Source: Barnesiella sp. WM24 (GTDB lineage Bacteria > Bacteroidota > Bacteroidia > Bacteroidales > Muribaculaceae). From it: a stretch of 64,000 nucleotides of DNA. Location of the stretch: assembly GCF_004570975.1 (NCBI RefSeq), contig NZ_SPPC01000003.1:183102-247101 (forward strand), given 5' to 3'. The notes under the pieces are model-generated. The model did not search any database. It was not told the origin of the DNA and worked only from the letters and a program-made list of their open reading frames with translations. Of the stretch, positions 1 to 64,000 are shown in pieces (positions within the stretch are counted from its first letter, which is position 1; each line of letters begins with the position of its first letter). The translations under genes and the position numbers were made by a program.

Positions 1-725
1 TTAAAAACATAAATAAGCATCTTACATCTCTGAAAACTGCAATCGAAAAATCAGTTCCGGGTATTCGTGTCACCCATAAACCTGATGTATGGAAATTGCA
101 GTGTGTCAAAGACGGAACTACAATCAAGATTGAAGTCAACGGAACAAAAAGAGGAATCTTAGGCGATATAGAGAAGCTACAACTATGCGAGAAGGCCAAG
201 GATGAGTTCGGTCTGACCTGTTTTGCCAATATCGTGTCATGGAGCCAGCTGTTCGGTGGCAAGATTGCGGCGGCTCTCAGTCGTCAGCATCCGCGAGATC
301 TATTCGACTGTCGAGGCATAACCTCTGACGATTTCAATGCGGTAAAGGATGGCTTTATCCTTTGTCTGCTCGGAAGCGACAAACCTGTCATCGAATCCCT
401 GCAACCTAATCCGATTGATCAGCGGGATGCTCTTGCCAACCAGTTTGAGGGAATGACCGACGAGCCGTTCAATTATGAGGATTATCAGAATGCAAGGGTA
501 AATCTTATAGAGGTTGTCAACAATGGATTTACGGACGATGACAAAGACTTCCTGATTTCTTTTGAGGACGGCAATCCGGACTGGAGCAAGTGTTGTGCGG
601 GAGATCTGCACGAATACCCATCGGTGAAATGGAAACTTAAGAATATAGCAAAACTGAAATCCAAAAATTCTACGAAGCATACGGCGGGTGTTGACAGGCT
701 TATCGCATACTTCAAGCGTAAATAA
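1..725 (+). CDS. AbiEii/AbiGii-type nucleotidyltransferase toxin, 3' part (5' end outside window)
   Basis: The frame is open from the first bases of the window, so this is the last ~240 residues of a longer gene; a TTG at 96 is only an internal codon. The segment FGGKIAAALSRQHPRDLFD is the hallmark block of the AbiEii/AbiGii (PF08843) nucleotidyltransferase toxins of type IV toxin-antitoxin/abortive infection systems, which are normally about 300 aa. The catalytic N-terminal half and the partner antitoxin AbiEi would lie upstream, outside the window. A frameshifted N-terminal copy of the same family lies about 1 kb downstream on the same strand (1786-1974). Family assignment is good; whether the whole gene is intact cannot be seen. 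Confidence 0.8.
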   Translation, partial: KNINKHLTSLKTAIEKSVPGIRVTHKPDVWKLQCVKDGTTIKIEVNGTKRGILGDIEKLQLCEKAKDEFGLTCFANIVSWSQLFGGKIAAALSRQHPRDLFDCRGITSDDFNAVKDGFILCLLGSDKPVIESLQPNPIDQRDALANQFEGMTDEPFNYEDYQNARVNLIEVVNNGFTDDDKDFLISFEDGNPDWSKCCAGDLHEYPSVKWKLKNIAKLKSKNSTKHTAGVDRLIAYFKRK

Positions 726-1090
726 CAGATTTAACACTTGGTATAAGAAGCGTTAAAAGGAACCCACAGACTTGATTTTCAGACGAAAATTTAGTAATTT
801 TGCCACTATAAGAACATCCCGTTCAAGCATCGGCAAGAGAGCCGGCGAGACTGACGGATTTTTCGTTACCATCTCGTTACCACTTATTGACGACTGTTAT
901 CTAATGCATTGATATAACTGCATTTGGAGCGTAAGGAACAAGTCCCTCCAGCTCCACTTTGCGACCATGCGACGGGCACGGAAATGACATGGAAATGAAT
1001 TTTATTTTGCTTTTAAATTGCTTTTATTCAGGAAGTTAAATTTAGCAATTTTTAAGAAACCACCGGGCGCTCCAATTGATCTGTCAGACG
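726..1090. other. non-coding accessory DNA with tRNA/tmRNA-3'-end-like scars
   Basis: I see no gene here. Two short stretches look like the 3' ends of structural RNA genes: CCCTCCAGCTCCAC (about 941-954) resembles a tmRNA 3' terminus, and CCACCGGGCGCTCCA (about 1061-1075) resembles a tRNA acceptor end with CCA. There is no T-loop or other RNA body in front of either, so they are not RNA genes. Because integrases commonly use such ends as attachment sites, they may be scars left by mobile elements, which fits the gene fragments around them. This is weak evidence. Confidence 0.25.
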
Positions 1091-1091
1091 G

Positions 1092-1322
1092 CTAAAACGC
1101 CTTACTAAACAGGCGATGTTTAGTAATTTGTTTAGTGTTTATTAGTGGTTCATGATTAATTTGGTAATGATACAGCACATTATTCTGCTCGAACTGACGA
1201 GGGTCTGAGATAAAATCATTGTAAATCGTGTAGTCACCTACCTCAATCGACAGGTCTTTGACCACCGCGTTCAGATAAACGGTCTGTGTGTCACCCTTAC
1301 GGGGATATATTTTATTCATCAT
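1092..1322 (-). pseudogene. Vat/CatB-like hexapeptide acetyltransferase, 5' fragment
   Basis: From the paired ATG codons at 1322/1319 the minus strand encodes MMNKIYPRKGDTQTVYLNAV and then KDLSIEVGDYTIYNDF and NNVLYHY. This matches the first ~65 residues of Vat-type (streptogramin/xenobiotic) O-acetyltransferases. These are trimeric left-handed beta-helix enzymes of about 210 aa that use acetyl-CoA. After YHYQINHEPLI the reading departs from the family and stops, so the acetyl-CoA-binding hexapeptide core is missing and the gene is dead. Its start overlaps the stop of the MATE fragment by ATGA, as in an original two-gene operon. Confidence 0.65.
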
Positions 1323-1570
1323 ATCCTGTTGTTTTTTGAATCGTATAATTTCAGATAAATAAAAGGCTGAATACCGAGCATTATCACATATAGATATTCC
1401 ACGCTCCAATAAGTTGCCAATCGGACATTGAGATTACTCAATCCCCATAAACAGAATAAATAGGCGATAGTAGTGATTACTTGAAAAAAGAATATGATCT
1501 TTGTCGCACCGGTACCTGTCACCGCATTAAGATAAATATAACCCGGCGGCTCCTGATATACCCATATCAT
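1319..1570 (-). pseudogene. MATE-family efflux transporter, C-terminal fragment
   Basis: The 83-codon frame contains YLNAVTGTGATKIIFFFQ followed by a strongly hydrophobic stretch and a short basic tail. This matches the last two to three transmembrane helices of MATE (NorM/DinF) multidrug exporters, normally about 450 aa. The upstream ~370 residues are absent: the sequence past 1570 belongs to the AbiEi/AbiEii remnant on the other strand, so the gene was cut by a rearrangement. It shares an ATGA junction with the downstream acetyltransferase fragment, suggesting a former drug-resistance operon. Confidence 0.6.
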
Positions 1571-1723
1571 ATCTGAAAATCAAAAGCCGGTTGAGTGGAA
1601 TGTTCATCAATATGGCAGTAATATTTATATTTGTTAAACCAGTTTCTAAATTGCAAGCCGACCTTGAAATCACCTACAGAAAAGTTTGCTAAAAAGCCAT
1701 ATGTACTTTTGTAATGGTGGCTT

Positions 1724-1789
1724 ATGCCATTGTCAAAAGGAGATAAGGCGACACATCTGCCCAACTCACTAAAATGGCATATAAAATGA
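1724..1789 (+). pseudogene. remnant of an AbiEi-type antitoxin C-terminus
   Basis: A short frame MPLSKGDKATHLPNSLKW... ends in TGA at 1787-1789, overlapping the ATG (1786) of the AbiEii-like remnant by ATGA. That is the usual antitoxin-toxin junction of type IV modules. The same frame can be read upstream to about 1622 with one in-frame stop (TAA 1712-1714). I assign it to the antitoxin from position and junction rather than from a recognised motif. Confidence 0.35.
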
Positions 1790-1974
1790 AACTTCACGAA
1801 GACAAGGAGCAATTGGCTGATGCCATCAGAATCACTGCCGCCGAACTTGGGATACCACAAAAGTTTGTGGAGAAGGATTTTGGGATATGCAGATACTTCA
1901 GAGTCTGTCGCGATGTCCTGCGGCGGGATGAACGGTATGTAAGCCCTGATTTCCGTTGGGAGGTCGTGGCTTAA
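1786..1974 (+). pseudogene. AbiEii-type toxin, frameshifted N-terminal remnant
   Basis: MKLHEDKEQLADAIRITAAE followed by LGIPQKFVEKDF is the characteristic N-terminus of the AbiEii/AbiGii toxin family (family pattern roughly LGIP..FVEKDFWI). After ICR the frame shifts: the next frame reads QILQSLSRCPA, which is the expected family continuation, while the original frame reads on to a stop at 1974. The nucleotidyltransferase motif region (KGGTSL-like) and all downstream sequence are missing. It is the same family as the C-terminal part at 1-725, but cannot be the start of that gene because it lies 3' of it. Confidence 0.65.
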
Positions 1975-1992
1975 ATGTTTAACAACCGTCCC

Positions 1993-2197
1993 GCTCTCTA
2001 AATAAGAGAATGTGATGAAATGCAAGACGTGTAAAATCAGGCATTAAAAAGCTTTTATTAGAGTTGATTACTAAACGATTCCCCGATTTTAGTCTCGAAT
2101 TATGAGACCTTTGTTAATTTTTATGGATCAAACCACTCTAATTTACTGAAAAATAGCTAACTTTGCTTATCAAATAAGGCTCTCTTATTTAGAGATC
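1993..2197. repeat. promoter segment bounded by inverted palindromic repeats (candidate inverton or paired operators)
   Basis: TCTCTAAATAAGAGA at 1995-2009 and its exact reverse complement TCTCTTATTTAGAGA at 2181-2195 bound about 170 bp. Each copy is itself a TCTCT-N5-AGAGA palindrome, and the 5-nt centre (AAATA / TATTT) gives each a direction. Between them are a small hairpin (GTCTC at 2081-2085 with GAGAC at 2093-2097, followed by a T-rich stretch) and a Bacteroidetes promoter at 2158-2165 pointing at the regulator gene at 2303. A related palindrome sits in front of the fimbrial operon (5139-5157). It could be a phase-variable promoter or a pair of operator sites; the sequence alone does not decide. 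Confidence 0.45.
2158..2165 (+). promoter_or_regulatory. Bacteroidetes -7 promoter element for the TPR/LuxR regulator
   Basis: TAACTTTG fits the TAnnTTTG -7 consensus. No clear TTTG is seen at the -33 position; TTTA lies there. Transcription would start near 2172 and give a leader of about 130-140 nt that carries the right-hand palindrome (2181-2195). The element lies inside the segment bounded by inverted repeats. Confidence 0.45.
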
Positions 2198-2302
2198 CTT
2201 TGCTGCAATCTATTATACAATATTCCGGATAAAAATGAGTTTAAAATATAAATATCGTATTTTTACCACCGGTATGTTGGCTGACCCAATATTTGAATCT
2301 GT

Positions 2303-3724
2303 ATGTGCAATATGAAAGCATTTTATATTTTTATAGCGTTTGTTGCTTTGCTGATGTTCAATGCCTGTGACAAAACAAAACAAGATAATTATACATCAAC
2401 GTCATTTGGCGAATTATCAGAGCAAGGACGTGTAATGTGTCGCAAGGGTAACTATATAGAGGGACTCCGGCTTTTGCAGGAAGCAAACGATATGCTTACA
2501 ACCATGCATCCCGACAGCATAAATTCCAAAGAGGCTGTGAAGCTCCTTGGAAATCTTGCAAATCTATATAGTCGTATGGGGTTGCATGAAGAAGCAAAGC
2601 AGATCAATTATAAAGCTACAGTCATTGCAGATAAATATGCTCTTGATATCCGTGCCGATTTGTGGCGGATGCGGAGTTTTGTTTATAAACAAAACAATCA
2701 GATAGATTCCATGTTTATATGTCTGCAACGCAGCCGTGAACTGTGTGGTCTTATTGGCGACGCGGAATATCGTTTGGCAGTAATGCAGCGTGTAAACGCT
2801 GACCGCGCATATTTTTTCATTGAACACCCGGATTATGTCCCTGATTCAATTCCGGAAGCTCTGGCGACCTTAAAGCAGATTGTGTCTACCGACGATAATA
2901 TAACCGGCAGATTTCTGATAGGCCGTGCGTATGTAATTTTAGGAAATCCCTCATATGGTTTGCCGATGATGGAGAGTGCATTGGAGGATTTCAGGCAAGT
3001 GGGCGATACGGAAAGTGAGGAATGGGCACTACAGCTGCTTGCACAGTCTTATGCGGCAACAAGAAATGGTAAACTGGCTGAAATATACATGGACGCAGCC
3101 TCTCTTCACGATACAATACTGCAAAGGCAGCGAGATAATCTTTTACTTGGTATGGATTTCCGATACCGCACATCACAGTTTAAAAGAGAAAAGGCAATGC
3201 TTGAAAGCGAGTTGCGGGCTAAACGGCAACGAATTGTTTTCATATCTGCCATTTCTGTCCTGATTATACTGGGAATCTCGGTCATCAGTATAATATATTT
3301 CCGTAATAACAAGCGAATACTGAGACTTAAACAGCAGAACATAGATAATCTTCTTTCGGAGCGTATAGCACTTAATGCCCGAATTGAGGAATTAAACAAT
3401 GTAACCGCTGATAATAACGAAAATAAACGATACGAAATGTTGTCGGCCATATTGCTTGAAAAGGACGATGATCTGCGTTTTCGGAAGAATTTCAATGATC
3501 TATATCCCGGATTTATTTATAAATTACGTCATGAATATCCCAATCTTACTTCCGGTAATGAATTGCTTTGTATGCTGATAGCCTTAAATATGAAAAACGA
3601 AGAAATAGCACTCGCCCTTGGTATATCGAGAGATAGCCTCGCCACATCCCGATACCGGCTTCGCTCTCGCCTTAACCTGTCGAAAGACACAGATCTTGAC
3701 AATTTTATTAAATCAAGAATTTAG
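2303..3724 (+). CDS. TPR protein with membrane segment and C-terminal LuxR-like HTH (probable fimbrial regulator)
   Basis: This 473-aa protein has an N-terminal signal with a lipobox-like LMFNAC (Cys22), or a start anchor if the Cys is not used. TPR-like helical repeats span roughly residues 30-290. A transmembrane helix lies near 311-333, then a short coiled coil, then a C-terminal helix-turn-helix of LuxR type (EEIALALGISRDSLATSRYR). This layout is a common Bacteroidetes sensor-regulator: periplasmic TPR, one membrane span, cytoplasmic DNA-binding domain. A second ATG at 2312 is an equally good start. It converges with and overlaps the AraC gene by 12 bp and lies next to the fimbrial operon, so control of fimbriation is likely but inferred. 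Confidence 0.75.
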   Translation: MCNMKAFYIFIAFVALLMFNACDKTKQDNYTSTSFGELSEQGRVMCRKGNYIEGLRLLQEANDMLTTMHPDSINSKEAVKLLGNLANLYSRMGLHEEAKQINYKATVIADKYALDIRADLWRMRSFVYKQNNQIDSMFICLQRSRELCGLIGDAEYRLAVMQRVNADRAYFFIEHPDYVPDSIPEALATLKQIVSTDDNITGRFLIGRAYVILGNPSYGLPMMESALEDFRQVGDTESEEWALQLLAQSYAATRNGKLAEIYMDAASLHDTILQRQRDNLLLGMDFRYRTSQFKREKAMLESELRAKRQRIVFISAISVLIILGISVISIIYFRNNKRILRLKQQNIDNLLSERIALNARIEELNNVTADNNENKRYEMLSAILLEKDDDLRFRKNFNDLYPGFIYKLRHEYPNLTSGNELLCMLIALNMKNEEIALALGISRDSLATSRYRLRSRLNLSKDTDLDNFIKSRI

Positions 3725-4846
3725 TGTGCTTGCATATTTCCCTGGAGTAAGACCGTCGTTGCAGTATACAAAGGCTTTATGGAAAGCCTGTGCGGTGGAA
3801 TAACCGCACAGATGAGCCACATCCGACATTGAAATCGCAGGATTGATCTGGATTAACTTCTTGGCATATTCAATTCGATGCTCTCTTATGACTATAATAA
3901 AGCTTTTGCCAAAACCATCATTGAAGATTTTAGAGGCATAGGTGCGATTCAGACCGAAATGAGTCATTACATCCTTTAGACTGAAGTCGGCACTAAGATA
4001 GGGTCGTTCATTAACGAGCCACATCTCGACTTGTTGTTTGTATAAACTGAATTTACTATTGAAATCTTCTCCTTCAAGTTTAGTTAGTTCCGGAATTATA
4101 TAATCTGTACGGTCGCTTGAATAAGGGGTATTGTATACTATTATCTTGGCTGTGAGCCATGCAAGAAAAATGCAAGCGACTATATTGTGACATAGAAAGG
4201 TGGTGTATGATGCAAAACAGAGATTTATGAAGAAAAAAACGGTGATGGTTACCAAGCCTAACAAATATGTGTGCATCCACTTTATAGCGTATTTCTGATA
4301 TTCCGAATAATTGTCTTCAATATATTTGTTATACTTGTTGGTATAACGTATTATAAGACGAATGGTGAAAGATAGGTATCCAAATAGACAAGCACACAGA
4401 ACAAGCCTGAACCAAACTGAAAAATAATAAATATGTGACCAAAAGTCACCAAGAGATTTAAGGTTGAATTGTTTAAGGTCAAACGATGCAATTGCTCCAT
4501 AATATATTATAATACACAGCAGGAATGGTAGCCAAAACATAAACAGTCTGCCGGTCTTGATCTTCTGAGCCGACAATACAGTAATCGGCCATACGAGAAA
4601 TGAAACACCGGCGACGATACCCCCAAGTATCAACTCCGGTGCAAGAATGTATTCATATATCCGCGTCGTATCGCCAAATACGAGGCCATATGCACGGAGA
4701 GCCCATGCGGCACCCCATACGAACAACACCACGGACAACCATCTACGTTGTCTTATGCCTTGCCAATCATAGGCTAACAGAAAAGCACTCCACAGACAGA
4801 TTGTGGATGAAACGCATAGGGCGGTCTGTAGAATAGTCTTTGTCAT
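3713..4846 (-). CDS. membrane-bound AraC-family transcriptional regulator
   Basis: The first ~230 residues of this 377-aa protein carry about seven hydrophobic segments. The last ~100 residues form an AraC-type double helix-turn-helix (SLKDVMTHFGLNRTYASKIF, then ISMSDVAHLCGYSTAQAFHK and a TPGKYA end). Such proteins sense a signal at the membrane and bind DNA through the C-terminal domain; the ligand is unknown. It is transcribed divergently from the fimbrial operon, with a 326-bp intergenic region between the two starts, and converges on the TPR/LuxR regulator. That position makes it a likely regulator of the fimbrial genes. Confidence 0.8.
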   Translation of the reverse strand: MTKTILQTALCVSSTICLWSAFLLAYDWQGIRQRRWLSVVLFVWGAAWALRAYGLVFGDTTRIYEYILAPELILGGIVAGVSFLVWPITVLSAQKIKTGRLFMFWLPFLLCIIIYYGAIASFDLKQFNLKSLGDFWSHIYYFSVWFRLVLCACLFGYLSFTIRLIIRYTNKYNKYIEDNYSEYQKYAIKWMHTYLLGLVTITVFFFINLCFASYTTFLCHNIVACIFLAWLTAKIIVYNTPYSSDRTDYIIPELTKLEGEDFNSKFSLYKQQVEMWLVNERPYLSADFSLKDVMTHFGLNRTYASKIFNDGFGKSFIIVIREHRIEYAKKLIQINPAISMSDVAHLCGYSTAQAFHKAFVYCNDGLTPGKYASTLNS

Positions 4847-4889
4847 TAGTTCAAATTTTTTAATTATTCATTGTTGATAAACGGTATTA

Positions 4890-4897
4890 CAAAGTTA
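4890..4897 (-). promoter_or_regulatory. promoter of the AraC-family regulator
   Basis: On the minus strand this reads TAACTTTG, a perfect TAnnTTTG -7 element, about 44 bp upstream of the ATG at 4846. No good -33 TTTG at the usual 19-21 bp spacing was found. The stretch 4898-5138 toward the fimbrial operon has no clear gene. Confidence 0.5.
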
Positions 4898-5138
4898 CAA
4901 AAAACAAACGACAATGGGCGTGCCGGGCAAGAGCTCAGGCCGCATGCAACTTGCTGATATACTTGTGATTTTACTGCTGGATAATGGCGAATTTATGTAT
5001 TGATAAGTCTTCGTTCAGAATACTGTCCATTGCTTTACGCTGGGACAATCCCGATTTTAACGGTGGTGTAATGCCCGGATGGCAGCACATCGCTAAATTC
5101 GCAAACACAAACTTGAAAAATTGTTTAGCAACTACCCA

Positions 5139-5157
5139 AATCTCTTATCAAGAGATT
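5139..5157. promoter_or_regulatory. palindrome in front of the fimbrial operon
   Basis: AATCTCTTATCAAGAGATT has 8-bp perfect arms around ATC and ends 15 bp before the operon start codon. Its core matches 13 of 15 bases of the palindrome at 2181-2195 and keeps the same TCTCT-N5-AGAGA layout as both copies near 2 kb. It may be the binding site of a regulator shared with the 2303 gene, or a recombinase site. It could also act on the mRNA as a hairpin just before the start. Confidence 0.5.
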
Positions 5158-5172
5158 GTGATTAATTTGAAT

Positions 5173-6600
5173 ATGAAGAAACAGTACCTCATTATCGCAT
5201 TACTCGCATTGGTATTTCTTTTCGGCAACAACTGCGCGGCCGAAGAGAGGGCGGCTGTCAAGACTAATCTGCTTTATGACGCATTACTTAATGTGAACTT
5301 AGGCGCGGAACTGAAACTCGCGCCTCACTGGTCTGTTGATCTATCCGGGAATTATAATGGATGGAGACTATCCAATGGTCGACAGTGGAAACACTGGATG
5401 ATTCAACCGGAGTTAAGATATTGGACGAGCAGAGAGAATATGCGGGGCCATTTCTTTGCCGGACATATATTCGGTGGGCAGTTCAATACTACTCTTAATA
5501 AATATAGACGCCAAGGATGGGCTGCGGGTGCCGGAATCGGATATGGATATTCATGGTCTATGGCAGATCATTGGGGACTGGAGGCAGAGATCGCTCTCGG
5601 CTATGCCCGTTATAGCTACGACAAATTTCCCTGTGCTGATTGTGGCAGAAAGATAGCCGTCCGCAATAAAAACTATGTCGGTCCAACTAAAGCAGCTATA
5701 ACTCTGGTATACTACTTTGGCGGTCCTAAGAAGGAAACACCTGTTATTGTTTTGCCGGAGGTGCCGGTTATTCAACCTGTTGAACTATCAGCAATAGATA
5801 CATTGCCAAAGTTTGAGTTTCCGCTTGTTGATGTTCCCCACAGCAAGATCCTGACGGAAAATCTTGCCGGAACAGCGCGTGTGCAATTTAAAGTAAACCG
5901 GACCGAGATTGACTCTACGCTTGCCGACAATAAAAATGAGCTCGCAATTATCACCGGCAAACTTGATTCCATCCGCAATAATCTTGGAATGGATATTCAT
6001 CGTATAGAGCTTATCGGGTATGCTTCTCCGGAAGGTTCTTATGCAAATAATGATAGGCTTGCATCAATGAGAACCGTATCCTTAAAGTCATTCATCCAAT
6101 CGGAAATGGAGCTCCCTGACAGTATCATATATGTAAGTCACATAGCAGAAGACTGGGGCGGATTGCGTAATGCAATTCAGGAATCCGATATTGCAGACAA
6201 ATACGTACTGATTGAGATAATGGACAGCAACCGTAGTCCGGATACAAAAGAAGCCTTGATGAAAAGACATAGAGCGTCGTGGGCATGGATAAGCAGAGAG
6301 ATTCTGCCATCCCTAAGGCGAACGGAGTATCGTATTGAGTACCAACATCAGTATGAGGAAAAAGAGCTACAGACACTCGAAGAGGTCAACCGCTGTATTA
6401 CTGAAGGCGATATTGATGAGGCTGCCAAACTGTTAGTAAACATTCCGTCATCTCCTGAGGCTGATTATGCAAGGGGAGTCGTAGCGGCATTGCAACATCG
6501 ATATGTTGAGGCTGAGGCATGGTTTAACCGTGCCCGGTCACGAGGCGTGGAAGAAGCGGTTCAGGCATTGCATGACTTAAAAACCAAAACAGCGAAATAA
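5173..6600 (+). CDS. DUF3575 / OmpA-like envelope protein at head of fimbrial operon
   Basis: I start at 5173 because the next codons give a clean signal peptide (MKKQYLIIALLALVFLFGNN); the longer frame from 4984 runs through the promoter and palindrome. Residues ~25-195 form a DUF3575 beta-barrel-like region (AVKTNLLYDALLNVNLGAEL to ...TLVYYFGG). A central OmpA-like segment follows (VQFKVNRTEIDSTLADN, then ELIGYASPEGSYANNDRLA), and the tail is helical and TPR-like. DUF3575 proteins regularly stand next to FimA/Mfa fimbrillin genes in Bacteroidales. A role in anchoring or assembling the pilus at the outer membrane is inferred. Length is 475 aa. Confidence 0.8.
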   Translation: MKKQYLIIALLALVFLFGNNCAAEERAAVKTNLLYDALLNVNLGAELKLAPHWSVDLSGNYNGWRLSNGRQWKHWMIQPELRYWTSRENMRGHFFAGHIFGGQFNTTLNKYRRQGWAAGAGIGYGYSWSMADHWGLEAEIALGYARYSYDKFPCADCGRKIAVRNKNYVGPTKAAITLVYYFGGPKKETPVIVLPEVPVIQPVELSAIDTLPKFEFPLVDVPHSKILTENLAGTARVQFKVNRTEIDSTLADNKNELAIITGKLDSIRNNLGMDIHRIELIGYASPEGSYANNDRLASMRTVSLKSFIQSEMELPDSIIYVSHIAEDWGGLRNAIQESDIADKYVLIEIMDSNRSPDTKEALMKRHRASWAWISREILPSLRRTEYRIEYQHQYEEKELQTLEEVNRCITEGDIDEAAKLLVNIPSSPEADYARGVVAALQHRYVEAEAWFNRARSRGVEEAVQALHDLKTKTAK

Positions 6601-6634
6601 CAACTAATTTTTTTTAACAATAATCGAAAAGACA

Positions 6635-8530
6635 ATGGAAAAATTCCTTAAAACACTGCTGGTTGGATTACCAATGGCGATTCTCGGAGCTTGTTCCGCC
6701 GACGGGCCTATTGTGGCGGACAAGGACGATTCCGTCGCCGAGAAAACAGAGGTTCGCTACCTTAAAGTGAATCTCGTGAATGCAAATGGCAACCCAAGTG
6801 GCTCACGAGCTATCGGCGATGATCAATCTACTGATTATGTCAACGGCACTGAAGATGAAAACAAAATCCGCACCGTCGACTTCTATTTCTATGATGCGGA
6901 TAAAAACTATTACAGCCATGTTTCATCCGGCCTGACTGCGGCTGTAGATCCTACCACACCGGGAACTATTTCATCAGTACATGGCTTTTATCAAACCAAT
7001 GTGCCCGTTAACTTGGTTCAAGGAGAAAAGATGCCTCGCTATGTTATCTGCATTATCAACGCTGTAAATGCCAACTTCTATGAGAACAGGAGTATGGAGG
7101 AGGCCCAAAACCGGTTGCTGGAGAAATTCTACAGCCCTGAAGACGGAGGCAACAAATACTTCTCAATGAACAACTCCGTATATTATGGACTCGATGAGGT
7201 TACGGGACAAAGCAATCAGTTGATAATGGCAACCCCATTTGACAACAATAAGCTCCTGACCATGACCGAACTTGAAAATATGAAAGAGGAAGAGGCCGCT
7301 GATGTCACTGTGGACATATACGTAGAACGCTATGCCGCTAAAGTCAATTTCAGCATTTCAGATGGTGCTGTGAAGGATTTTGAGGTATCCAACGGCATCA
7401 CACTTGAATTTACTCCTCTTAACTGGGGCGTGAATGCTTATGAGAAAGAGTTTTTCTTCCTCAAGTCATATCGTAAAGCCACCGGAAACGTCCTCGACTT
7501 CGAGTCATTTGATGTAATGAATGAAATACTGTTTGCCGGATGGAACCGTCCGGATCACTTCCGCTCTTTTTGGGCTCGTACTCCGGGATATTACGAAGAC
7601 AACTATCCTTTGGTTGCCGACGACATACTCGACGTTGGGGATTCATATCCTTATTCTGCGCACTATCAGTCAATCCAGACTGCTAAAAACACCATAGGCC
7701 AATCGCAATATCTCATCGAGAGCACATTAAAGGGATCACGTCTCACCGGTCAGGACATGCCCGACCAATACCTTCCTTTAACTTCAATTCCTTCAGTCGT
7801 TCTGGTCGGTCAATATAAAATCAACGGAAGAGCATTGTCATTCTATATATATCAGAAAAATACCGACGGTATTCCGGAAATATATGCCGCGAATGATGAA
7901 GAAATATCGGGAGTCGAGACCATTCATGACCGTCTGCTCGAAATACAGACCGTAGTTTTGAAAAAGGATGGGAACAGCTATATCCCTGTAAGAAAAGAAC
8001 ATCTTAACAAGACCATCGCCACGTTCATTGTTGAGCACCCTAAAAAGGAGGCGCGTCAAAGCCTTAAAGTGGGTGGCGACCTTGTGACTTTACAGATTAA
8101 CGTAGTTAACAGCGGATTCTATTATTATGACTCGGAAACTCAAGCATATACCGAAATCAATTCTCCGGAGACTGTTGCCAAAGCAAATCGTCTGTTGTAC
8201 CAGAATCTTGGCGGTGCTCACGCATATATCAATGGTATGACTTTCTTCAGTGCGCCTATTCAGCATTGGGGCTGGTATCGTACAGGAAATGAAAACTATG
8301 GCAAGACAATGGCGGAATGGGATTGGTCGGCTATGAAAACCGGAGATTTCGGTATAGTCCGCAACCACATATACACCATACAGATTGACAACATCGCAGG
8401 TCTTGGTACAGGTATTATTAACGATACAGATCCGTTGTTGCCTCCTACCGACAAGGTAAGCTATGCGGTCAAGTTCCGTGTAAATATCCAGAAGTGGGCA
8501 ACTCTTCCTGTTCAGAAATGGGAATGGTAA
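6635..8530 (+). CDS. Mfa1/FimA-family fimbrillin, probable major pilin
   Basis: A 631-aa lipoprotein precursor: MEKFLKTLLVGLPMAILGAC ends in a lipobox Cys at residue 20. SRAIGDD around Arg58 fits the arginine-protease maturation site of type V pilins. The body is beta-rich, with a typical fimbrillin pattern (VDFYFYDADKNYY; DVTVDIYVERYAAKVNFSIS). In the known system the lipid-anchored precursor is cut after Arg in the N-terminal strand and polymerises by strand exchange. The protein ends in WATLPVQKWEW, a tail nearly repeated in the next protein. It lies 34 bp after the DUF3575 gene and is followed by the FimB/Mfa2-like anchor, the usual pilin-anchor order. Confidence 0.8.
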   Translation: MEKFLKTLLVGLPMAILGACSADGPIVADKDDSVAEKTEVRYLKVNLVNANGNPSGSRAIGDDQSTDYVNGTEDENKIRTVDFYFYDADKNYYSHVSSGLTAAVDPTTPGTISSVHGFYQTNVPVNLVQGEKMPRYVICIINAVNANFYENRSMEEAQNRLLEKFYSPEDGGNKYFSMNNSVYYGLDEVTGQSNQLIMATPFDNNKLLTMTELENMKEEEAADVTVDIYVERYAAKVNFSISDGAVKDFEVSNGITLEFTPLNWGVNAYEKEFFFLKSYRKATGNVLDFESFDVMNEILFAGWNRPDHFRSFWARTPGYYEDNYPLVADDILDVGDSYPYSAHYQSIQTAKNTIGQSQYLIESTLKGSRLTGQDMPDQYLPLTSIPSVVLVGQYKINGRALSFYIYQKNTDGIPEIYAANDEEISGVETIHDRLLEIQTVVLKKDGNSYIPVRKEHLNKTIATFIVEHPKKEARQSLKVGGDLVTLQINVVNSGFYYYDSETQAYTEINSPETVAKANRLLYQNLGGAHAYINGMTFFSAPIQHWGWYRTGNENYGKTMAEWDWSAMKTGDFGIVRNHIYTIQIDNIAGLGTGIINDTDPLLPPTDKVSYAVKFRVNIQKWATLPVQKWEW

Positions 8531-8557
8531 TCACTTCAATCATTTGAATCAGACGAA

Positions 8558-9562
8558 ATGAAAATAAGACACCTTAATAATATCTGCATATCATTTCTTG
8601 CGGCAGTAGCTTTGGCAAGTTGCATAACGGCGGACTTCACCGAATGTCCCAACGAGTACGAGCTGAAAATCGTATTCGACCGTAATATGCTCTTTGCCTA
8701 TGCTTTTGCGAGTCAGGTAAAATCAGTAGACATAAAGGTGTTCGACTCAAAGACGGGACGGGAGGTATATTCCTTTTCCGATGAAGGATCCTCACTTGAA
8801 GTCGAGGATTATAGAATCTCGTTACCGATACCTCCCGGCTCATACGATATTCTCTGTTGGGGTGGCATGGCCGAAGGAAATTCCTTCTGTTATGTCAACC
8901 CGGCGGCGGATATTCTTGAACATCAGAATGTCTGTCTGAATACCGAAACCGATATATCTGACAAAAAACTTAACAATCTGTTTCATGGATTGTCCAGAAA
9001 TGTGACATTTATTGACAATAACATAATCGGAAGCTCAGAGGTGCAGACCCATACCGTATATCTGACAAAAGATACCAATCGTGTATATGTAATGTTACAT
9101 AATCTTGACGGAACGGAGCTGCAAGAATCCAACTTCATGTTCTCCATTTCATCAGGCAATGCTGAAATGAGTTATGATAACACTCTTGAAGCCGGTCGGA
9201 AAGTTACATACAAGCCCTGGGATATTACACCGATTTTAACCGAGACAGATATCTCCGGGCATCCAGTTAAGTCGGCACTCGCTGCGGAGTTATCAATTGG
9301 GCGGCTTATGACAAAAGCTGACTCCCGGCTTGACATTTACCGCGTATCAGATGGTGAACAAATAATATCAATCCCACTTGAGCGGAATCTGCTTTTATAT
9401 AAAGGTAGACATTATGACTATATGACCGATCAGGAGTATCTTGACCGACAGGATGATTATGCTATAACTTTTATACTTGACAAAAACAACAACTGGGACA
9501 AGGCCGCTATGATTTATATAAATAATTGGGCGACACCTCCCGTGCAATATCAAGAATGGTGA
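8558..9562 (+). CDS. FimB/Mfa2-family fimbrial anchor subunit
   Basis: A 334-aa lipoprotein (signal MKIRHLNNICISFLAAVALA, Cys22) with FimB/Mfa2 features (PF08842): a short Cys-containing N-terminus DFTECPNEYELKIVFD, then alternating beta-strands such as SVDIKVFDSKTGREVYSF and RNVTFIDNNI. Members of this family cap the pilus base and hold it in the outer membrane. Unlike its four fimbrial neighbours, it has no S-R-A maturation motif in the N-terminal region, as expected for an uncleaved anchor. The C-terminus WATPPVQYQEW resembles the end of the preceding pilin. Its stop overlaps the next start by 7 nt. Confidence 0.85.
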   Translation: MKIRHLNNICISFLAAVALASCITADFTECPNEYELKIVFDRNMLFAYAFASQVKSVDIKVFDSKTGREVYSFSDEGSSLEVEDYRISLPIPPGSYDILCWGGMAEGNSFCYVNPAADILEHQNVCLNTETDISDKKLNNLFHGLSRNVTFIDNNIIGSSEVQTHTVYLTKDTNRVYVMLHNLDGTELQESNFMFSISSGNAEMSYDNTLEAGRKVTYKPWDITPILTETDISGHPVKSALAAELSIGRLMTKADSRLDIYRVSDGEQIISIPLERNLLLYKGRHYDYMTDQEYLDRQDDYAITFILDKNNNWDKAAMIYINNWATPPVQYQEW

Positions 9563-11115
9563 AAATAATTGACATATTGACACATGGGGTTTTATGGTTG
9601 ATTCTGTCGGCCATGGCTGCGTCATGTAATTCCGTTGAAGGCCCTGTTATTGATAAAGGTCTTGACGGAGGAAGCACGATGTCATTTAGGTTTACCATAT
9701 ATACCGATGAAAAGCAGGTCTCTTCACGTGCACTTGGTGAATGGGAGGAAAATGCTGCCAATATAGCCGAGCGCATTCTTAATGTTGACGATATGCGCAT
9801 TTTGTTTTTTGACCAAAGTGGGGTGTTGCTGAAATCTGTAAGGCCTACTTCCCTTGATTATAACGACGGTTATATGACCAATGATGGTTATTATTCGCTT
9901 TCGGTGTCGTTTACCCACGATTATTTCGACAAGTTTGACAGTGATGCCAATGTTCCTTTTAACGTTATGATTCTGGCAAATCTCGAAAGTATAGGAGGTC
10001 GTTTTACCGACCATACCCCGGGATATACAAGAGTTTCGGATATCACAGATTATTTTCTGATGAAAACCGACTTTTTCCCGACAGAAAACGAAGGAATACC
10101 GATGTATGGCATAAAGGGATTTTCTGTGATTAAGGAGCAGCTGATGCAAGGTATTGACGCTCCGTTTGCGGGACAGATAGACCTCATTCGCAGTCTGTGC
10201 AAGATTGAGGTGGCAGACAAAATTGTCAACTCAATTATTTATCCCGACGGCAATAAATATCCGCAAGTGACAGATGTTGAGATGATTTCGTGGGTTGATC
10301 ACGGATATGTCAGACCGAGGTTTGACGATTATTCCGAGGGTTTAAAATTTGCAAATATCTATCCGGCATCGGTTGTGACCGACGTTGTCAGTGCGCGGAA
10401 AATCAATGATAAATACATATTATATTGTCCTGAAGCAAAAATCAAGGATATGAAATTCAGGGTTAATGCCGTATTGTCGCCGGGCAGTGCTCCCCGGCAA
10501 TTTGAAATAGGACTTGATGCTTTTGCTTCAGAGATTGGCGAGGAACTTGTGAGAAACCATATTTACCGATTTGATGTTCATGCATTCAATACAATCCTCG
10601 ATTTAAATGTCAATGTTAGTGACTGGATAGCGCAAACCGATGAATTTGAACTTGATGATGTGGTCAGTATGGAGCCGGATGGATTTCTTAAATGGGAATA
10701 TGACAATCTTAATTTTGCAGTGACAACAGAGTTGTATGATGGCAAAAAGGAAGAGCAGCTTTCGATCTTGAACGGTACGACATCTTATGCATCCGGGACA
10801 TTTCATATTCTGTCTCCCAAAGGAGCAATATGGAAAGCATATTTTATACCGGGAGAGAATGGCGTTGATGCTTTCGAGTTTGTAGATGTCGATGAAGAGG
10901 GAAATGCTATTGAAGGCTCGCAGACTGTATTTGCCGAAGGTCATGTAGGAGAGCCTGCAACTATACATATCAGAGGTAAGGGCCAGGCAGATGCCTACCG
11001 TCATTGGTCAGAATTGGTGGTAGAGGTACGCACTTTTGATGGCACCGTGCTATATGCGCCGCTTACTTCGGCAATGAGTTCAAGATTTATTATATATCGT
11101 GAGAATAAACTATAA
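9556..11115 (+). CDS. fimbrillin-like accessory lipoprotein
   Basis: The start is placed at ATG 9556: it overlaps the previous stop and gives a signal peptide with a lipobox (MVKIIDILTHGVLWLILSAM, AASC, Cys24); an ORF start at 9526 would add ten residues ahead of the signal. The 519-aa product carries the S-R-A motif at Arg58 and a fimbrillin-like N-terminal domain (MRILFFDQSGVLLKSVRPTS, then FNVMILANLESI). Further beta-rich domains follow, including LDLNVNVSDWIAQ. Its position after the anchor gene matches the accessory subunits (FimC-E / Mfa3-5 place) of the P. gingivalis pilus operons. The exact Pfam family is not certain. Confidence 0.7.
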   Translation: MVKIIDILTHGVLWLILSAMAASCNSVEGPVIDKGLDGGSTMSFRFTIYTDEKQVSSRALGEWEENAANIAERILNVDDMRILFFDQSGVLLKSVRPTSLDYNDGYMTNDGYYSLSVSFTHDYFDKFDSDANVPFNVMILANLESIGGRFTDHTPGYTRVSDITDYFLMKTDFFPTENEGIPMYGIKGFSVIKEQLMQGIDAPFAGQIDLIRSLCKIEVADKIVNSIIYPDGNKYPQVTDVEMISWVDHGYVRPRFDDYSEGLKFANIYPASVVTDVVSARKINDKYILYCPEAKIKDMKFRVNAVLSPGSAPRQFEIGLDAFASEIGEELVRNHIYRFDVHAFNTILDLNVNVSDWIAQTDEFELDDVVSMEPDGFLKWEYDNLNFAVTTELYDGKKEEQLSILNGTTSYASGTFHILSPKGAIWKAYFIPGENGVDAFEFVDVDEEGNAIEGSQTVFAEGHVGEPATIHIRGKGQADAYRHWSELVVEVRTFDGTVLYAPLTSAMSSRFIIYRENKL

Positions 11116-13512
11116 ATGAATTGGTTGAACCACATAAGAACTGCTTTAATCATCGCAACATTCATCTTGATTTTTCAGGCTTGCAACGACACGCCCGTCG
11201 ATGAACCGATACAGCCTGAATCGGGCTGTATCAATATTGATGTCAGTGTGCCTGTAGTATCTTCAAGAGCCATAAGTGACGAGTTGAACGAATTTGTTGT
11301 AAATCAACTCCGGCTCTATTTTTATAAAAAGGGCGGTCATGACGATAACACAAGTTTGCCGGTGTTTAATCTTGTTATAGATACCAAGTTTGAATACTCA
11401 CACCGCATCACTGACGCATTGCCGGATAATGCTTTGATGGACGATGGATTGTTTGGTCCTGATAATAATGAGTGTTATGTATATGCAATTGCGAATGTTG
11501 ATGTGTCAGATATTGAATCATTCACTGTCAACGGACTAAAATCAAGTATTGTTGACAGCAATTTTGACAGAACAGAGCCACAGCCGGAGTTTGCGATGGA
11601 TGGTTTTACAACCTTGACTTTGAATAGAAATGACAGGACTGTGACAGGAACCTTGACATTACAACGTGCTGCGGCAAAACTCATGCTCTCGGTAGATTTG
11701 CCTGCCTCAATTGATGTCAAGGAGGAAATCGTCGACCCTTTCGATGGGAGTGTACAAGAGGTCACCACGACATATTTTTCACGTGCCGAGGATATGCATG
11801 TCTGGATTTCCAACGGAGTAAAGCAGTCAATACTCAATACTCCGGCTATTCCGGCGGCTGAAAACTGTCTATACTCCAATCAAATATCATCGGCAAAAGG
11901 GATGGGGGCTGCGTTTACTTACGATCCGGCTCAGCCAAAATATTCCTACATACAAGATATACCTTTTTATTCATATCCCAATAAATGGGATATATTTTCC
12001 CCTAAAGGTAATTGTTTCCTGACTTTGGAGATACCATGGTATTACACAGATGCCAATGGAAATATTCAGAATGTGGTCACATATTATCGTCTCGGTGTTC
12101 AGCCTGAAAAAAACTATATTGAGCGTAATACTCTGTATGATATGCGTGTGACGATAGGTCGTCTTGGAAGTATCACTGTCCAGGAGCCTGTTGATATGCT
12201 CTTTGACTGGAATTATAATATGCAATGGAACATTCAGACCCTGCCCACGGACATCAAGGAGATACGTTATCTGCTTCTTAACAACAATGATTTTTCATCT
12301 ACGCTTGACGCCTACTACTTTGAGATGGCAAATGAAACTTTTATCTCAATTCCGTACAACACTTCTCACCCGGTAGAAATTGAATCGGTAGAACTGTCAT
12401 GGTATGATTATAAAAACGACAGCCCCCGTAGTATAACGCTGACCGGGAATGGGAATTATAAGTACAGCAACTGTCAAGATTACAACTCTGAAATAGATTT
12501 TGCAGGAATTGATATGGATGCCCAAAGCTCAACATTAAATCTAAAGCGCGACATTTACCATCTGGCATGGAACAATGGAGCCGTGATTACATCTGAAACG
12601 GCTATCAACGCTTATTCGTTTCGTATAAAACTTAGACACACGGATGCTGTGGCAGGCGACCCGTCTTCTCATGCGACTGTTGTCATCACCCAGATTCCGG
12701 CAATCTACATCACGTCGCAGCGCACGCCATCAGGTACACGCTTCATAAATGACCAGAATTCGGAATACAACACGGGGACAAAAAAGAGACCGGTGTATAA
12801 AGGTTATCTCAGCACGAGCAGCTCTGCGCCGAGCGACACACAGCAAAGACGTTATTGGCTTGGATCATCCCATGACGAAAGTTCGGGATATATCAATAAT
12901 AAAAACACCTATATTCTGACAATATCAAAATTTGCAGTAGGAGACAATTACATCATTGCCGACCCTCGCACACGCGAGGTGGATAATCTCAACGAAAGCG
13001 GTACGGCAGCTTCAGCTGTCGCCGGCTGGAGCATTTTGAAAAATCGCCGGCAGCTGCAAGATTACTATCCTGCCGACCGTAGCGCCTCTAAATCACGCTT
13101 TATAGCGCCGAAACTGAGGGTGGCTTCGCAATGGGGTGTAACCTATCAGATTTATCGCACAGGAGCCGAGCGACGGTGTGCTTCCTATCAGGAGAATGGT
13201 CGACCCGCAGGGCGTTGGAGGCTCCCTACTGTTGCTGAAATCGAATATATAAGCCGCTTGTCGAATAAACAGTATATTCCCTATCTCTTCGGAACTAAGG
13301 GGGAAACTGCCGACTATTGGTGTTCGGAAGGAGGTATCCACGTCGATAATGACGAGAGCAATCCCTCAGTGACTGTAGTCGAGACAACCGACAACGAGCG
13401 TAAAGCAGTGCGCTGCGTCTACGATGAATGGTTCTGGGGAAATGACACTCTCACCAACAAAACTACGTTTACCTGGGGCGACCGTCCCCGCTCTGTCAGT
13501 GGAAATAAATGA
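11116..13512 (+). CDS. large fimbrial lipoprotein with C-terminal FGE/C-lectin-like domain, probable tip adhesin
   Basis: This 798-aa protein starts directly after the previous stop. Its signal ends in a lipobox (LIFQAC, Cys23) and it has an S-R-A motif at Arg51 (SSRAISDELN). The N-terminal half resembles fimbrillin domains (QLRLYFYKKGG; NECYVYAIANVD; AAAKLMLSVDLP) of the DUF4906-like kind. The last ~250 residues differ and end in GRWRLPTVAEIEYISRL, then TADYWCSEGG and RKAVRCVYDEW. That is the pattern of sulfatase-modifying-factor/C-type-lectin-like folds seen at the ends of Bacteroidales surface proteins. A fold of that kind on the longest subunit suggests a tip adhesin. Function is inferred. 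Confidence 0.65.
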   Translation: MNWLNHIRTALIIATFILIFQACNDTPVDEPIQPESGCINIDVSVPVVSSRAISDELNEFVVNQLRLYFYKKGGHDDNTSLPVFNLVIDTKFEYSHRITDALPDNALMDDGLFGPDNNECYVYAIANVDVSDIESFTVNGLKSSIVDSNFDRTEPQPEFAMDGFTTLTLNRNDRTVTGTLTLQRAAAKLMLSVDLPASIDVKEEIVDPFDGSVQEVTTTYFSRAEDMHVWISNGVKQSILNTPAIPAAENCLYSNQISSAKGMGAAFTYDPAQPKYSYIQDIPFYSYPNKWDIFSPKGNCFLTLEIPWYYTDANGNIQNVVTYYRLGVQPEKNYIERNTLYDMRVTIGRLGSITVQEPVDMLFDWNYNMQWNIQTLPTDIKEIRYLLLNNNDFSSTLDAYYFEMANETFISIPYNTSHPVEIESVELSWYDYKNDSPRSITLTGNGNYKYSNCQDYNSEIDFAGIDMDAQSSTLNLKRDIYHLAWNNGAVITSETAINAYSFRIKLRHTDAVAGDPSSHATVVITQIPAIYITSQRTPSGTRFINDQNSEYNTGTKKRPVYKGYLSTSSSAPSDTQQRRYWLGSSHDESSGYINNKNTYILTISKFAVGDNYIIADPRTREVDNLNESGTAASAVAGWSILKNRRQLQDYYPADRSASKSRFIAPKLRVASQWGVTYQIYRTGAERRCASYQENGRPAGRWRLPTVAEIEYISRLSNKQYIPYLFGTKGETADYWCSEGGIHVDNDESNPSVTVVETTDNERKAVRCVYDEWFWGNDTLTNKTTFTWGDRPRSVSGNK

Positions 13513-15515
13513 TGAGGACGATATATATAACAGTAACATTGATTCTTTCGGCTTTCCTTACCGCCTGTGCGATTCAGGATATGCCCGGTGTACCCGATAA
13601 TGAAAGCTCCGACGGAACTCCGGTCGAGATTCTGACCGGTGCGTCATTTCCGGAGATGGATTTCGGTGCCTTGTCACGCGCCATGAGCGATGAGCCCACA
13701 GCCGACGAACTGCTCAATACTCTAAAAATCAATCTCTTTGTATTTGACCCGTCGGGGGTCATGCTCCAGTTTATTGATCCGGAAGATATTTCGATTGTAA
13801 ATATTGACCCGGTAAGCAAGCATGTATGCTTCAAGGTACGAAATATATACAGTTCCTCGCGCCCGCGTAGACTGCATTTTGTCATAACCTCGGCAGAAGA
13901 CCTCCATCAAATATCAGGAGGCGAATATATAGCGGCCATGGCAAGCGAAACCACCACCATGCCCGCACTGGTTGTCGCCGGCGACATTGATGCATATTGG
14001 GGCATAAAGGAGCTCGATAGCATAGTCGAGAATATGGAGCTTACCGTAAAACTGATACGCAATTTCGTAAAGCTTTCGGTAAGAAGCGTCGCCGACGAGA
14101 GTGTGTTCAGGTTATTGGGGTATACCGTTGTGAACCGCCCGGGTAAAGGCACGATTACGCCTTATATCTACCGCGACCATCTGTTTGCCTCGTTTCTGGA
14201 CTCTGACAACGACCTTATAAGCTACGACGATATTATTGCTCAAGGATACTTCGGCATAAATCCGGCAGGCAGCGACGAAGGCATGACCCACACCACGGAG
14301 AGCGAGGTTATGGCGGCGCTTCAGGAGTCGGGAAGCCGAATTGCCACAGGCGCTTCGGATACCCCGTGCTACATCTACGAGCGCTCGCAAAGCGGTCTGA
14401 CATCGGCGGGAAGCGATGTTATGGTCACTTATATGATTGTGGTGGGTGAGTACAAGGGTAAGCGGTGCTATTACAAGATTGACATAGGCCGCGACAAGGA
14501 GGGCAAATTCGGCTTCTACGACCTGCTGCGCAATTTCCAATACACTGTCGAGATCACCGAGGTCGGTGGCGAAGGCTCTCCTACGTTGATTGACGCCATG
14601 AACGGCGCAGCCCACAACAACTTGTCAACATCCGTTGTGACCCGCGACCTCTTTTCTATCGGCTACGACGGCGAGAAAATTGAGGTCAGCTCAACACGAG
14701 TGATATTTACCGAGCAGACCACTGATTACTCGCTGCGTTTTCGCTATACCACTCCGGCGGGGATGGCATTTGATCCGTCGAAACTTAAAATTTATAACAT
14801 CTCAAATGAGGCGGTGGAATTCAATGTGTCTGGAGTGTCTCCCGGGCAAAGCAAGTCAATTGGCCTGACCGGAGAGGTCATAGATAATGCCACGATAACA
14901 TCGGACGAAGACGGATGGTACAATCTGAATGTGTCGACAAAAACGGTGCCGACCGACAGCCGACGCCTTGAACAGAATGTGAGAATCTATTACAGCGGCG
15001 GCGCAGCCGGTCTTGGTCGCACGGTCACGTTTATGCTTCGCAAGCCGTGGGAATTTTCCGACGTCGTGTCAACGAAGCCGGCTTTATCTATCGGCAGCGA
15101 TTTCTCAATAGGGCTGACTCTGCCGTCGGGCTTGTCGCAATCGCAATTCCCGCTTGTTATAACATTCGAGAGCGACAAGCAGAATATTTACGCGCTGAAC
15201 GGCACGCCATTGTCTGTAGCCACAGGTAAATCTGGCTTTGCCGGAGCTACTACTGATGACGTGATATTCTACGAATGGCGCATCGAATGGTCGGAATATA
15301 CGGCAGCTGAAACCGGCGGAGGGGGGCGTCTCAATGCACAGTTCAGATTGAATACTACTTCGGCCGAAGACCGGGCCTATAACACGTTGTCGATTGATGC
15401 CGCCGATATTCCGGGGCGCAATCCCGATAACGGAAGTTCCGATTTCTGTGTGAGAATTGCTAACTATGGCAGGAAATATATCCAACCTTACTATGTCAAT
15501 ATTTCGCGTAATTAG
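13509..15515 (+). CDS. fimbrial accessory lipoprotein (DUF4906-like)
   Basis: A 668-aa lipoprotein (MMRTIYITVTLILSAFLTAC, Cys20) whose start overlaps the previous stop by ATGA; the second Met codon at 13512 is an alternative. It has an S-R-A motif at Arg57 (LSRAMSDEP) followed by the fimbrillin-type strand LKINLFVFDPSGVMLQF. It is beta-rich throughout with no recognised catalytic motif. It is the fourth S-R-A protein of the operon. Tip or shaft accessory subunit is the likely role; I cannot say which. Confidence 0.65.
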   Translation: MMRTIYITVTLILSAFLTACAIQDMPGVPDNESSDGTPVEILTGASFPEMDFGALSRAMSDEPTADELLNTLKINLFVFDPSGVMLQFIDPEDISIVNIDPVSKHVCFKVRNIYSSSRPRRLHFVITSAEDLHQISGGEYIAAMASETTTMPALVVAGDIDAYWGIKELDSIVENMELTVKLIRNFVKLSVRSVADESVFRLLGYTVVNRPGKGTITPYIYRDHLFASFLDSDNDLISYDDIIAQGYFGINPAGSDEGMTHTTESEVMAALQESGSRIATGASDTPCYIYERSQSGLTSAGSDVMVTYMIVVGEYKGKRCYYKIDIGRDKEGKFGFYDLLRNFQYTVEITEVGGEGSPTLIDAMNGAAHNNLSTSVVTRDLFSIGYDGEKIEVSSTRVIFTEQTTDYSLRFRYTTPAGMAFDPSKLKIYNISNEAVEFNVSGVSPGQSKSIGLTGEVIDNATITSDEDGWYNLNVSTKTVPTDSRRLEQNVRIYYSGGAAGLGRTVTFMLRKPWEFSDVVSTKPALSIGSDFSIGLTLPSGLSQSQFPLVITFESDKQNIYALNGTPLSVATGKSGFAGATTDDVIFYEWRIEWSEYTAAETGGGGRLNAQFRLNTTSAEDRAYNTLSIDAADIPGRNPDNGSSDFCVRIANYGRKYIQPYYVNISRN

Positions 15516-16254
15516 CATTTGCTTTGTCCTTCAGGTCTTTAATTGCTGTTCCGGCAACACACGGCAGATTCAACAGAAAGAAGACCTGCAAGAGAAAGTG
15601 ACTGCCTATTGGGATAGTATTGACACATCGTCTTTATCAGAAGACTCACTTGAACAGTCCATTGTAGACTATCTTTATCTCATCGGTCATCTTGACTCAC
15701 ATGAAAGAGAAAGTATGTGGCCTAAGTTTTACAAAAAGATGCCTGAACATCCTAATAGAACTGTTGTCGATTATTTAGGAGACTCAAATTCCCCTTTACA
15801 CTCAACCCGACTTTTGGAAGAATATCTGATAAATCTGTTAAAATGCACTGAAGATACGATAACCAGAATCAGAACTGAATATTTGCTTGAAAATTACAGA
15901 AAGAACAATGTCGGTTCAACGATATCCAATATAAAAGTTATCACAAAGCGCCAAAAGACATCGTTGTATAAACTTATTCAAGAAGCCGGTCAAAGCTGTT
16001 TGATAATATTTTATGACCCGGATTGCAGTTCATGTGACGCTGTTTTTGAGCGACTAAAAGAGCAAAAGCCTACAGGGTTAAGGGTAATAGCAATAAGTAT
16101 AACCGGGATGGAAAAGGATATTGATAAATCTTGGGTATCTGCATTTGTAGAGGATGAAGCAGAAATGGATGAGAAATTCTATTATACTTCATTGCCCTCA
16201 ATATACATTGTATCTGATGAAGGAATTGTAGTAAAAAAGGATATTCTGCCATAA
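15493..16254 (+). CDS. DUF5106/thioredoxin-like lipoprotein
   Basis: I place the start at ATG 15493 because it opens a signal peptide with Cys residues (MSIFRVISICFVLQVFNCC). It overlaps the preceding gene by 23 nt, so it belongs to the fimbrial operon. The N-terminal ~120 residues are helical (DUF5106-like). The C-terminal part is a thioredoxin-like domain with the active-site motif YDPDCSSCDAV and the cis-Pro segment TSLPSIYIV. Such proteins act as envelope thiol-disulfide reductases or isomerases. Use in folding Cys-containing fimbrial subunits is inferred. A terminator is not obvious after it. Confidence 0.75.
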   Translation: MSIFRVISICFVLQVFNCCSGNTRQIQQKEDLQEKVTAYWDSIDTSSLSEDSLEQSIVDYLYLIGHLDSHERESMWPKFYKKMPEHPNRTVVDYLGDSNSPLHSTRLLEEYLINLLKCTEDTITRIRTEYLLENYRKNNVGSTISNIKVITKRQKTSLYKLIQEAGQSCLIIFYDPDCSSCDAVFERLKEQKPTGLRVIAISITGMEKDIDKSWVSAFVEDEAEMDEKFYYTSLPSIYIVSDEGIVVKKDILP

Positions 16255-16332
16255 AATGTAACAAACGGTGGCGATGGTCTTGCCTTCTTCCATTGTGTCG
16301 ATGAACCGCATTGAAAACTCATGGGAAATCGT

Positions 16333-16438
16333 TAATTTTGCAGAGATGAGACATTCATTAGACATTATTTCAATCAGGTCGCAACCTGAATTTCTTGAAG
16401 AGGTATTTTCTTGTAAGTGCCTTGCTCGAATGATATAG
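16333..16438 (+). pseudogene. promoter plus 30-codon remnant, possibly a GNAT acetyltransferase start
   Basis: TAATTTTG at 16333-16340 fits the -7 consensus. The ATG at 16346 opens a 30-codon frame MRHSLDIISIRSQPEFLEEV... that ends in TAG at 16438. The opening resembles the N-terminus of GNAT family acetyltransferases, but nothing recognisable follows, so it is probably a gene fragment. The rest of 16255-16509 holds nothing I can support. Confidence 0.3.
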
Positions 16439-16509
16439 CTGATTTTGTAAGTTTTGCCGACACATTCTGCATGATTATCGTACAGAATGTACGAATCGCC
16501 CAAGCGCAA

Positions 16510-16552
16510 CTTAGGCGGTAAGCTCCTTTTTATCGGAGCGTTACCGCCTAAG
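16510..16552. terminator. strong hairpin downstream of ppdK
   Basis: CTTAGGCGGTAA-GCTCC pairs with GGAGCGTTACCGCCTAAG across an 8-nt loop, giving about 17 base pairs with one bulged base. It sits 24 bp beyond the ppdK stop. There is no good T-run on the minus strand after it, so it may stop RNA decay or terminate weakly rather than act as a classical intrinsic terminator. Confidence 0.55.
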
Positions 16553-16575
16553 TATCGGATTACGTTAAGTTACGC

Positions 16576-19296
16576 TTATTCTTCGATTGCAGCCTGCGCC
16601 GCGGCTACGCGGGCGATGGGCACGCGATAGGGTGAGCAGCTTACGTAGTTCATGCCGAGTTTTGCGCAGAACTTGACTGATGAGGGTTCACCTCCGTGTT
16701 CGCCGCAGATACCTACTTTGAGCTCGGGCTTGGTTGCGCGACCTTTCTCAACGCCCATGCGTACGAGCTGGCCTACGCCTTCCTGGTCAAGCACTTCAAA
16801 CGGATCGGTCTTGATGATGCCGTGTTCTTTGTAGAATTTGAGGAACTTGGGGGCGTCATCGCGAGAGTATCCAAATGTCATCTGGGTAAGGTCATTGGTT
16901 CCGAATGAGAAGAAGTCGGCCACGGTGGCAATCTGGTCGGCGGTGAGGGCTGCACGCGGCACCTCGATCATGGTTCCTACCTTGTAAGGCACTGATTCGC
17001 CTCTTTCTTCAAATACCTTTGCTGCAGTGATGTTTATTACATCTGCCTGGTTCTGGATTTCCTTTAGTGTTCCGACAAGAGGAATCATTATTTCAGGATG
17101 TACGTCAATGCCACGAGCCTTCATGTTGAGAGCTGCCTCGATGATGGCGCGGGTCTGCATTTCTGTAATCTCGGGGTAGGTGATTCCGAGTCGACATCCA
17201 CGGTGTCCGAGCATCGGGTTAAATTCCTCAAGGCTGTCTACCTTAGCTTTTACTTCTTCAAGAGTGAGACCCATTTCAGAAGCAAGCTCTTTTTGTGTAG
17301 CTGTCTGATGAGGAACGAACTCATGCAACGGGGGATCGAGCAGACGGATTGTCACTCCATAGCCGTCCATAGCCTCAAATATGCCCTCAAAGTCGGCGCG
17401 CTGCATCGGAAGCAACTTCGCAAGAGCCTTGCGGCGACCGTCTACGTCGCTTGAGAGAATCATTTCACGTACTGCCTTGATACGGTCGCCTTCAAAGAAC
17501 ATGTGCTCTGTGCGGCAGAGACCTATACCCTGGGCACCGAAGCTACGCGCCTGCTTTGCATCGCGTGGCGTGTCGGCATTGGTGCGTACAAGTGTCTTTG
17601 TATATTTAGCGGCAAGATTCATGATTGCGCCAAAGTCTCCGCCGAGTTCCGGTTCAGTAGTGGGTACCTGTCCGTCATATACCTCGCCGGTAGAGCCGTT
17701 GAGGGAGATCCAGTCGCCTTCTTTATATGTTTTGCCGCCCATGTCTACGGTCTTTGCCTTGTAGTCTACCTTGATTTCTCCGGCACCTGATACACAGCAT
17801 TTTCCCATACCGCGAGCCACAACGGCTGCATGTGAGGTCATACCTCCGCGCATTGTCAGGATACCCTGTGCGACTGCCATACCGCGGAGATCTTCGGGTG
17901 AGGTCTCGATACGTACAAGGATTACTTTCTTCTTCTTCTCAGCCCATGCTTCTGCTTCTTCAGCCGAGAACACTACCTGTCCGGCAGCTGCGCCCGGTGA
18001 TGCGGGAAGACCCTTGGCAACAACTTTCGCACGCTTTAAGGCAGACTTGTCGAATACAGGGTGCAACAGCTCGTCAAGCTTCTGGGGTTCCATGCGGAGT
18101 AGGGTAGTCTTTTCGTCGATTTCGCCTGCACGAAGAAGGTCCATCGCGATTTTAACCATTGCCGCGCCTGTGCGTTTACCGTTGCGGGTCTGGAGCATCC
18201 AAAGCTTTCCGTCCTGGATTGTGAACTCCATGTCCTGCATGTCCTTATAGTAGTTTTCAAGGCGATTGGCTATAGCGATAAGCTCAGCTGCACATGTAGG
18301 CATAGACTCTTCGAGCGAGGGGTATTTTTCAGCACGTTCCTGCTCTGATATGCCCTGAAGATTAGCCCAGCGGCGAGAGCCTTCTACCGTAATCTGCTGC
18401 GGTGTGCGTATACCTGCCACGACATCCTCTCCCTGTGCATTGATAAGATACTCGCCATTGAACATGTTTTCACCTGTTGCTGCGTCACGGCTGAATGCCA
18501 CACCGGTTGCCGAGTTGTCACCCATGTTGCCGTATACCATAGCCTGTACATTTACAGCGGTGCCCCATTCTTCGGGTATCTGGTTCATGCGGCGGTAAAG
18601 TATGGCACGCTCGTTCATCCAGCTGTCAAACACGGCGCATATTCCACCCCAGAGCTGTTCCCATGCGCTGTCGGGGAAGTCCTTGCCGGTAAAGTCTTTT
18701 ACGGCTGCCTTAAACTGCTTTACAAGATTCTGGAGGTCTTCAACGTCAAGCTCTGTATCGAGTTTCACGCCCTTTTCCTCTTTCATCTTGTCCATTATTT
18801 CTTCAAACGGGTCGATGTCGGCCTTGCTCTTGGGCTTCATTCCGAGAACGACGTCACCGTACATCTGCACGAAGCGGCGGTAGCTGTCCCATGCGAAACG
18901 CGGGTTGCCGCTCTTCTCTGCAAGTGACGCAACTGTCGCGTCATTCATGCCGAGATTCAACACGGTGTCCATCATGCCGGGCATTGAAGCGCGAGCGCCT
19001 GAACGTACCGATACAAGAAGGGGATTCTCGGGATTGTCAAATTTCTTTCCGGTCAAAGCCTCTACATGAGCGATAGCATCCTCAACTTCTTTCTGGATGA
19101 GTTTCACTACTGCATCGCGACCTTTCAGTGTGTATTCATTACATACCTCTGTGGTAATGGTGAATCCCGGGGGCACTGGCATTCCCAACAGGTTCATTTC
19201 AGCGAGGTTGGCACCTTTGCCTCCAAGAAGATTTCTCATCTCGGCATTGCCTTCGGCTTTTCCGTCGCCGAACGTATAAACTCGTTTCATTGGCAT
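16576..19296 (-). CDS. ppdK: pyruvate, phosphate dikinase
   Basis: This 906-aa protein catalyses the reversible conversion of pyruvate, ATP and phosphate to phosphoenolpyruvate, AMP and pyrophosphate in the cytoplasm, a core step of anaerobic carbon metabolism in Bacteroidales. Domains in order: N-terminal nucleotide-binding domain (NLLGGKGANLAEMN; SVRSGARASMPGMMDT), the central swivelling phosphohistidine domain (GGMTSHAAVVARGMGK, His near residue 489), and the C-terminal PEP/pyruvate barrel (GIGLCRTEHMFF; GHRGCRLG; GTNDLTQMTFGYSRDD). Length is normal for the family. MPMKRVYTFG could also start at Met3. It is a single-gene unit with a probable promoter at 19375-19382. Confidence 0.97.
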   Translation of the reverse strand: MPMKRVYTFGDGKAEGNAEMRNLLGGKGANLAEMNLLGMPVPPGFTITTEVCNEYTLKGRDAVVKLIQKEVEDAIAHVEALTGKKFDNPENPLLVSVRSGARASMPGMMDTVLNLGMNDATVASLAEKSGNPRFAWDSYRRFVQMYGDVVLGMKPKSKADIDPFEEIMDKMKEEKGVKLDTELDVEDLQNLVKQFKAAVKDFTGKDFPDSAWEQLWGGICAVFDSWMNERAILYRRMNQIPEEWGTAVNVQAMVYGNMGDNSATGVAFSRDAATGENMFNGEYLINAQGEDVVAGIRTPQQITVEGSRRWANLQGISEQERAEKYPSLEESMPTCAAELIAIANRLENYYKDMQDMEFTIQDGKLWMLQTRNGKRTGAAMVKIAMDLLRAGEIDEKTTLLRMEPQKLDELLHPVFDKSALKRAKVVAKGLPASPGAAAGQVVFSAEEAEAWAEKKKKVILVRIETSPEDLRGMAVAQGILTMRGGMTSHAAVVARGMGKCCVSGAGEIKVDYKAKTVDMGGKTYKEGDWISLNGSTGEVYDGQVPTTEPELGGDFGAIMNLAAKYTKTLVRTNADTPRDAKQARSFGAQGIGLCRTEHMFFEGDRIKAVREMILSSDVDGRRKALAKLLPMQRADFEGIFEAMDGYGVTIRLLDPPLHEFVPHQTATQKELASEMGLTLEEVKAKVDSLEEFNPMLGHRGCRLGITYPEITEMQTRAIIEAALNMKARGIDVHPEIMIPLVGTLKEIQNQADVINITAAKVFEERGESVPYKVGTMIEVPRAALTADQIATVADFFSFGTNDLTQMTFGYSRDDAPKFLKFYKEHGIIKTDPFEVLDQEGVGQLVRMGVEKGRATKPELKVGICGEHGGEPSSVKFCAKLGMNYVSCSPYRVPIARVAAAQAAIEE

Positions 19297-19662
19297 TGAA
19301 TAGTGTTAAATGTTAAACTTATTTAATTTACTTTTGGTTGTTCTATACTTGAATATTTGAGGAAAGCTTAGGCACAAAATTAAGATAATATAATGAAAAA
19401 AGAAAACTAATGACGCATAAAAATCCATAAACATAGTGTTTTTTTGTAGCAGGGTGTCGCTCACTTGATTTTTCATGGTTTGCTGCATGATTTGCATCGG
19501 CATCTTAAAATTATCCTCAATATGTTAATGTCTATTAACGGAGCTGCATGGGGAGATTTTCCTATAGACATGACCGCTCTTTCCCTGACCGCATTGACAA
19601 GTCAAGGCTGAAAAGTATCGATAATGAACCAAAAGTTACACAGTTGCAGTCCGACAACAATA
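19297..19662. promoter_or_regulatory. intergenic region with the ppdK promoter
   Basis: On the minus strand TAATTTTG (plus coordinates 19375-19382) fits the -7 consensus and would give a leader of about 70 nt to the ppdK start. I see no gene in the rest of this stretch, which also lies 3' of the TonB-C/WG gene; no clear terminator was found for that gene. Confidence 0.5.
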
Positions 19663-20967
19663 TCAATCCACTAATTTACGACCTGTTTTATCAATATAAT
19701 ACCAATCATCGCTTTCCCAATAATGGTATTCACCACGACTTCCTTCCACTTCTTTCTCTTGTCCGGAATCAGTGACTTTGGCTTTTCCGTTTTCAAAAGG
19801 AAACCCAAATGCAAAGCGAGGTGTTATAATTGTATTACCTTTCTCATCGGCATATCCTATTCTTCCTCTTTCATCCACTATGCGGTAAAGTCCGTCCCGA
19901 ACATAATCATCGCCATTGTCATACTGAAATGCAGAATATTTTTTGTTCATTTTCTCTTCGTAATCTGATATACTGAATTTAATAGGCAATGTCATCCATT
20001 GATTAACGGGCGTGAGATTGATTTTACCGGGGGTAAATTTAGGGAAAGATTTTACAATTCTGACAGCTTCCGCATCAAGGTAAGGGTCTTTGCTTCTCAC
20101 TACCTTGATAGAGTCTATGTATCCTGTCTTGTCAACGAGAAACTGTACAACAACTCTGCCTTGTACATTTCCATCGTATGCCGCTTTGGGATATTTTAGA
20201 TTATCGTAAATATAATCTATCATTGCGACATCTCCGCCTGGAAACTGCGGGGATGATTCGGGACATTCAAACGCTCCACTATTGTCTGTGGCATTGTTGG
20301 TTTCAGTGTTTTTGAAATCATCAATCTCTATTACACTCTTGGATACTTTTTCCTGTACTGTTATCTCCTCGCGGTCTAAAAGTGCTCCTACTTTTTCTCC
20401 TCTTGAAAATCTCAATAAAGGAGAGTCAAACACTTCTCTTTTGAACTGATTAATTACTGAGTCATTATTTCCTTGGACAGTCAGCCCAATGGTGCCATCC
20501 TCATACCATGCCCACATGATTGGACGTGCCACGGTAGAATTACTCTCATTAACAGCTTTTGTCAGCACCGAATCTACTCTCTGCTGTTGACGCTTACTGT
20601 ATAATCCTGCTCCTATGTCAAATTCGTTGCTTTGTAGCAAATCATTCAACATATGTCTGAGTTTCAACGTGTCGCCAATTACATTTATGGTCAATCTGTT
20701 TTGGTCATTAACATAACAACCGGAGTACCAGTCAGGAAAATCCATGCCGGTGAGAATGTCGATACGAGTGGAGTCTGCTCCGAAAGCGTAAGAGAGACAT
20801 TTAAAGTAAGTCCAGGGCGGTTCTTGCCCAGCTCCTTCCTCATCTCTTTGCGCAATGGTGATGTTCTCCTTACCAATATTGTCCGGAATATTTGTGTATG
20901 CTTTACTGGAACAATTCGTAGACATCCCCGCAATCATAAACGAGAGTATGTATATCGTCTTTCTCAT
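19663..20967 (-). CDS. TonB C-terminal-domain protein with WG-type repeat end
   Basis: I start at the Met of MRKTIYILSFMIAGMSTNCS (20967) because it opens a signal peptide with a lipobox-like Cys; the longer frame would overlap the upstream gene. The 434-aa product has a central TonB C-terminal domain (SPQFPGGDVAMIDYIYDNLK; GRVVVQFLVDKTGYIDSIKV; PYLDAEAVRIVKSFPKFTPG). After it comes a WG-repeat-like end (LYRIVDERGRIGYADEKGN, then DDWYYIDKTGRKLVD). TonB-like domains on secreted proteins in Bacteroidetes often serve protein-protein contact rather than classical energy coupling. It is probably co-transcribed with the lipoprotein gene 55 bp upstream. The role is unknown. Confidence 0.75.
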   Translation of the reverse strand: MRKTIYILSFMIAGMSTNCSSKAYTNIPDNIGKENITIAQRDEEGAGQEPPWTYFKCLSYAFGADSTRIDILTGMDFPDWYSGCYVNDQNRLTINVIGDTLKLRHMLNDLLQSNEFDIGAGLYSKRQQQRVDSVLTKAVNESNSTVARPIMWAWYEDGTIGLTVQGNNDSVINQFKREVFDSPLLRFSRGEKVGALLDREEITVQEKVSKSVIEIDDFKNTETNNATDNSGAFECPESSPQFPGGDVAMIDYIYDNLKYPKAAYDGNVQGRVVVQFLVDKTGYIDSIKVVRSKDPYLDAEAVRIVKSFPKFTPGKINLTPVNQWMTLPIKFSISDYEEKMNKKYSAFQYDNGDDYVRDGLYRIVDERGRIGYADEKGNTIITPRFAFGFPFENGKAKVTDSGQEKEVEGSRGEYHYWESDDWYYIDKTGRKLVD

Positions 20968-21022
20968 ACGTATATATATTAATACAATCGGTAAGCATAA
21001 GTACCACCATTTTATTCTGCAA

Positions 21023-21778
21023 TCAAAACTGTTGAAGAGAACAAGTGATTTTACAACCATTAAATGTGTCTGTCAAAATCATATTAATACGCCTCACCGG
21101 TTGCGATTTTGAGGCAATGCTCTTATCCCAATTATATTCAAAAATTTTATCGAATAGATTAAGATATTCTCCGTCACCTCCCATCAAATATGTGAAAGTT
21201 TCCAACTCCTCAATTGATGAGAGATGAAGAGCCATATCGAGAGTGAAGATGTTTGTTTCACTTCTGCTTATATCAAAAACTCCATCTGCAACAAAGTCAC
21301 CCTTATGGGTCAAGTGGTTTAACCGATATACTTCCAATCGCTTGGCGTTATCATCATCTCTGATAAAACGGATTTCACCGCCCTCTGACAAGTATGCATT
21401 AGTGTTCTCTCCTTCAATTTCGTCAACCCTAAAAGAAATATAGAAATCCTCTACCATAAATTTTAATGTTACGGTAGTGTCCGCCAAAACATCAGTAATA
21501 GCCAAAGAGGATTCTCCTACGCTTGCAGGATTTATAAGTAGCCGATGATTTTCTATATCTATACCGAATTTGCCCAATACTTCGGGATTACTTGCCGTTA
21601 AATCATATACACCTCCGCCATCTACAAAGCTTATACCTGCACCTGCGCCCAAACGAATAATGTAACTCTGCTGCTCAAAACAGATGGGGCGTATTTTCGG
21701 CTCGTCGTCATTGCAGCAAGATACCATAAACAGGCATATTGCACAAAAGAGAGATAAAATTATTTTGTCTGTATTCAT
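21023..21778 (-). CDS. lipoprotein of unknown function
   Basis: A 251-aa protein with a lipoprotein signal (MNTDKIILSLFCAICLFMVS, Cys near 21, then CNDDEP). The rest is mostly beta-strand and acidic, with an early segment resembling an Ig-like fold (LTASNPEVLGKFGI; RLLINPASVGESSLAITD). I recognise no family. It is first in a two-gene unit with the TonB-C/WG protein and has a good promoter at 21850-21857. Confidence 0.7.
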   Translation of the reverse strand: MNTDKIILSLFCAICLFMVSCCNDDEPKIRPICFEQQSYIIRLGAGAGISFVDGGGVYDLTASNPEVLGKFGIDIENHRLLINPASVGESSLAITDVLADTTVTLKFMVEDFYISFRVDEIEGENTNAYLSEGGEIRFIRDDDNAKRLEVYRLNHLTHKGDFVADGVFDISRSETNIFTLDMALHLSSIEELETFTYLMGGDGEYLNLFDKIFEYNWDKSIASKSQPVRRINMILTDTFNGCKITCSLQQF

Positions 21779-21849
21779 TGTTTCGTACCCTTTCGGTCGT
21801 TAAATTTGATATTGGTTTTGTCTTGATTCGGATATATCCATATCATTAA

Positions 21850-21857
21850 CAAAGTTA
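21850..21857 (-). promoter_or_regulatory. promoter of the lipoprotein/TonB-C operon
   Basis: The minus strand reads TAACTTTG, a perfect -7 element, about 70 bp upstream of the start. A near-TTTG (ATTG) lies at the -33 distance. Confidence 0.5.
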
Positions 21858-22002
21858 AAACTTTTTATGGCTGGTGCCAATAGCTTTTGCAGAAATAAGT
21901 TTGGTTTGGGGCTATATGATATATGCCGTTTTTTAATTATTTGTAGGATAATTATTTATTGCGGCATTTATTGCGGCTTTTCAAAAAAATCTCACTTTAA
22001 GC

Positions 22003-22033
22003 TTTGAATGATGATTGATATATACTAATTTTG
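22003..22033 (+). promoter_or_regulatory. promoter of the TerB gene
   Basis: TTTG at 22003-22006 and TAATTTTG at 22026-22033, separated by 19 bp, match the Bacteroidetes -33/-7 consensus closely. The predicted leader is about 105 nt. Confidence 0.7.
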
Positions 22034-22146
22034 TATAGACTGAGTCCGTTGAAATGATGTTTTTGTGTTTTTTAATGGACCGAAAATTGTTTTAATGGAC
22101 TAATTTATAACAACATTAATAAATCATCTAAAATTACACTTCTATT

Positions 22147-22590
22147 ATGGGTCTTTTTGATAAGATTTTCACTAAGGTGCCTGAGACCGACAAGCTCTCC
22201 AAGCAAGAGGCTTTTGCCGGTGTCGCTCTTGCAATGGCAGGTGCGGATGGCAGTATCTCACAGGCAGAATGGGACGGAATTGTAAACTACATCCGTCGTC
22301 TTCGTCTTTATGATAATTTTTCAGGTCCGGCTTTCGACAAGATGTTTGACAAGTTGTTCCGCATTCTCAAGAGTCAGGGTGCAAGTGCTCTCGTCGCTTC
22401 ATCGATAGAAGGACTTCCCGATGATCTTAAACTCACTGCATTTGCCTGCGCTGTTGACATCGCGCTTGCTGACGGAGTGCTTGAGGAGGAGGAAAAGGAC
22501 ATCATCAACCAGCTTGCCGAGACCTTGCAGATTCCTGAACAGACCGCAATATCTATCATTGAGGTATTGATTATCAAAAACAAGGTGTAA
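22147..22590 (+). CDS. TerB-family protein
   Basis: A 147-aa cytoplasmic, all-helical protein with two TerB-type half repeats, each carrying an acidic metal-binding-like segment (AGADGSISQAEWDGIV; ALADGVLEEEEKDIINQLAE). TerB proteins were named from tellurite resistance and bind divalent metal. Stand-alone copies such as this one are common and mostly uncharacterised. It is a single-gene unit between its own promoter and terminator, with no other ter genes nearby, so tellurite resistance should not be assumed. Confidence 0.8.
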   Translation: MGLFDKIFTKVPETDKLSKQEAFAGVALAMAGADGSISQAEWDGIVNYIRRLRLYDNFSGPAFDKMFDKLFRILKSQGASALVASSIEGLPDDLKLTAFACAVDIALADGVLEEEEKDIINQLAETLQIPEQTAISIIEVLIIKNKV

Positions 22591-22612
22591 AAGCGTCGCA
22601 GTTAACGATTTT

Positions 22613-22658
22613 GGCTCCGGAATGTCTGATGATGGACTTTCCGGAGCCTTGTTTTTTG
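22613..22658 (+). terminator. intrinsic terminator after the TerB gene
   Basis: GGCTCCGGAA (22613-22622) pairs with TTCCGGAGCC (22639-22648) and is followed by TTGTTTTTTG. Confidence 0.9.
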
Positions 22659-22762
22659 ATGACAGTTGTTAAAAGTATATGTCACCGCGGTATTAACATT
22701 TATTATCAAACATTCTTTGGAAATCATCAATTTCAGGTATTTCACAGGCGATGGAAATATGG

Positions 22763-22770
22763 TAAATTTG
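22763..22770 (+). promoter_or_regulatory. -7 element immediately before the TonB receptor start
   Basis: TAAATTTG is a perfect -7 element but ends only 4 bp before the ATG at 22775, so the transcript would be leaderless or nearly so. The signal peptide needs this ATG, as the next Met lies after it. Either this promoter makes a leaderless mRNA or the match is fortuitous. Confidence 0.45.
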
Positions 22771-22774
22771 CGGC

Positions 22775-24844
22775 ATGATACGACAGATAGGGAGGAATGT
22801 AGCTGATTGCAGTAGAAAATCTATCGGGAGATGTCTTGTCGCGATTCTTGTTGCCTGCACAGCGTCGCACGCTTATGGCATGGAAGAGCCTGATTCTCTT
22901 TTCGGCGAACTAAATGAGATTGTGGTGACGACCCCTAAGGGCATGCGGAAGCTTACAGGTGTCACCAATTCGGAGCTTATTACAGCTTCTGAACTCAGGC
23001 GTGCGGCATGTTGCAATCTCGGTGAGAGTTTCACTACCAATCCGTCGGTAGATGTAAACTATAGCGATGCGGCTACAGGTGCGCGCCAGATACGCCTGCT
23101 CGGTCTGTCGGGATTTTACGTGCAGATGCTTACCGAGAATATACCGAATTTCCGCGGGGCTGCCTCTCCTTACGGACTCGGCTACATTCCCGGGCCGTGG
23201 ATGCAGTCGATACAGGTGTCAAAGGGCGCGTCTTCTGTAAAGAACGGCTATGAATCAATCACGGGGCAGATAAATGTAGAGATGAAGAAGCCGCAACTTG
23301 ACCCTTCGCTGTCGCTCAACGGCTATTATGACATGATGGGCAAGTTGGAGATGAATGCTGACGGCAATCTGCATTTGGGCGGAAACTGGAGTGCCGGACT
23401 ACTGACCCACTTTGAAAACGGATTTTCAGGACATGACGGTAATGACGACGGCTTTATCGACATTCCGCGTGTGCGCCAGTTGTCGGTGATGCCACGAGTG
23501 GCATATCTTGGACATAACTATGTGTTTCAGGCAGCGGCAAAGATACTCGGAGAACGACGTATAAGCGGGCAGGACGGGCATCATGCTCCTGCCGGATTGG
23601 CTGCAATGCCATTGTACGAAATCCGCATCGACACCCGACGTTGGGAAGCATTTGCCAAAAATGCCTATATATTTGACCGTGACAATGACGGTAATGTCGC
23701 TCTCATCCTCTCCGGCTCCGGACATGACCAGGATGCGTCATATGGCATCCGCATATGTGATGTTAATCAACGCGAGGCATACGCCTCATTAATGTTTGAG
23801 CGCAAGTGGCGCGGAATTCATGCCCTTAGCGCCGGACTCTCGTTTAACTATGACTACTATAGTTTTAGATATCGCCTACAGGCCGATGCCGACATGGCGC
23901 TTTCGCGAAGTGTCAGCCGCGAGGCTGTAAGCGGAGGATATGCACAATACACTTTCAATCTTGACGACAGGATTGTAGCCATGGCAGGATTGCGCTATGA
24001 TTATAGCGATGTATATGGCTCAATGATTACTCCACGCATGCATGTGCGTTACAATCCATCGGAAACAGTTACTTTACACGCTTCGGCAGGCAAGGGCTAC
24101 CGTTCTCCTCATCCTATTGCCGAGTATTCTTATCTTCTCGCTTCGTCGAGAAAGATAAATATCGAGTCAGACCTCAGGCGAGAGGCCGCATGGAACTTTG
24201 GGATAGGCGCGGGCTGGACAATATATCCTGCAGGGAAGAGGCTTCAGCTTTCAGGCGAATACTATTATACTGATTTTGACAATCAGCTGATGCTCAATCT
24301 TGACCGTGACCCTCATGCGGCATATATATACTCCGACGCCGGACGCTCATACTCTCATGCCCTGCAACTTGAGGCTACGTTTGAACCATTGAACGAACTG
24401 AGTGTTACCGCCGCATGGCGATTTACCGATGTCAAAGCCGGATATACCGGAAGAGGATTGTCACAAAAACCTCTTACATCACGCCATAAAGGATTCCTTA
24501 CGGTAGGGTGGTCGCCCGATATGGGGCTGTGGCAAGTTGACGTCACGTGTGTGCTCAATGGCTCGGGACGCATGCCTGCCCCATATGAAAAAGCCGACGG
24601 CACTCTTTCATGGCAGGAACGTTACAAGGCTTTCTTCCTTCTAAACTCACAGGTGACCCGTAACTTCCGGCATTGGTCGGTATATATCGGTGGTGAGAAT
24701 CTTACCGGTTTCCGTCAGCGCAATCCTATAATAGGAGCGTCAGACCCCTGGGGACCTGATTTTGACGCGACTATGATTTATGGCCCGCTTCATGGCGCCA
24801 TGATATATGTGGGATTTCGTTACAACATCACAAAATACATATGA
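22775..24844 (+). CDS. TonB-dependent outer-membrane receptor, linked to a heavy-metal protein
   Basis: A 689-aa receptor with a signal sequence ending near SHAYG, a TonB-box-like stretch (ELNEIVVTTPKG), a plug domain (ARQIRLLGLSGFYVQMLTEN; MQSIQVSKGASSVKNGYESI), and a 22-strand-type barrel ending in an aromatic-rich strand (GAMIYVGFRYNITKYI). It lacks the N-terminal carboxypeptidase-like domain of SusC proteins, so it resembles metal or small-ligand receptors. The next gene, 31 bp downstream, encodes a secreted HMA-domain metal protein, which points to copper or another soft metal as cargo. The metal and the direction of its use are inferred. Confidence 0.85.
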   Translation: MIRQIGRNVADCSRKSIGRCLVAILVACTASHAYGMEEPDSLFGELNEIVVTTPKGMRKLTGVTNSELITASELRRAACCNLGESFTTNPSVDVNYSDAATGARQIRLLGLSGFYVQMLTENIPNFRGAASPYGLGYIPGPWMQSIQVSKGASSVKNGYESITGQINVEMKKPQLDPSLSLNGYYDMMGKLEMNADGNLHLGGNWSAGLLTHFENGFSGHDGNDDGFIDIPRVRQLSVMPRVAYLGHNYVFQAAAKILGERRISGQDGHHAPAGLAAMPLYEIRIDTRRWEAFAKNAYIFDRDNDGNVALILSGSGHDQDASYGIRICDVNQREAYASLMFERKWRGIHALSAGLSFNYDYYSFRYRLQADADMALSRSVSREAVSGGYAQYTFNLDDRIVAMAGLRYDYSDVYGSMITPRMHVRYNPSETVTLHASAGKGYRSPHPIAEYSYLLASSRKINIESDLRREAAWNFGIGAGWTIYPAGKRLQLSGEYYYTDFDNQLMLNLDRDPHAAYIYSDAGRSYSHALQLEATFEPLNELSVTAAWRFTDVKAGYTGRGLSQKPLTSRHKGFLTVGWSPDMGLWQVDVTCVLNGSGRMPAPYEKADGTLSWQERYKAFFLLNSQVTRNFRHWSVYIGGENLTGFRQRNPIIGASDPWGPDFDATMIYGPLHGAMIYVGFRYNITKYI

Positions 24845-24875
24845 TTATAGATAAATTAACCACATCTTTATTGTT

Positions 24876-25292
24876 ATGAAAAAATATATTTTTGCATTTT
24901 TAATGATGCTTGTAGCTGTACCGGCAGTTATGTCGGCAAAAGACAGCGACAAAGCCACGGTAGTATTTACAGTAAGTCCGAAGATGACTTGTCAGAACTG
25001 TGAAAACAAAATCAAGAGTAATCTGAGATTTGAGAAAGGAGTAAGCTCTATTGTGACCAATATTAAAGAGGAGACAGTCACTATAACTTATAATCCGGCT
25101 AAAATCTCTCCTGCCACACTGGTTGAGGCATTTAAAAAAATCGGCTATACGGCGACCGTATGCTCCGACCAATGTAAGGACACTGATAAGGCATCTTCGA
25201 CAGGAGAGCCGGGATGTTGCACCGCAGCCGGTTCATGTTGTGGCTCGGCGCGCCCTGCCACCGCGTGTCCTGACGCATCTCAGACTAAGTAG
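24876..25292 (+). CDS. secreted HMA-domain metal-binding protein with Cys-rich tail
   Basis: A 138-aa protein with signal peptide MKKYIFAFLMMLVAVPAVMS and a heavy-metal-associated domain (about 27-95) with the metal motif MTCQNC (Cys39, Cys42). A C-terminal tail adds seven cysteines (96, 100, 114, 115, 121, 122, 131) as CSDQC, GCC and SCC clusters. HMA domains bind Cu(I), Zn or Hg. The tail could bind further ions or carry disulfides in the periplasm. It is co-transcribed with the TonB receptor before it and ends at a terminator, so the two probably form a metal capture or detoxification pair. Confidence 0.85.
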   Translation: MKKYIFAFLMMLVAVPAVMSAKDSDKATVVFTVSPKMTCQNCENKIKSNLRFEKGVSSIVTNIKEETVTITYNPAKISPATLVEAFKKIGYTATVCSDQCKDTDKASSTGEPGCCTAAGSCCGSARPATACPDASQTK

Positions 25293-25315
25293 AAAGTTGA
25301 ATCATAAAAACTGCT

Positions 25316-25359
25316 GAAAGTGCCTGAGCTTACACTTAAAGCCCGGGCACTTTCTTGTT
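25316..25359. terminator. terminator between convergent genes
   Basis: GAAAGTGCC (25316-25324) pairs with GGCACTTTC (25346-25354), extended by an imperfect inner stem (GAGCTT with AAGCCC), and is followed by TTGTT. It lies between the HMA gene and the convergent beta-barrel gene. Confidence 0.75.
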
Positions 25360-25383
25360 AAACATAGTAAAGAGATAGATTCC

Positions 25384-27459
25384 TTATCTGCCGCCGGCGG
25401 TCGAGCGGTCGGCGTCGGCATTGATGTCGATGAGTTTTTCTGCGCCGCGTTTTTGCCTGCCCCATTGCAGATTGTAGCTTATGGAAATGTAGGGCATGCG
25501 CATGTCAAGGCGCATGTGCTGTTCGTTACGGTTCCACTTGCTTAATGACTTGCTTCCTTGGTCATACTTTCCGAAAGGCATGATCATCCCTGCGCCAAAT
25601 TGCCATGATTTCCAATTGTAGCTCAGGTCAATTATGTTAATGTTTTCACCCCAGGATATTTTCTCACCCCAAAGGTCGCGCTGGGCACGTATATACTGCC
25701 CGGAAAGCACAAAACCCCAATGAGTCAGTTGCAGGGAGGCGTTGCCGCTCCAGGCATTGTTGCTGAGGTCATAGCCTGTCCCTCTCATGCGTTCCATGCG
25801 GTATTGCACATAGCCGCTTGCCATTAGCCAGCCGGGAACAATCTCGATTTGCGGAGCGATAAAAAATGACAGGTTCTGAAGCCCGCGGCTGTTCTCGTAG
25901 GTGGTTATAAGCCGGTCATCTTCCCAAAACAGTAGAGGCGTGATTGCGTTGGGGGAGGTAAACGCGCGTATGCCAAACGATCCGTTGACTCGTGGTAGGT
26001 TAAATCCATAGCGGAATGTGAGCATGTAAGAATTTGCCGTCTTCAGGTTCTGGTTGCCGACACGCCACTGGAATCCGTCAAGCTGCTGCGGCACTATATT
26101 CGTCTCAGCGAGCGATGGCGTAGATTGCCATGAAGTGAAGTTAAGACGGAAATTATGGCTTTGGCTAAGAGCGTAGGTGATTGTCGCCTGAGGGCGCGGA
26201 CTCCACGAATGATTGTCTCGGTCTGATTCCTTGAAAAGAAAATCAGTGTATTGGACGCCCATACCCGCTGTCGCCGACCATTTGCCGAAGCGATGGAAAT
26301 ACTCGGCGAAAAAATAGACTTTGTCCTGTCGCTGGTGAAATACCTCGCCACCCAGATTCTCATATTCGGAACGATTGCGGTTGGCTGTATATGAAGCGCC
26401 CGCAGTGAGTCGCGAGTTACTCCAGTTCTTTATATAGTCGGCTTCGACTGCGTAGGCCTGGTTGCGGTCTTTTATGAGGGTGTGTATATCGGTCAGTATT
26501 CCGGTGCTGCCGGGCAATTGTTCGATGTAATCCGAGTAAGAGCGACCGTCATAATAGGAGCCGCTGAAATTCACGACAAGCGTCTGCTTTCGCGGCATAT
26601 TCTGCTGCCAGTACAGCGAGAGAGTGGGTGTCGAGCCTTTGTCGCCGTGACTGTCGGTGAGCAGGATGTCGTCATCGCCGGTGCTGAGGGAGAGGAGTCC
26701 GTTATAAGAAAACCTGTCGGTGAATCGATGAAGAAACATAAACTCTGCTACAAAGACAGTGGTGTCAGGCTTTACATAGCTGTAAGATGTCCATACATTG
26801 CCCAGGGTATTGTCCATTGAGCCTCCGCGTGATGTCTCGTCGCGGGTCACTGTAGTACCGTCGGAATAAGTAAATGTTTCCGTATAGTCACGATGGCTTT
26901 TCAGCTTGTTGGTAAGCTTCAGGTTGGCGCCGGCTTCCCACTGAGAATATCCGGTGTTGAATTTCGCATCGGCCATATAGAAGCCCCACGCTGTGTTTAA
27001 AGCCGGTCGTGCAAATGTCTGGAGCGAGCCGCCTACAGTAGGGTTTGTCACAATGAAGTTGAGCACATAATTGGCTCCCCCGTAGCGTAGTCCGGGATTG
27101 TCAATCCACTCGACACGCTTGATTGTTTCAGGCAACAAGGCTTTCACCTGTTCAATAGATGATTCTCTGCCGTTAATGCGCACCTGAACCGACTGACCCG
27201 CAGCATTTATCGACCCCAAGGCGTCGCTTACTGCAAGCGACGGTATCATAAGGTTGTTAAGCAGCTGCATGCCGTTTTGGGCGTTTTCCACCGCGCTTTT
27301 TGATGGATAATATACCTCCATATCTGCCTTGCGTACAACTTTTGGAGCCTCGATGACTATTTCTTGCAGCTCATGTCGGAGCGAGTCGGACTCTGCTGAT
27401 TGAGCCGACGCATTAGTCGCGCAAGAGATTGCAAGAATCGTATAAAATGTTGATTTCAT
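25384..27459 (-). CDS. outer-membrane beta-barrel / TonB-dependent receptor family protein
   Basis: The start at 27459 gives the signal peptide MKSTFYTILAISCATNASAQ; the nine codons before it add nothing. The 691-aa protein has a plug-like N-terminal region (SVQVRINGRESSIEQVKALL; IKRVEWIDNPGLRYGGANYV) and a long barrel rich in alternating aromatic strands, ending with YISISYNLQWGRQKRG and a short polar tail. It belongs to the Bacteroidetes outer membrane beta-barrel family related to TonB receptors without a carboxypeptidase-like domain. The substrate is unknown. It is a single-gene unit with a promoter at 27484-27491. Confidence 0.8.
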   Translation of the reverse strand: MKSTFYTILAISCATNASAQSAESDSLRHELQEIVIEAPKVVRKADMEVYYPSKSAVENAQNGMQLLNNLMIPSLAVSDALGSINAAGQSVQVRINGRESSIEQVKALLPETIKRVEWIDNPGLRYGGANYVLNFIVTNPTVGGSLQTFARPALNTAWGFYMADAKFNTGYSQWEAGANLKLTNKLKSHRDYTETFTYSDGTTVTRDETSRGGSMDNTLGNVWTSYSYVKPDTTVFVAEFMFLHRFTDRFSYNGLLSLSTGDDDILLTDSHGDKGSTPTLSLYWQQNMPRKQTLVVNFSGSYYDGRSYSDYIEQLPGSTGILTDIHTLIKDRNQAYAVEADYIKNWSNSRLTAGASYTANRNRSEYENLGGEVFHQRQDKVYFFAEYFHRFGKWSATAGMGVQYTDFLFKESDRDNHSWSPRPQATITYALSQSHNFRLNFTSWQSTPSLAETNIVPQQLDGFQWRVGNQNLKTANSYMLTFRYGFNLPRVNGSFGIRAFTSPNAITPLLFWEDDRLITTYENSRGLQNLSFFIAPQIEIVPGWLMASGYVQYRMERMRGTGYDLSNNAWSGNASLQLTHWGFVLSGQYIRAQRDLWGEKISWGENINIIDLSYNWKSWQFGAGMIMPFGKYDQGSKSLSKWNRNEQHMRLDMRMPYISISYNLQWGRQKRGAEKLIDINADADRSTAGGR

Positions 27460-27483
27460 TACTATAGGAATGTTTACAGCGTA

Positions 27484-27491
27484 CAAAATTA
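27484..27491 (-). promoter_or_regulatory. promoter of the beta-barrel gene
   Basis: The minus strand reads TAATTTTG, a perfect -7 element about 25 bp before the start; no clear -33 element was found. Confidence 0.5.
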
Positions 27492-27601
27492 ATTCTTTTC
27501 ATAATATAAAACCTTAACATTTGTTCAAATCCACCCGGCTCATTTAATCTATTTCTCGATTCAAGATTGTCATGACATTATTTATAAACTATGTGTAGTC
27601 A

Positions 27602-27609
27602 TATTTTTG
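27602..27609 (+). promoter_or_regulatory. promoter of the recombinase gene
   Basis: TATTTTTG fits the TAnnTTTG -7 consensus, 25 bp before the ATG; a TTTA at 27581-27584 stands in for the -33 element. Because it lies outside the invertible segment, recombinase expression should not depend on the orientation of the switch. Confidence 0.45.
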
Positions 27610-27634
27610 TGAGTTATTTATCAAAAACAAAATT

Positions 27635-28864
27635 ATGGCATCAGTAAAGATAAAATTTCGTCAATCATCGGTCAACGGCAGGGAAGGGACACTGTTTTAC
27701 CAGATAATACATAACCGTCAAGTCAGGCAGATTTATACCGACATCCACATATATAATAATGAATGGGATGCGGAACGGTCGGTTATAATAACACTCTCTG
27801 ATACGGATACCGACAGGGCAAAGTATCTTGAATCGGCAAATATCACTATGCGAGAGGGATTGTCACGGCTTGCGGCAATAATCTCCGGGTTGAAAAGCAA
27901 AGGTTTGCCATATACTGCCGGCGAGGCTGTGGCGGCGTTTAACTCTCCTCTCACTGTAGTCGGGGTGGTGTCGTTTACGCGACGGCTGGTTTCAGACATG
28001 AGAAAGATAGGCAAGCGGTCGGCGGCAAAGCGTTTTGACATCTCTCTGAACAGCCTTCTGCGCTATACAGGCGGCAGTGAGGTGGCCTGGGATGACATGT
28101 CATCTACGTTTGTCCTCGGCTACGAGGAGTTTCTTGCAAGAAGGGGATTGTGTCGCAATTCAACTTCCTTTTATATGCGTAATCTTCGTGCGATTATGAA
28201 CCGTGCGGCAGAACATGGTTTCCCGACACCGTGTAATCTGTTCCGGCATGTCTACATGGGCGTTGACCGGACGGTCAAGAGAGGCGTGTCGCTTGACACA
28301 ATATGCCGGATACGTGATATGGATCTTGACGGACATCCGTCGCTCGATTTTGCCCGTAACATATTTATGTTTTCATTCTATACGAGGGGCATGTCGTTTG
28401 TCGACATGGCTTTCCTGAAGAAGAGCGACATGAGCTGCGGCGTGATAACTTACAAGCGCAGCAAGACACGCCGGCAGCTGCAGGTAAAGGTCGAGCCGGA
28501 AACGAGCAGAATCATGGAAAGGCTGGGGGAGTGTGGGTCGTCATACCTGCTGCCCATAATTACTGACGACGATTGTGACGAACGACATCAGTATGAGAAC
28601 GCTTACTCCCGGGTAAACAGGAATATCCAGAAAATAGGGGTAATGCTTAATCTCAGGGCTAAACTGACCCTTTATGTGGCGCGCCACGCCTGGGCAAGCA
28701 TTGCTCATGCCAATAATGTGTCGCTTGGTACAATCAGCAAGGCTATGGGGCATGACTCTGAAAGCACTACTTTAATATATCTCAGGTCGCTTGACACAAC
28801 TTCCGTTGACAAGGCAAACAGTGACATAATAAAGATGATGGGGAAAAAGAGAAAAAAGGAATGA
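27635..28864 (+). CDS. tyrosine recombinase (candidate DNA invertase of the adjacent switch)
   Basis: A 409-aa protein with an N-terminal Arm-binding region, a SAM-like core-binding domain (~110-210) and a C-terminal phage-integrase catalytic domain. Catalytic residues seen: Arg251 (FYTRGMSF), the Lys-bearing turn (YKRSKTRRQ), the box LTLYVARHAWAS (second Arg; the first His is Tyr, as in many Bacteroides invertases), MGHDSESTT, and the nucleophile Tyr382 (LIYLRS). The stop lies only 31 bp before an exact inverted-repeat pair that bounds a promoter, directly ahead of upxY. That places it as the enzyme inverting the switch. A mobile-element integrase is less likely, since no element genes surround it. 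Confidence 0.88.
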   Translation: MASVKIKFRQSSVNGREGTLFYQIIHNRQVRQIYTDIHIYNNEWDAERSVIITLSDTDTDRAKYLESANITMREGLSRLAAIISGLKSKGLPYTAGEAVAAFNSPLTVVGVVSFTRRLVSDMRKIGKRSAAKRFDISLNSLLRYTGGSEVAWDDMSSTFVLGYEEFLARRGLCRNSTSFYMRNLRAIMNRAAEHGFPTPCNLFRHVYMGVDRTVKRGVSLDTICRIRDMDLDGHPSLDFARNIFMFSFYTRGMSFVDMAFLKKSDMSCGVITYKRSKTRRQLQVKVEPETSRIMERLGECGSSYLLPIITDDDCDERHQYENAYSRVNRNIQKIGVMLNLRAKLTLYVARHAWASIAHANNVSLGTISKAMGHDSESTTLIYLRSLDTTSVDKANSDIIKMMGKKRKKE

Positions 28865-28965
28865 CTTGCGGATTTTGATTTGTAAGTAAGCAAGATTCTC
28901 CGGGAGAAACTGATGCAAGAAGACAATATTCTGTAAATCAGTCACTATAAAAAGACTTAACAGAA

Positions 28966-28995
28966 GGATATGCAAAACATCTGTTTTGCATATCC
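28966..28995. terminator. perfect hairpin inside the invertible cassette
   Basis: GGATATGCAAAACA and TGTTTTGCATATCC form a 14-bp perfect stem with a 2-nt loop. It lies behind the promoter within the cassette and stays between the promoter and the recombinase gene in the present orientation. It may block read-through from the recombinase gene into upxY, whichever way the cassette lies. No long T-run follows on either strand, so a protein-binding site is the alternative. Confidence 0.5.
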
Positions 28996-29070
28996 GATAT
29001 TTATAGCTAAATTAAAAGTGGCAAATGAAAATATAATTCACATAAGTATGGCTATTTCTAATATTTTGAC

Positions 29071-29078
29071 TAAATTTG
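29071..29078 (+). promoter_or_regulatory. invertible promoter, -7 element, ON orientation
   Basis: TAAATTTG is a perfect -7 element located 12 bp inside the right inverted repeat and directed toward upxY. The -33 region is weak. Inversion would point it at the recombinase gene's 3' end and leave the polysaccharide operon without this promoter. Confidence 0.65.
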
Positions 29079-29142
29079 CAATCACGAAAGTCAGTTTCTC
29101 CCGGAGAAACTGAGGAATACTTGTAGAAAATACAAAGAAAAA

Positions 29143-29206
29143 ACAGTGATAAAAACTGTGGCAAGACAGCGAGGCTGCCAAATTATAAAAAAAGCCTCTT
29201 CTTTTT
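29143..29206 (+). terminator. upxY leader with intrinsic terminator (attenuator)
   Basis: The untranslated leader has a small hairpin (ACAGT 29143-29147 with ACTGT 29155-29159). It then has GAGGCT (29171-29176) pairing with AGCCTC (29193-29198), followed by TTCTTTTT. That is an intrinsic terminator placed before the first gene of its own operon. In Bacteroides capsule operons UpxY acts on the leader to let polymerase read through, so this is the likely antitermination target. Confidence 0.7.
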
Positions 29207-29293
29207 AGCACACACGTTTAACTGCCTGTATGTCAGAAATATCTGGCTTCAAGCAGGACTTGAAGAATTGCCATAAAGTCACAGAAGCCTCTC

Positions 29294-29830
29294 ATGGTGA
29301 CCTCGGAAAAACAATGGTTTGTAATGCGCGACCTGAAGCGCAGAACCTCCAATACACTTGCCATCCATGACCTGAATAAAGCAGGATTTGAGGTGTTTAC
29401 CCCTATGACGCAGAAAGTGATGACCATAGGCGGTCGGCGTCAGCGACGCGATGTCCCGGTAATTCAAGACTTGCTGTTTGTCCACGAAGCGAAAGATGCC
29501 CTTGACCCGTTTGTAGAAGCGTGTCCCACGCTTCAGTACCGGTATCTCCTCGGCAAGACAAAAGACGAGCCGATGACAGTGAGAGATAGGGATATGCATC
29601 GCTTTATGATTGCCGTTGACACCACTGACACCCCTCTGTATTATCGTCCGGGCGAAATCACCGAGTCGATGTATGGAAAGATGGTCCGTATCATCGGCGG
29701 TCCGTTAAACGACTACGAAGGTCGCCTTCTGTCGGTAAAAGGGATGAGAAAGCGCCGCGTGGTTGTTGAGATTCCGGGCTTGATAGCCGCTGCTGTCGAA
29801 GTTGATCCGGAATTTATACAGCCTGTATAA
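29294..29830 (+). CDS. upxY: UpxY-type NusG-like transcription antiterminator
   Basis: A 178-aa protein with a NusG N-terminal domain (KQWFVMRDLKRRTSNTLAIH; QDLLFVHEAKDALDPFV) and a C-terminal KOW domain (GKMVRIIGGPLNDYEGRLLS; RRVVVEIPGLIAAAVEVD). UpxY proteins are locus-specific paralogs of NusG that ride RNA polymerase through the polysaccharide operon and prevent early termination. It is the first gene after the invertible promoter and the leader terminator, exactly as in B. fragilis capsule loci. The start ATGGTGACC at 29294 precedes the NusG domain directly. Confidence 0.92.
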   Translation: MVTSEKQWFVMRDLKRRTSNTLAIHDLNKAGFEVFTPMTQKVMTIGGRRQRRDVPVIQDLLFVHEAKDALDPFVEACPTLQYRYLLGKTKDEPMTVRDRDMHRFMIAVDTTDTPLYYRPGEITESMYGKMVRIIGGPLNDYEGRLLSVKGMRKRRVVVEIPGLIAAAVEVDPEFIQPV

Positions 29831-29852
29831 TTAAGATATAACAGATTTTTAC

Positions 29853-30665
29853 ATGCGGACAAGTCTTGTCAGCGCCAACGCCGTAAAAGGCAGATCCGGC
29901 GATACCGGAGATCTTACAGCATATTCCCGTTACCTCATGATGAAGGCTCAGATTGCCGGCAATCTGAGGTTTGACGGACACAGTGCCACAGATGATGAGC
30001 GCGTTGTAGCGCGTCAATGCCGCGAGCTGAGCGACAGAATAGCTCGTCGCCTCAACACGTGTAAAGAAGGTGACATCGCCGACCTGCTTGACTGTTACGA
30101 CATCGTTTACCGCATAGGAAACGACGCTCTGCCTGACCGCGACTTTATGTGCCGTCATAAGCACCGCGCGTTTATGGTATGGAAATCAGGGGTAGGGGAC
30201 GTTACGGAAAGCGCGGTGTTTGGCATGATTGCCCCCGAGGTGAAATATCAGCGCGGAAAAGCACGTGAAGAATATGTTGACGCATACTTGATGATTCTGA
30301 AAAACTGGATTGACACCCTCGGCAGGCATTATACATTCTTAAACGTCACGGCCGTCGAGAACTACAGGCGCCTCGCCCTTGTCATGAAGGAAAACCTCGG
30401 AAGTGACTTCCACGACGCAAAGCTACGATGGTATAAAAACAACTGCGTCAACGACCTCTCCACGCTCTCGACTCAGATACTGCGCAGCTACCAACGCTTC
30501 ATCAACTCCATCACCACCGACATATTGGATTTTGATGAGAAGATGAGCATAGACCAAAAAATCATCACCGAACTCTCCACCCGCACCGACCTCGACCCCC
30601 ACGACCGCGAAGCTTACCGCATGGCTCTTGATTTCAACCGGGAAATGGTCGAGGAATACCAATAA
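29853..30665 (+). CDS. unknown protein in the UpxZ position
   Basis: A 270-aa soluble, charged, mostly helical protein with no signal peptide and no motif I recognise. Segments such as ARQCRELSDRIARRLNTC and GRHYTFLNVTAVENYRRLAL suggest a helical bundle. It lies 22 bp after upxY and ends about 200 bp before the envelope genes. In Bacteroides this slot is held by UpxZ (about 160 aa), an inhibitor of UpxY proteins from other loci; this protein is much longer and not evidently UpxZ. A regulatory role in expression of this locus is inferred from position only. Confidence 0.6.
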   Translation: MRTSLVSANAVKGRSGDTGDLTAYSRYLMMKAQIAGNLRFDGHSATDDERVVARQCRELSDRIARRLNTCKEGDIADLLDCYDIVYRIGNDALPDRDFMCRHKHRAFMVWKSGVGDVTESAVFGMIAPEVKYQRGKAREEYVDAYLMILKNWIDTLGRHYTFLNVTAVENYRRLALVMKENLGSDFHDAKLRWYKNNCVNDLSTLSTQILRSYQRFINSITTDILDFDEKMSIDQKIITELSTRTDLDPHDREAYRMALDFNREMVEEYQ

Positions 30666-30872
30666 CCTCTCCTCACCCACCACCGCCCCGCCCTCCATAA
30701 TAAAACATATGGCGGCATTATATCGCTCAGGTGAATTCTATGATTTCAATATAATAAGCTACCATTTTGCCGCCGTTGCAAATGAGCCGCTATAAAATGC
30801 GGTATATCTTAATGCCTAATACAATAGCTACCGGTATCAAGTTTGCAACTATCACAATTCAACTATTTAATA

Positions 30873-31655
30873 ATGAGAAAAAAAGTATTTGCAGTTATCC
30901 TTTTCTGTTTTGGAGCTTACTTGTCAATATTAGCAGAAGAAGTTTCAGAAAATTCAGTAGTCAAAAATAATTGGGGAGAAAAACTTATAAGATCTCCGTT
31001 TGGTCTTGGTCTTGATCTCCAGACCAAATATGTGTGGCGAGGCATGGAGATGATGACTGAAGACTCTGCTCCGGTTCTATTTCCATCAGTAAATTATACT
31101 TATAAGAACCTCTCCCTATATATGATGGGGGCTTATGCAATTAATGGCAAATACGCAGAGGTTGACCTCGGTATCAGCTACACGTGGAAAGGGTTGAATA
31201 TCGGATTCAACGATTATTATTATCCGACAGTAGATGGTAAGGAAGACAAGTATTTCGGTGGAGGCAAGCATACAGGGCACTGGTTTGAGGGAGTCATAAC
31301 ATATGCACCGGAAAAAATTCCGTTTTGGATTACGGTCAGCAATTTCTTTGCCGGCGCTGACAAATATGTAAATGACGAAGGTAAAGAAAAACAAGCTTAT
31401 TCTACATACCTTGAATTAGGAACATATTATGACTTCCTTGATAACAACCGGGTGTCATTGACGGCAGGAGCTGCGTTGAACAAGTCTTGCTATAACAATT
31501 ACGAACATGACTTTTCTGTATGCAATCTAGAGTTCAAATATACATACAATTTAGTATTCAATAGCGGATGGAATCTGCCATTGAATGTTGCCTATATATA
31601 CAACCCGGTGTTCGACAAGGCGTTTATTAACTTTACAGCAAATTTCGCTTTTTAA
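30873..31655 (+). CDS. small outer-membrane beta-barrel protein of the choline module
   Basis: The start at 30873 opens the signal peptide MRKKVFAVILFCFGAYLSIL; ten codons before it are dropped. The mature ~240 residues are alternating beta-strands (GLGLDLQTKYVWRGMEMM; KGLNIGFNDYYYPT; LGTYYDFLDNNRVSLTAGAA) ending in Phe (FINFTANFAF), the signature of an outer-membrane barrel. About 200 bp separate it from the previous gene with no clear promoter; it is followed 4 bp later by the LicC-like gene. A porin role for choline or a related compound is inferred from the neighbours. Confidence 0.7.
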   Translation: MRKKVFAVILFCFGAYLSILAEEVSENSVVKNNWGEKLIRSPFGLGLDLQTKYVWRGMEMMTEDSAPVLFPSVNYTYKNLSLYMMGAYAINGKYAEVDLGISYTWKGLNIGFNDYYYPTVDGKEDKYFGGGKHTGHWFEGVITYAPEKIPFWITVSNFFAGADKYVNDEGKEKQAYSTYLELGTYYDFLDNNRVSLTAGAALNKSCYNNYEHDFSVCNLEFKYTYNLVFNSGWNLPLNVAYIYNPVFDKAFINFTANFAF

Positions 31656-31659
31656 AATA

Positions 31660-32532
31660 ATGAGCGAAAAAAAGATAAATGCGATAATTATGGCAGCCGG
31701 TACATCGTCTCGGTTTGTCCCGTTATCGGCTGAAATACCTAAAGGCCTTCTTGAAGTAAAGGGTGAAATCCTTATTGAGCGTCAGATTCGACAACTCAAG
31801 GAAGCCGGAATAACAGACATTACAATTGTAGTCGGTTACAAGGCTCACAAGTTTGAATATCTCAAGGACAAATATTGTGTCGAGTTGGTTCTTAATGAGG
31901 ATTTTAATCGATACAACAACACTTCTTCCATGATAAGAGTTCTTGACCGTCTCGGTAATACGTACATCTGTTCCTCTGACAATTATTTCCCGGAGAATGT
32001 ATTTATTGAAGAGCCTGAACATAGCTACTACAGTGCTCTTTATGCTAAGGGAGAGACCGGCGAATATTGTATCGTCACTGATTCCAACAACAATATAACG
32101 GGTGTAAGCATAGGTGGAAAAGACTCTTGGTATATGGTTGGTCATGTCTTTTTTTCCAAGGACTTCAGCTATGCTTTCAAGAAATTGCTGATTGAAGAAT
32201 ATGCAAAAGATGAAGTAAAGCAGGGATACTGGGAGGATGTCTATATCAGCCATATTAATCAACTGCCACAAATGTCAATGAGACGATATGCAGAGCATGA
32301 GATTGAAGAATTTGACTCAATTGATGAATTGAGATTATTCGACAAATCATATATCTCAGATACTCGTTCGTCTATTCTGAAGGAGATTGTCGGAAGAATG
32401 GAATGCAAAGAGGAAAATCTTTCCGGATTCAAGAAATTGAAAAATGATGGTGACTATCTTCTTTTTTCATTCCTGAAAGATGGTGTGGCTTACTGTTTCA
32501 ATGAATCAGACGACACCATAATTAAGTTATGA
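31660..32532 (+). CDS. LicC-like nucleotidyltransferase, probable CTP:phosphocholine cytidylyltransferase
   Basis: A 290-aa cytoplasmic enzyme starting at ATG 31660 (MSEKKINAIIMAAG); the longer frame overlaps the barrel gene. It has an intact nucleotidyltransferase signature MAAGTSSRFVPLSAEIPK, then VKGEILIERQIRQLKEAGIT and the metal-binding segment ICSSDNYF. LicC enzymes make CDP-choline from phosphocholine and CTP, feeding phosphocholine onto surface sugars. The genes after it encode a choline kinase fusion and a choline-type transporter, which supports that substrate over a sugar phosphate. It overlaps the next start by 4 nt. Confidence 0.8.
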   Translation: MSEKKINAIIMAAGTSSRFVPLSAEIPKGLLEVKGEILIERQIRQLKEAGITDITIVVGYKAHKFEYLKDKYCVELVLNEDFNRYNNTSSMIRVLDRLGNTYICSSDNYFPENVFIEEPEHSYYSALYAKGETGEYCIVTDSNNNITGVSIGGKDSWYMVGHVFFSKDFSYAFKKLLIEEYAKDEVKQGYWEDVYISHINQLPQMSMRRYAEHEIEEFDSIDELRLFDKSYISDTRSSILKEIVGRMECKEENLSGFKKLKNDGDYLLFSFLKDGVAYCFNESDDTIIKL

Positions 32533-34115
32533 AGACAGCCGTAATTCTTGCAGCTCGAAAAGAACGTGATTCCGAGATACCTTATCCTCTGCAACAATTT
32601 GCAGAGGGAATATGCCTCATGGATCGTAACCTTTCTATATTGAAAGATTGCGGATATGAGAATATCTATATCGTGGCTGGTTTCAGATATGATATGTTTC
32701 ATAAGTATCATGGTGATGGAGTCTCTGTAATCAACAATAATGATTATGAGTTCACCGCCTCGATGGGTTCTCTTGCCTTATGCAAGGATTTCATCAAAGA
32801 TGACTTCTTGCTTGTAGAAAGTGACACCTTTTTTGAAAAGAAAGTAGTGGAACAAGTGACGATAGTCACTGAAGGCAACTGCCTGTCAATGACAGAAGAA
32901 AGTGGTTCCGGCGATGAGTGTTTCGTGGAAACAAAGCACGGCTTTGTCACAAAAATCACAAAAGACCGTCATCGTGTCTGCAATTTCGAAGGAGAGATGA
33001 TGGGCATCACCAGAATCTCATTCAAGACTTTCTCAAGGATGATTTCTGCGTGGGAAAATTCTTCAAACCCATATCTGAATTACGAATACCTTCTGATGGA
33101 TGTGACCGAACCACTTGACCGCCCATATATACGGTTCAAGAATGTGATATGGGGAGATGTCGATTGCAGGGAGGATTTCAAAAAACTGCAAAATGAGGTT
33201 TATCGGAAACTCAGACGAAGAGAAAACCCATTTGATGAAGAAAATCTGAGAAGTCACCTTCAGAAGATTTTTGAAGACAAGGATATCTCAAAGGCCGAGA
33301 TTGTTAAAATCGGCGGTATGAGCAATAAAAACTTCAAGGTCACAATTGACGGAAAAAGCTATGTGCTTAGAGTTCCCGGCAACGGTTCAGAAGGTATGGT
33401 GGAGAGAACTAATGAGGAATTCAACGCGCTCGAAGCATGTAAGCTCGGGGTAAATCCTGAAATCAGATACTTCAATCCATATAATGGCATAAAGCTTGCC
33501 GATTTTATTGAGAACGCTGAAACGCTAAATGCCGCCACTATACAGCGTCATGACAATATGCGCAAGATTGCTGCGATTTACAGGAAAGTTCATAACTCAC
33601 ATATCCGATTGAAGAATGAGTTCAATCTGTTTCAAGAGATTGAAAAATACGATCGACTGTTGCTGAAGGCGGGAGCCACGATGTATGAGGGCTGGGAAAA
33701 TGTCAGGCCCCGTGTTATGACATTGGAAGGTTATCTGAATTCTCTTGGTGTTGATCTTAAACCCTGCCACAATGATGCACTTTATGAAAATTTCATCAAG
33801 TCAACAGATGGGACAGTATATCTAATTGACTGGGAGTATTCAGGCATGAACGACCCAATGGCAGACTTTGCCGCCCTGTTTATTGAGGCAGGGTTTGAAA
33901 AGGAGAACGAGGATTATATACTTGACAAATACTTTGAGGGGAACATACCTCCGGAAGCACGAGAGAAGATCCTGTGTTACCAGATTCTATGGGATTATCT
34001 TTGGTCCCAATGGACTGTAATAAAGGAAGCAAAGGGTGATGATTTCGGAACATACGGTATTGACCGTTTCAACAGGGCTATATCTAACTTGAAAAAAATT
34101 AATTTACAAAAATGA
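32529..34115 (+). CDS. nucleotidyltransferase-choline kinase fusion (LicCA-like)
   Basis: A 528-aa two-domain protein. Residues 1-~230 form a nucleotidyltransferase-like domain whose signature is altered: AARKERDSEIPYPLQQFAEG lacks the usual Gly-rich GxGTR pattern, although DFLLVESDTFF keeps the acidic metal site. Residues ~250-528 form a LicA/APH-type choline kinase: IGGMSNKNFKVTIDGKSYVL, the catalytic box CHNDALYENFI and the metal segment YLIDWEYSGMNDPMADFA. Such LicCA fusions are known from Treponema denticola. The kinase would make phosphocholine from choline and ATP. The altered N-domain may have another substrate or be inactive, since a complete LicC-like enzyme sits next to it. Confidence 0.82.
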   Translation: MKTAVILAARKERDSEIPYPLQQFAEGICLMDRNLSILKDCGYENIYIVAGFRYDMFHKYHGDGVSVINNNDYEFTASMGSLALCKDFIKDDFLLVESDTFFEKKVVEQVTIVTEGNCLSMTEESGSGDECFVETKHGFVTKITKDRHRVCNFEGEMMGITRISFKTFSRMISAWENSSNPYLNYEYLLMDVTEPLDRPYIRFKNVIWGDVDCREDFKKLQNEVYRKLRRRENPFDEENLRSHLQKIFEDKDISKAEIVKIGGMSNKNFKVTIDGKSYVLRVPGNGSEGMVERTNEEFNALEACKLGVNPEIRYFNPYNGIKLADFIENAETLNAATIQRHDNMRKIAAIYRKVHNSHIRLKNEFNLFQEIEKYDRLLLKAGATMYEGWENVRPRVMTLEGYLNSLGVDLKPCHNDALYENFIKSTDGTVYLIDWEYSGMNDPMADFAALFIEAGFEKENEDYILDKYFEGNIPPEAREKILCYQILWDYLWSQWTVIKEAKGDDFGTYGIDRFNRAISNLKKINLQK

Positions 34116-35623
34116 CAACTGAAAAAAGGGAAATAGATTGGGCGACTATGCTCATACCATTCGGGATTGTAATTGCAATGATGGCAGTATTCATGATTGC
34201 CCCGGAATCGTCCAAAAGCGTCGTCGACACCATGAGAGGTTTTTTCGGCGATACAATTGGCATTTATTATCCTTTGATTGCAATCGGAGCTGTGCTCTGC
34301 TCGCTATATATAGCGTTGACTCCAAAATATGGCAATGTGAAACTTGGCAACACCGACAAGCCTGCCTATAGCAACTTCAAGTGGGGTACAATGATTTTCA
34401 CCTCCACTATGGCCGCCGACATCATGTTTTATTCTCTGATTGAATGGGCACTATATGGTGGAGAGCAGCACGTTCATGAGCTCGGTGGCACACAGATGTG
34501 GGCACCGACCTTCACCCTTTTTCATTGGGGGCCGCTCGCATGGGGATTCTATGTGATTCTTGCTGTCTGCTTCGCCTTCATGATTCATGTGCGCCAGCGT
34601 CAACGTCAAAGATTCTCGGAGGCTTGCCGCCCGCTTCTCGGAGATAAGGTTGATGGATTTTGGGGTAAAGTTATTGACGTGACAGCAATCTTTGCAATCG
34701 TTTGCGCGACAGCGACAACATTCTCACTTGCCACCCCACTGCTGACAAATGCCATGGGCAGTGTCTTCGGATTTGAACCGACAACAGCAATCACGATTCT
34801 TGTACTGCTACTAATCTGTGCAGTCTACACGATTACAGTATTGTTCGGGATATCCGGGATAAGTAAGCTCGCGGGCATATGCTCATATCTGTTTTTTGCG
34901 ATATTGTTGTATTTCCTATTCCTTGGAGGAGAAACAGGATATATCATCGAGACCGGCTTCCAGTCGTTTGGCAACATGATTCAAAACTTCATCGGGCTAT
35001 CCACTTATATGGATCCTCTCCGCGAAAACGGATTTGCACAGAACTGGACGGTTTATTACTGGGCATACTGGCTTGTTTGGTGTGTCGCCACGCCATTCTT
35101 CATCGCCATCATCTCGAAAGGTCGCACAATCCGGAATGTTGTATGGGGTTCTTTCGGCTGGGGACTTGCCGGAACCTATCTGTCGTTCATAATTCTTGGA
35201 AACTACGGTCTCGCGCAGCAGATGAAACATGGAGTCGATGCAATCGGCCATATAGGAGCCGGAGGTGAGATGTATGAGGCAATCCTTATGATATTTGACA
35301 CACTTCCCCTTCCATGGCTTGCGCTTATCCTGCTAACAATCACAATGATTGCCTTTTATAGCACCACACTCGACGGCATTACCTATGTGACATCATCTTA
35401 TAGCTACAAACAGATAGCTCCCGATGAAGAACCATCGCGCAAAATACGCGGTTTCTGGAGCATAATGTTGATTCTTTTACCGATAGCACTGCTATTCGCC
35501 CAGAACTCGCTTTACAGTTTGCAAGGAGTGACAATCATAGCCGCCTTCCCCGTAGGAATCCTCCTCATCCTCATAGTAATCAGCTTCTTCAAAGACTTCA
35601 AAAGCTGGAGCCGCCAAAAGTAA
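34112..35623 (+). CDS. BCCT-family choline/betaine-type transporter
   Basis: A 503-aa inner-membrane protein with about 12 hydrophobic helices. The tryptophan-rich segment NWTVYYWAYWLVWC matches the core of the betaine/carnitine/choline transporter family, and the C-terminus is short and basic. BCCT carriers import quaternary amines with Na+ or H+, or exchange them. Its start overlaps the stop of the choline kinase fusion by 4 nt, so import, phosphorylation and CDP activation are encoded together. Choline is the most likely substrate. Confidence 0.9.
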   Translation: MTTEKREIDWATMLIPFGIVIAMMAVFMIAPESSKSVVDTMRGFFGDTIGIYYPLIAIGAVLCSLYIALTPKYGNVKLGNTDKPAYSNFKWGTMIFTSTMAADIMFYSLIEWALYGGEQHVHELGGTQMWAPTFTLFHWGPLAWGFYVILAVCFAFMIHVRQRQRQRFSEACRPLLGDKVDGFWGKVIDVTAIFAIVCATATTFSLATPLLTNAMGSVFGFEPTTAITILVLLLICAVYTITVLFGISGISKLAGICSYLFFAILLYFLFLGGETGYIIETGFQSFGNMIQNFIGLSTYMDPLRENGFAQNWTVYYWAYWLVWCVATPFFIAIISKGRTIRNVVWGSFGWGLAGTYLSFIILGNYGLAQQMKHGVDAIGHIGAGGEMYEAILMIFDTLPLPWLALILLTITMIAFYSTTLDGITYVTSSYSYKQIAPDEEPSRKIRGFWSIMLILLPIALLFAQNSLYSLQGVTIIAAFPVGILLILIVISFFKDFKSWSRQK

Positions 35624-35631
35624 CCGAAATT

Positions 35632-36366
35632 ATGTCAGAAGACAAAAATACCATGGAGTCCCCCTATTCCGAGGGACTCCGGCAATCGTTGACTCCTGCG
35701 GTTATAAAGAAGGTTCGTAGGGATCTTGGTTCGGACAACTCGTCAACTGTCGGTAATAATATCCTTGATATAGCTGCTGGATTTATTCCGGTAATTGGAC
35801 TCGTAAAAGCCAAGACTTCATTTCATGGTTATAGGGATTACAAGACTGCAAAAAAGTTGCTGAAATTTATGGAGACTTTTTCCCAAGAAGACTATAATCC
35901 GGAAGAATTGGACGACATGGCTCACGAGATTCAGAATATCAACTCTGAATCATTGTTCGAGAACATGATGGATATTCTTGACAGAATTGACAATGCAAAC
36001 AAAGCCGTTATCTTAGCCAATATACTTCGCCATAGCATAAAGGGAGACATTTCCCGCCCAAACTATCTAAGACTTTGTTGGATAATAGCCAATGTCCCGT
36101 ATATCGACCTTCTGCAATTGCATAAATACAGAACCGACTTTTATGAACCGTCTTCAACTGAAATCCTATCGGCCAATGGGCTGATTCACGAGACAGTGAT
36201 TGACGGAGGTGAATTTGATGCAGAAGATTCAGATAAAGGAGGTAGCAAATTCGGACTCTCTCCATTGGGCGAAGAGATGCTTCACTATGGCCTTTACAAC
36301 ATAGACTGGCAATATAACGGTGTCGGAAGACAGGTTCCGAATCCCAAATGGCGTACCATTAAATAA
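35632..36366 (+). CDS. hypothetical protein between choline and polysaccharide genes
   Basis: A 244-aa protein that I do not recognise. It has no signal peptide; a mildly hydrophobic stretch (NNILDIAAGFIPVIGLVKAK) lies near residues 40-60. Helical segments follow (NPEELDDMAHEIQNINSESL; ANKAVILANILRHSIKG), and the C-terminal part resembles a small winged-helix pattern (STEILSANGLIHETVI; KFGLSPLGEEMLHYGL). It lies 8 bp after the transporter gene and 33 bp before the flippase, so it is probably in the operon, but no role in polysaccharide synthesis is evident. Confidence 0.6.
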   Translation: MSEDKNTMESPYSEGLRQSLTPAVIKKVRRDLGSDNSSTVGNNILDIAAGFIPVIGLVKAKTSFHGYRDYKTAKKLLKFMETFSQEDYNPEELDDMAHEIQNINSESLFENMMDILDRIDNANKAVILANILRHSIKGDISRPNYLRLCWIIANVPYIDLLQLHKYRTDFYEPSSTEILSANGLIHETVIDGGEFDAEDSDKGGSKFGLSPLGEEMLHYGLYNIDWQYNGVGRQVPNPKWRTIK

Positions 36367-36399
36367 ATACACTGATTCGATTTAATATCAAAATTAGTA

Positions 36400-37848
36400 A
36401 TGGCTGAAGATTTAAAGAAAGAAACGGCCAAAGGCGTAATTTGGAGTGGTGTTGATAGGTTTGTGAGTGGAGGGATTGTCTTTCTTGCAAATATTGTTCT
36501 TGCACGCCTTCTGACGCCTAAGGATTTCGGTCTACTGGCAATTATTGCCATATTTGTGCAGATTTCGCAGACTTTCATCGACAGCGGATTCGGCAATGCG
36601 TTAATCCAAAAGAAAGATAGGTCACAGACTGATTACAGTACGGTTTTTTTCTTCAATCTTGCCTTGTCAATAGGATTCTACATTGTCCTTTATTTCTGTG
36701 CTCCGTTTATAGCAGAATTCTTTGAAAACGAGAAACTGACGGTTCTAACAAGAGTCGTTGGGCTTAATCTTATAATCGGAGCTCTCGTCTCAGTCCACAA
36801 AACAAGATTGACCATACAACTAAAATTCAAGATTCAGGCTGTTATATCATTGATTTCTTCATTTGCGTCAGCGACAGCAGCGATATGGATGGCTTATCAC
36901 GGCTACGGAGTTTGGTCATTGGTGGCATTGACAATTATCAACATTGCACTTCAGGTTACACTTATATACATTATGATAAGATGGAGACCGTCAATGATAT
37001 TTTCAAAAACAGCATTTAAATCACTTTTCTCATACAGTTCCAAACTCTTGGGAGCATCGCTGATTCACCTATTATATAGAAATATATATCCAATCATAAT
37101 AGGGAAGAAGTTTTCAGCGATTGATCTTGGATATTTTAATAGGGCCGATACATTTGCAATGTATGTACCATACACAATTGGCTCAGTGATTTCAAGGGTG
37201 GCTTTCCCCATTTTCAGTCGAATCCAAGATGATAACACTCGGTTAAGAAAGGCCTATTCACAATATATAGTTTTTACATCATTGTTTATATTCCCTCTCT
37301 TGGTAGGAATAATCGTATTGGCAAGACCTTTAACATTAGTAATTCTTAAAGAACAATGGCTTCCCATGGTTCCTTTGCTTCAGATTCTCTGTATAGACTG
37401 GATGTCAGACCACCTATGTTCCATAAATTTAAATGTACTATATGTTAAAGGCAGATCCGATCTTGCTCTGAGACTGGAAATCGTAAAAAAAGTTTTAGCA
37501 ATAATTATATTTTTTGTTAGCCTTTACTGGGGAATAATAGGTGTATGTTGGGGGCGAGTTGTATATGGAGCGATAGCGGTATATCTAAATTCATATTACA
37601 CTAAGAGACTGATTAATATAGGCATAGACCAACAGTTAAAAGATATTCTTATACCATTAGGGCAATCTTTGTTAATGGGTGTCGTTGTTTTTATTTTTTC
37701 AAATATGATTCATTGCTCAATAGTATTGAACTTGATATTTTCAATATTAATTGGAGCATTGTCCTATTTGGGAATTATTGCTTTGACAGGCAAAAAATAT
37801 TACTGCGAAATACTTCCATTGTTAAAGACTATAATGAGAAGAGGTTGA
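36400..37848 (+). CDS. Wzx-type polysaccharide flippase (MOP family)
   Basis: A 482-aa membrane protein with about 14 hydrophobic helices. Its N-terminus KKETAKGVIWSGVDRFVSGG and the segment LARLLTPKDFGLLAIIAIFV are typical of WzxC-like lipopolysaccharide/polysaccharide exporters. It would flip the undecaprenyl-linked repeat unit across the inner membrane in a Wzy-dependent pathway, together with the EpsG-type polymerase at 39978. It is the first polysaccharide-assembly gene after the choline module. The AT content rises from here through about 41.1 kb, as is usual for exchanged capsule genes. Confidence 0.9.
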   Translation: MAEDLKKETAKGVIWSGVDRFVSGGIVFLANIVLARLLTPKDFGLLAIIAIFVQISQTFIDSGFGNALIQKKDRSQTDYSTVFFFNLALSIGFYIVLYFCAPFIAEFFENEKLTVLTRVVGLNLIIGALVSVHKTRLTIQLKFKIQAVISLISSFASATAAIWMAYHGYGVWSLVALTIINIALQVTLIYIMIRWRPSMIFSKTAFKSLFSYSSKLLGASLIHLLYRNIYPIIIGKKFSAIDLGYFNRADTFAMYVPYTIGSVISRVAFPIFSRIQDDNTRLRKAYSQYIVFTSLFIFPLLVGIIVLARPLTLVILKEQWLPMVPLLQILCIDWMSDHLCSINLNVLYVKGRSDLALRLEIVKKVLAIIIFFVSLYWGIIGVCWGRVVYGAIAVYLNSYYTKRLINIGIDQQLKDILIPLGQSLLMGVVVFIFSNMIHCSIVLNLIFSILIGALSYLGIIALTGKKYYCEILPLLKTIMRRG

Positions 37849-37874
37849 AAATTTAAATCAGTTGTTCATTTATT

Positions 37875-39179
37875 ATGAAAAGTCTACTTAAATCACTATT
37901 GTATTTTTTTCTAAAAGACAGAATGTATATATTGCTGAATAAACGTAGGTTTTATCTTTATCGAGGGAAAATGCTTCGAAAAGCAAAAAAATATAATTGT
38001 TCAAAGAACAAGATTATCGAATTGATTTCAAATAAAGATAAAATAAGGATTCTATTTTTTGTCTATAATTTAGGGATGTGGAAATACGAGGGTCTTGTCA
38101 GGTTATTGTTAAGCCATCCAAAATTTGAGCCAATAATTGTTCCATTTGCAATGCCTGAGAATAGACCTAAATTTAATCGGTATAATCAAGAATGTATTAT
38201 AAATTATTGTAAAGACAACAATTTCCCATTTAAAATAGGATACGATGCCTGTAGCAATGAATATAACGACTTAGAAGGAATTGATCCGGATATAGTCGTA
38301 TATACCCAGCCATATAATACAGGATATGAAAAGTGGAGAATTGATAGATATCTCAAGAATTGTTTGTTTATATATACGCCGTATGGGTTATCTGTTACGA
38401 ATGATAAAGTTCTGTATGATACATATCTTAATAATATAGCGTGGAAAATTTTCGCATCATCTCCTATGGAGAAGGCTGTATTACAAAAGGCCATTACAAC
38501 AAGAATTAACATTGTAGTGACCGGTGCTACATTATATGACCAACTTAATCAGGCATATAGTCAAAAATCTCCATGGCGTAATAATAGAAAGAAAAGAGTT
38601 ATCTGGGCGCCACATCACTCAATGGATAGTAAATACTCTTTTTCAAGTTCAAATTTTGAAAGAATTTGTTCAGACATGATAATGCTGGCAAACAAATTTC
38701 AAGATACAGTTGAGTTCGCTTTTAAACCGCACCCAATATTGAAAGAGCGACTAATAGAGAAGTGGGGAAAGGAAAGAGCTGACTCGTATTATACTTTATG
38801 GGAAAGTATGCCAAACACAATGATATGTTTGGGGGCTTATACCGAACTTTTTGCATTTTCGGATGCTATGATTCATGATTGTGCTTCATTCGTAGGTGAA
38901 TACCTATACACAAACAAGCCGGTAATGTACATATATAAGGACAGAATCCCACCGGCGAGTGTTGATAATGAGTTCGGTATTGGTTGTTTCAATTGTCATT
39001 ACCACGGACATTCGACAAATGATATTGAGGAGTTCATCACAAACGTGGTTTTAAGAGGAGAAGATACAATGAAAGATAAAAGAGGCGAATTCGCTCAAAC
39101 ACAGCTTTTTCCACCTAATAACCTTTCAACGGCAGAAAATATGTTAAACGAATTGGAGGAATTATTAATTGCCCACTAA
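37875..39179 (+). CDS. CDP-glycerol glycerophosphotransferase-like protein; candidate phosphocholine transferase
   Basis: A 434-aa protein of GT-B type, related to the TagB/TagF family that transfers alcohol phosphates from CDP-linked donors. Seen are a basic amphipathic N-terminus likely to touch the membrane, VIWAPHHSM (~240), EFAFKPHPIL (~280), and SDAMIHDCASFVGEYLYTNK (~335), matching the paired His/Asp sites of the family. The locus makes CDP-choline but has no LicD. This enzyme, which belongs to a family using CDP-activated phospho-alcohols, is therefore the best candidate for adding phosphocholine to the glycan. Glycerol-phosphate transfer is the conventional alternative, but no CDP-glycerol synthase (TagD) gene is present. 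Confidence 0.7.
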   Translation: MKSLLKSLLYFFLKDRMYILLNKRRFYLYRGKMLRKAKKYNCSKNKIIELISNKDKIRILFFVYNLGMWKYEGLVRLLLSHPKFEPIIVPFAMPENRPKFNRYNQECIINYCKDNNFPFKIGYDACSNEYNDLEGIDPDIVVYTQPYNTGYEKWRIDRYLKNCLFIYTPYGLSVTNDKVLYDTYLNNIAWKIFASSPMEKAVLQKAITTRINIVVTGATLYDQLNQAYSQKSPWRNNRKKRVIWAPHHSMDSKYSFSSSNFERICSDMIMLANKFQDTVEFAFKPHPILKERLIEKWGKERADSYYTLWESMPNTMICLGAYTELFAFSDAMIHDCASFVGEYLYTNKPVMYIYKDRIPPASVDNEFGIGCFNCHYHGHSTNDIEEFITNVVLRGEDTMKDKRGEFAQTQLFPPNNLSTAENMLNELEELLIAH

Positions 39180-39189
39180 TAAATAACAG

Positions 39190-39972
39190 ATGATGATCAC
39201 TTTAGCTCCTGAAATCCCTAAAATGATACATTATTGCTGGTTTGGAGGAAAACCGTTGCCTCCATTAGCCCAAAAATGCATCGCATCATGGAAAAGATAT
39301 CTTCCGGATTATGAGATAAAACAATGGGATGAGTCAAACTTCGATGTTAACATAATCCCATACACAAGTCAGGCATATGAGGCAAAAAAATACGCATTTG
39401 TAAGTGATTTTGCCCGGATATGGTTGCTTTACAAATATGGGGGGATATATTTTGACACAGATGTTGAAGTCATCAAGCCATTGGATAAAATAATCTCTGC
39501 AGGTCCTTTCATGGGTTGTGAGAATAAATTTGTTCCAAACATGCCTCCAGTAAATCTGCATATTAATCCTGGTCTTGGATTGGGAGCGACACCCATGATG
39601 AATATTTTTCATGAATTGTTGGAATTGTATAGTTCTCTTCAATTTATAAAAGAAGACGGCTTTTTAAACCTTAAAACAATTGTTGAATACACATCTGAAC
39701 TTTTTGTACAACATGGATTAACGAACAGTCCCGATATTCAGAAGATAGAAGGAGTCAACATCTATCCTTGGGACTATTTTTGCCCGATGACACCTACCCT
39801 AATAATGACTCTAACAGAAAATTCGGTAACAATTCATCATTATTCAGCATCATGGGAAGATGGAAAAGTGAGGTTTCGTAGAAAAATTAAAAGGTTGTTG
39901 GGTAGTAATATCATAAAGTACATTCAACCTGTAGTTGAAAAAATTCATAAACTCATCCGGATTTTTCACTGA
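39190..39972 (+). CDS. GT32-type glycosyltransferase (OCH1-like)
   Basis: A 260-aa cytoplasmic glycosyltransferase with the family opening IPKMIHYCWFGGKPLP, the conserved block AKKYAFVSDFARIWLLYKYG and the DXD metal-binding motif in GGIYFDTDVEVIKPLD (Asp-Thr-Asp near 95). Near the end, HHYSASWEDGKV is also typical. It would add a sugar from a nucleotide donor to the lipid-linked repeat unit; the sugar cannot be read from sequence. Met2 (39193) is an alternative start. Confidence 0.88.
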   Translation: MMITLAPEIPKMIHYCWFGGKPLPPLAQKCIASWKRYLPDYEIKQWDESNFDVNIIPYTSQAYEAKKYAFVSDFARIWLLYKYGGIYFDTDVEVIKPLDKIISAGPFMGCENKFVPNMPPVNLHINPGLGLGATPMMNIFHELLELYSSLQFIKEDGFLNLKTIVEYTSELFVQHGLTNSPDIQKIEGVNIYPWDYFCPMTPTLIMTLTENSVTIHHYSASWEDGKVRFRRKIKRLLGSNIIKYIQPVVEKIHKLIRIFH

Positions 39973-39977
39973 TAAGA

Positions 39978-41126
39978 ATGTACCCCTATTTTGATTATAG
40001 TTCATTAATTCTGTATGTATTGATTGGATTGTTCAGTTCGTACATGATTGACATCAGTATCAATTATAAAAAGAATTCAACATATACACGACAGACAGGG
40101 TATATTTGCTTCTACATAATTTTCGTGACCTTAGCTTCACTGAGGCTAATAACTTTTAATGGTATTGGAGGTATTGACGCATTTGAATATGAAAGACTTT
40201 TCTTGAATGCACTCTCATCAGATTCCCGCTTCGAGGAACAGGACATTTTGTTTGGACTATTTAATAAGACTATAAGGTTCTTTATTGAAAGCCCGGTAAT
40301 ATACAGATTTATATGTTATTCAATAATAACCCTTGCATATATATATTTCATAAAATCTTTTTGTAAAAAGGGAGTATCATGCTTGCCGTTCATTGTCTTG
40401 ATGATTCCGTATTTGAAAAGCTTCAATACAATGAGGTCAAGTATAGCGATAGCGGTTATACTATGCGGACTGGTATTATTGAAGGATAGAAGAACTCTTT
40501 TGGGAGTAATATTGATTTGCACATCTGTTCTTATCCACAGAATGTCAATATTATATGTGCTGTTTTTGCCATTTTACGCGATATTCAGACATTATAAGTA
40601 CACAAATTCCAATATAAAACTGATTATTGTAATATCGACACTTACAATAATAGGTTATTATCTCGCATTACAAGTTCAACAGTATGCAATCGCATTAAGT
40701 CTATTAGACGGTGCTGACGCATATTACATCTCAAAAAATTTAAATGGCTCTATACTGGATGCAGCCGTAACGGTAATACCATTGATTCTGCTTTCTGTTA
40801 TGTGGCTGCTATGCAATAGGAGATTGAAATATGACAAGAGCATTTCATTTTTAGAGCTGATGATCTCATTTGACATCATCATCACCCCTATAGCCAATAT
40901 ATTGGGGATGTGGAGAGCTAATGAATATTTCTATCTCGGACGGTTGGTGTTTTGGTCTTATCTTATTCCGGTATATTGCTCCGGCTTTAAGGTGCAGAGC
41001 CGAGTAATTATCAAAATTTTGTTGGCAATATTATTTACGGCATGGCTGACATATCGCATAACCCGCGAATGGGAACCGTGTGGACTGATGCCGTATAAAT
41101 TTTTTTTCAATGATTTGTACACGTAA
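39978..41126 (+). CDS. EpsG-family polysaccharide polymerase (Wzy-like)
   Basis: A 382-aa membrane protein with about 10 hydrophobic helices. It shows EpsG-family features: an early periplasmic loop with [15 protein letters not shown] and later [20 protein letters not shown] with an Arg in the membrane-edge segment. EpsG/Wzy proteins join repeat units at the outer face of the inner membrane. Together with the Wzx-type flippase it indicates a Wzx/Wzy pathway. No chain-length regulator (Wzz) is visible in the locus. It overlaps the next gene by 17 nt. Confidence 0.82.
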
Positions 41127-41679
41127 GGAGCTAAGGGAATGGCTTCAAGCCGACCATAACGCTTTTGGATTCAAGTATCCTCTGTTGGCTAAATTTTCGT
41201 GGAGTGAAAACGGAACAATGTTCGCCTATGTCCGTAACCTCCGATATTTGGAATATTATACCAACAAAGCTCAAAAGCCGTGGGATAGGTTATTCCGGTT
41301 ATGGCATTTCATCAAATGGAGACGGATGAATCTGAAGCATCAGTTGTATATAAAGCCGAACTGTGTGGGACCGGGGCTTCATATCGTGCATCATGGCTAT
41401 CGCAGGATTGATTCGGTGAAGAGTATAGGCAGTAACCTGACGATTCTTCCGATGGTTCTTATCGGAAAGAAAACGCCCGATGCCGACATAGACAAATGCA
41501 CCATCGGCAACAATGTTTACATAGGCGCAGGAGCAGTCATAATGAATCCGGTAAATATCGGCGACAATGTGATTATCGGTGCCGGTTCTGTAGTGACAAA
41601 AGATGTGCCATCGAATTGTATAATAGCTGGCAATCCAGCAAAAATAATAAGAGACTTATCTAATACATCAAATGACTAA
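41110..41679 (+). CDS. hexapeptide-repeat acetyltransferase (CysE/LbH-type)
   Basis: A 189-aa acyltransferase. A helical N-terminus is followed by left-handed beta-helix hexapeptide repeats ([55 protein letters not shown]) and the usual end [11 protein letters not shown]. The catalytic His lies in HIVHHGY. Capsule-locus members of this serine-acetyltransferase-like group O- or N-acetylate sugars of the repeat unit with acetyl-CoA. The start overlaps the polymerase gene by 17 nt; a later start is possible but would trim the helical part. Confidence 0.85.
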
Positions 41680-42673
41680 GCGAAAGGTTTTCCAGTTGAA
41701 CACTGAGCTATATAAGGTTACGGGGATTCAACGTGTATTGCTTGACATTCAGGAGGCTCTGAGAGATGATTTTGAAGCCAAGATTGTAGGCAATATTCCA
41801 TATGGTAAGGTTAATGGCAGCCTGGGAATATCCGGGGATGATTATCTTAGGTTCAGAAATCCTTTTATGTTCCGCAACTCCATTGTCATTATTCATGAAC
41901 GGAGGTTACTCCCTCTAATGTGGTTGCTTGGGCATATTCCAGGTTTTAACGTGAAGTGTGTTTATGTCCATCACAATGAGCTTTACGGAAACAAGCGACT
42001 GTCACTTTTTCCGGAGAATATCGTAGCCATATCGGATGCCGGAATCAGAAACCTTACGGATTATTTCGGAGTATCGCCCGCCAACATAACTAAGATCCAC
42101 AATTGCGTCCGCGAGACTTTCCCTGATGTGTCACGAACAAAGAAGTTTGATCCTAACAATATAACCATTCTTTATCCGGCTCGTATAAATTCCGTTAAAC
42201 GGCAGATTGAGATTGTAAACCATCTGAAAGGCAAGCTTGACCCTCGCGTAAGGATTCTGTTTGCCGGAACCGGGCCACAATATGAAGAACTTGAGAAGCT
42301 TTGCAGAGACTGTGATCAGTTCAAAGCATTAGGGTTCAGGGATGACATACCAAGCCTTATGGGACAATGTGATTTCATGATGTTATTCTCAAAACATGAG
42401 GGACTGCCTATTTCGCTTATCGAGGCATCTCAGATAGGATTACCTGCTATTTGTAATAATGTAGGAGGGAACACTGAAATTGTGAAGGATAATGTCAATG
42501 GTATTGTTGCTGATGATTGGGATAATTTGATTGCTGCATTGAATCATCTGTCGGACACTAAACAATCTGACATGGACATGATGGCCCGTCAGGGAAAGAA
42601 AATATATGAAAACAATTTCAATTTTGGTATTTTCAAAAGGAAATACTGCGATTTAATCAATAGATTGAAATAA
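41672..42673 (+). CDS. GT4-family glycosyltransferase
   Basis: A 333-aa GT-B glycosyltransferase with the C-terminal GT4 pattern: [38 protein letters not shown] and [20 protein letters not shown], the last with the E-x7-E nucleotide-sugar-binding motif. It acts in the cytoplasm on the lipid-linked repeat unit. It overlaps the acetyltransferase by 8 nt and touches the next start by 1 nt (TAATG). Confidence 0.9.
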
Positions 42674-43866
42674 TGCCAATTCTTGCAAAACCACAGAATT
42701 GTACAGGCTGTGCAGCCTGTGGCAATATATGTCCGCACGACGCAATTATGATGACGCAGGACAATGACGGTTTTATCATGCCTGTCATCAATCCTGGCAA
42801 ATGTGTCGAATGTAAACTTTGTGAAAAGGCTTGCCCCATCGTAAACGGTAAGTATTTAAAGAATCCGGAGGTCAAGGAGGCTTATGCCTTTTGGGATAAC
42901 AATACACGTACTGAAAGCAGCTCGGGGGGAGCATTCTCGGCGATTGCTGATTGGATAAGGAAACGCGATGGGGTCGTTTTTGGTGCCGCATGGCACGATA
43001 GTTTCCAGTGTTGCCATATTGGAATTGAAGAAGGAAAAGACTTCGCCATGTTACGCGGCTCAAAGTATCTTCAAAGCGACGTACGGAAGACATTTGCTGA
43101 AGCACGCGAAAAACTAAAGGAAGGTAAATATGTACTCTTTACCGGCACACCTTGCCAAATAGCAGGGTTACGCTCGTTTTTAATAAAATCGTATGAGAAG
43201 CTTATTACGATTGATATCGTATGTCATGGAGTCCCTTCCAATATTCTCTTTTCAAATTACATCAAGAAACTAAAATCTGAATACCCGCAATATTCATCAG
43301 CGGATGGCTTTGAATTCAGAAATCTTCGGGGTTGGGGCATTGCTCCAACCCCGAAGAAAGGGAATTGCCGCATGAAGCCTCTCACTGGAGTTGCCAACCT
43401 TTACATGGCAGCTTTTGACAAAGGTGCGATTTTCAGGGAGTCATGTTATGACTGCCAATTTAATGGTTTATCAAGAGTCGGCGACATCACAATCGCTGAT
43501 TTCTGGGGTATCGGAGCATTCGGAAAACCCTTTAAACATGATGTTTCTAAGGGAGTGTCTTTGGTCCTTGTAAACTCTAAGTCCGGGAGGGAAATCCTTG
43601 AGAATCTGAAAAATTGCTTCATAGAAAAAAGAGAACTTCAGGAGGCAGTTAAACGGAATCACAATTTAGTAGCATCTACTGATAAACCTCCATATAGAAA
43701 TGAACTTATCAAGTCGTTCAACAATCCAGAAATTACACTGAGGGATATAAACACTCGATTCAATCTGAAAGGTACCGGTATGAAAGACAACGTAAAAGAC
43801 TTGCTGATTTCGACTGGCGTATTTTGGATCGTCAAATCAATTGTCAACAAACTTAGAAGCATATGA
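42673..43866 (+). CDS. F420H2-dehydrogenase beta-subunit-like iron-sulfur protein of polysaccharide loci
   Basis: A 397-aa protein with two N-terminal 4Fe-4S clusters (CTGCAACGNICP and CVECKLCEKACP). They are followed by the FrhB/FdhB-type flavin domain (SSSGGAFSAIADWIRKRDGV; FTGTPCQIAGLRSFL; DIVCHGVPS; ITIADFWG). Members coded beside pyruvyltransferases in surface-polysaccharide loci are thought to reduce a sugar or another precursor with flavin; the exact reaction is not established. The stop overlaps the pyruvyltransferase start by ATGA, so the pair is translationally coupled. Confidence 0.88.
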   Translation: MPILAKPQNCTGCAACGNICPHDAIMMTQDNDGFIMPVINPGKCVECKLCEKACPIVNGKYLKNPEVKEAYAFWDNNTRTESSSGGAFSAIADWIRKRDGVVFGAAWHDSFQCCHIGIEEGKDFAMLRGSKYLQSDVRKTFAEAREKLKEGKYVLFTGTPCQIAGLRSFLIKSYEKLITIDIVCHGVPSNILFSNYIKKLKSEYPQYSSADGFEFRNLRGWGIAPTPKKGNCRMKPLTGVANLYMAAFDKGAIFRESCYDCQFNGLSRVGDITIADFWGIGAFGKPFKHDVSKGVSLVLVNSKSGREILENLKNCFIEKRELQEAVKRNHNLVASTDKPPYRNELIKSFNNPEITLRDINTRFNLKGTGMKDNVKDLLISTGVFWIVKSIVNKLRSI

Positions 43867-44939
43867 AAGTCGGCATATTGTCCATGCAGCAGATAACGAA
43901 CTATGGATCGTTTCTGCAAGCATATGGACTTAAATCAATTTTGGAAAGATTGGGACATGATGTTGAGTTTGTCAATATCGTTCCAGGTGAACAGCTTCCG
44001 CAATATAGAATTGGGAAACTTCACAAAGTTAATCTGATGCTTAAGCGTTTGAAAGTGAAGCATCCCCTTCGTCAACTTCAATGTACCCTAAAGTTGCACA
44101 GACGATTTGACAATGAATTTAAACCGGAACTCGGAGTTAAAGAGGGGAAAACAGAAACTCGTTTTGATGCTGTCGTAATCGGTAGTGACGAGGTTTTCAA
44201 TGTAGCACAGACCACATGGTTCGGCTTCTCTACTCAATTGTTTGGCGAAAACTTGAATGCTGATAAAGTTATAAGTTATGCCGGATGCTTTGGAGCTACG
44301 ACGATCGCAAAACTGAAAGAACTTGGCATAGACCGCCGAGTCGGAGAACTGATGGCGAGAATGGATGCAATTTCAGTCAGAGACAAGAACAGCGTTGATA
44401 TTGTCACTTCACTTACCAACGTAGAACCGAATCTCAATGTTGACCCTGTCATAGCCTATGGATTTGACAATGAAGTCAGACTTCCTGATATAAAAGATGA
44501 GTACCTCCTTGTCTATACATATCCCGGAAGAATGAACAATTCTAAAGAGGTTAAAGCCATAACGGCTTATGCCAAAAAGAAAAATCTGAAAATTGTTGCA
44601 GTTGCTAACTATTTTGACTGGGTTGACGAGGTTGTGACTCCTCATCCGTTTGAAGTGCTCGGCTATTTCAAACGTGCAAGTTGTATAGTCACTGACACAT
44701 TTCATGGTGCGGTTATGTCTCTCAAGTTCAATAAGTCATTTGCTGTGATTGTAAGAGGAATGAACAGCAACAAGTTAACTTTTTTATTGGAACAATTCAA
44801 TCTTGACTCAAGGATAGCAGAAAAGGCTGAAAATATAACTGGAATTTTGGAAGAGAAAATTGACTATGTACCGGTTAATGCAGCGATAGAGCGGGAGAAG
44901 AAAAACACAGTGGATTACTTAAAATCTAATTTGGAATGA
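43863..44939 (+). CDS. polysaccharide pyruvyltransferase family protein
   Basis: A 358-aa enzyme of the CsaB-type pyruvyltransferase family (PF04230): opening MKVGILSMQQITNYGSFLQA, then FDAVVIGSDEVFN, ISVRDKNSVDIV, and the late segment SCIVTDTFHGAVMSLKFNKS with the conserved D-T-F-H-G-A. The family transfers pyruvate from phosphoenolpyruvate to make ketals on surface sugars, giving a negative charge. It is paired with the iron-sulfur protein before it. Confidence 0.9.
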   Translation: MKVGILSMQQITNYGSFLQAYGLKSILERLGHDVEFVNIVPGEQLPQYRIGKLHKVNLMLKRLKVKHPLRQLQCTLKLHRRFDNEFKPELGVKEGKTETRFDAVVIGSDEVFNVAQTTWFGFSTQLFGENLNADKVISYAGCFGATTIAKLKELGIDRRVGELMARMDAISVRDKNSVDIVTSLTNVEPNLNVDPVIAYGFDNEVRLPDIKDEYLLVYTYPGRMNNSKEVKAITAYAKKKNLKIVAVANYFDWVDEVVTPHPFEVLGYFKRASCIVTDTFHGAVMSLKFNKSFAVIVRGMNSNKLTFLLEQFNLDSRIAEKAENITGILEEKIDYVPVNAAIEREKKNTVDYLKSNLE

Positions 44940-45120
44940 ATGTAAAAAGTAATCCAATACATCAGCCATTTTTCCCAGACTCCATTGCCTTTGAAAAGCA
45001 ACGGATATATATACGAGTTTGGCAATATTGATATCGATAGCTGATACTTATCGAAAAGGGTATCTTTTCTATCGTCACCTGATTTCACATTTTTCCATAT
45101 AATTTATTTATCCTGATTTT

Positions 45121-45867
45121 ATGAATAACCGTGAGTTTGTGAAAAAAATCGCAGACTCTGCCTTGGCATATCCCGACAGCACTTTCGCTGAGGGGAATGG
45201 GCGAGTAAATACGTGCGTAAATCCATACTCCTATCATCTTGTGCGCCGTCATCCGGAATTATACGGATCAATGGATGGACTTTTTGTAGATGGCATGACT
45301 ATGTGTTGGTTAATCCGTTTTTTATGGGGAAAGCGTGTGCCGAGGCTAAGTTTCGATATGTCTGGCATGGCTGTTGATTTATTTACGTATCTAAATGACA
45401 AAGAGACAAGTCGAAGTATTTATTTCTTAGGAACGAAACAAGAAATACTTGAATCAACGGTCAAACAGTTTCATAAAAGCTATCCCGAAATGAAAATTGC
45501 CGGTTATCGCAACGGCTATTTCATTGACAATGATGACAGGAAAAGTGCGATTAAGGAAGTCGTGGATATTGACAGCGATTTTACTATCATCGGCATGGGG
45601 TCTCCATTGCAAGAACAATTTGCTCTCGATTTGAAAAATGCCGGCTACAAAGGGATTGTATTCACATGCGGAGGGTTCCTCCACCAATCCGCCAACAGTA
45701 TCAACTATTATCCTGATTGGGTAAATAAATACAACCTTAGGGCCTTCTACCGTCTTTTCCACGAAAGAGGCTTATGGGGCAGGTTATATAATGTCTTGAT
45801 TGAATTCCCAATACTATTCACATGGGACACATTATGTACAAAAGTATTTATGAGATATAACTTTTGA
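45121..45867 (+). CDS. WecG/TagA/CpsF-family (GT26) glycosyltransferase
   Basis: A 248-aa GT26 enzyme: VDGMTMCWLIRFLWGKRVPR (early catalytic block), IYFLGTKQEILE, FTIIGMGSPLQEQFALDL and FTCGGFLHQSANSINYYPDW. In known pathways it adds an N-acetylated mannose-type sugar to undecaprenyl-PP-GlcNAc as the second step of repeat-unit assembly. No initiating phosphoglycosyl transferase is seen in this window, so the first step must be encoded elsewhere. It is separated from the previous gene by 181 bp with no clear promoter and is followed by the locus terminator. Confidence 0.88.
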   Translation: MNNREFVKKIADSALAYPDSTFAEGNGRVNTCVNPYSYHLVRRHPELYGSMDGLFVDGMTMCWLIRFLWGKRVPRLSFDMSGMAVDLFTYLNDKETSRSIYFLGTKQEILESTVKQFHKSYPEMKIAGYRNGYFIDNDDRKSAIKEVVDIDSDFTIIGMGSPLQEQFALDLKNAGYKGIVFTCGGFLHQSANSINYYPDWVNKYNLRAFYRLFHERGLWGRLYNVLIEFPILFTWDTLCTKVFMRYNF

Positions 45868-46296
45868 TTATTCCAGATTGATTTCCCGAAATTACTGTTT
45901 GCGCCCAACGGACTTTTCCAAATTTGAAAATGAGTTAAGATTCATACTCTTGAGTGTGTGGTCGGTTTGGGGCGGCTTGCATCACTTTTTCCGGTGGCAG
46001 AGATTGAGGATGTAGTGACGAAGATTTATTCGCGCGATATTTTTGGAAGGGATTGAATTGACCGCGATGAAGCGGAATAAGGCGTTGCCATGCAGTAAGT
46101 GCGTGGCAACGTTTTTTGTTTATATTGGATAATGAAGGGTAGGGCGACCGGTGAAATGGCTATGGTGGGAGTGCAGAGGCTTTTGAAAATGTAATTTCGC
46201 GTTTTTGTGTCATAGGATTTGCTGTCATTTAACGCGCTTAACAACAGGCGGTTGTAGGTTAGTATGTTTGATGGCGGTTGTTTTTTAGTGGAAAAA
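45868..46296. other. intergenic region at the end of the polysaccharide locus
   Basis: No gene is supported here. It holds the locus terminator (46083-46117). The rest carries no promoter or repeat that I can support until the tetR promoter region starts at 46297. Confidence 0.6.
46083..46117 (+). terminator. intrinsic terminator of the polysaccharide operon
   Basis: CGTTGCCATGC (46083-46093) pairs with GCGTGGCAACG (46101-46111), one G-T pair, 7-nt loop, followed by TTTTTTG. Confidence 0.92.
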
Positions 46297-46346
46297 TTTG
46301 GTAGTAAAGGAAAAAGATTATAGTTTTGTGCTAACAAAATTGTTAG
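46297..46346 (+). promoter_or_regulatory. promoter and palindromic operator of the tetR-exporter operon
   Basis: TTTG (46297-46300) and TAGTTTTG (46321-46328) with exactly 20 bp between them are a full consensus promoter. The near-perfect palindrome CTAACAAAATTGTTAG (46331-46346) covers the expected start point just downstream. This is where a TetR-type repressor would block its own operon. The tetR start follows at 46371. Confidence 0.8.
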
Positions 46347-46370
46347 TCAATATTGATAAATAGAATTGTT

Positions 46371-46997
46371 ATGATAAATGACAGACAACCACAAGATACT
46401 GAAGCTAAAATCCTTCAGGCCGCTGAAAGTGAATTCCTCACAAAAGGCTTTGCCGGAGCAAGAACCACATCTATTGCTCAGGCTGCGGGAGTGACCCATG
46501 CAATGTTTCACTACTATTTTCGAACTAAGGATAAACTGTTCGAGAGAATCATATCTGAGAAAATAGCCTTGATGAAGGAACTGCTACTTGACACTGTGGT
46601 AAATTCAGATATGTCGCTTGAGGACAAGATTCGCAATGTGATAGGGCGACATTTGGATTTTGTCGCGGCAAATCCCGATCTTCCTCGTTTTCTTGTCGGA
46701 GAAGTATTTGCATATCCGGAAAGAGCAAAAGTCCTGACTGAAAAAATAAGGATGTTTGCTCCACGTATGATTGCCGAACTGCAGCGCCAGATTGATGAAG
46801 CGGCTGCAAACGGGATTTTCAGGAAGGTGGACGCGCGAATGCTAATAATTGATATAGTGTCGCTTAACATTTTCTCCTATATGGCCTCGCCTCTGATAAA
46901 TGCGGTTTTAGACAACTGCATGGAGGACTCGGAGAGCTTTCTTGCACAGCGTAAAAAGGAAAATTTTGACACGATTATGCGAAAACTAAAACCATAA
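46371..46997 (+). CDS. TetR-family transcriptional repressor of the ABC exporter operon
   Basis: I start at ATG 46371 (MINDRQPQDTEAKILQAA) rather than the upstream TTG at 46353. The 208-aa protein has the N-terminal TetR helix-turn-helix (ATTSIAQ-like: RTTSIAQAAGVTHAMFHYYF, then RTKDKLFERII) and an all-helical C-terminal ligand domain. It is four bases ahead of the exporter's TolC gene and has a palindrome over its own promoter, so it very likely represses the whole seven-gene operon until an exporter substrate binds. The ligand is unknown. Confidence 0.92.
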   Translation: MINDRQPQDTEAKILQAAESEFLTKGFAGARTTSIAQAAGVTHAMFHYYFRTKDKLFERIISEKIALMKELLLDTVVNSDMSLEDKIRNVIGRHLDFVAANPDLPRFLVGEVFAYPERAKVLTEKIRMFAPRMIAELQRQIDEAAANGIFRKVDARMLIIDIVSLNIFSYMASPLINAVLDNCMEDSESFLAQRKKENFDTIMRKLKP

Positions 46998-47001
46998 GAC
47001 T

Positions 47002-48288
47002 ATGTATAAGGCAATCATTACATTCCTGATGCTATGGATGTTTTCGCCCGGGCTTAGGGCCGAAGTGATAACTATAGAGCAATGCGTGGAAAAAGCTGTG
47101 GAAAACTATCCTTTGGTAAAAAAATATGACCTTCTTGCCTCGACATGCGACATTGCCTTGTCTGATATAAACAAAGGGTGGCTTCCCCGGATAAATACGT
47201 CGGCACAGGCGACGGTGCAGAATGTTGTGCCGTCATTCCCCGATGCACTTTCCGGTATGCTCAGTCAGATGGGGCAGTCGTTTGAAGGTCTTGGCAAATT
47301 TCAATATAAGATTGGAATAGATATGTCTCAGAATATTTGGGATGGCGGAGTTTCCAGTGCTCGGCGTCGAGTGCAAAAAGCTGAAACGCAAGTGCGGCAG
47401 GAAGCAATGGACGTAGAGCTATATCAGGTAAGGCAACGCGTGGAAAATCTTTTTTTCGCAATACTTTTGTCGGAAGAGCAGATAAAACTCAACCAAAACA
47501 CCGTGTCGCTACTACGCTCAAATCTTGATAAACTGCAATCAATGTTGCAGAATGGCACTGCGATGCAGAGCGATGTTGACATGCTTGAGGCGCAGGCACT
47601 TGTTATCGAACAGAATATTGTAATGGCGCAAAGTTCTGCCGACGGATACCGTAAGGTGCTTGAAATATTTATTGGTGCAAGTCTAAATGATTGCGAACTG
47701 GAAAAGCCGTATATGTCAATGCCTGAATCATCTGACTCCAACAGACCGGAACTAAATTTATTTGAAGAAAAACTCAGGTTGGTTGAAGCCGGACAACGTC
47801 TCTCCGACACTTCAATTATGCCCAAAATCGGCTTTTTTGCTCAGGCATACTATGGCTATCCCGGCTATGACTACTTTAAGAGCATGATGAATAGGGATTT
47901 ATCTTTCAATATTTTAGCCGGAATCAAAGTGTCCTGGAATATAGATTCATTCTATACACGGAAAAATAATTCCCTTCGTAATGCCATTGAGATGCAGAAC
48001 ATCCATGCCGATAAAGATGTGTTTCTGTTCAACTCCGATATTCAATCCGCGTCTGTTATGGAAAGCATAAATGGACTGAGGAAGATAATGTCAAAGGACA
48101 AGGAGATAATTTCGCTTAGGGAGAAAGTACGCAAATCGGCAGAGTCTCAACTTGAAAACGGCGTGATAGATGCTACGGCGTTTCTTACAAAAGTGAATGA
48201 TGAGAATCAAGCCGTCCTGACCGCATCATTTCATGAAATAGAGCTATTACAAGAAATATATAATCTCAAATACATCCTTAACCAATGA
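47002..48288 (+). CDS. TolC-family outer-membrane efflux protein
   Basis: A 428-aa protein with signal peptide (to about residue 20, SPGLRAEV) and the two-fold repeat of long helical hairpins typical of TolC/OEP channels (TIEQCVEKAVENYPLVKKYD; QVRQRVENLFFAILLSEEQI; IMPKIGFFAQAYYGYPGYDY). It forms the outer-membrane duct of the exporter encoded by the next five genes. It overlaps the adaptor gene start by 4 nt. Confidence 0.9.
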   Translation: MYKAIITFLMLWMFSPGLRAEVITIEQCVEKAVENYPLVKKYDLLASTCDIALSDINKGWLPRINTSAQATVQNVVPSFPDALSGMLSQMGQSFEGLGKFQYKIGIDMSQNIWDGGVSSARRRVQKAETQVRQEAMDVELYQVRQRVENLFFAILLSEEQIKLNQNTVSLLRSNLDKLQSMLQNGTAMQSDVDMLEAQALVIEQNIVMAQSSADGYRKVLEIFIGASLNDCELEKPYMSMPESSDSNRPELNLFEEKLRLVEAGQRLSDTSIMPKIGFFAQAYYGYPGYDYFKSMMNRDLSFNILAGIKVSWNIDSFYTRKNNSLRNAIEMQNIHADKDVFLFNSDIQSASVMESINGLRKIMSKDKEIISLREKVRKSAESQLENGVIDATAFLTKVNDENQAVLTASFHEIELLQEIYNLKYILNQ

Positions 48289-49172
48289 AGAAGTCTCTGA
48301 ATCTAATAGCAATGGCTGTACTTATTACCGGCTGCAATAAAGCTCCTGACTACGACGCCACCGGAATTTTTGAGGCAACCACAGTGACTGTATCGTCAGA
48401 AACAACCGGAAAAATCCTTTCACTGGATATTTCAGAGGGAGACAGCATTAATAATGGACAGACTATTGCCGTGATTGATACAACCATGCTTGTCCTACAG
48501 CAGAAGCAGCTCAACAGTCAAAAACTGTCAGTTGAAAATTCGTCCCCGGATATTGTCGCACAGGTGTCATCGCTACGTGCTCAGATTGCACATCAAAAAC
48601 ATGAGTGCGAGAGATTAGGGCGCCTTCTTGCCGATGGTGCGACGACACAAAAACAATACGATGACGCGCAGTCGCAGTTGAAAGTATTACAGGCACAGCT
48701 TGATGCTCTGACATCATCGCTTTCAAACAACCGCAATTCCATTTCAGACAATGCCGTGGCGTTGCAATATCAGCAGGAGCAGCTGGAAGAGCAGATAGAA
48801 AAAAGCACGGTGAAATCTCCGCTTACAGGCACAGTTCTCATCAAGTATGCCGAACAAGGAGAATTTGCCACTCCCGGAAAACCTATTTGTAAAATTGCAA
48901 ATCTCAATGACATTTATCTGCGAAGTTATTTTACTGTGTCACAGCTTTCGGATATACATATCGGACAGGATGTGACCGTGATAGCTGATTTTGGCGTAGA
49001 TAAGCAATATGAATATCCCGGTACTATCACATGGATAGCTCAGGAAAGTGAATTTACACCGAAATCCATTCAGACCAAAGATTCACGGGCTAATCTTGTA
49101 TATGCTGTAAAAATCGCTGTCAAAAACGATGGCAGGCTTAAACTCGGTCAATATGGAGAGGTGCGTTTATGA
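48285..49172 (+). CDS. HlyD-family periplasmic adaptor lipoprotein (YbhG/YhiI-like)
   Basis: A 295-aa adaptor with a lipobox signal (AVLITGC, Cys17), a biotinyl-lipoyl-like half domain (VSSETTGKILSLDISEGDSI), a long coiled-coil hairpin (~70-165), the return lipoyl half (KSPLTGTVLIKYAEQGEFA) and a beta-barrel domain. It links the inner-membrane ABC permeases to the TolC channel. It overlaps both neighbours by 4 nt, so the cluster is translationally coupled. Confidence 0.9.
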   Translation: MKKSLNLIAMAVLITGCNKAPDYDATGIFEATTVTVSSETTGKILSLDISEGDSINNGQTIAVIDTTMLVLQQKQLNSQKLSVENSSPDIVAQVSSLRAQIAHQKHECERLGRLLADGATTQKQYDDAQSQLKVLQAQLDALTSSLSNNRNSISDNAVALQYQQEQLEEQIEKSTVKSPLTGTVLIKYAEQGEFATPGKPICKIANLNDIYLRSYFTVSQLSDIHIGQDVTVIADFGVDKQYEYPGTITWIAQESEFTPKSIQTKDSRANLVYAVKIAVKNDGRLKLGQYGEVRL

Positions 49173-50083
49173 ACAAGGCGATTGAAATATCGGAAGTCTC
49201 AAAAAGCTATGGTTACATCCATGCTCTTGACCGTGTAAATTTCACGGTTGAGCAAGGAGAACTGTTCGGTCTTATCGGGCCTGATGGCGCCGGAAAAAGT
49301 TCGTTATATCGTATAATTGCGACACTTTCTGCTCCGGATAGCGGCACAGCGACAGTGAACGGAATGGATGTAGTACGTGACTATCGAAAGTTGCGTAAAA
49401 GAATCGGATACATGCCTGAAAAGTTTTCTCTATATCAGGATATGACTGTAGCTGAGAATATGGCGTTCTTTTCCTCTCTGTTCGGCGTTTCGGCTAAAGA
49501 GAATTATGATCTGATTGCCCCTATATTCTCTCAGTTGGAGAAATTTCCCGACAGAATGGCCGGGGCATTGTCGGGAGGCATGAAACAGAAGCTGGCTCTA
49601 AGCTGCGCCCTGATTCATCGTCCGGAAGTATTGCTCCTTGACGAGCCTACAACCGGTGTTGATGCCGTTTCAAGGAGTGAATTCTGGGATATGCTTGCAA
49701 CTTTACGGGAAAAAGGTATTACAATACTCGTTTCCACATCTTATATGGACGAGGCTACACGATGTGAGCGCATAGCGATGATAAACAATGGACGTATTCT
49801 TGCAGTTGACACTCCCTCCGCTCTGATTAACAGATTGGATGAGAACCTGTATAATGCGGTCGCCACTGATATGTTCGGACTCCTTTCGCGTCTCAGGTCA
49901 AATCCGGACGTGATTGACTGTTACACATTCGGGGCCACTTTGCATGTCGTGGGTAATGATAATTTTTCAGCCGGTCAGGTCGAAGAGGCGCTAAAAAAGA
50001 CAGGCATGGAGGATGTGAGAATATATCACGCCACCGGCACTATTGAAGATTTATTCATAAAGCAGATTCGTGATGGAAAATAA
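49169..50083 (+). CDS. ABC exporter ATP-binding protein 1 (YbhF N-half-like)
   Basis: A 304-aa ATPase with Walker A GPDGAGKSS, signature LSGGMKQK, Walker B VLLLDEPTTGVD and a C-terminal extension of about 80 residues. It is closest to the N-terminal half of double ATPases such as YbhF/RbbA. In this operon the two halves are separate genes. The last residues overlap the next gene by 11 nt. Confidence 0.92.
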   Translation: MNKAIEISEVSKSYGYIHALDRVNFTVEQGELFGLIGPDGAGKSSLYRIIATLSAPDSGTATVNGMDVVRDYRKLRKRIGYMPEKFSLYQDMTVAENMAFFSSLFGVSAKENYDLIAPIFSQLEKFPDRMAGALSGGMKQKLALSCALIHRPEVLLLDEPTTGVDAVSRSEFWDMLATLREKGITILVSTSYMDEATRCERIAMINNGRILAVDTPSALINRLDENLYNAVATDMFGLLSRLRSNPDVIDCYTFGATLHVVGNDNFSAGQVEEALKKTGMEDVRIYHATGTIEDLFIKQIRDGK

Positions 50084-50819
50084 CAATCCGGCCATATCCG
50101 TACGTGACCTTACAAAGAAATTCGGAAATTTTACTGCCGTTGACCATATATCGTTTGATGTCGGCAAAGGTGAGATTTTTGGCTTCCTTGGTGCGAATGG
50201 AGCCGGAAAAACCACAGCGATGCGCATGCTATGCGGACTTAGTTTTCCTACGTCCGGGCAGGGACAGGTTGCAGGATATGATATTGTATCGCAATCCGAA
50301 GATATCAAACGCCACATAGGATATATGAGTCAGAAGTTCTCCCTTTACGGTGAATTGACAGTAATAGAGAACCTTCGGCTGTTTTCGTCCATCTATGGAA
50401 TGAATCGACAGAGTTTTCGCCACGCTTCATCAAGACTATTGGAAGAACTTGAAATGACCGATATGCAAAACGCGTTGGTAAAAGATATTCCGGTGGGGTG
50501 GAAACAGAAACTTGCTTTTCTGTCTGCGACTATTCACTCTCCTGAAATAGTATTTCTTGATGAACCTACCGGCGGAGTTGACCCGGTGACACGCCGTAAA
50601 TTCTGGGAATTGATATACAAGGCATCATCTGACGGTATGACGGTGTTTGTTACGACCCATTATCTTGATGAGGCAGAATATTGCAATCGTGTTTCCATTA
50701 TGGTTGATGGTCACATAAATGCCTTGGATGCGCCGGCAGCTCTCAAACAGAGATATAATGTTTCCTCAATGGATGAAGTTTTTAGGATTGTAGCCAAAGA
50801 TTCGACAAGAAGCGATTAA
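50073..50819 (+). CDS. ABC exporter ATP-binding protein 2 (YbhF C-half-like)
   Basis: A 248-aa ATPase (ATG at 50073; the GTG at 50070 is less likely). Walker A is GANGAGKTT and Walker B IVFLDEPTGGVD, but the signature motif is changed to IPVGWKQK in place of LSGGxxQ, as is usual for the second half of YbhF-like double ATPases. With the preceding ATPase it probably forms an asymmetric heterodimer in which the sites are not equivalent. Confidence 0.92.
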   Translation: MENNNPAISVRDLTKKFGNFTAVDHISFDVGKGEIFGFLGANGAGKTTAMRMLCGLSFPTSGQGQVAGYDIVSQSEDIKRHIGYMSQKFSLYGELTVIENLRLFSSIYGMNRQSFRHASSRLLEELEMTDMQNALVKDIPVGWKQKLAFLSATIHSPEIVFLDEPTGGVDPVTRRKFWELIYKASSDGMTVFVTTHYLDEAEYCNRVSIMVDGHINALDAPAALKQRYNVSSMDEVFRIVAKDSTRSD

Positions 50820-50830
50820 ATACTGATAAT

Positions 50831-51880
50831 ATGTCAATACTCCAATCCCTTATAAAAAAGGAAGCTCTACATGTATTCAGAGATCGGCGCACGATGGTAA
50901 TAACTCTATTGATGCCGGTGCTCTTGCTGTTGCTGTTCGGTTTTGCAATATCAACCGAAGTCAACAATGTGAATGTGGTGGCAGTCGTTGACCGACATAC
51001 CGATGAAACAAGAGAAATCATAGAGCGTTTCAGTGTCAATCCATACATAACGTTTAAGGGCGTTACAGATAACAGTAATGCTGACAATCTGCTGAGAACC
51101 GGCACGACAGATGCTGTGGTAGTACTGAAAACAAGTAATGGCAGACTGTCAACGCAAATCATCGTTGACGCGTCCAACACAACTGTAGCGCAAGCCTCCA
51201 CGGCCTATATTCGAGGCATAATATCAGGCTCTGACATGATGTCTCCTGTATTGACGCAGACCCTATACAATCCACAGTTAAAAAGTGCATATAATTTTGT
51301 GCCCGGAATTATGGGCATGATATTTATCCTTATATGCGCCATCATGACCTCTGTCTCAATTGTAAGCGAGAAGGAAAACGGAACTATGGATTTATTGCTT
51401 GTTTCACCGGTCAGACCGGGAACGGTTATATTGGTAAAACTCATTCCATACTTTATCCTGTCATGCACGATTCTTGCCGTGATGCTCATAATTTCCTATA
51501 CCGTATTGGAATTGCCGTTGTCTTCAAGCATAATAAATGTAATACTGCTTTCCATCATATACATTATATTATCATTGTCAATCGGTTTGCTCGTATCAAC
51601 TGTTGTCGACACTCAACTTACAGCCCTGATTGTTTCGGCGGTGGTGTTTATGCTTCCGGTAATCATGCTGTCAGGTATGATATTTCCGATAGACAATATG
51701 CCGGTCGTATTGCAATGGTTGTCCTGTATTATCCCGGCAAGGTGGTACACAGCGGCTATGCGCAAACTTATGATACAGCAGCTTGAAATAAATTATGTAT
51801 TACAGGAGATTTCCATATTGCTATCAATGACCGGATTGTTACTTCTGTTCGCTCTAAAGAAATTTAATACAAGAAAATGA
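50831..51880 (+). CDS. ABC-2 type permease 1 (YbhS-like)
   Basis: A 349-aa permease: one N-terminal membrane helix (MVITLLMPVLLLLLFGFAIS), a periplasmic domain of about 130 residues, then five C-terminal helices with the ABC2 signature (SEKENGTMDLLLVSPVRPGT; LSGMIFPIDNMPVVLQWLSC). It forms the inner-membrane pore with the second permease gene 7 bp downstream. Related E. coli systems export cationic drugs or sugars; the substrate here is unknown. Confidence 0.9.
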   Translation: MSILQSLIKKEALHVFRDRRTMVITLLMPVLLLLLFGFAISTEVNNVNVVAVVDRHTDETREIIERFSVNPYITFKGVTDNSNADNLLRTGTTDAVVVLKTSNGRLSTQIIVDASNTTVAQASTAYIRGIISGSDMMSPVLTQTLYNPQLKSAYNFVPGIMGMIFILICAIMTSVSIVSEKENGTMDLLLVSPVRPGTVILVKLIPYFILSCTILAVMLIISYTVLELPLSSSIINVILLSIIYIILSLSIGLLVSTVVDTQLTALIVSAVVFMLPVIMLSGMIFPIDNMPVVLQWLSCIIPARWYTAAMRKLMIQQLEINYVLQEISILLSMTGLLLLFALKKFNTRK

Positions 51881-51887
51881 CCGGACA

Positions 51888-52994
51888 ATGAAATTACAAA
51901 TATTACTTGCGTTACTGCAAAAGGAAATTGCGCTCATGAAACGCAATCCGATAATTCCAAAGATAGTCTTTGCAATGCCGGTTATGGTAATGCTTATCAT
52001 ACCGCTTGTGGCAAATCTTGATGTGAGAAATGTCAATGTCACAGTTGTCGACAACGACCACAGTCAGTTATCTCGCAGAATTATAGCCGATATTGCCGCA
52101 TCGGAGTATCTCGATGTCTCATCAGTGTCCAATACACATAGCGAGGCAATGTCAGCCATTGAAAACGGCAATGCTGATGTTTTACTTACAATTCCACCGG
52201 ATTATTCTGAAAACGCAATGTCAACAATGCCACAGGTTGATGTTGAGGCAAATGGCGTTAATGCTACCAAAGGTATGATAGGCTCTCAGTATGTTGCGCA
52301 AGCAGTAGCCGGGACGCTCTCTCAGTGGTATGCAGAAAACGGCATAGAGATGCCCCGCGTAGATCAGAGCGTCATATATCGTTTTAACCCGACACTTGAT
52401 TTCAGGAATTACATGATTCCGGCATTGATGGTAGTGCTTTTGATTATAATCTGCGGTTTCCTCCCTGCATTGAATCTTGTGAGCGAAAAGGAATCCGGAA
52501 CTATAGATGCAATGAATGTTACTCCGGTCAGCAGATTTACATTCATTCTTTCTAAGCTCATCCCTTTTTGGGTAATAGGGGTAATTGTTGTAACCGTTGG
52601 ACTGTTGATAGGCTGGCTCGTCTATGGACTTGTGCCACTCGGAAGCCTTTTTGCAATCTATCTGGCGGCTGTCTTGTTCAGTCTTGTGATGTCTTGCTTA
52701 GGAGTTACGATTGCCAACCGGTCATCAACTATGCTTCAGGGCATATTCGTGATGTTCGCTTTCATAATGATTTTCCAGTTGATGAGTGGATTGTTTACCC
52801 CTATTGACTCTATGCCACAGTGGGCTCAATACGTAACATGTCTGATTCCGCCGCGCTACTTCATAGAGATAATGAGGTCGGTATATCTCAAAGGAGCAAC
52901 CGTAATAGAACTTGCTCCGCAATACCTCGCGCTTCTCATCTTTGCCTCGGTGTTGTGTTGTATCGCGTCGATATCTTATAAGAAGCAAGTGTAA
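51888..52994 (+). CDS. ABC-2 type permease 2 (YbhR-like)
   Basis: A 368-aa paralog of the permease before it, with the same layout: one N-terminal helix, a large periplasmic domain, five helices at the C-terminus (SEKESGTIDAMNVTPVSRFT; LMSGLFTPIDSMPQWAQYVT). It is the last gene of the TetR-controlled exporter operon. The hairpin at 53035-53052 follows, but on this strand it has no T-run. Confidence 0.9.
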   Translation: MKLQILLALLQKEIALMKRNPIIPKIVFAMPVMVMLIIPLVANLDVRNVNVTVVDNDHSQLSRRIIADIAASEYLDVSSVSNTHSEAMSAIENGNADVLLTIPPDYSENAMSTMPQVDVEANGVNATKGMIGSQYVAQAVAGTLSQWYAENGIEMPRVDQSVIYRFNPTLDFRNYMIPALMVVLLIIICGFLPALNLVSEKESGTIDAMNVTPVSRFTFILSKLIPFWVIGVIVVTVGLLIGWLVYGLVPLGSLFAIYLAAVLFSLVMSCLGVTIANRSSTMLQGIFVMFAFIMIFQLMSGLFTPIDSMPQWAQYVTCLIPPRYFIEIMRSVYLKGATVIELAPQYLALLIFASVLCCIASISYKKQV

Positions 52995-53027
52995 TATACA
53001 TTGATAACTAACTAAAAAATAGGGGTA

Positions 53028-53052
53028 TAAGAAAAGCGGCTCGGAAGCCGCT
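53028..53052 (-). terminator. terminator of the tRNA-Arg gene
   Basis: AGCGGCT (53035-53041) pairs with AGCCGCT (53046-53052) around a 4-nt loop. On the minus strand the stem is followed by TTTTCTTA, directly after the tRNA 3' end. Confidence 0.85.
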
Positions 53053-53055
53053 CAG

Positions 53056-53127
53056 TATGCCCGTGGGGAGTCGAACCCCAATCGACGGAACCGGAATCCG
53101 TAATTCTATCCATTGAACTACGGGCAC
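53056..53127 (-). tRNA. tRNA-Arg (anticodon CCG)
   Basis: The minus strand folds as a full cloverleaf: acceptor GTGCCCG with CGGGCAT (first pair G-U), D-stem GTTC with GAAT, anticodon stem ACGGA with TCCGT around loop TTCCGGT, giving anticodon CCG (reads CGG), and T-arm TGGGG-TTCGACT-CCCCA. The discriminator is A and CCA is not encoded. It has its own consensus promoter and a terminator, so it is a single-gene unit. Confidence 0.95.
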
Positions 53128-53147
53128 ATTTCTGGTTAATTCGCATG

Positions 53148-53179
53148 CAAAAGTACAAAGTTTTTTGTAGTTTTGCAAA
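53148..53179 (-). promoter_or_regulatory. promoter of tRNA-Arg
   Basis: On the minus strand TTTG (plus 53176-53179) and TACTTTTG (plus 53148-53155) are separated by 20 bp, a full consensus match. It overlaps the ung promoter on the other strand. Confidence 0.8.
53168..53175 (+). promoter_or_regulatory. -7 element of the ung operon promoter
   Basis: TAGTTTTG fits TAnnTTTG and lies 27 bp before the ung ATG; the -33 region is weak. It sits between the -33 and -7 elements of the divergent tRNA-Arg promoter, so the two cannot be used at the same moment. Confidence 0.6.
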
Positions 53180-53202
53180 TGTAAGTATAGGAACTATCGT
53201 AA

Positions 53203-53877
53203 ATGAATGTAAAAATAGATGACACATGGCGCGAAGAGTTGGCTGCGGAATGGGTAAAGCCTTATTTCGTTACGCTTACTGACTTTGTACGCCAGCAATA
53301 TAGTGATCGTGCGCATCCGGTATATCCTCCGGCTTCAAAGATTTTTGCTGCCTTTGACGAGTGTCCCTTCGATAAGGTGAAGGTTGTGATTTTGGGGCAG
53401 GATCCCTATCATGGTCCGGGACAGGCAAACGGTTTATGCTTTTCGGTCGGAGCCGGTGTCCCGTTGCCGCCTTCGTTAATCAATATTTTCAAGGAGGTGC
53501 AGGATGACCTTGGTCTTGACGACTGCCCGGTCGACGGTGACCTTTCAAGATGGGCGCGTCAAGGGGTGTTGCTTCTTAACTCTACATTGACTGTCAAGGC
53601 TCACCAGGCGGGGTCACATCAGGGACGCGGCTGGGAGACGTTTACTGATGAAGTAATCATGCGTCTCAATAATGACCGTGATAACCTGGTGTTTATCCTA
53701 TGGGGCTCATATGCGATTAAAAAAGGCGCGTTTATCGACCGTAACAGGCATTGTGTACTTACGTCGCCGCATCCTTCGCCACTTTCCGCTTATCGTGGCT
53801 TTTTCGGCTCCAAGCCGTTTAGCCGCGCCAATAAATATCTGATTGAACATAACGAAACACCGATTGACTGGAAATGA
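53203..53877 (+). CDS. ung: uracil-DNA glycosylase (family 1)
   Basis: A 224-aa enzyme that removes uracil from DNA and starts base-excision repair. Diagnostic motifs: GQDPYHGPGQANGLCFSV (water-activating Asp in GQDPYH), LLLNSTLTV, and HPSPLSAYRGFFGSKPFS (catalytic His and the DNA-intercalation loop). Length is normal. Its stop overlaps the next start by ATGA, so it leads a four-gene unit with the genes up to 56145. Confidence 0.97.
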   Translation: MNVKIDDTWREELAAEWVKPYFVTLTDFVRQQYSDRAHPVYPPASKIFAAFDECPFDKVKVVILGQDPYHGPGQANGLCFSVGAGVPLPPSLINIFKEVQDDLGLDDCPVDGDLSRWARQGVLLLNSTLTVKAHQAGSHQGRGWETFTDEVIMRLNNDRDNLVFILWGSYAIKKGAFIDRNRHCVLTSPHPSPLSAYRGFFGSKPFSRANKYLIEHNETPIDWK

Positions 53878-54281
53878 ATAAAGTGACTCTTGAGGCGCGT
53901 TTAGAGCGTGCACGACAGTTGAGAAAGGAGGGATACACATGTTCCCAATGTGTATATATGGTTTTTGATGATCTCCACGGGCTTCCTGAAGAAAAGGCAG
54001 CCGCGGTTTCCTGCGGTCTTGGTGGCGGAATAGGCGGTCAACACAATGTATGCGGCACTGTCTCGGCTCTTTCCCTCGTGGCAGGCGATGTTTTCTATGA
54101 CAATCCTAAAAGCAAGATGGTTGTATATTCGTATATAAAGGATTGCAGTCGTCGTTTCGCTGACGAGAACGGGTCAATAATATGTGCGGAGCTGCTTGCC
54201 GATACTCCACGGCGCAAGCCATGTATGAGCTATATTGAAGATTCGATAACGATACTTCATGAGAGCCTTGACAAAGAGTAG
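53874..54281 (+). CDS. C_GCAxxG_C_C family redox-type protein
   Basis: A 135-aa cytoplasmic protein with the spaced Cys/Gly pattern of this family: YTCSQCVYMVF, VSCGLGGGIGGQHNVCGTVS, then KDCSRRF and IICAEL. The family is thought to bind metal or act in redox chemistry, but no function is established. Here GCA is replaced by a Gly-rich variant (GLGGGIGGQHNVCG). It overlaps ung by 4 nt and the next gene by 23 nt. Confidence 0.82.
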   Translation: MNKVTLEARLERARQLRKEGYTCSQCVYMVFDDLHGLPEEKAAAVSCGLGGGIGGQHNVCGTVSALSLVAGDVFYDNPKSKMVVYSYIKDCSRRFADENGSIICAELLADTPRRKPCMSYIEDSITILHESLDKE

Positions 54282-55533
54282 CGCGAGTGTGCTGTTATTT
54301 GTGGCGTGTATGTTTGTCTCGCCGGGAGCCTTTGCCGAAGATACCCAAACGGGAATCTTTGACCCGGATTTTCACGCTCTTGAGGTCAAGGTTGAGGGCT
54401 ACGAGATGTATCCTCCGGTAATTTCTGTCGGCAGTGCCGACAGAATTGTAGTCAGCTTTGATGAGATTTCTGATGAACGCAGTTATCTACGCTATTCGCT
54501 TGTGCATTGCGATGCTGCATGGAGGCCTTCCGGACTTGTTGAAAGTGAATTTCTTGACGGCTTTAATCAGGGAGAGGTGGAGGAATACCGGTATTCCGAT
54601 GCTACCACGGTTAATTATATCCATTACAGTATAGTGTTGCCAAATGAGAAGATGCGCTTCACGATATCAGGTAATTACCTTCTTCGCGTCTATGACGAGA
54701 ATGACCCTGACAAGACCTTGCTTCAGGCGCGCTTTTCGGTCAGTGAAAATGCGGTAAAGATACTCGGAGAGGCAACTTCACGCACCGATATTGACTATAA
54801 CGGCAGTCATCAGCAACTCAATTTCATGGTGGATGTGGACCGTGAGCCGATACATAACATGTATACCGACCTGAAGATTGTGGTCACTCAGAATGGCAGG
54901 GAGGATAACCGGAAGATGCTTACCGCTCCTCAGCGTGTTTCCGGAACTGCAGCTTATTACGAGCATCTGAGAGAGCTCATATATCCTGCCGGTAATGAAT
55001 ACCGACGGTTTGAGACGGTATCGGTCACATATCCAGGCATGAACGTGGCGGAGATTGTATATTCTGACCCGTTTTATCACATGAGACTCTATGATGATGT
55101 GCCGAGAGCCGGGATGCCGTTTGTATATGATGTGACACAAAACGGCCGATTCAAAATCAGAGAATATAATTCGGTAGACAGTGATGTTGCCGCTGATTAT
55201 GTGGTGGTGCATTTCAAACTTGATATGCCGCCTATGACCGGATATGACATATTTATTGAAGGCGACTTGACCAACAGACGCTTTTCTCCGGAAAGCCGCA
55301 TGCATTACGACTATACCGACAATTCCTATAAAGCGTCTATGCTCCTTAAACAGGGAGCCTACAATTATCAGTATCTTGCCGTGCCGTCAGGGTTGACACA
55401 AGGGGCTACCGCTCCTGTGGAGGGTGATTTTTATCCCACGGTCAACGAATATCTGATTGAAGTATATTATCGCGAACCGGGTACACGATACGACCGTCTG
55501 CTCGGTTTCACAACCGTATTTTCCGGTAAATAA
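54259..55533 (+). CDS. DUF5103 type IX secretion system plug protein
   Basis: A 424-aa secreted protein (signal peptide ending near PGAFA) matching the DUF5103/Plug family: FHALEVKVEGYEMYPPVISV, YLRYSLVHCDAAWRPSGLVE, FSVSENAVKILGEATSRTDI and the late QGAYNYQYLAVP. In the known structure, Plug seals the periplasmic side of the SprA/Sov translocon. The translocon gene is found 8.5 kb downstream in this window. The start is the ATG at 54259, which overlaps the preceding gene by 23 nt. Confidence 0.85.
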   Translation: MRALTKSSASVLLFVACMFVSPGAFAEDTQTGIFDPDFHALEVKVEGYEMYPPVISVGSADRIVVSFDEISDERSYLRYSLVHCDAAWRPSGLVESEFLDGFNQGEVEEYRYSDATTVNYIHYSIVLPNEKMRFTISGNYLLRVYDENDPDKTLLQARFSVSENAVKILGEATSRTDIDYNGSHQQLNFMVDVDREPIHNMYTDLKIVVTQNGREDNRKMLTAPQRVSGTAAYYEHLRELIYPAGNEYRRFETVSVTYPGMNVAEIVYSDPFYHMRLYDDVPRAGMPFVYDVTQNGRFKIREYNSVDSDVAADYVVVHFKLDMPPMTGYDIFIEGDLTNRRFSPESRMHYDYTDNSYKASMLLKQGAYNYQYLAVPSGLTQGATAPVEGDFYPTVNEYLIEVYYREPGTRYDRLLGFTTVFSGK

Positions 55534-56145
55534 ATGGAAACAGAAGAGATTATGTTACAGATACAGGATGCGCTCGTGTCGCTTGACCTTGCCGAGCGCT
55601 TTTTTTGCTGCGATTTGGATAAGTGTCTCGGTGAATGCTGCATTGAAGGTGATGCCGGCGCACCAATCACCAGAGACGAGTATGATAAACTGAAAGAGAT
55701 ACTCCCGTTGGTCTATGACGAGCTGACCCCGGCGGCGCAGCGGGAGATTGACGAGAATGGAGTGGGGTATATCGATGAGGAGGGCGACCTTGTGACATCG
55801 ATTGTCGATGGCAAAAACTGCGTGTTTACTTGCTATGCTCCGGGAGGCATGTGTCATTGTGCCATTGAAAAAGCTTACAGGGAAGGCCGTATAAGTGACT
55901 TCCGGAAGCCGGCTTCCTGTTATCTGTATCCAGTGAGGCTTACCAAGTATCCCTCGTTTACGGCGGTAAACTATCACCGGTGGAAAATATGCAAGGCAGC
56001 TGAATTGCTCGGAAAAAAAGAGGGCATAAGGCTGTATAAATTCCTTAAAGACCCTCTTACAAGTTATTTCGGTAAAGAATGGTATGATGAGCTTTCGACA
56101 GCCTGCGAGGCTTATCTCGAGCAGTATGGCGATGACGCTCAGTGA
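55534..56145 (+). CDS. DUF3109 family cysteine-rich protein
   Basis: A 203-aa protein, starting immediately after the previous stop, with DUF3109 features: FFCCDLDKCLGECCIEGDAG, GKNCVFTCYAPGGMCHCAIE and FRKPASCYLYPVR. The Cys spacing is like zinc/iron cluster proteins of the YkgJ type. No function is established. It converges with the TolC gene of the MacB-type operon, overlapping by 7 nt. Confidence 0.88.
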   Translation: METEEIMLQIQDALVSLDLAERFFCCDLDKCLGECCIEGDAGAPITRDEYDKLKEILPLVYDELTPAAQREIDENGVGYIDEEGDLVTSIVDGKNCVFTCYAPGGMCHCAIEKAYREGRISDFRKPASCYLYPVRLTKYPSFTAVNYHRWKICKAAELLGKKEGIRLYKFLKDPLTSYFGKEWYDELSTACEAYLEQYGDDAQ

Positions 56146-57437
56146 GGATTGGCGTAATACTCCAGCAGGCGTGTTCTCAATATAAGTTCGTAGCCTGCCT
56201 GTATGCGTTCGGCTGTTGCTCTCAATGCCTTAGTCTTGCTCTGTTCATATTCGCTTGGGGTGGCTCTGCCGAGATTGTATTTCTCTCTCATTGCTTCAAA
56301 TGCCTTGACCGCAGTTTCCTCAGCCACCTTACCGGCGCTTAGCTTGTGGCGCGCTCCGTCGGCTTGATAATAGACCTGCTGGATTGTCTTGAATAGACGC
56401 TGGCAGGCATCGTCATATTGAAGCCGTGCGTTTACGCTCTGCACCTTCGCGCGGTTGATGGAGTTGCGGGTGTTGAATGCGTCAAAAATCGGAATGTTGA
56501 GTGAGAATCCGAAATATGTGCTGTAATTATTCTTCATCTGCTTCCCGAAAGTGTCATTGGGGATTCCTGATATTTTGTAGTAGGAACTTCCGAGCCCGGC
56601 ATTGAAGTTGACGGTTGGGATATATCCTGTCCTGGCGAGTGATATGTTCTTTTCTGAAGCGGTGATGCCGTTTCGGGCGGCAAGTATTGAGTGGTTGTGC
56701 TGCAATGCTGCGGCATACACATCGTCGGGTGTCATCATCATAATTGCCGATTCGTCGTCAAGCGGGGCGATGTCAAATCCGTTTATGTCGTCAAGTTCAA
56801 GCAATTGTGCAAGATCTACAAGCGCGAGGCGTGTGTCATTGGCTGTCTGCGTTTTATTCAGTTCGTCCTGTGCGAGCTGTGATTTTGCTTCAAGCATGTC
56901 AATTTCAGGTATTTTGCCGGCTTCAAGAAGAGCCTCGCGTCTTGACAGCTCATATTGTGACAGCTCAACCTGACCGGAAGCCACCTCGTGCAGCTCTTTG
57001 CAGTATAATACCTGTAGATAGGCGGTTATCACATTAAGGGATATGTCATCTTTCGCCGCCTCATATTGCTCGATGACGGTAGCAAGGTTAGCCTTGGCAT
57101 ATGCGACCTGGCGTGTGGTCGACAGTCCTGAAAACACAGGCAGATTGAATGATGCACCCCACTGGAAATTGGATGTGTTTCTGTCAGCATAGGTGTTTTC
57201 TGCTGTAAGACCGCGACCTAAATTCCACGATTGTCCGGCGTTGGCGGAAAGGGTGGGCAGATAGCGTGATTTCGCGTCAGTCACACTCTGCTGCGAGGAC
57301 GCCACGTCGTTGCGACGTGATTTTACGGTTATGTTATGCTCGACGGCATAGCTTATACAGCTGTCCAGACTCCACGTCTCTCCGGCTGCCGAAAGCGCTC
57401 CGGCGATTAATGCCGATGTCAATAATAGATGTTTCAT
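56139..57437 (-). CDS. TolC-family outer-membrane efflux protein
   Basis: A 432-aa protein with signal peptide (to about ALSAAGETW) and TolC-type repeats (SLDSCISYAVEHNITVKSRR; TAYLQVLYCKELHEVASGQV; NYSTYFGFSLNIPIFDAFNT). It is the last gene of a five-gene MacB-type exporter operon and forms its outer-membrane channel. Spacing to the adaptor gene is 12 bp. Confidence 0.9.
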   Translation of the reverse strand: MKHLLLTSALIAGALSAAGETWSLDSCISYAVEHNITVKSRRNDVASSQQSVTDAKSRYLPTLSANAGQSWNLGRGLTAENTYADRNTSNFQWGASFNLPVFSGLSTTRQVAYAKANLATVIEQYEAAKDDISLNVITAYLQVLYCKELHEVASGQVELSQYELSRREALLEAGKIPEIDMLEAKSQLAQDELNKTQTANDTRLALVDLAQLLELDDINGFDIAPLDDESAIMMMTPDDVYAAALQHNHSILAARNGITASEKNISLARTGYIPTVNFNAGLGSSYYKISGIPNDTFGKQMKNNYSTYFGFSLNIPIFDAFNTRNSINRAKVQSVNARLQYDDACQRLFKTIQQVYYQADGARHKLSAGKVAEETAVKAFEAMREKYNLGRATPSEYEQSKTKALRATAERIQAGYELILRTRLLEYYANPH

Positions 57438-57449
57438 GACAGTAAGTTA

Positions 57450-58547
57450 TCAGTCTTTTTTCTCGTTGCCTCTTAATTTTGTTGTCTTCTCAATGCCCGA
57501 CTTTACCTCGATATTTATTCCGTCGGAGAGACCGGTCACGATACTGCGGCGTTCAAATGTCTGAGTAGGTTCTTCGGCTGTCAGGCAATATACAAAGGTG
57601 CTGTCGCCCGCCCATTCGATGACACCCTCCGGAATTGTGAGCACGCTGTCAGCACGGTTAAGGCATATTGACGCATTTGCACTATAACCGGCACGCAGAT
57701 TTATCGAGTCGGGCACCTCTATCGCAGCTTTAATTTCAAATGTGTTTGAACCGTTTTCTTCGGTGCTTTTGGGAGCGATATATTCGATTACAGCCGCCGG
57801 TGTCACATCGGGCAGCGCTCCGATAGAGATTGTCGTAGGCATTCCGGCTTTTAGCAGCCCGACTTCAGTCTCGTCTACTTTTCCCTTGAAAATGAGATTG
57901 GTCATGTCGGCGATTTTTGCCACTGTCGTTCCATCGTTCATTGTGTTTGCCTGAATCACTGAGGTACCAACTTTTACCGGTACCTCAAGTATGAGTCCGT
58001 CGATTGTGGCGCGTACAAGGGTGTTACTCTGCTGGGCATTGCTTGTCGATATACCGTCTTTCACGATTGACAGTGCGTCAACAGCTGCTTCATACTCGGC
58101 ACGTGCCTTGTCAAGAGTGACTCCCGACTGCTCATACTCTTCTCGGCTTACAAATTTTTTGTCATACAGTGACTTTGTGCGGTCATGCTCGACCTGAGCC
58201 TGATTCATGGAGATACGCGCCACTTCCACTCTGTTCTGAGCCGACGAAAGCTGCGATTCTTCCGGTATCACCTTTATCTTGGCAATAATGTCGCCTTCCT
58301 TGACAAGATCTCCCGGCTCTACGTTGATTTCTGATATTATGCCCGATATCTGCGGCTTGATTTCAATCTCGTCGCGAGGTTCGATTTTACCGGTGAGTAT
58401 CGTGTGGCGTTCGATATTGCCTGTCACCGGTGACACAATTTCGTAGACAGTCTCTTTTGATCTCGAATTGTAGAAAAGATAGACAAATGTGCCTATGAAT
58501 ACCAGGGCTACAAGTGTCCAGATTAAAATGCGGATTACTTTTTTCAT
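57450..58547 (-). CDS. periplasmic adaptor (MacA/HlyD family)
   Basis: A 365-aa adaptor with an N-terminal membrane helix (ILIWTLVALVFIGTFVYLFY), lipoyl-like halves (RDEIEIKPQISGIISEINVE; VRATIDGLILEVPVKVGT), a coiled-coil hairpin (~95-160) and barrel domains. It connects the two MacB-like permeases with the TolC protein. It is 15 bp from the permease gene upstream. Confidence 0.9.
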   Translation of the reverse strand: MKKVIRILIWTLVALVFIGTFVYLFYNSRSKETVYEIVSPVTGNIERHTILTGKIEPRDEIEIKPQISGIISEINVEPGDLVKEGDIIAKIKVIPEESQLSSAQNRVEVARISMNQAQVEHDRTKSLYDKKFVSREEYEQSGVTLDKARAEYEAAVDALSIVKDGISTSNAQQSNTLVRATIDGLILEVPVKVGTSVIQANTMNDGTTVAKIADMTNLIFKGKVDETEVGLLKAGMPTTISIGALPDVTPAAVIEYIAPKSTEENGSNTFEIKAAIEVPDSINLRAGYSANASICLNRADSVLTIPEGVIEWAGDSTFVYCLTAEEPTQTFERRSIVTGLSDGINIEVKSGIEKTTKLRGNEKKD

Positions 58548-58562
58548 TATAGTGATGTTTTA

Positions 58563-59807
58563 TTATTTGTCATTTAAAGCTTCAATAGGTTTTATCCTCA
58601 TTGCCTTGATTGCCGGGATGATGCCTGCCGCAGAGCCGAGAGTGAGAAACACGGCGAGTATCGTTACCGCATGGCTGAATGAAAGCTGGAATCCTGGGGT
58701 GACACCCTCGCTTGTCGTTGCCTGTGCCACGACAAAAAGTATGATTACGGCAAAACAGATGCCTGCTATTCCTGCTACAGTCGTCAGCACAATGCTTTCT
58801 GAAAGTATCTGCATGATGATGTCACGCGGCTTGGCGCCTATCGCGCGGCGCACACCTATCTCCTGTGTGCGTTCCTTGACTATTATCCACATGATATTGC
58901 CGACTCCGATTATTCCCGCAAGAAGCGAGCCAAACCCGACAAATAGCACAAGTATGTCGACTCCGTTAAACATGTTGTCGACCATGGCAAACTCTTCCGA
59001 CACGTCCCAAAATTCGATAGCCTGGCTGTCGTCGGGATGAATGGGGTGGCTCGCCCTGATTACGCGCTCCACGCGAGGACGTACCGACGTTGGCGTGACT
59101 CCGTTGCGGCAAGAGAAAATCATCATGTCTATGTTTTGCCCCTTGTTGTAAGCATGCTCAAGGATTGAGTGAGGCACAAGAATCATTTCATCGATTTTGC
59201 CGTTTATGTTGACTTGTGAAGTCTGTCCCGCCACACCGACAATGTAATAGTAGATATTATCCACCGCGACATATTTCCCTAATGGCGACGCGCTGCCAAA
59301 CAATTCACCGGCGACGCGTTTGCCTATGACACACACTTTGCGTGCATTGCTGCAGTCGGAATCATTTATAAACCTGCCTTCATAGAGCACCGGCTTATTG
59401 ATCGAAGGATATTGGCTCTCTATTCCTTGCAGCCTGGTGGCGTAGCTTTTGTGTCCGCGTATAGCTGTGGACGAGATGGTGCTTACGGCAGATGATGCGC
59501 TTATCTCGGGGATGCTCCTGCGTATGTTGTCAACGTCACTCTGCGTAAGGGACCACCACATCCCCTTGCTGAAGCCTTTGTAGGGCATACCGGTGTTCCC
59601 TGCAAAAACAAGAGCTGTGTTGGTCGAGAATCCGGCAAAGTTTCCTCGCAGCAGGTCCTGCAGCCCTTGTGCGCCTCCCCAGAGCAATGCAAGCATCGCA
59701 GTGCCCCAGAATATGCCGAATGCGGTAAGAAATGTCCTGGTCTTGTTTCTGCCGAGGGTGGCGGTGATTTCTTTCCAGTTATCTATGTCAAAAACGGGAT
59801 TTCTCAT
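58563..59807 (-). CDS. MacB-type ABC permease 2
   Basis: A 414-aa permease with the MacB layout: one N-terminal helix (FLTAFGIFWGTAMLALLWGG), a large periplasmic domain (~60-280) and three C-terminal helices with the FtsX signature (VKERTQEIGVRRAIGAKPRD, then ...GIIPAIKAMRIKPIEALND). ATPase and permease are separate genes here, unlike E. coli MacB. It likely pairs with the paralog upstream. Confidence 0.9.
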   Translation of the reverse strand: MRNPVFDIDNWKEITATLGRNKTRTFLTAFGIFWGTAMLALLWGGAQGLQDLLRGNFAGFSTNTALVFAGNTGMPYKGFSKGMWWSLTQSDVDNIRRSIPEISASSAVSTISSTAIRGHKSYATRLQGIESQYPSINKPVLYEGRFINDSDCSNARKVCVIGKRVAGELFGSASPLGKYVAVDNIYYYIVGVAGQTSQVNINGKIDEMILVPHSILEHAYNKGQNIDMMIFSCRNGVTPTSVRPRVERVIRASHPIHPDDSQAIEFWDVSEEFAMVDNMFNGVDILVLFVGFGSLLAGIIGVGNIMWIIVKERTQEIGVRRAIGAKPRDIIMQILSESIVLTTVAGIAGICFAVIILFVVAQATTSEGVTPGFQLSFSHAVTILAVFLTLGSAAGIIPAIKAMRIKPIEALNDK

Positions 59808-59820
59808 CTCTTTTCTTGGG

Positions 59821-61035
59821 TTATTCGGTTCTTAATGCCTCTACGGGACGTATTTTCAGCGCTCTCATTGCCGGAAATAATCCGGCAAGCGCCCCGGCTA
59901 TGATTAATACAAGCGTGACTTCAAGAGCGAGGGAGACATCGACCGTAGGGTCTTTGATAAAATCGGAGCCTTCAAATACATGGGCAAGAATCTCTGTGCC
60001 GACAGTGCCGAGTAATATGCCGATATAGCCGAATACCGTTGTCATTGCCACGCTTTCAAGAATTACCTGTTTGAGTATTTTAAGAGGCTTGGCTCCGATT
60101 GCACGGCGTATGCCTATTTCATGAGTCCGTTCTCTTACGGAGACAAACATGATGTTGCTTACCCCTACAATGCCTGTAATCAGCGTGAGCAGCCCGATGA
60201 CCCACATCACCGTATTGAGTATGCCCATCGCTTTCTGATTGCTGATATAATTGGAAAAGCGGTTCCAGATCCATACCGCACTTGAGTCGTCGGGGTCAAA
60301 AGACTCTGCTTTCCCGAGAGTGGCACGCACGTTTTTCTCAAGCGCCTCCGCCTTTTCCATGGTGTTGATGCCTGTCGCCGAGACTCTTATGGTAGTGACT
60401 TTCCCATCATATCCTTTAAGCGCATATGCCGTGGTATATGGGATGTATATGTCGTTTTTCCATTTGTGGTCATATACACCTATTACTGTAAATGTCAGCC
60501 CTGCCATATTGACTGTGTTGCCCACAGCCTTGTCGTCACGCCCAAAAAGTATGTCGGCTCTCTTTTTATCGATTACGATTACCTTTCGTTTGGCTTCAAG
60601 GTCACGCTGATTTATGAATCTGCCATGACTCATCACCAATTGCTCTTGAGCTTCAGGGAATGCACCTATATATCCTGAGTTCACATAGTCCCGTGATGTG
60701 GAAATGACAGTACTTGGCATGTTAATCATTGCTGAGGCATAATCCACTTCGGCTGCGTTCTCGCGCTCAATTTTTTCGAGATCGGAATTACGGATGCTTA
60801 TAGCCCTGCCTTCTTTAAGCCCGTTGTAAGGTAATGACGCATAACCGGGCCACACTTGCACGATATTGGCTGTCTTTGCAAAGTCACCGTCGGCAAACGA
60901 GTTATAGACACCTTTGGCAAGTCCGACAAGCATTATGAGCATAAAAATGCCCCATGCGACAGATATGCCGGTCAATAATGTGCGCAGCTTGTTGGTGCGC
61001 ATCGTCTGCCAGATTTCGTTGATAAGGTCAAGCAT
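59821..61035 (-). CDS. MacB-type ABC permease 1
   Basis: I start at ATG 61035 (MLDLINEIWQTMRTNKLRTL); the TTG at 61050 would overlap the ATPase. The 404-aa protein has the same layout as the following permease, with a C-terminal FtsX signature (VRERTHEIGIRRAIGAKPLK; LFPAMRALKIRPVEALRTE). The two probably form a heterodimer. It follows the ATPase gene by 4 bp. Confidence 0.9.
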   Translation of the reverse strand: MLDLINEIWQTMRTNKLRTLLTGISVAWGIFMLIMLVGLAKGVYNSFADGDFAKTANIVQVWPGYASLPYNGLKEGRAISIRNSDLEKIERENAAEVDYASAMINMPSTVISTSRDYVNSGYIGAFPEAQEQLVMSHGRFINQRDLEAKRKVIVIDKKRADILFGRDDKAVGNTVNMAGLTFTVIGVYDHKWKNDIYIPYTTAYALKGYDGKVTTIRVSATGINTMEKAEALEKNVRATLGKAESFDPDDSSAVWIWNRFSNYISNQKAMGILNTVMWVIGLLTLITGIVGVSNIMFVSVRERTHEIGIRRAIGAKPLKILKQVILESVAMTTVFGYIGILLGTVGTEILAHVFEGSDFIKDPTVDVSLALEVTLVLIIAGALAGLFPAMRALKIRPVEALRTE

Positions 61036-61039
61036 GGGT

Positions 61040-61699
61040 TCAGTTAACAATAAGTCCGTCGGAAATTCTGATTATACGGTTGGTCTGCGCGCCTACATTA
61101 GGGTCGTGAGTGACAATGACTGTTGTCATTCCCTCTTCATTTAATTGCCTGAATATCTTCATTACCTCAACCGAGGTCTTGCTGTCAAGTGCGCCGGTCG
61201 GTTCGTCGGCAAGTATTATTGCCGGGTTGGTTATGAGCGCACGCGCTATCGCCACACGTTGTTTCTGTCCGCCCGACAATTCGCTTGGAAGGTGATGTGA
61301 CCATTCTTTCAGCCCCATGCGTTCAAGCTGTTCAAGTGCCATCTTGTTGCGTTTCCGTCTCGGTACTCCCTGGTAGAACAGCGGAAGTGCGACATTCTCC
61401 ATCGCATCTTTATAGTTGATGAGATTAAATGACTGAAACACAAATCCTATTAGCTTGTTGCGTAGTTCGGCAGCCCGGTTTTCACTGAGCCCTTTTATCA
61501 GAGTCCCGTCAAGTATATACTCACCGGTGTCATAAGAGTCAAGTATGCCTAATATATTTAGTAGCGTGGATTTTCCCGAGCCTGATGCTCCCATGATTGA
61601 CACGAGCTCACCTCTGGCGATGTCGAGATTTATGCCTTTAAGCACGTGCAGAGGCACAGCGCCCGGATAGGTCTTGTTAATGTCAGAAAGATGTATCAT
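61040..61699 (-). CDS. ABC exporter ATPase (MacB/LolD type)
   Basis: A 219-aa ATPase, first gene of the operon: Walker A GASGSGKST, signature LSGGQKQR, Walker B IILADEPTGALD, H-loop VTHDP. It drives the two MacB-type permeases by mechanotransmission, typically moving small molecules or lipids from the periplasm out through TolC. The substrate is not evident. Confidence 0.93.
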   Translation of the reverse strand: MIHLSDINKTYPGAVPLHVLKGINLDIARGELVSIMGASGSGKSTLLNILGILDSYDTGEYILDGTLIKGLSENRAAELRNKLIGFVFQSFNLINYKDAMENVALPLFYQGVPRRKRNKMALEQLERMGLKEWSHHLPSELSGGQKQRVAIARALITNPAIILADEPTGALDSKTSVEVMKIFRQLNEEGMTTVIVTHDPNVGAQTNRIIRISDGLIVN

Positions 61700-62082
61700 A
61701 GCTTTGCTTTTTCTGCTTTTTAACGGTTAGATGACTTGACTCGTCAAAAAGTTGCAATGAAGTATTTATTTTTTATAAAAGTAATGTGACTCTCTTTTGG
61801 TGAATTTTTATTTAGTATAAAAAGTTGCAAGATTCTTGTTTAAGCTAATTGAAATCATGCAGCTTTGGCTATTGTCAGACAATCTGCCGAATATTCAGGA
61901 TAGCTTTTTGATGTATAAAACAATGTATTTCAGTGAATTATTCATCTGGCGGCTACGTATGGTCTTTTAGCTTAAAACCTCTTTATGACAAAAGTAGTAA
62001 AGCTTGTCGATAGATATGTGAGAAATATGCTTTAATTGTGTATTTTTAACAGATATTTGCCGTGGCTGTAATCAATTCAATA
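61700..62082. promoter_or_regulatory. intergenic region between divergent operons, with a 12-bp direct repeat
   Basis: AAAAAGTTGCAA occurs twice (61746-61757 and 61819-61830), 73 bp apart, upstream of the MacB-type operon; this could be a pair of binding sites. On the minus strand TACTTTTG (plus 61989-61996) is a possible -7 element, far upstream of the ATPase start and without a good -33. I see no gene here. Confidence 0.4.
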
Positions 62083-62114
62083 TTTGCCTGACTCTTGGCT
62101 AATGGTTATCTTTG
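62083..62114 (+). promoter_or_regulatory. ruvA promoter
   Basis: TTTG (62083-62086) and TATCTTTG (62107-62114), 20 bp apart, are a full Bacteroidetes consensus promoter, 29 bp before the ruvA ATG. Confidence 0.85.
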
Positions 62115-62143
62115 TGGCGGAATTAACAAATAACCGATAATTA

Positions 62144-62725
62144 ATGATAGAATATATAAAAGGACGACTCGTAGCTCTGACTCCTACCGACGCAGTGGTG
62201 GAGACATGCGGCATCGGCTATCGTCTTGAAATATCGCTCTCGACCTACACTTCTCTTGAGGGTAGCGATGATGCAAGACTTCTTGTTCATGAGGTGATAA
62301 GGGAAGATGCCCATGTGTTATTTGGGTTTGCTGAAGAGCGTGAACGCGCCCTGTTCCGCCTTTTGATAGGCGTGTCGGGAGTAGGGGCAAATACGGCGCG
62401 TATAATTTTGTCTTCGATTCCTGTTGCCGAACTCGAGATTGTCATAACCTCAGGCGACCATGCGCATTTGAAAAATGTAAAAGGAATAGGCATAAAAACC
62501 GCGCAAAGAATAATTGTTGACTTGAAGGATAAAATAAAACCGGGTGATGACACGTTACTAATTCAGCCGTCGGTCAACAACGAGGCGTTTGACGAGGCGC
62601 TTGCAGCCTTGTTGATGCTCGGTTTTCCGCGTCCGCAGTCGCAGAAAGTGCTTAAAAAATTGTTTGACTCTGACCCTGCATTGAAGGTTGAGTCGGCAAT
62701 CAAGAAAGCTCTGTCGATGCTTTGA
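62144..62725 (+). CDS. ruvA: Holliday junction DNA helicase subunit RuvA
   Basis: A 193-aa protein that binds four-way junctions and loads RuvB for branch migration. Domain I (OB fold) opens MIEYIKGRLVALTPTDAVVE; domain II has helix-hairpin-helix motifs (LLIGVSGVGANTARIILSSI; LKNVKGIGIKTAQRIIVDLK); domain III is the C-terminal RuvB-contact helix bundle (ALAALLMLGFPRPQSQKVLK). Length is normal. The sov/sprA gene follows after 52 bp, and the two may be co-transcribed, an order common in Bacteroidetes. Confidence 0.97.
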   Translation: MIEYIKGRLVALTPTDAVVETCGIGYRLEISLSTYTSLEGSDDARLLVHEVIREDAHVLFGFAEERERALFRLLIGVSGVGANTARIILSSIPVAELEIVITSGDHAHLKNVKGIGIKTAQRIIVDLKDKIKPGDDTLLIQPSVNNEAFDEALAALLMLGFPRPQSQKVLKKLFDSDPALKVESAIKKALSML

Positions 62726-62777
62726 TTCTGTCAACTGTGGATGTCGCGGTGAGAATTTTGGTGGTAATCCACTTGCG

Positions 62778-64000
62778 ATGTTAAGAGTTAGACGTAGATT
62801 TACAAGAATATTGCTATGTGCTGTCGTCCCGGGCTTCCTTTTAGGCTCGGTGAATGGCTTTTTTGCCCGTGCGCAATATCATGAGTCCAGCCTGCTCCCA
62901 CCACCGCCTCCCCCCGGAGGTCCTGTCGTGACCGAAGATTCTACCGGTCTGCCTTTCCCTGTGCAGCCTACAATCCCGCCTGATTATGAGTCGCTTGCGG
63001 AGGGTGAGCTCGCCGCCGACCTTGAGACCCCGTCAAATGTCAGAACTGAAGCTGAGTATGACATTGAGTCGGGTTGCTATATAATAAGGACAAAAGTAGG
63101 CGATTTTGAAGTGGCTACTCCATTCATGCTCACCCCTGAGCAGTATGCCAACATGGAGTTGCGCAAATCCATGCAGGGATACTTCAACAAGCGCAATTCC
63201 GAACTGATGCAAGGCGAGAAAGAGAAGGAGCCGTTTAATGTGCTTGACATGAACTTCGCTCTCGGACCGCTTGAAAAGATATTCGGGCCCGGAGGTGTGC
63301 AGTTGAAGACACAGGGATCAGTGCAGATTTCAACCGGAATAAAGAGTAATAAGACCGACAATCCTGCGTTATCGCTGACAGCACGCCGAAAGACATATTT
63401 TGACTTTGACCAGAAGATACAGGCGACGGTCAATGCCTCGGTGGGCGACCGTCTGAAATTTAACATGTCCTATAACACTGACGCCACATTTGATTTTGAT
63501 TCAAAAAACATCAAATTACAGTATGAAGGCACAGAGGACGACATCGTAAAGAGTATTGAGGCGGGTAATGTAAGCATGACTACCGGCTCGTCGCTTATAA
63601 GGGGTAGCACGGCGCTGTTTGGTATAAAGTCGCAGCTTCAGTTTGGCAAACTGACTGCCACGGCACTCGTGTCGCAACAAAACAGCGAGTCAAGGACTGT
63701 CAACACAAAGGGTGGAGTGCAGACTACTGACTTCAGTATAAATGCTGATGAATATGACCAGAACCGCCACTATTTTCTCGGGCATTTCTTCAGGGACAAT
63801 TATGATGCGTTTGCTTCAAAGCTTCCTTATGTAAGTTCAGGAGTGAACATTACGCGTATTGAGGTGTGGGTCACCAATAAGAGCGGCAATTACAACCAGT
63901 CGAGAAATATAGTGTCGTTTATGGACCTTGGCGAAAACAGGGTGCTTGCCAACAATTATTGGACTACTGACCCTGCATATCCCAATCCAAGCAACAACTC
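62778..64000 (+). CDS. sprA: type IX secretion outer-membrane translocon Sov/SprA, 5' part
   Basis: The frame is open from ATG 62778 to the window end, about 407 codons of a protein usually over 2,300 aa. After a signal sequence and a proline-rich stretch (LLPPPPPPGGP) comes the conserved SprA N-terminal region: LKTQGSVQISTGIKSNKTDN, RRKTYFDFDQKIQATVNASV, GDRLKFNMSYNTDATFDFDS, and SGVNITRIEVWVTNKSGNYN. SprA forms a very large outer-membrane barrel through which cargo with type IX C-terminal signals is exported. The Plug homolog at 54259 is its known partner. The C-terminal part lies outside the window. Confidence 0.92.
   Translation, partial: MLRVRRRFTRILLCAVVPGFLLGSVNGFFARAQYHESSLLPPPPPPGGPVVTEDSTGLPFPVQPTIPPDYESLAEGELAADLETPSNVRTEAEYDIESGCYIIRTKVGDFEVATPFMLTPEQYANMELRKSMQGYFNKRNSELMQGEKEKEPFNVLDMNFALGPLEKIFGPGGVQLKTQGSVQISTGIKSNKTDNPALSLTARRKTYFDFDQKIQATVNASVGDRLKFNMSYNTDATFDFDSKNIKLQYEGTEDDIVKSIEAGNVSMTTGSSLIRGSTALFGIKSQLQFGKLTATALVSQQNSESRTVNTKGGVQTTDFSINADEYDQNRHYFLGHFFRDNYDAFASKLPYVSSGVNITRIEVWVTNKSGNYNQSRNIVSFMDLGENRVLANNYWTTDPAYPNPSNN

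Follow-up and report, generated by a model that had tools for sequence, protein, structure and literature searches.

A Lic-1-like choline cassette in a probably phase-variable polysaccharide locus of Muribaculaceae, with a TagF-like protein as plausible phosphocholine transferase

Introduction

Which enzyme would attach phosphocholine to a surface polysaccharide when the locus that encodes synthesis of the CDP-linked donor contains no LicD? This question is raised by a gene cluster in Barnesiella sp. WM24, found in what we call the window, meaning the whole stretch of DNA that was analysed (64,000 nucleotides, from a genome of 3.49 Mb in 40 contigs). Expression of the Lic-1 pathway of Haemophilus influenzae switches on and off. 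In Lic-1 (licABCD) of H. influenzae and Streptococcus pneumoniae, LicA, LicC and a choline importer are encoded together (PMC10434233), and their probable counterparts are encoded together in the window as well. An earlier note, made from the sequence of this DNA, had predicted a switchable, phosphocholine-decorated glycan and had proposed that the product of the gene at 37875 may have taken over the role of LicD.

Results

A choline cassette in a polysaccharide locus

The following features of the window carry the argument:

27635..28864, + strand: tyrosine recombinase of the type responsible for promoter flipping in Bacteroidales capsule loci (Phage_int_SAM_5, Phage_integrase, Arm-DNA-bind_5)
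28893..29111, no strand: presumed invertible promoter segment with two inverted arms (inverted repeats and promoter box)
29294..29830, + strand: UpxY-type NusG-like antiterminator (Pfam NusG, 26.9 bits)
30873..31655, + strand: barrel-like outer-membrane protein, cassette gene 1, candidate choline pore (no known family)
31660..32532, + strand: LicC, CTP:phosphocholine cytidylyltransferase (S. pneumoniae LicC 1jyk, E 2.5e-33)
32529..34115, + strand: fusion of a PntC-like domain (about 1-230) with a choline kinase (about 242-522) (Pfam, PDB)
34112..35623, + strand: BCCT transporter, probable choline importer replacing LicB (Pfam BCCT, 393 bits)
36400..37848, + strand: Wzx-type flippase (Pfam Polysacc_synt_3, 312 bits)
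37875..39179, + strand: TagF-like protein, proposed phosphocholine transferase replacing LicD (Pfam PF04464, 32.8 bits)
39190..45867, + strand: remaining polysaccharide locus, with glycosyltransferases, a probable Wzy, an acetyltransferase and FrhB-like, pyruvyltransferase-like and WecG/TagA-like proteins (names partly read off the sequence)

The earlier note had described the barrel, LicC, fusion and BCCT genes as one overlapping cluster behind upxY. All of these open reading frames were found at their positions, with 4 bp overlaps at LicC/fusion and at fusion/BCCT. The nucleotidyltransferase signature of LicC (AAGTSSRF...PKG) is intact in the window as well as in the aligned homologs, and the fusion has a choline kinase as its C-terminal half (Pfam Choline_kinase, 88 bits; S. 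pneumoniae LicA 4r77, E 4e-63), so the window's genes supply both of these Lic-1 enzymes. The 34112-35623 product belongs to the BCCT family, with choline as its probable substrate. The barrel-like protein, labelled from its sequence pattern alone, had no match in Pfam, NCBIfam or PDB; it is 64–74% identical to 14 cassette homologs and 40% identical to that of locus L058, and its gene constantly adjoins LicC or the fusion in cassette loci. A 244-aa open reading frame at 35632-36366, between BCCT and wzx, had no Pfam, NCBIfam or phage match, and has no counterpart in locus L010. The only enzymes for CDP-linked donors detected within the window's locus are the choline ones, with no additional one found in 39190..45867. 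The locus resembles the Lic-1 pathway in its working but has no LicD within it.

A presumed promoter switch

Upstream of the cassette, the inverted arms (28893-28913 and 29091-29111) are 21 bp each and 95% complementary, and enclose a single TAnnTTTG promoter box (TAAATTTG) at 29071 that is directed at upxY. The features of phase-variable Bacteroidales capsule loci, namely a recombinase gene, inverted repeats around a promoter and UpxY, are all present, the promoter being represented by this one box. The assembly shows the segment in one orientation only, which would presumably be the ON state if the box at 29071 is correct, and the locus is probably phase-variable, by presumed promoter inversion. 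Each arm is itself nearly palindromic (TTCTCC[C/G]GGAGAA), and no other copy of this motif was found in the window or in the loci fetched.

Conservation of the cassette across Muribaculaceae

The cassette (barrel, LicC, fusion, BCCT) occurs in 19 loci of the family Muribaculaceae. Since barrel, LicC and fusion follow each other in this order in all 12 named loci and in further genomes too, the arrangement is not a product of chance; BCCT comes next in each named locus except L019, where the contig ends. Choline kinase is present in 15 of the 397 family genomes, and the genomes in which relatives of the fusion occur bear the name Muribaculaceae or 'Porphyromonadaceae'. Wherever the position is visible in a cassette locus, a true LicC is there. 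In three genomes (G675, G691 and G597), LicC, an unfused kinase, BCCT and LicD stand in a row, amounting to a plain Lic-1 operon plus the barrel, which makes the fused PntC-like domain optional. In G683, barrel, fusion and a DMT-type transporter reach a contig end, and another contig opens with a probable transporter end, LicC and LicD coming next; we infer that the two contigs join.

Other arrangements and damaged copies were also observed. Loci L059 and L060 hold a complete barrel-licC-licA-bcct-licD operon outside polysaccharide loci, beside leuS and phage-like genes. BCCT is split by a frameshift in G529 (L056 11595-13105), and the G762 fusion carries an in-frame TAA stop (G762:C10:24003-25577, L048); each could be a broken cassette copy or an assembly error.

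Taken together, the identities of LicC and the LicA-like kinase and the conservation of the cassette support well the proposal that choline import, choline phosphorylation and CDP-choline synthesis are encoded within a polysaccharide locus that can probably be switched.

The PntC-like half of the fusion

In its N-terminal half, the fusion resembles PntC, an aminoethylphosphonate cytidylyltransferase (6pd1, E 5e-19), which requires Arg15, Lys25 and Lys153 (PMC6697681). Consistent with this homology, none of the 16 full-length fusion homologs, the most distant of them 46% identical, has lost the Lys153 position (the Lys of SKNR/TKDR) or YE, and all or almost all retain ESD and SGDE. However, the GXG(T/S)R...PK signature is missing in 16/16, its loop, where Arg15 and Lys25 of PntC sit, reading LAARKER...PYPL or similar. 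A second functional cytidylyltransferase was rejected on this ground as improbable. Because the half keeps the substrate site while lacking the pyrophosphate loop, it is probably a binding or regulatory domain. Of the "cytidylyltransferase-choline kinase fusion" described earlier, the LicA-like kinase half stands, while the cytidylyltransferase-like half lacks its catalytic signature. A LicC::LicA fusion of Collinsella aerofaciens (L229, WP_320678046.1), beside a DMT transporter and about 7 kb from a LicD, likewise joins a cytidylyltransferase to a choline kinase; in its LicC half, however, the signature is intact, and this half is the counterpart of the window's separate LicC rather than of the fused domain.

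LicD and TagF-like genes alternate in cassette loci

LicD accompanies the cassette in 14 of the 19 loci (L013, L015-L021, eight in all, and those of G727, G675, G691, G597, G683 and G529), a TagF-like gene does so in two, and neither is visible in three. As LicD is alongside in most loci, the cassette is tied to glycan decoration. LicD adjoins the cassette in G727, G675, G691 and G597, lies on the presumed next contig in G683, and in G529 is found some 13 kb downstream, where the locus holds a TagD::MocA cassette as well; the LicD match of L021 is weak (48 bits). The three loci in which neither transferase was seen are L011, L012 and L014, the contigs of the latter two ending early.

The two loci with the TagF-like gene are those of the window and of L010, in a genome (G715) of a different genus; in both it follows wzx, and LicD is absent from the locus. 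In the set of genes compared, the two loci share barrel, LicC, fusion, BCCT, wzx (69% identical) and tagF (46%) and no others; the window's Wzx is 77% identical to that of L012. No cassette locus has both transferases (0/19), and the TagF-like gene was not found in the other 17 cassette genomes searched.

On the genome scale, TagF-like genes showed no excess with the cassette (2/15 cassette genomes versus 44/382 others), so that the co-occurrence expected for 37875 homologs was not borne out and the case for 37875 rests on the within-locus alternation. The earlier note had held that its proposal would fall if a LicD elsewhere kept company with the module while 37875 homologs did not. Half of this pattern was found: most other genomes have a LicD within the cassette or adjacent to it, and homologs of 37875 show no overall enrichment with the cassette. 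Its statement that LicD is absent holds for the window, but there is one in the same genome, on contig C36 (G000:C36).

The 37875 product is a remote relative of TagF

The 37875 product had been called CDP-alcohol phosphotransferase-like, an identity we reject because its only match is PF04464 (CDP-glycerol:poly(glycerophosphate) glycerophosphotransferase), of which it is a distant member (32.8 bits against a cut-off of 22.1) and which 12 of 12 homologs match as well. It had no match to the LicD family PF04991, and a PDB search by sequence returned nothing. By profile comparison, its donor-binding half matches a bona fide PF04464 protein; the counterpart of TagF H584 is probably H286, in an invariant FKPHP. 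For TagF H444, no invariant histidine was found in the N-terminal half of the 37875 family, a region that could not be aligned. Given the low confidence of the AlphaFold models (pLDDT 63.9 and 55.5), we used their fold class alone; that of 37875 (pLDDT 55.5) best matches GT-B-type proteins including TagF (3l7k, E 3e-6). By sequence, the protein is a remote PF04464 member, to be named TagF-like and not TagF.

Compared with the TagF-like capsule polymerases of Gram-negative bacteria (PMC5974469) and Staphylococcus epidermidis TagF (3l7i), it matches PF04464 in the donor-binding half and probably keeps the position of the second catalytic histidine (KPHP), but it is a single 434-aa protein without the polymerase partner domain, and the first catalytic histidine was not found. 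The same genome encodes a second, better PF04464 protein (138 bits; L063 9629-10903), whose gene adjoins a wzx with 51% identity to that of the window; no gene for a CDP-linked donor was recognised nearby.

Donor enzymes beside TagF-like and LicD genes

TagF-like genes occur in 46 of the 397 family genomes. A CDP-donor cytidylyltransferase lies within 12 kb in 24/32 TagF-like loci and 20/29 LicD loci, compared with 2/17 control loci (Wzx loci without TagF-like or LicD). For TagF-like versus control loci the Fisher p of 4.5e-5 is too small, because the loci, partly close relatives and best-scoring matches, are not independent. The 24 partners comprise 12 NTP_transferase::CobD-like, five TagD::MocA, four TagD, two TarI and one Ppm, and the LicD loci show the same five donor types. 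In two loci (L056 13121-15501 and L129 12327-14754), the TagD::MocA fusion stands beside a PhnW-like aminotransferase, and the pair is predicted to lead to a CDP-2-aminoglycerol (serinol phosphate) donor.

On the TagF tree, proteins with the same donor type tend to group together (14 changes versus a shuffled mean of 21.6; 0/200 shuffles as low), and the two choline-linked TagF-like proteins share one five-member clade, yet the protein closest to the 37875 product (G451, 56%) is encoded in a TagD locus without the choline cassette. Donors thus change within the TagF-like family, and the donor is best judged from the local cassette.

A single LicD elsewhere in the genome

The LicD on contig C36 (L062) is the only one in the window's genome. 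LicD is common in the family (185/397 genomes), so its mere presence says little. It comes after wzx in an operon (L062 9344-14523) of an NTP_transferase::CobD-like fusion, an octopine-dehydrogenase-like gene, wzx and LicD, which probably makes a CDP-amino-alcohol. Other partners of the NTP_transferase::CobD-like gene are LicD in L070 and TagF-like genes in L127, L128 and others; in 12 other loci it is the donor gene nearest the TagF-like gene. In the phylogeny, the C36 LicD falls just outside the choline-linked LicD group B, and belongs to a set of ten rows, with support 95, in which seven are choline-linked. In the L010, L012 and L014 genomes, the LicDs lying on other contigs form one group (50–66% identical); they were considered as a dedicated choline LicD and rejected, and two of them adjoin TagD/Ppm-type cytidylyltransferases.

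Discussion

From its sequence, the cassette is best read as serving phosphocholine decoration of a polysaccharide that is probably phase-variable. Choline would enter via the barrel and then the BCCT carrier and be phosphorylated by the fusion's kinase half; LicC would convert the phosphocholine to CDP-choline. The 37875 protein would move phosphocholine from CDP-choline onto the lipid-linked repeat unit, which Wzx would then flip, and an invertible promoter would switch the locus. This reading as a whole, a Lic-1 pathway in which an unrelated TagF-type phosphotransferase has displaced LicD, has in our estimate an even chance of being right. The genomic context favours the LicD role that the earlier note had assigned to 37875 (LicD in 14 loci, TagF-like in two, never both, and TagF-like genes tied to CDP-donor enzymes), and the activity is predicted. 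Among single explanations for the transferase, displacement ranks best, with roughly even odds; against it stands the finding that the choline cassette and a TagF-like gene meet in two loci only.

The main rival is a LicD acting in trans: the cassette would make CDP-choline, the C36 LicD would attach phosphocholine to its own glycan or to the window's, and 37875 would use another donor. That the genome has exactly one LicD, phylogenetically beside choline-linked LicDs, is consistent with this. However, that LicD shares an operon with its own donor cassette, the window's locus would be left with no transferase for its own donor, and in four other cassette genomes without an adjacent LicD the non-adjacent LicDs belong to other groups, mostly beside TagD, TarI or Ppm. 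We consider this explanation unlikely.

Less likely still, 37875 could make a different phosphodiester, for example from CDP-glycerol or the CDP-amino-alcohol of C36, with CDP-choline passing to an unrecognised protein or to a lipid such as phosphatidylcholine. The TagD locus of its nearest relative points this way, and the L011 cassette, with neither LicD nor TagF-like gene, indicates that some loci need another answer. On the other hand, no TagD-like glycerol-3-phosphate cytidylyltransferase was recognised in the window's genome, whose PF01467 proteins resemble CoaD, NadD and RibF in length, place or sequence, apart from one of 388 aa with a poor TagD score, and this makes CDP-glycerol an unlikely donor for 37875; and LicD in most cassette loci suggests glycans rather than lipids as the destination of CDP-choline. 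Decay, in which LicD was lost and CDP-choline is made without purpose, is very improbable: cassette copies do break, as in G529 and G762, but the window's cassette genes are all intact and its fusion shares 73–81% identity with 12 homologs of other genomes over the whole length.

Under the displacement reading, the locus would be a new variant of the Lic-1 pathway, with a plausible assignment of the transferase to 37875. It differs from Lic-1 (PMC10434233) in having BCCT and a barrel-like protein for LicB, a kinase fused to a PntC-like domain, a TagF-like protein for LicD and presumed promoter inversion. The O-antigen cluster of Proteus mirabilis O18 likewise places lic genes within a Wzx/Wzy cluster beside wzx, but there licD overlaps wzx, whereas the window has the TagF-like gene after it (PMC8027243). 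In the literature searched we found no PF04464 member using CDP-choline and no glycan phosphocholine transferase besides LicD (PptA being a separate enzyme for proteins), and a search for phosphocholine with Muribaculaceae or Bacteroides capsules gave nothing.

We tentatively propose, at a little short of an even chance, that 37875 is the first TagF-type phosphocholine transferase and that, in Muribaculaceae, LicD and TagF-like proteins can replace one another as terminal modules for a set of CDP donors. If so, the donors would include choline, glycerol types, a ribitol type, a phosphonate type and a CobD-linked amino-alcohol type, and swapping one of the two parts, donor cassette or transferase, would reshuffle surface phosphodiesters. 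Prediction of phosphocholine capacity from genomes would have to change if there is a second, unrelated glycan transferase. The window's host belongs to a gut family, and TEPC-15-type antibodies and C-reactive protein both recognise phosphocholine, so that a commensal with a phosphocholine coat that can be switched would bear on host recognition.
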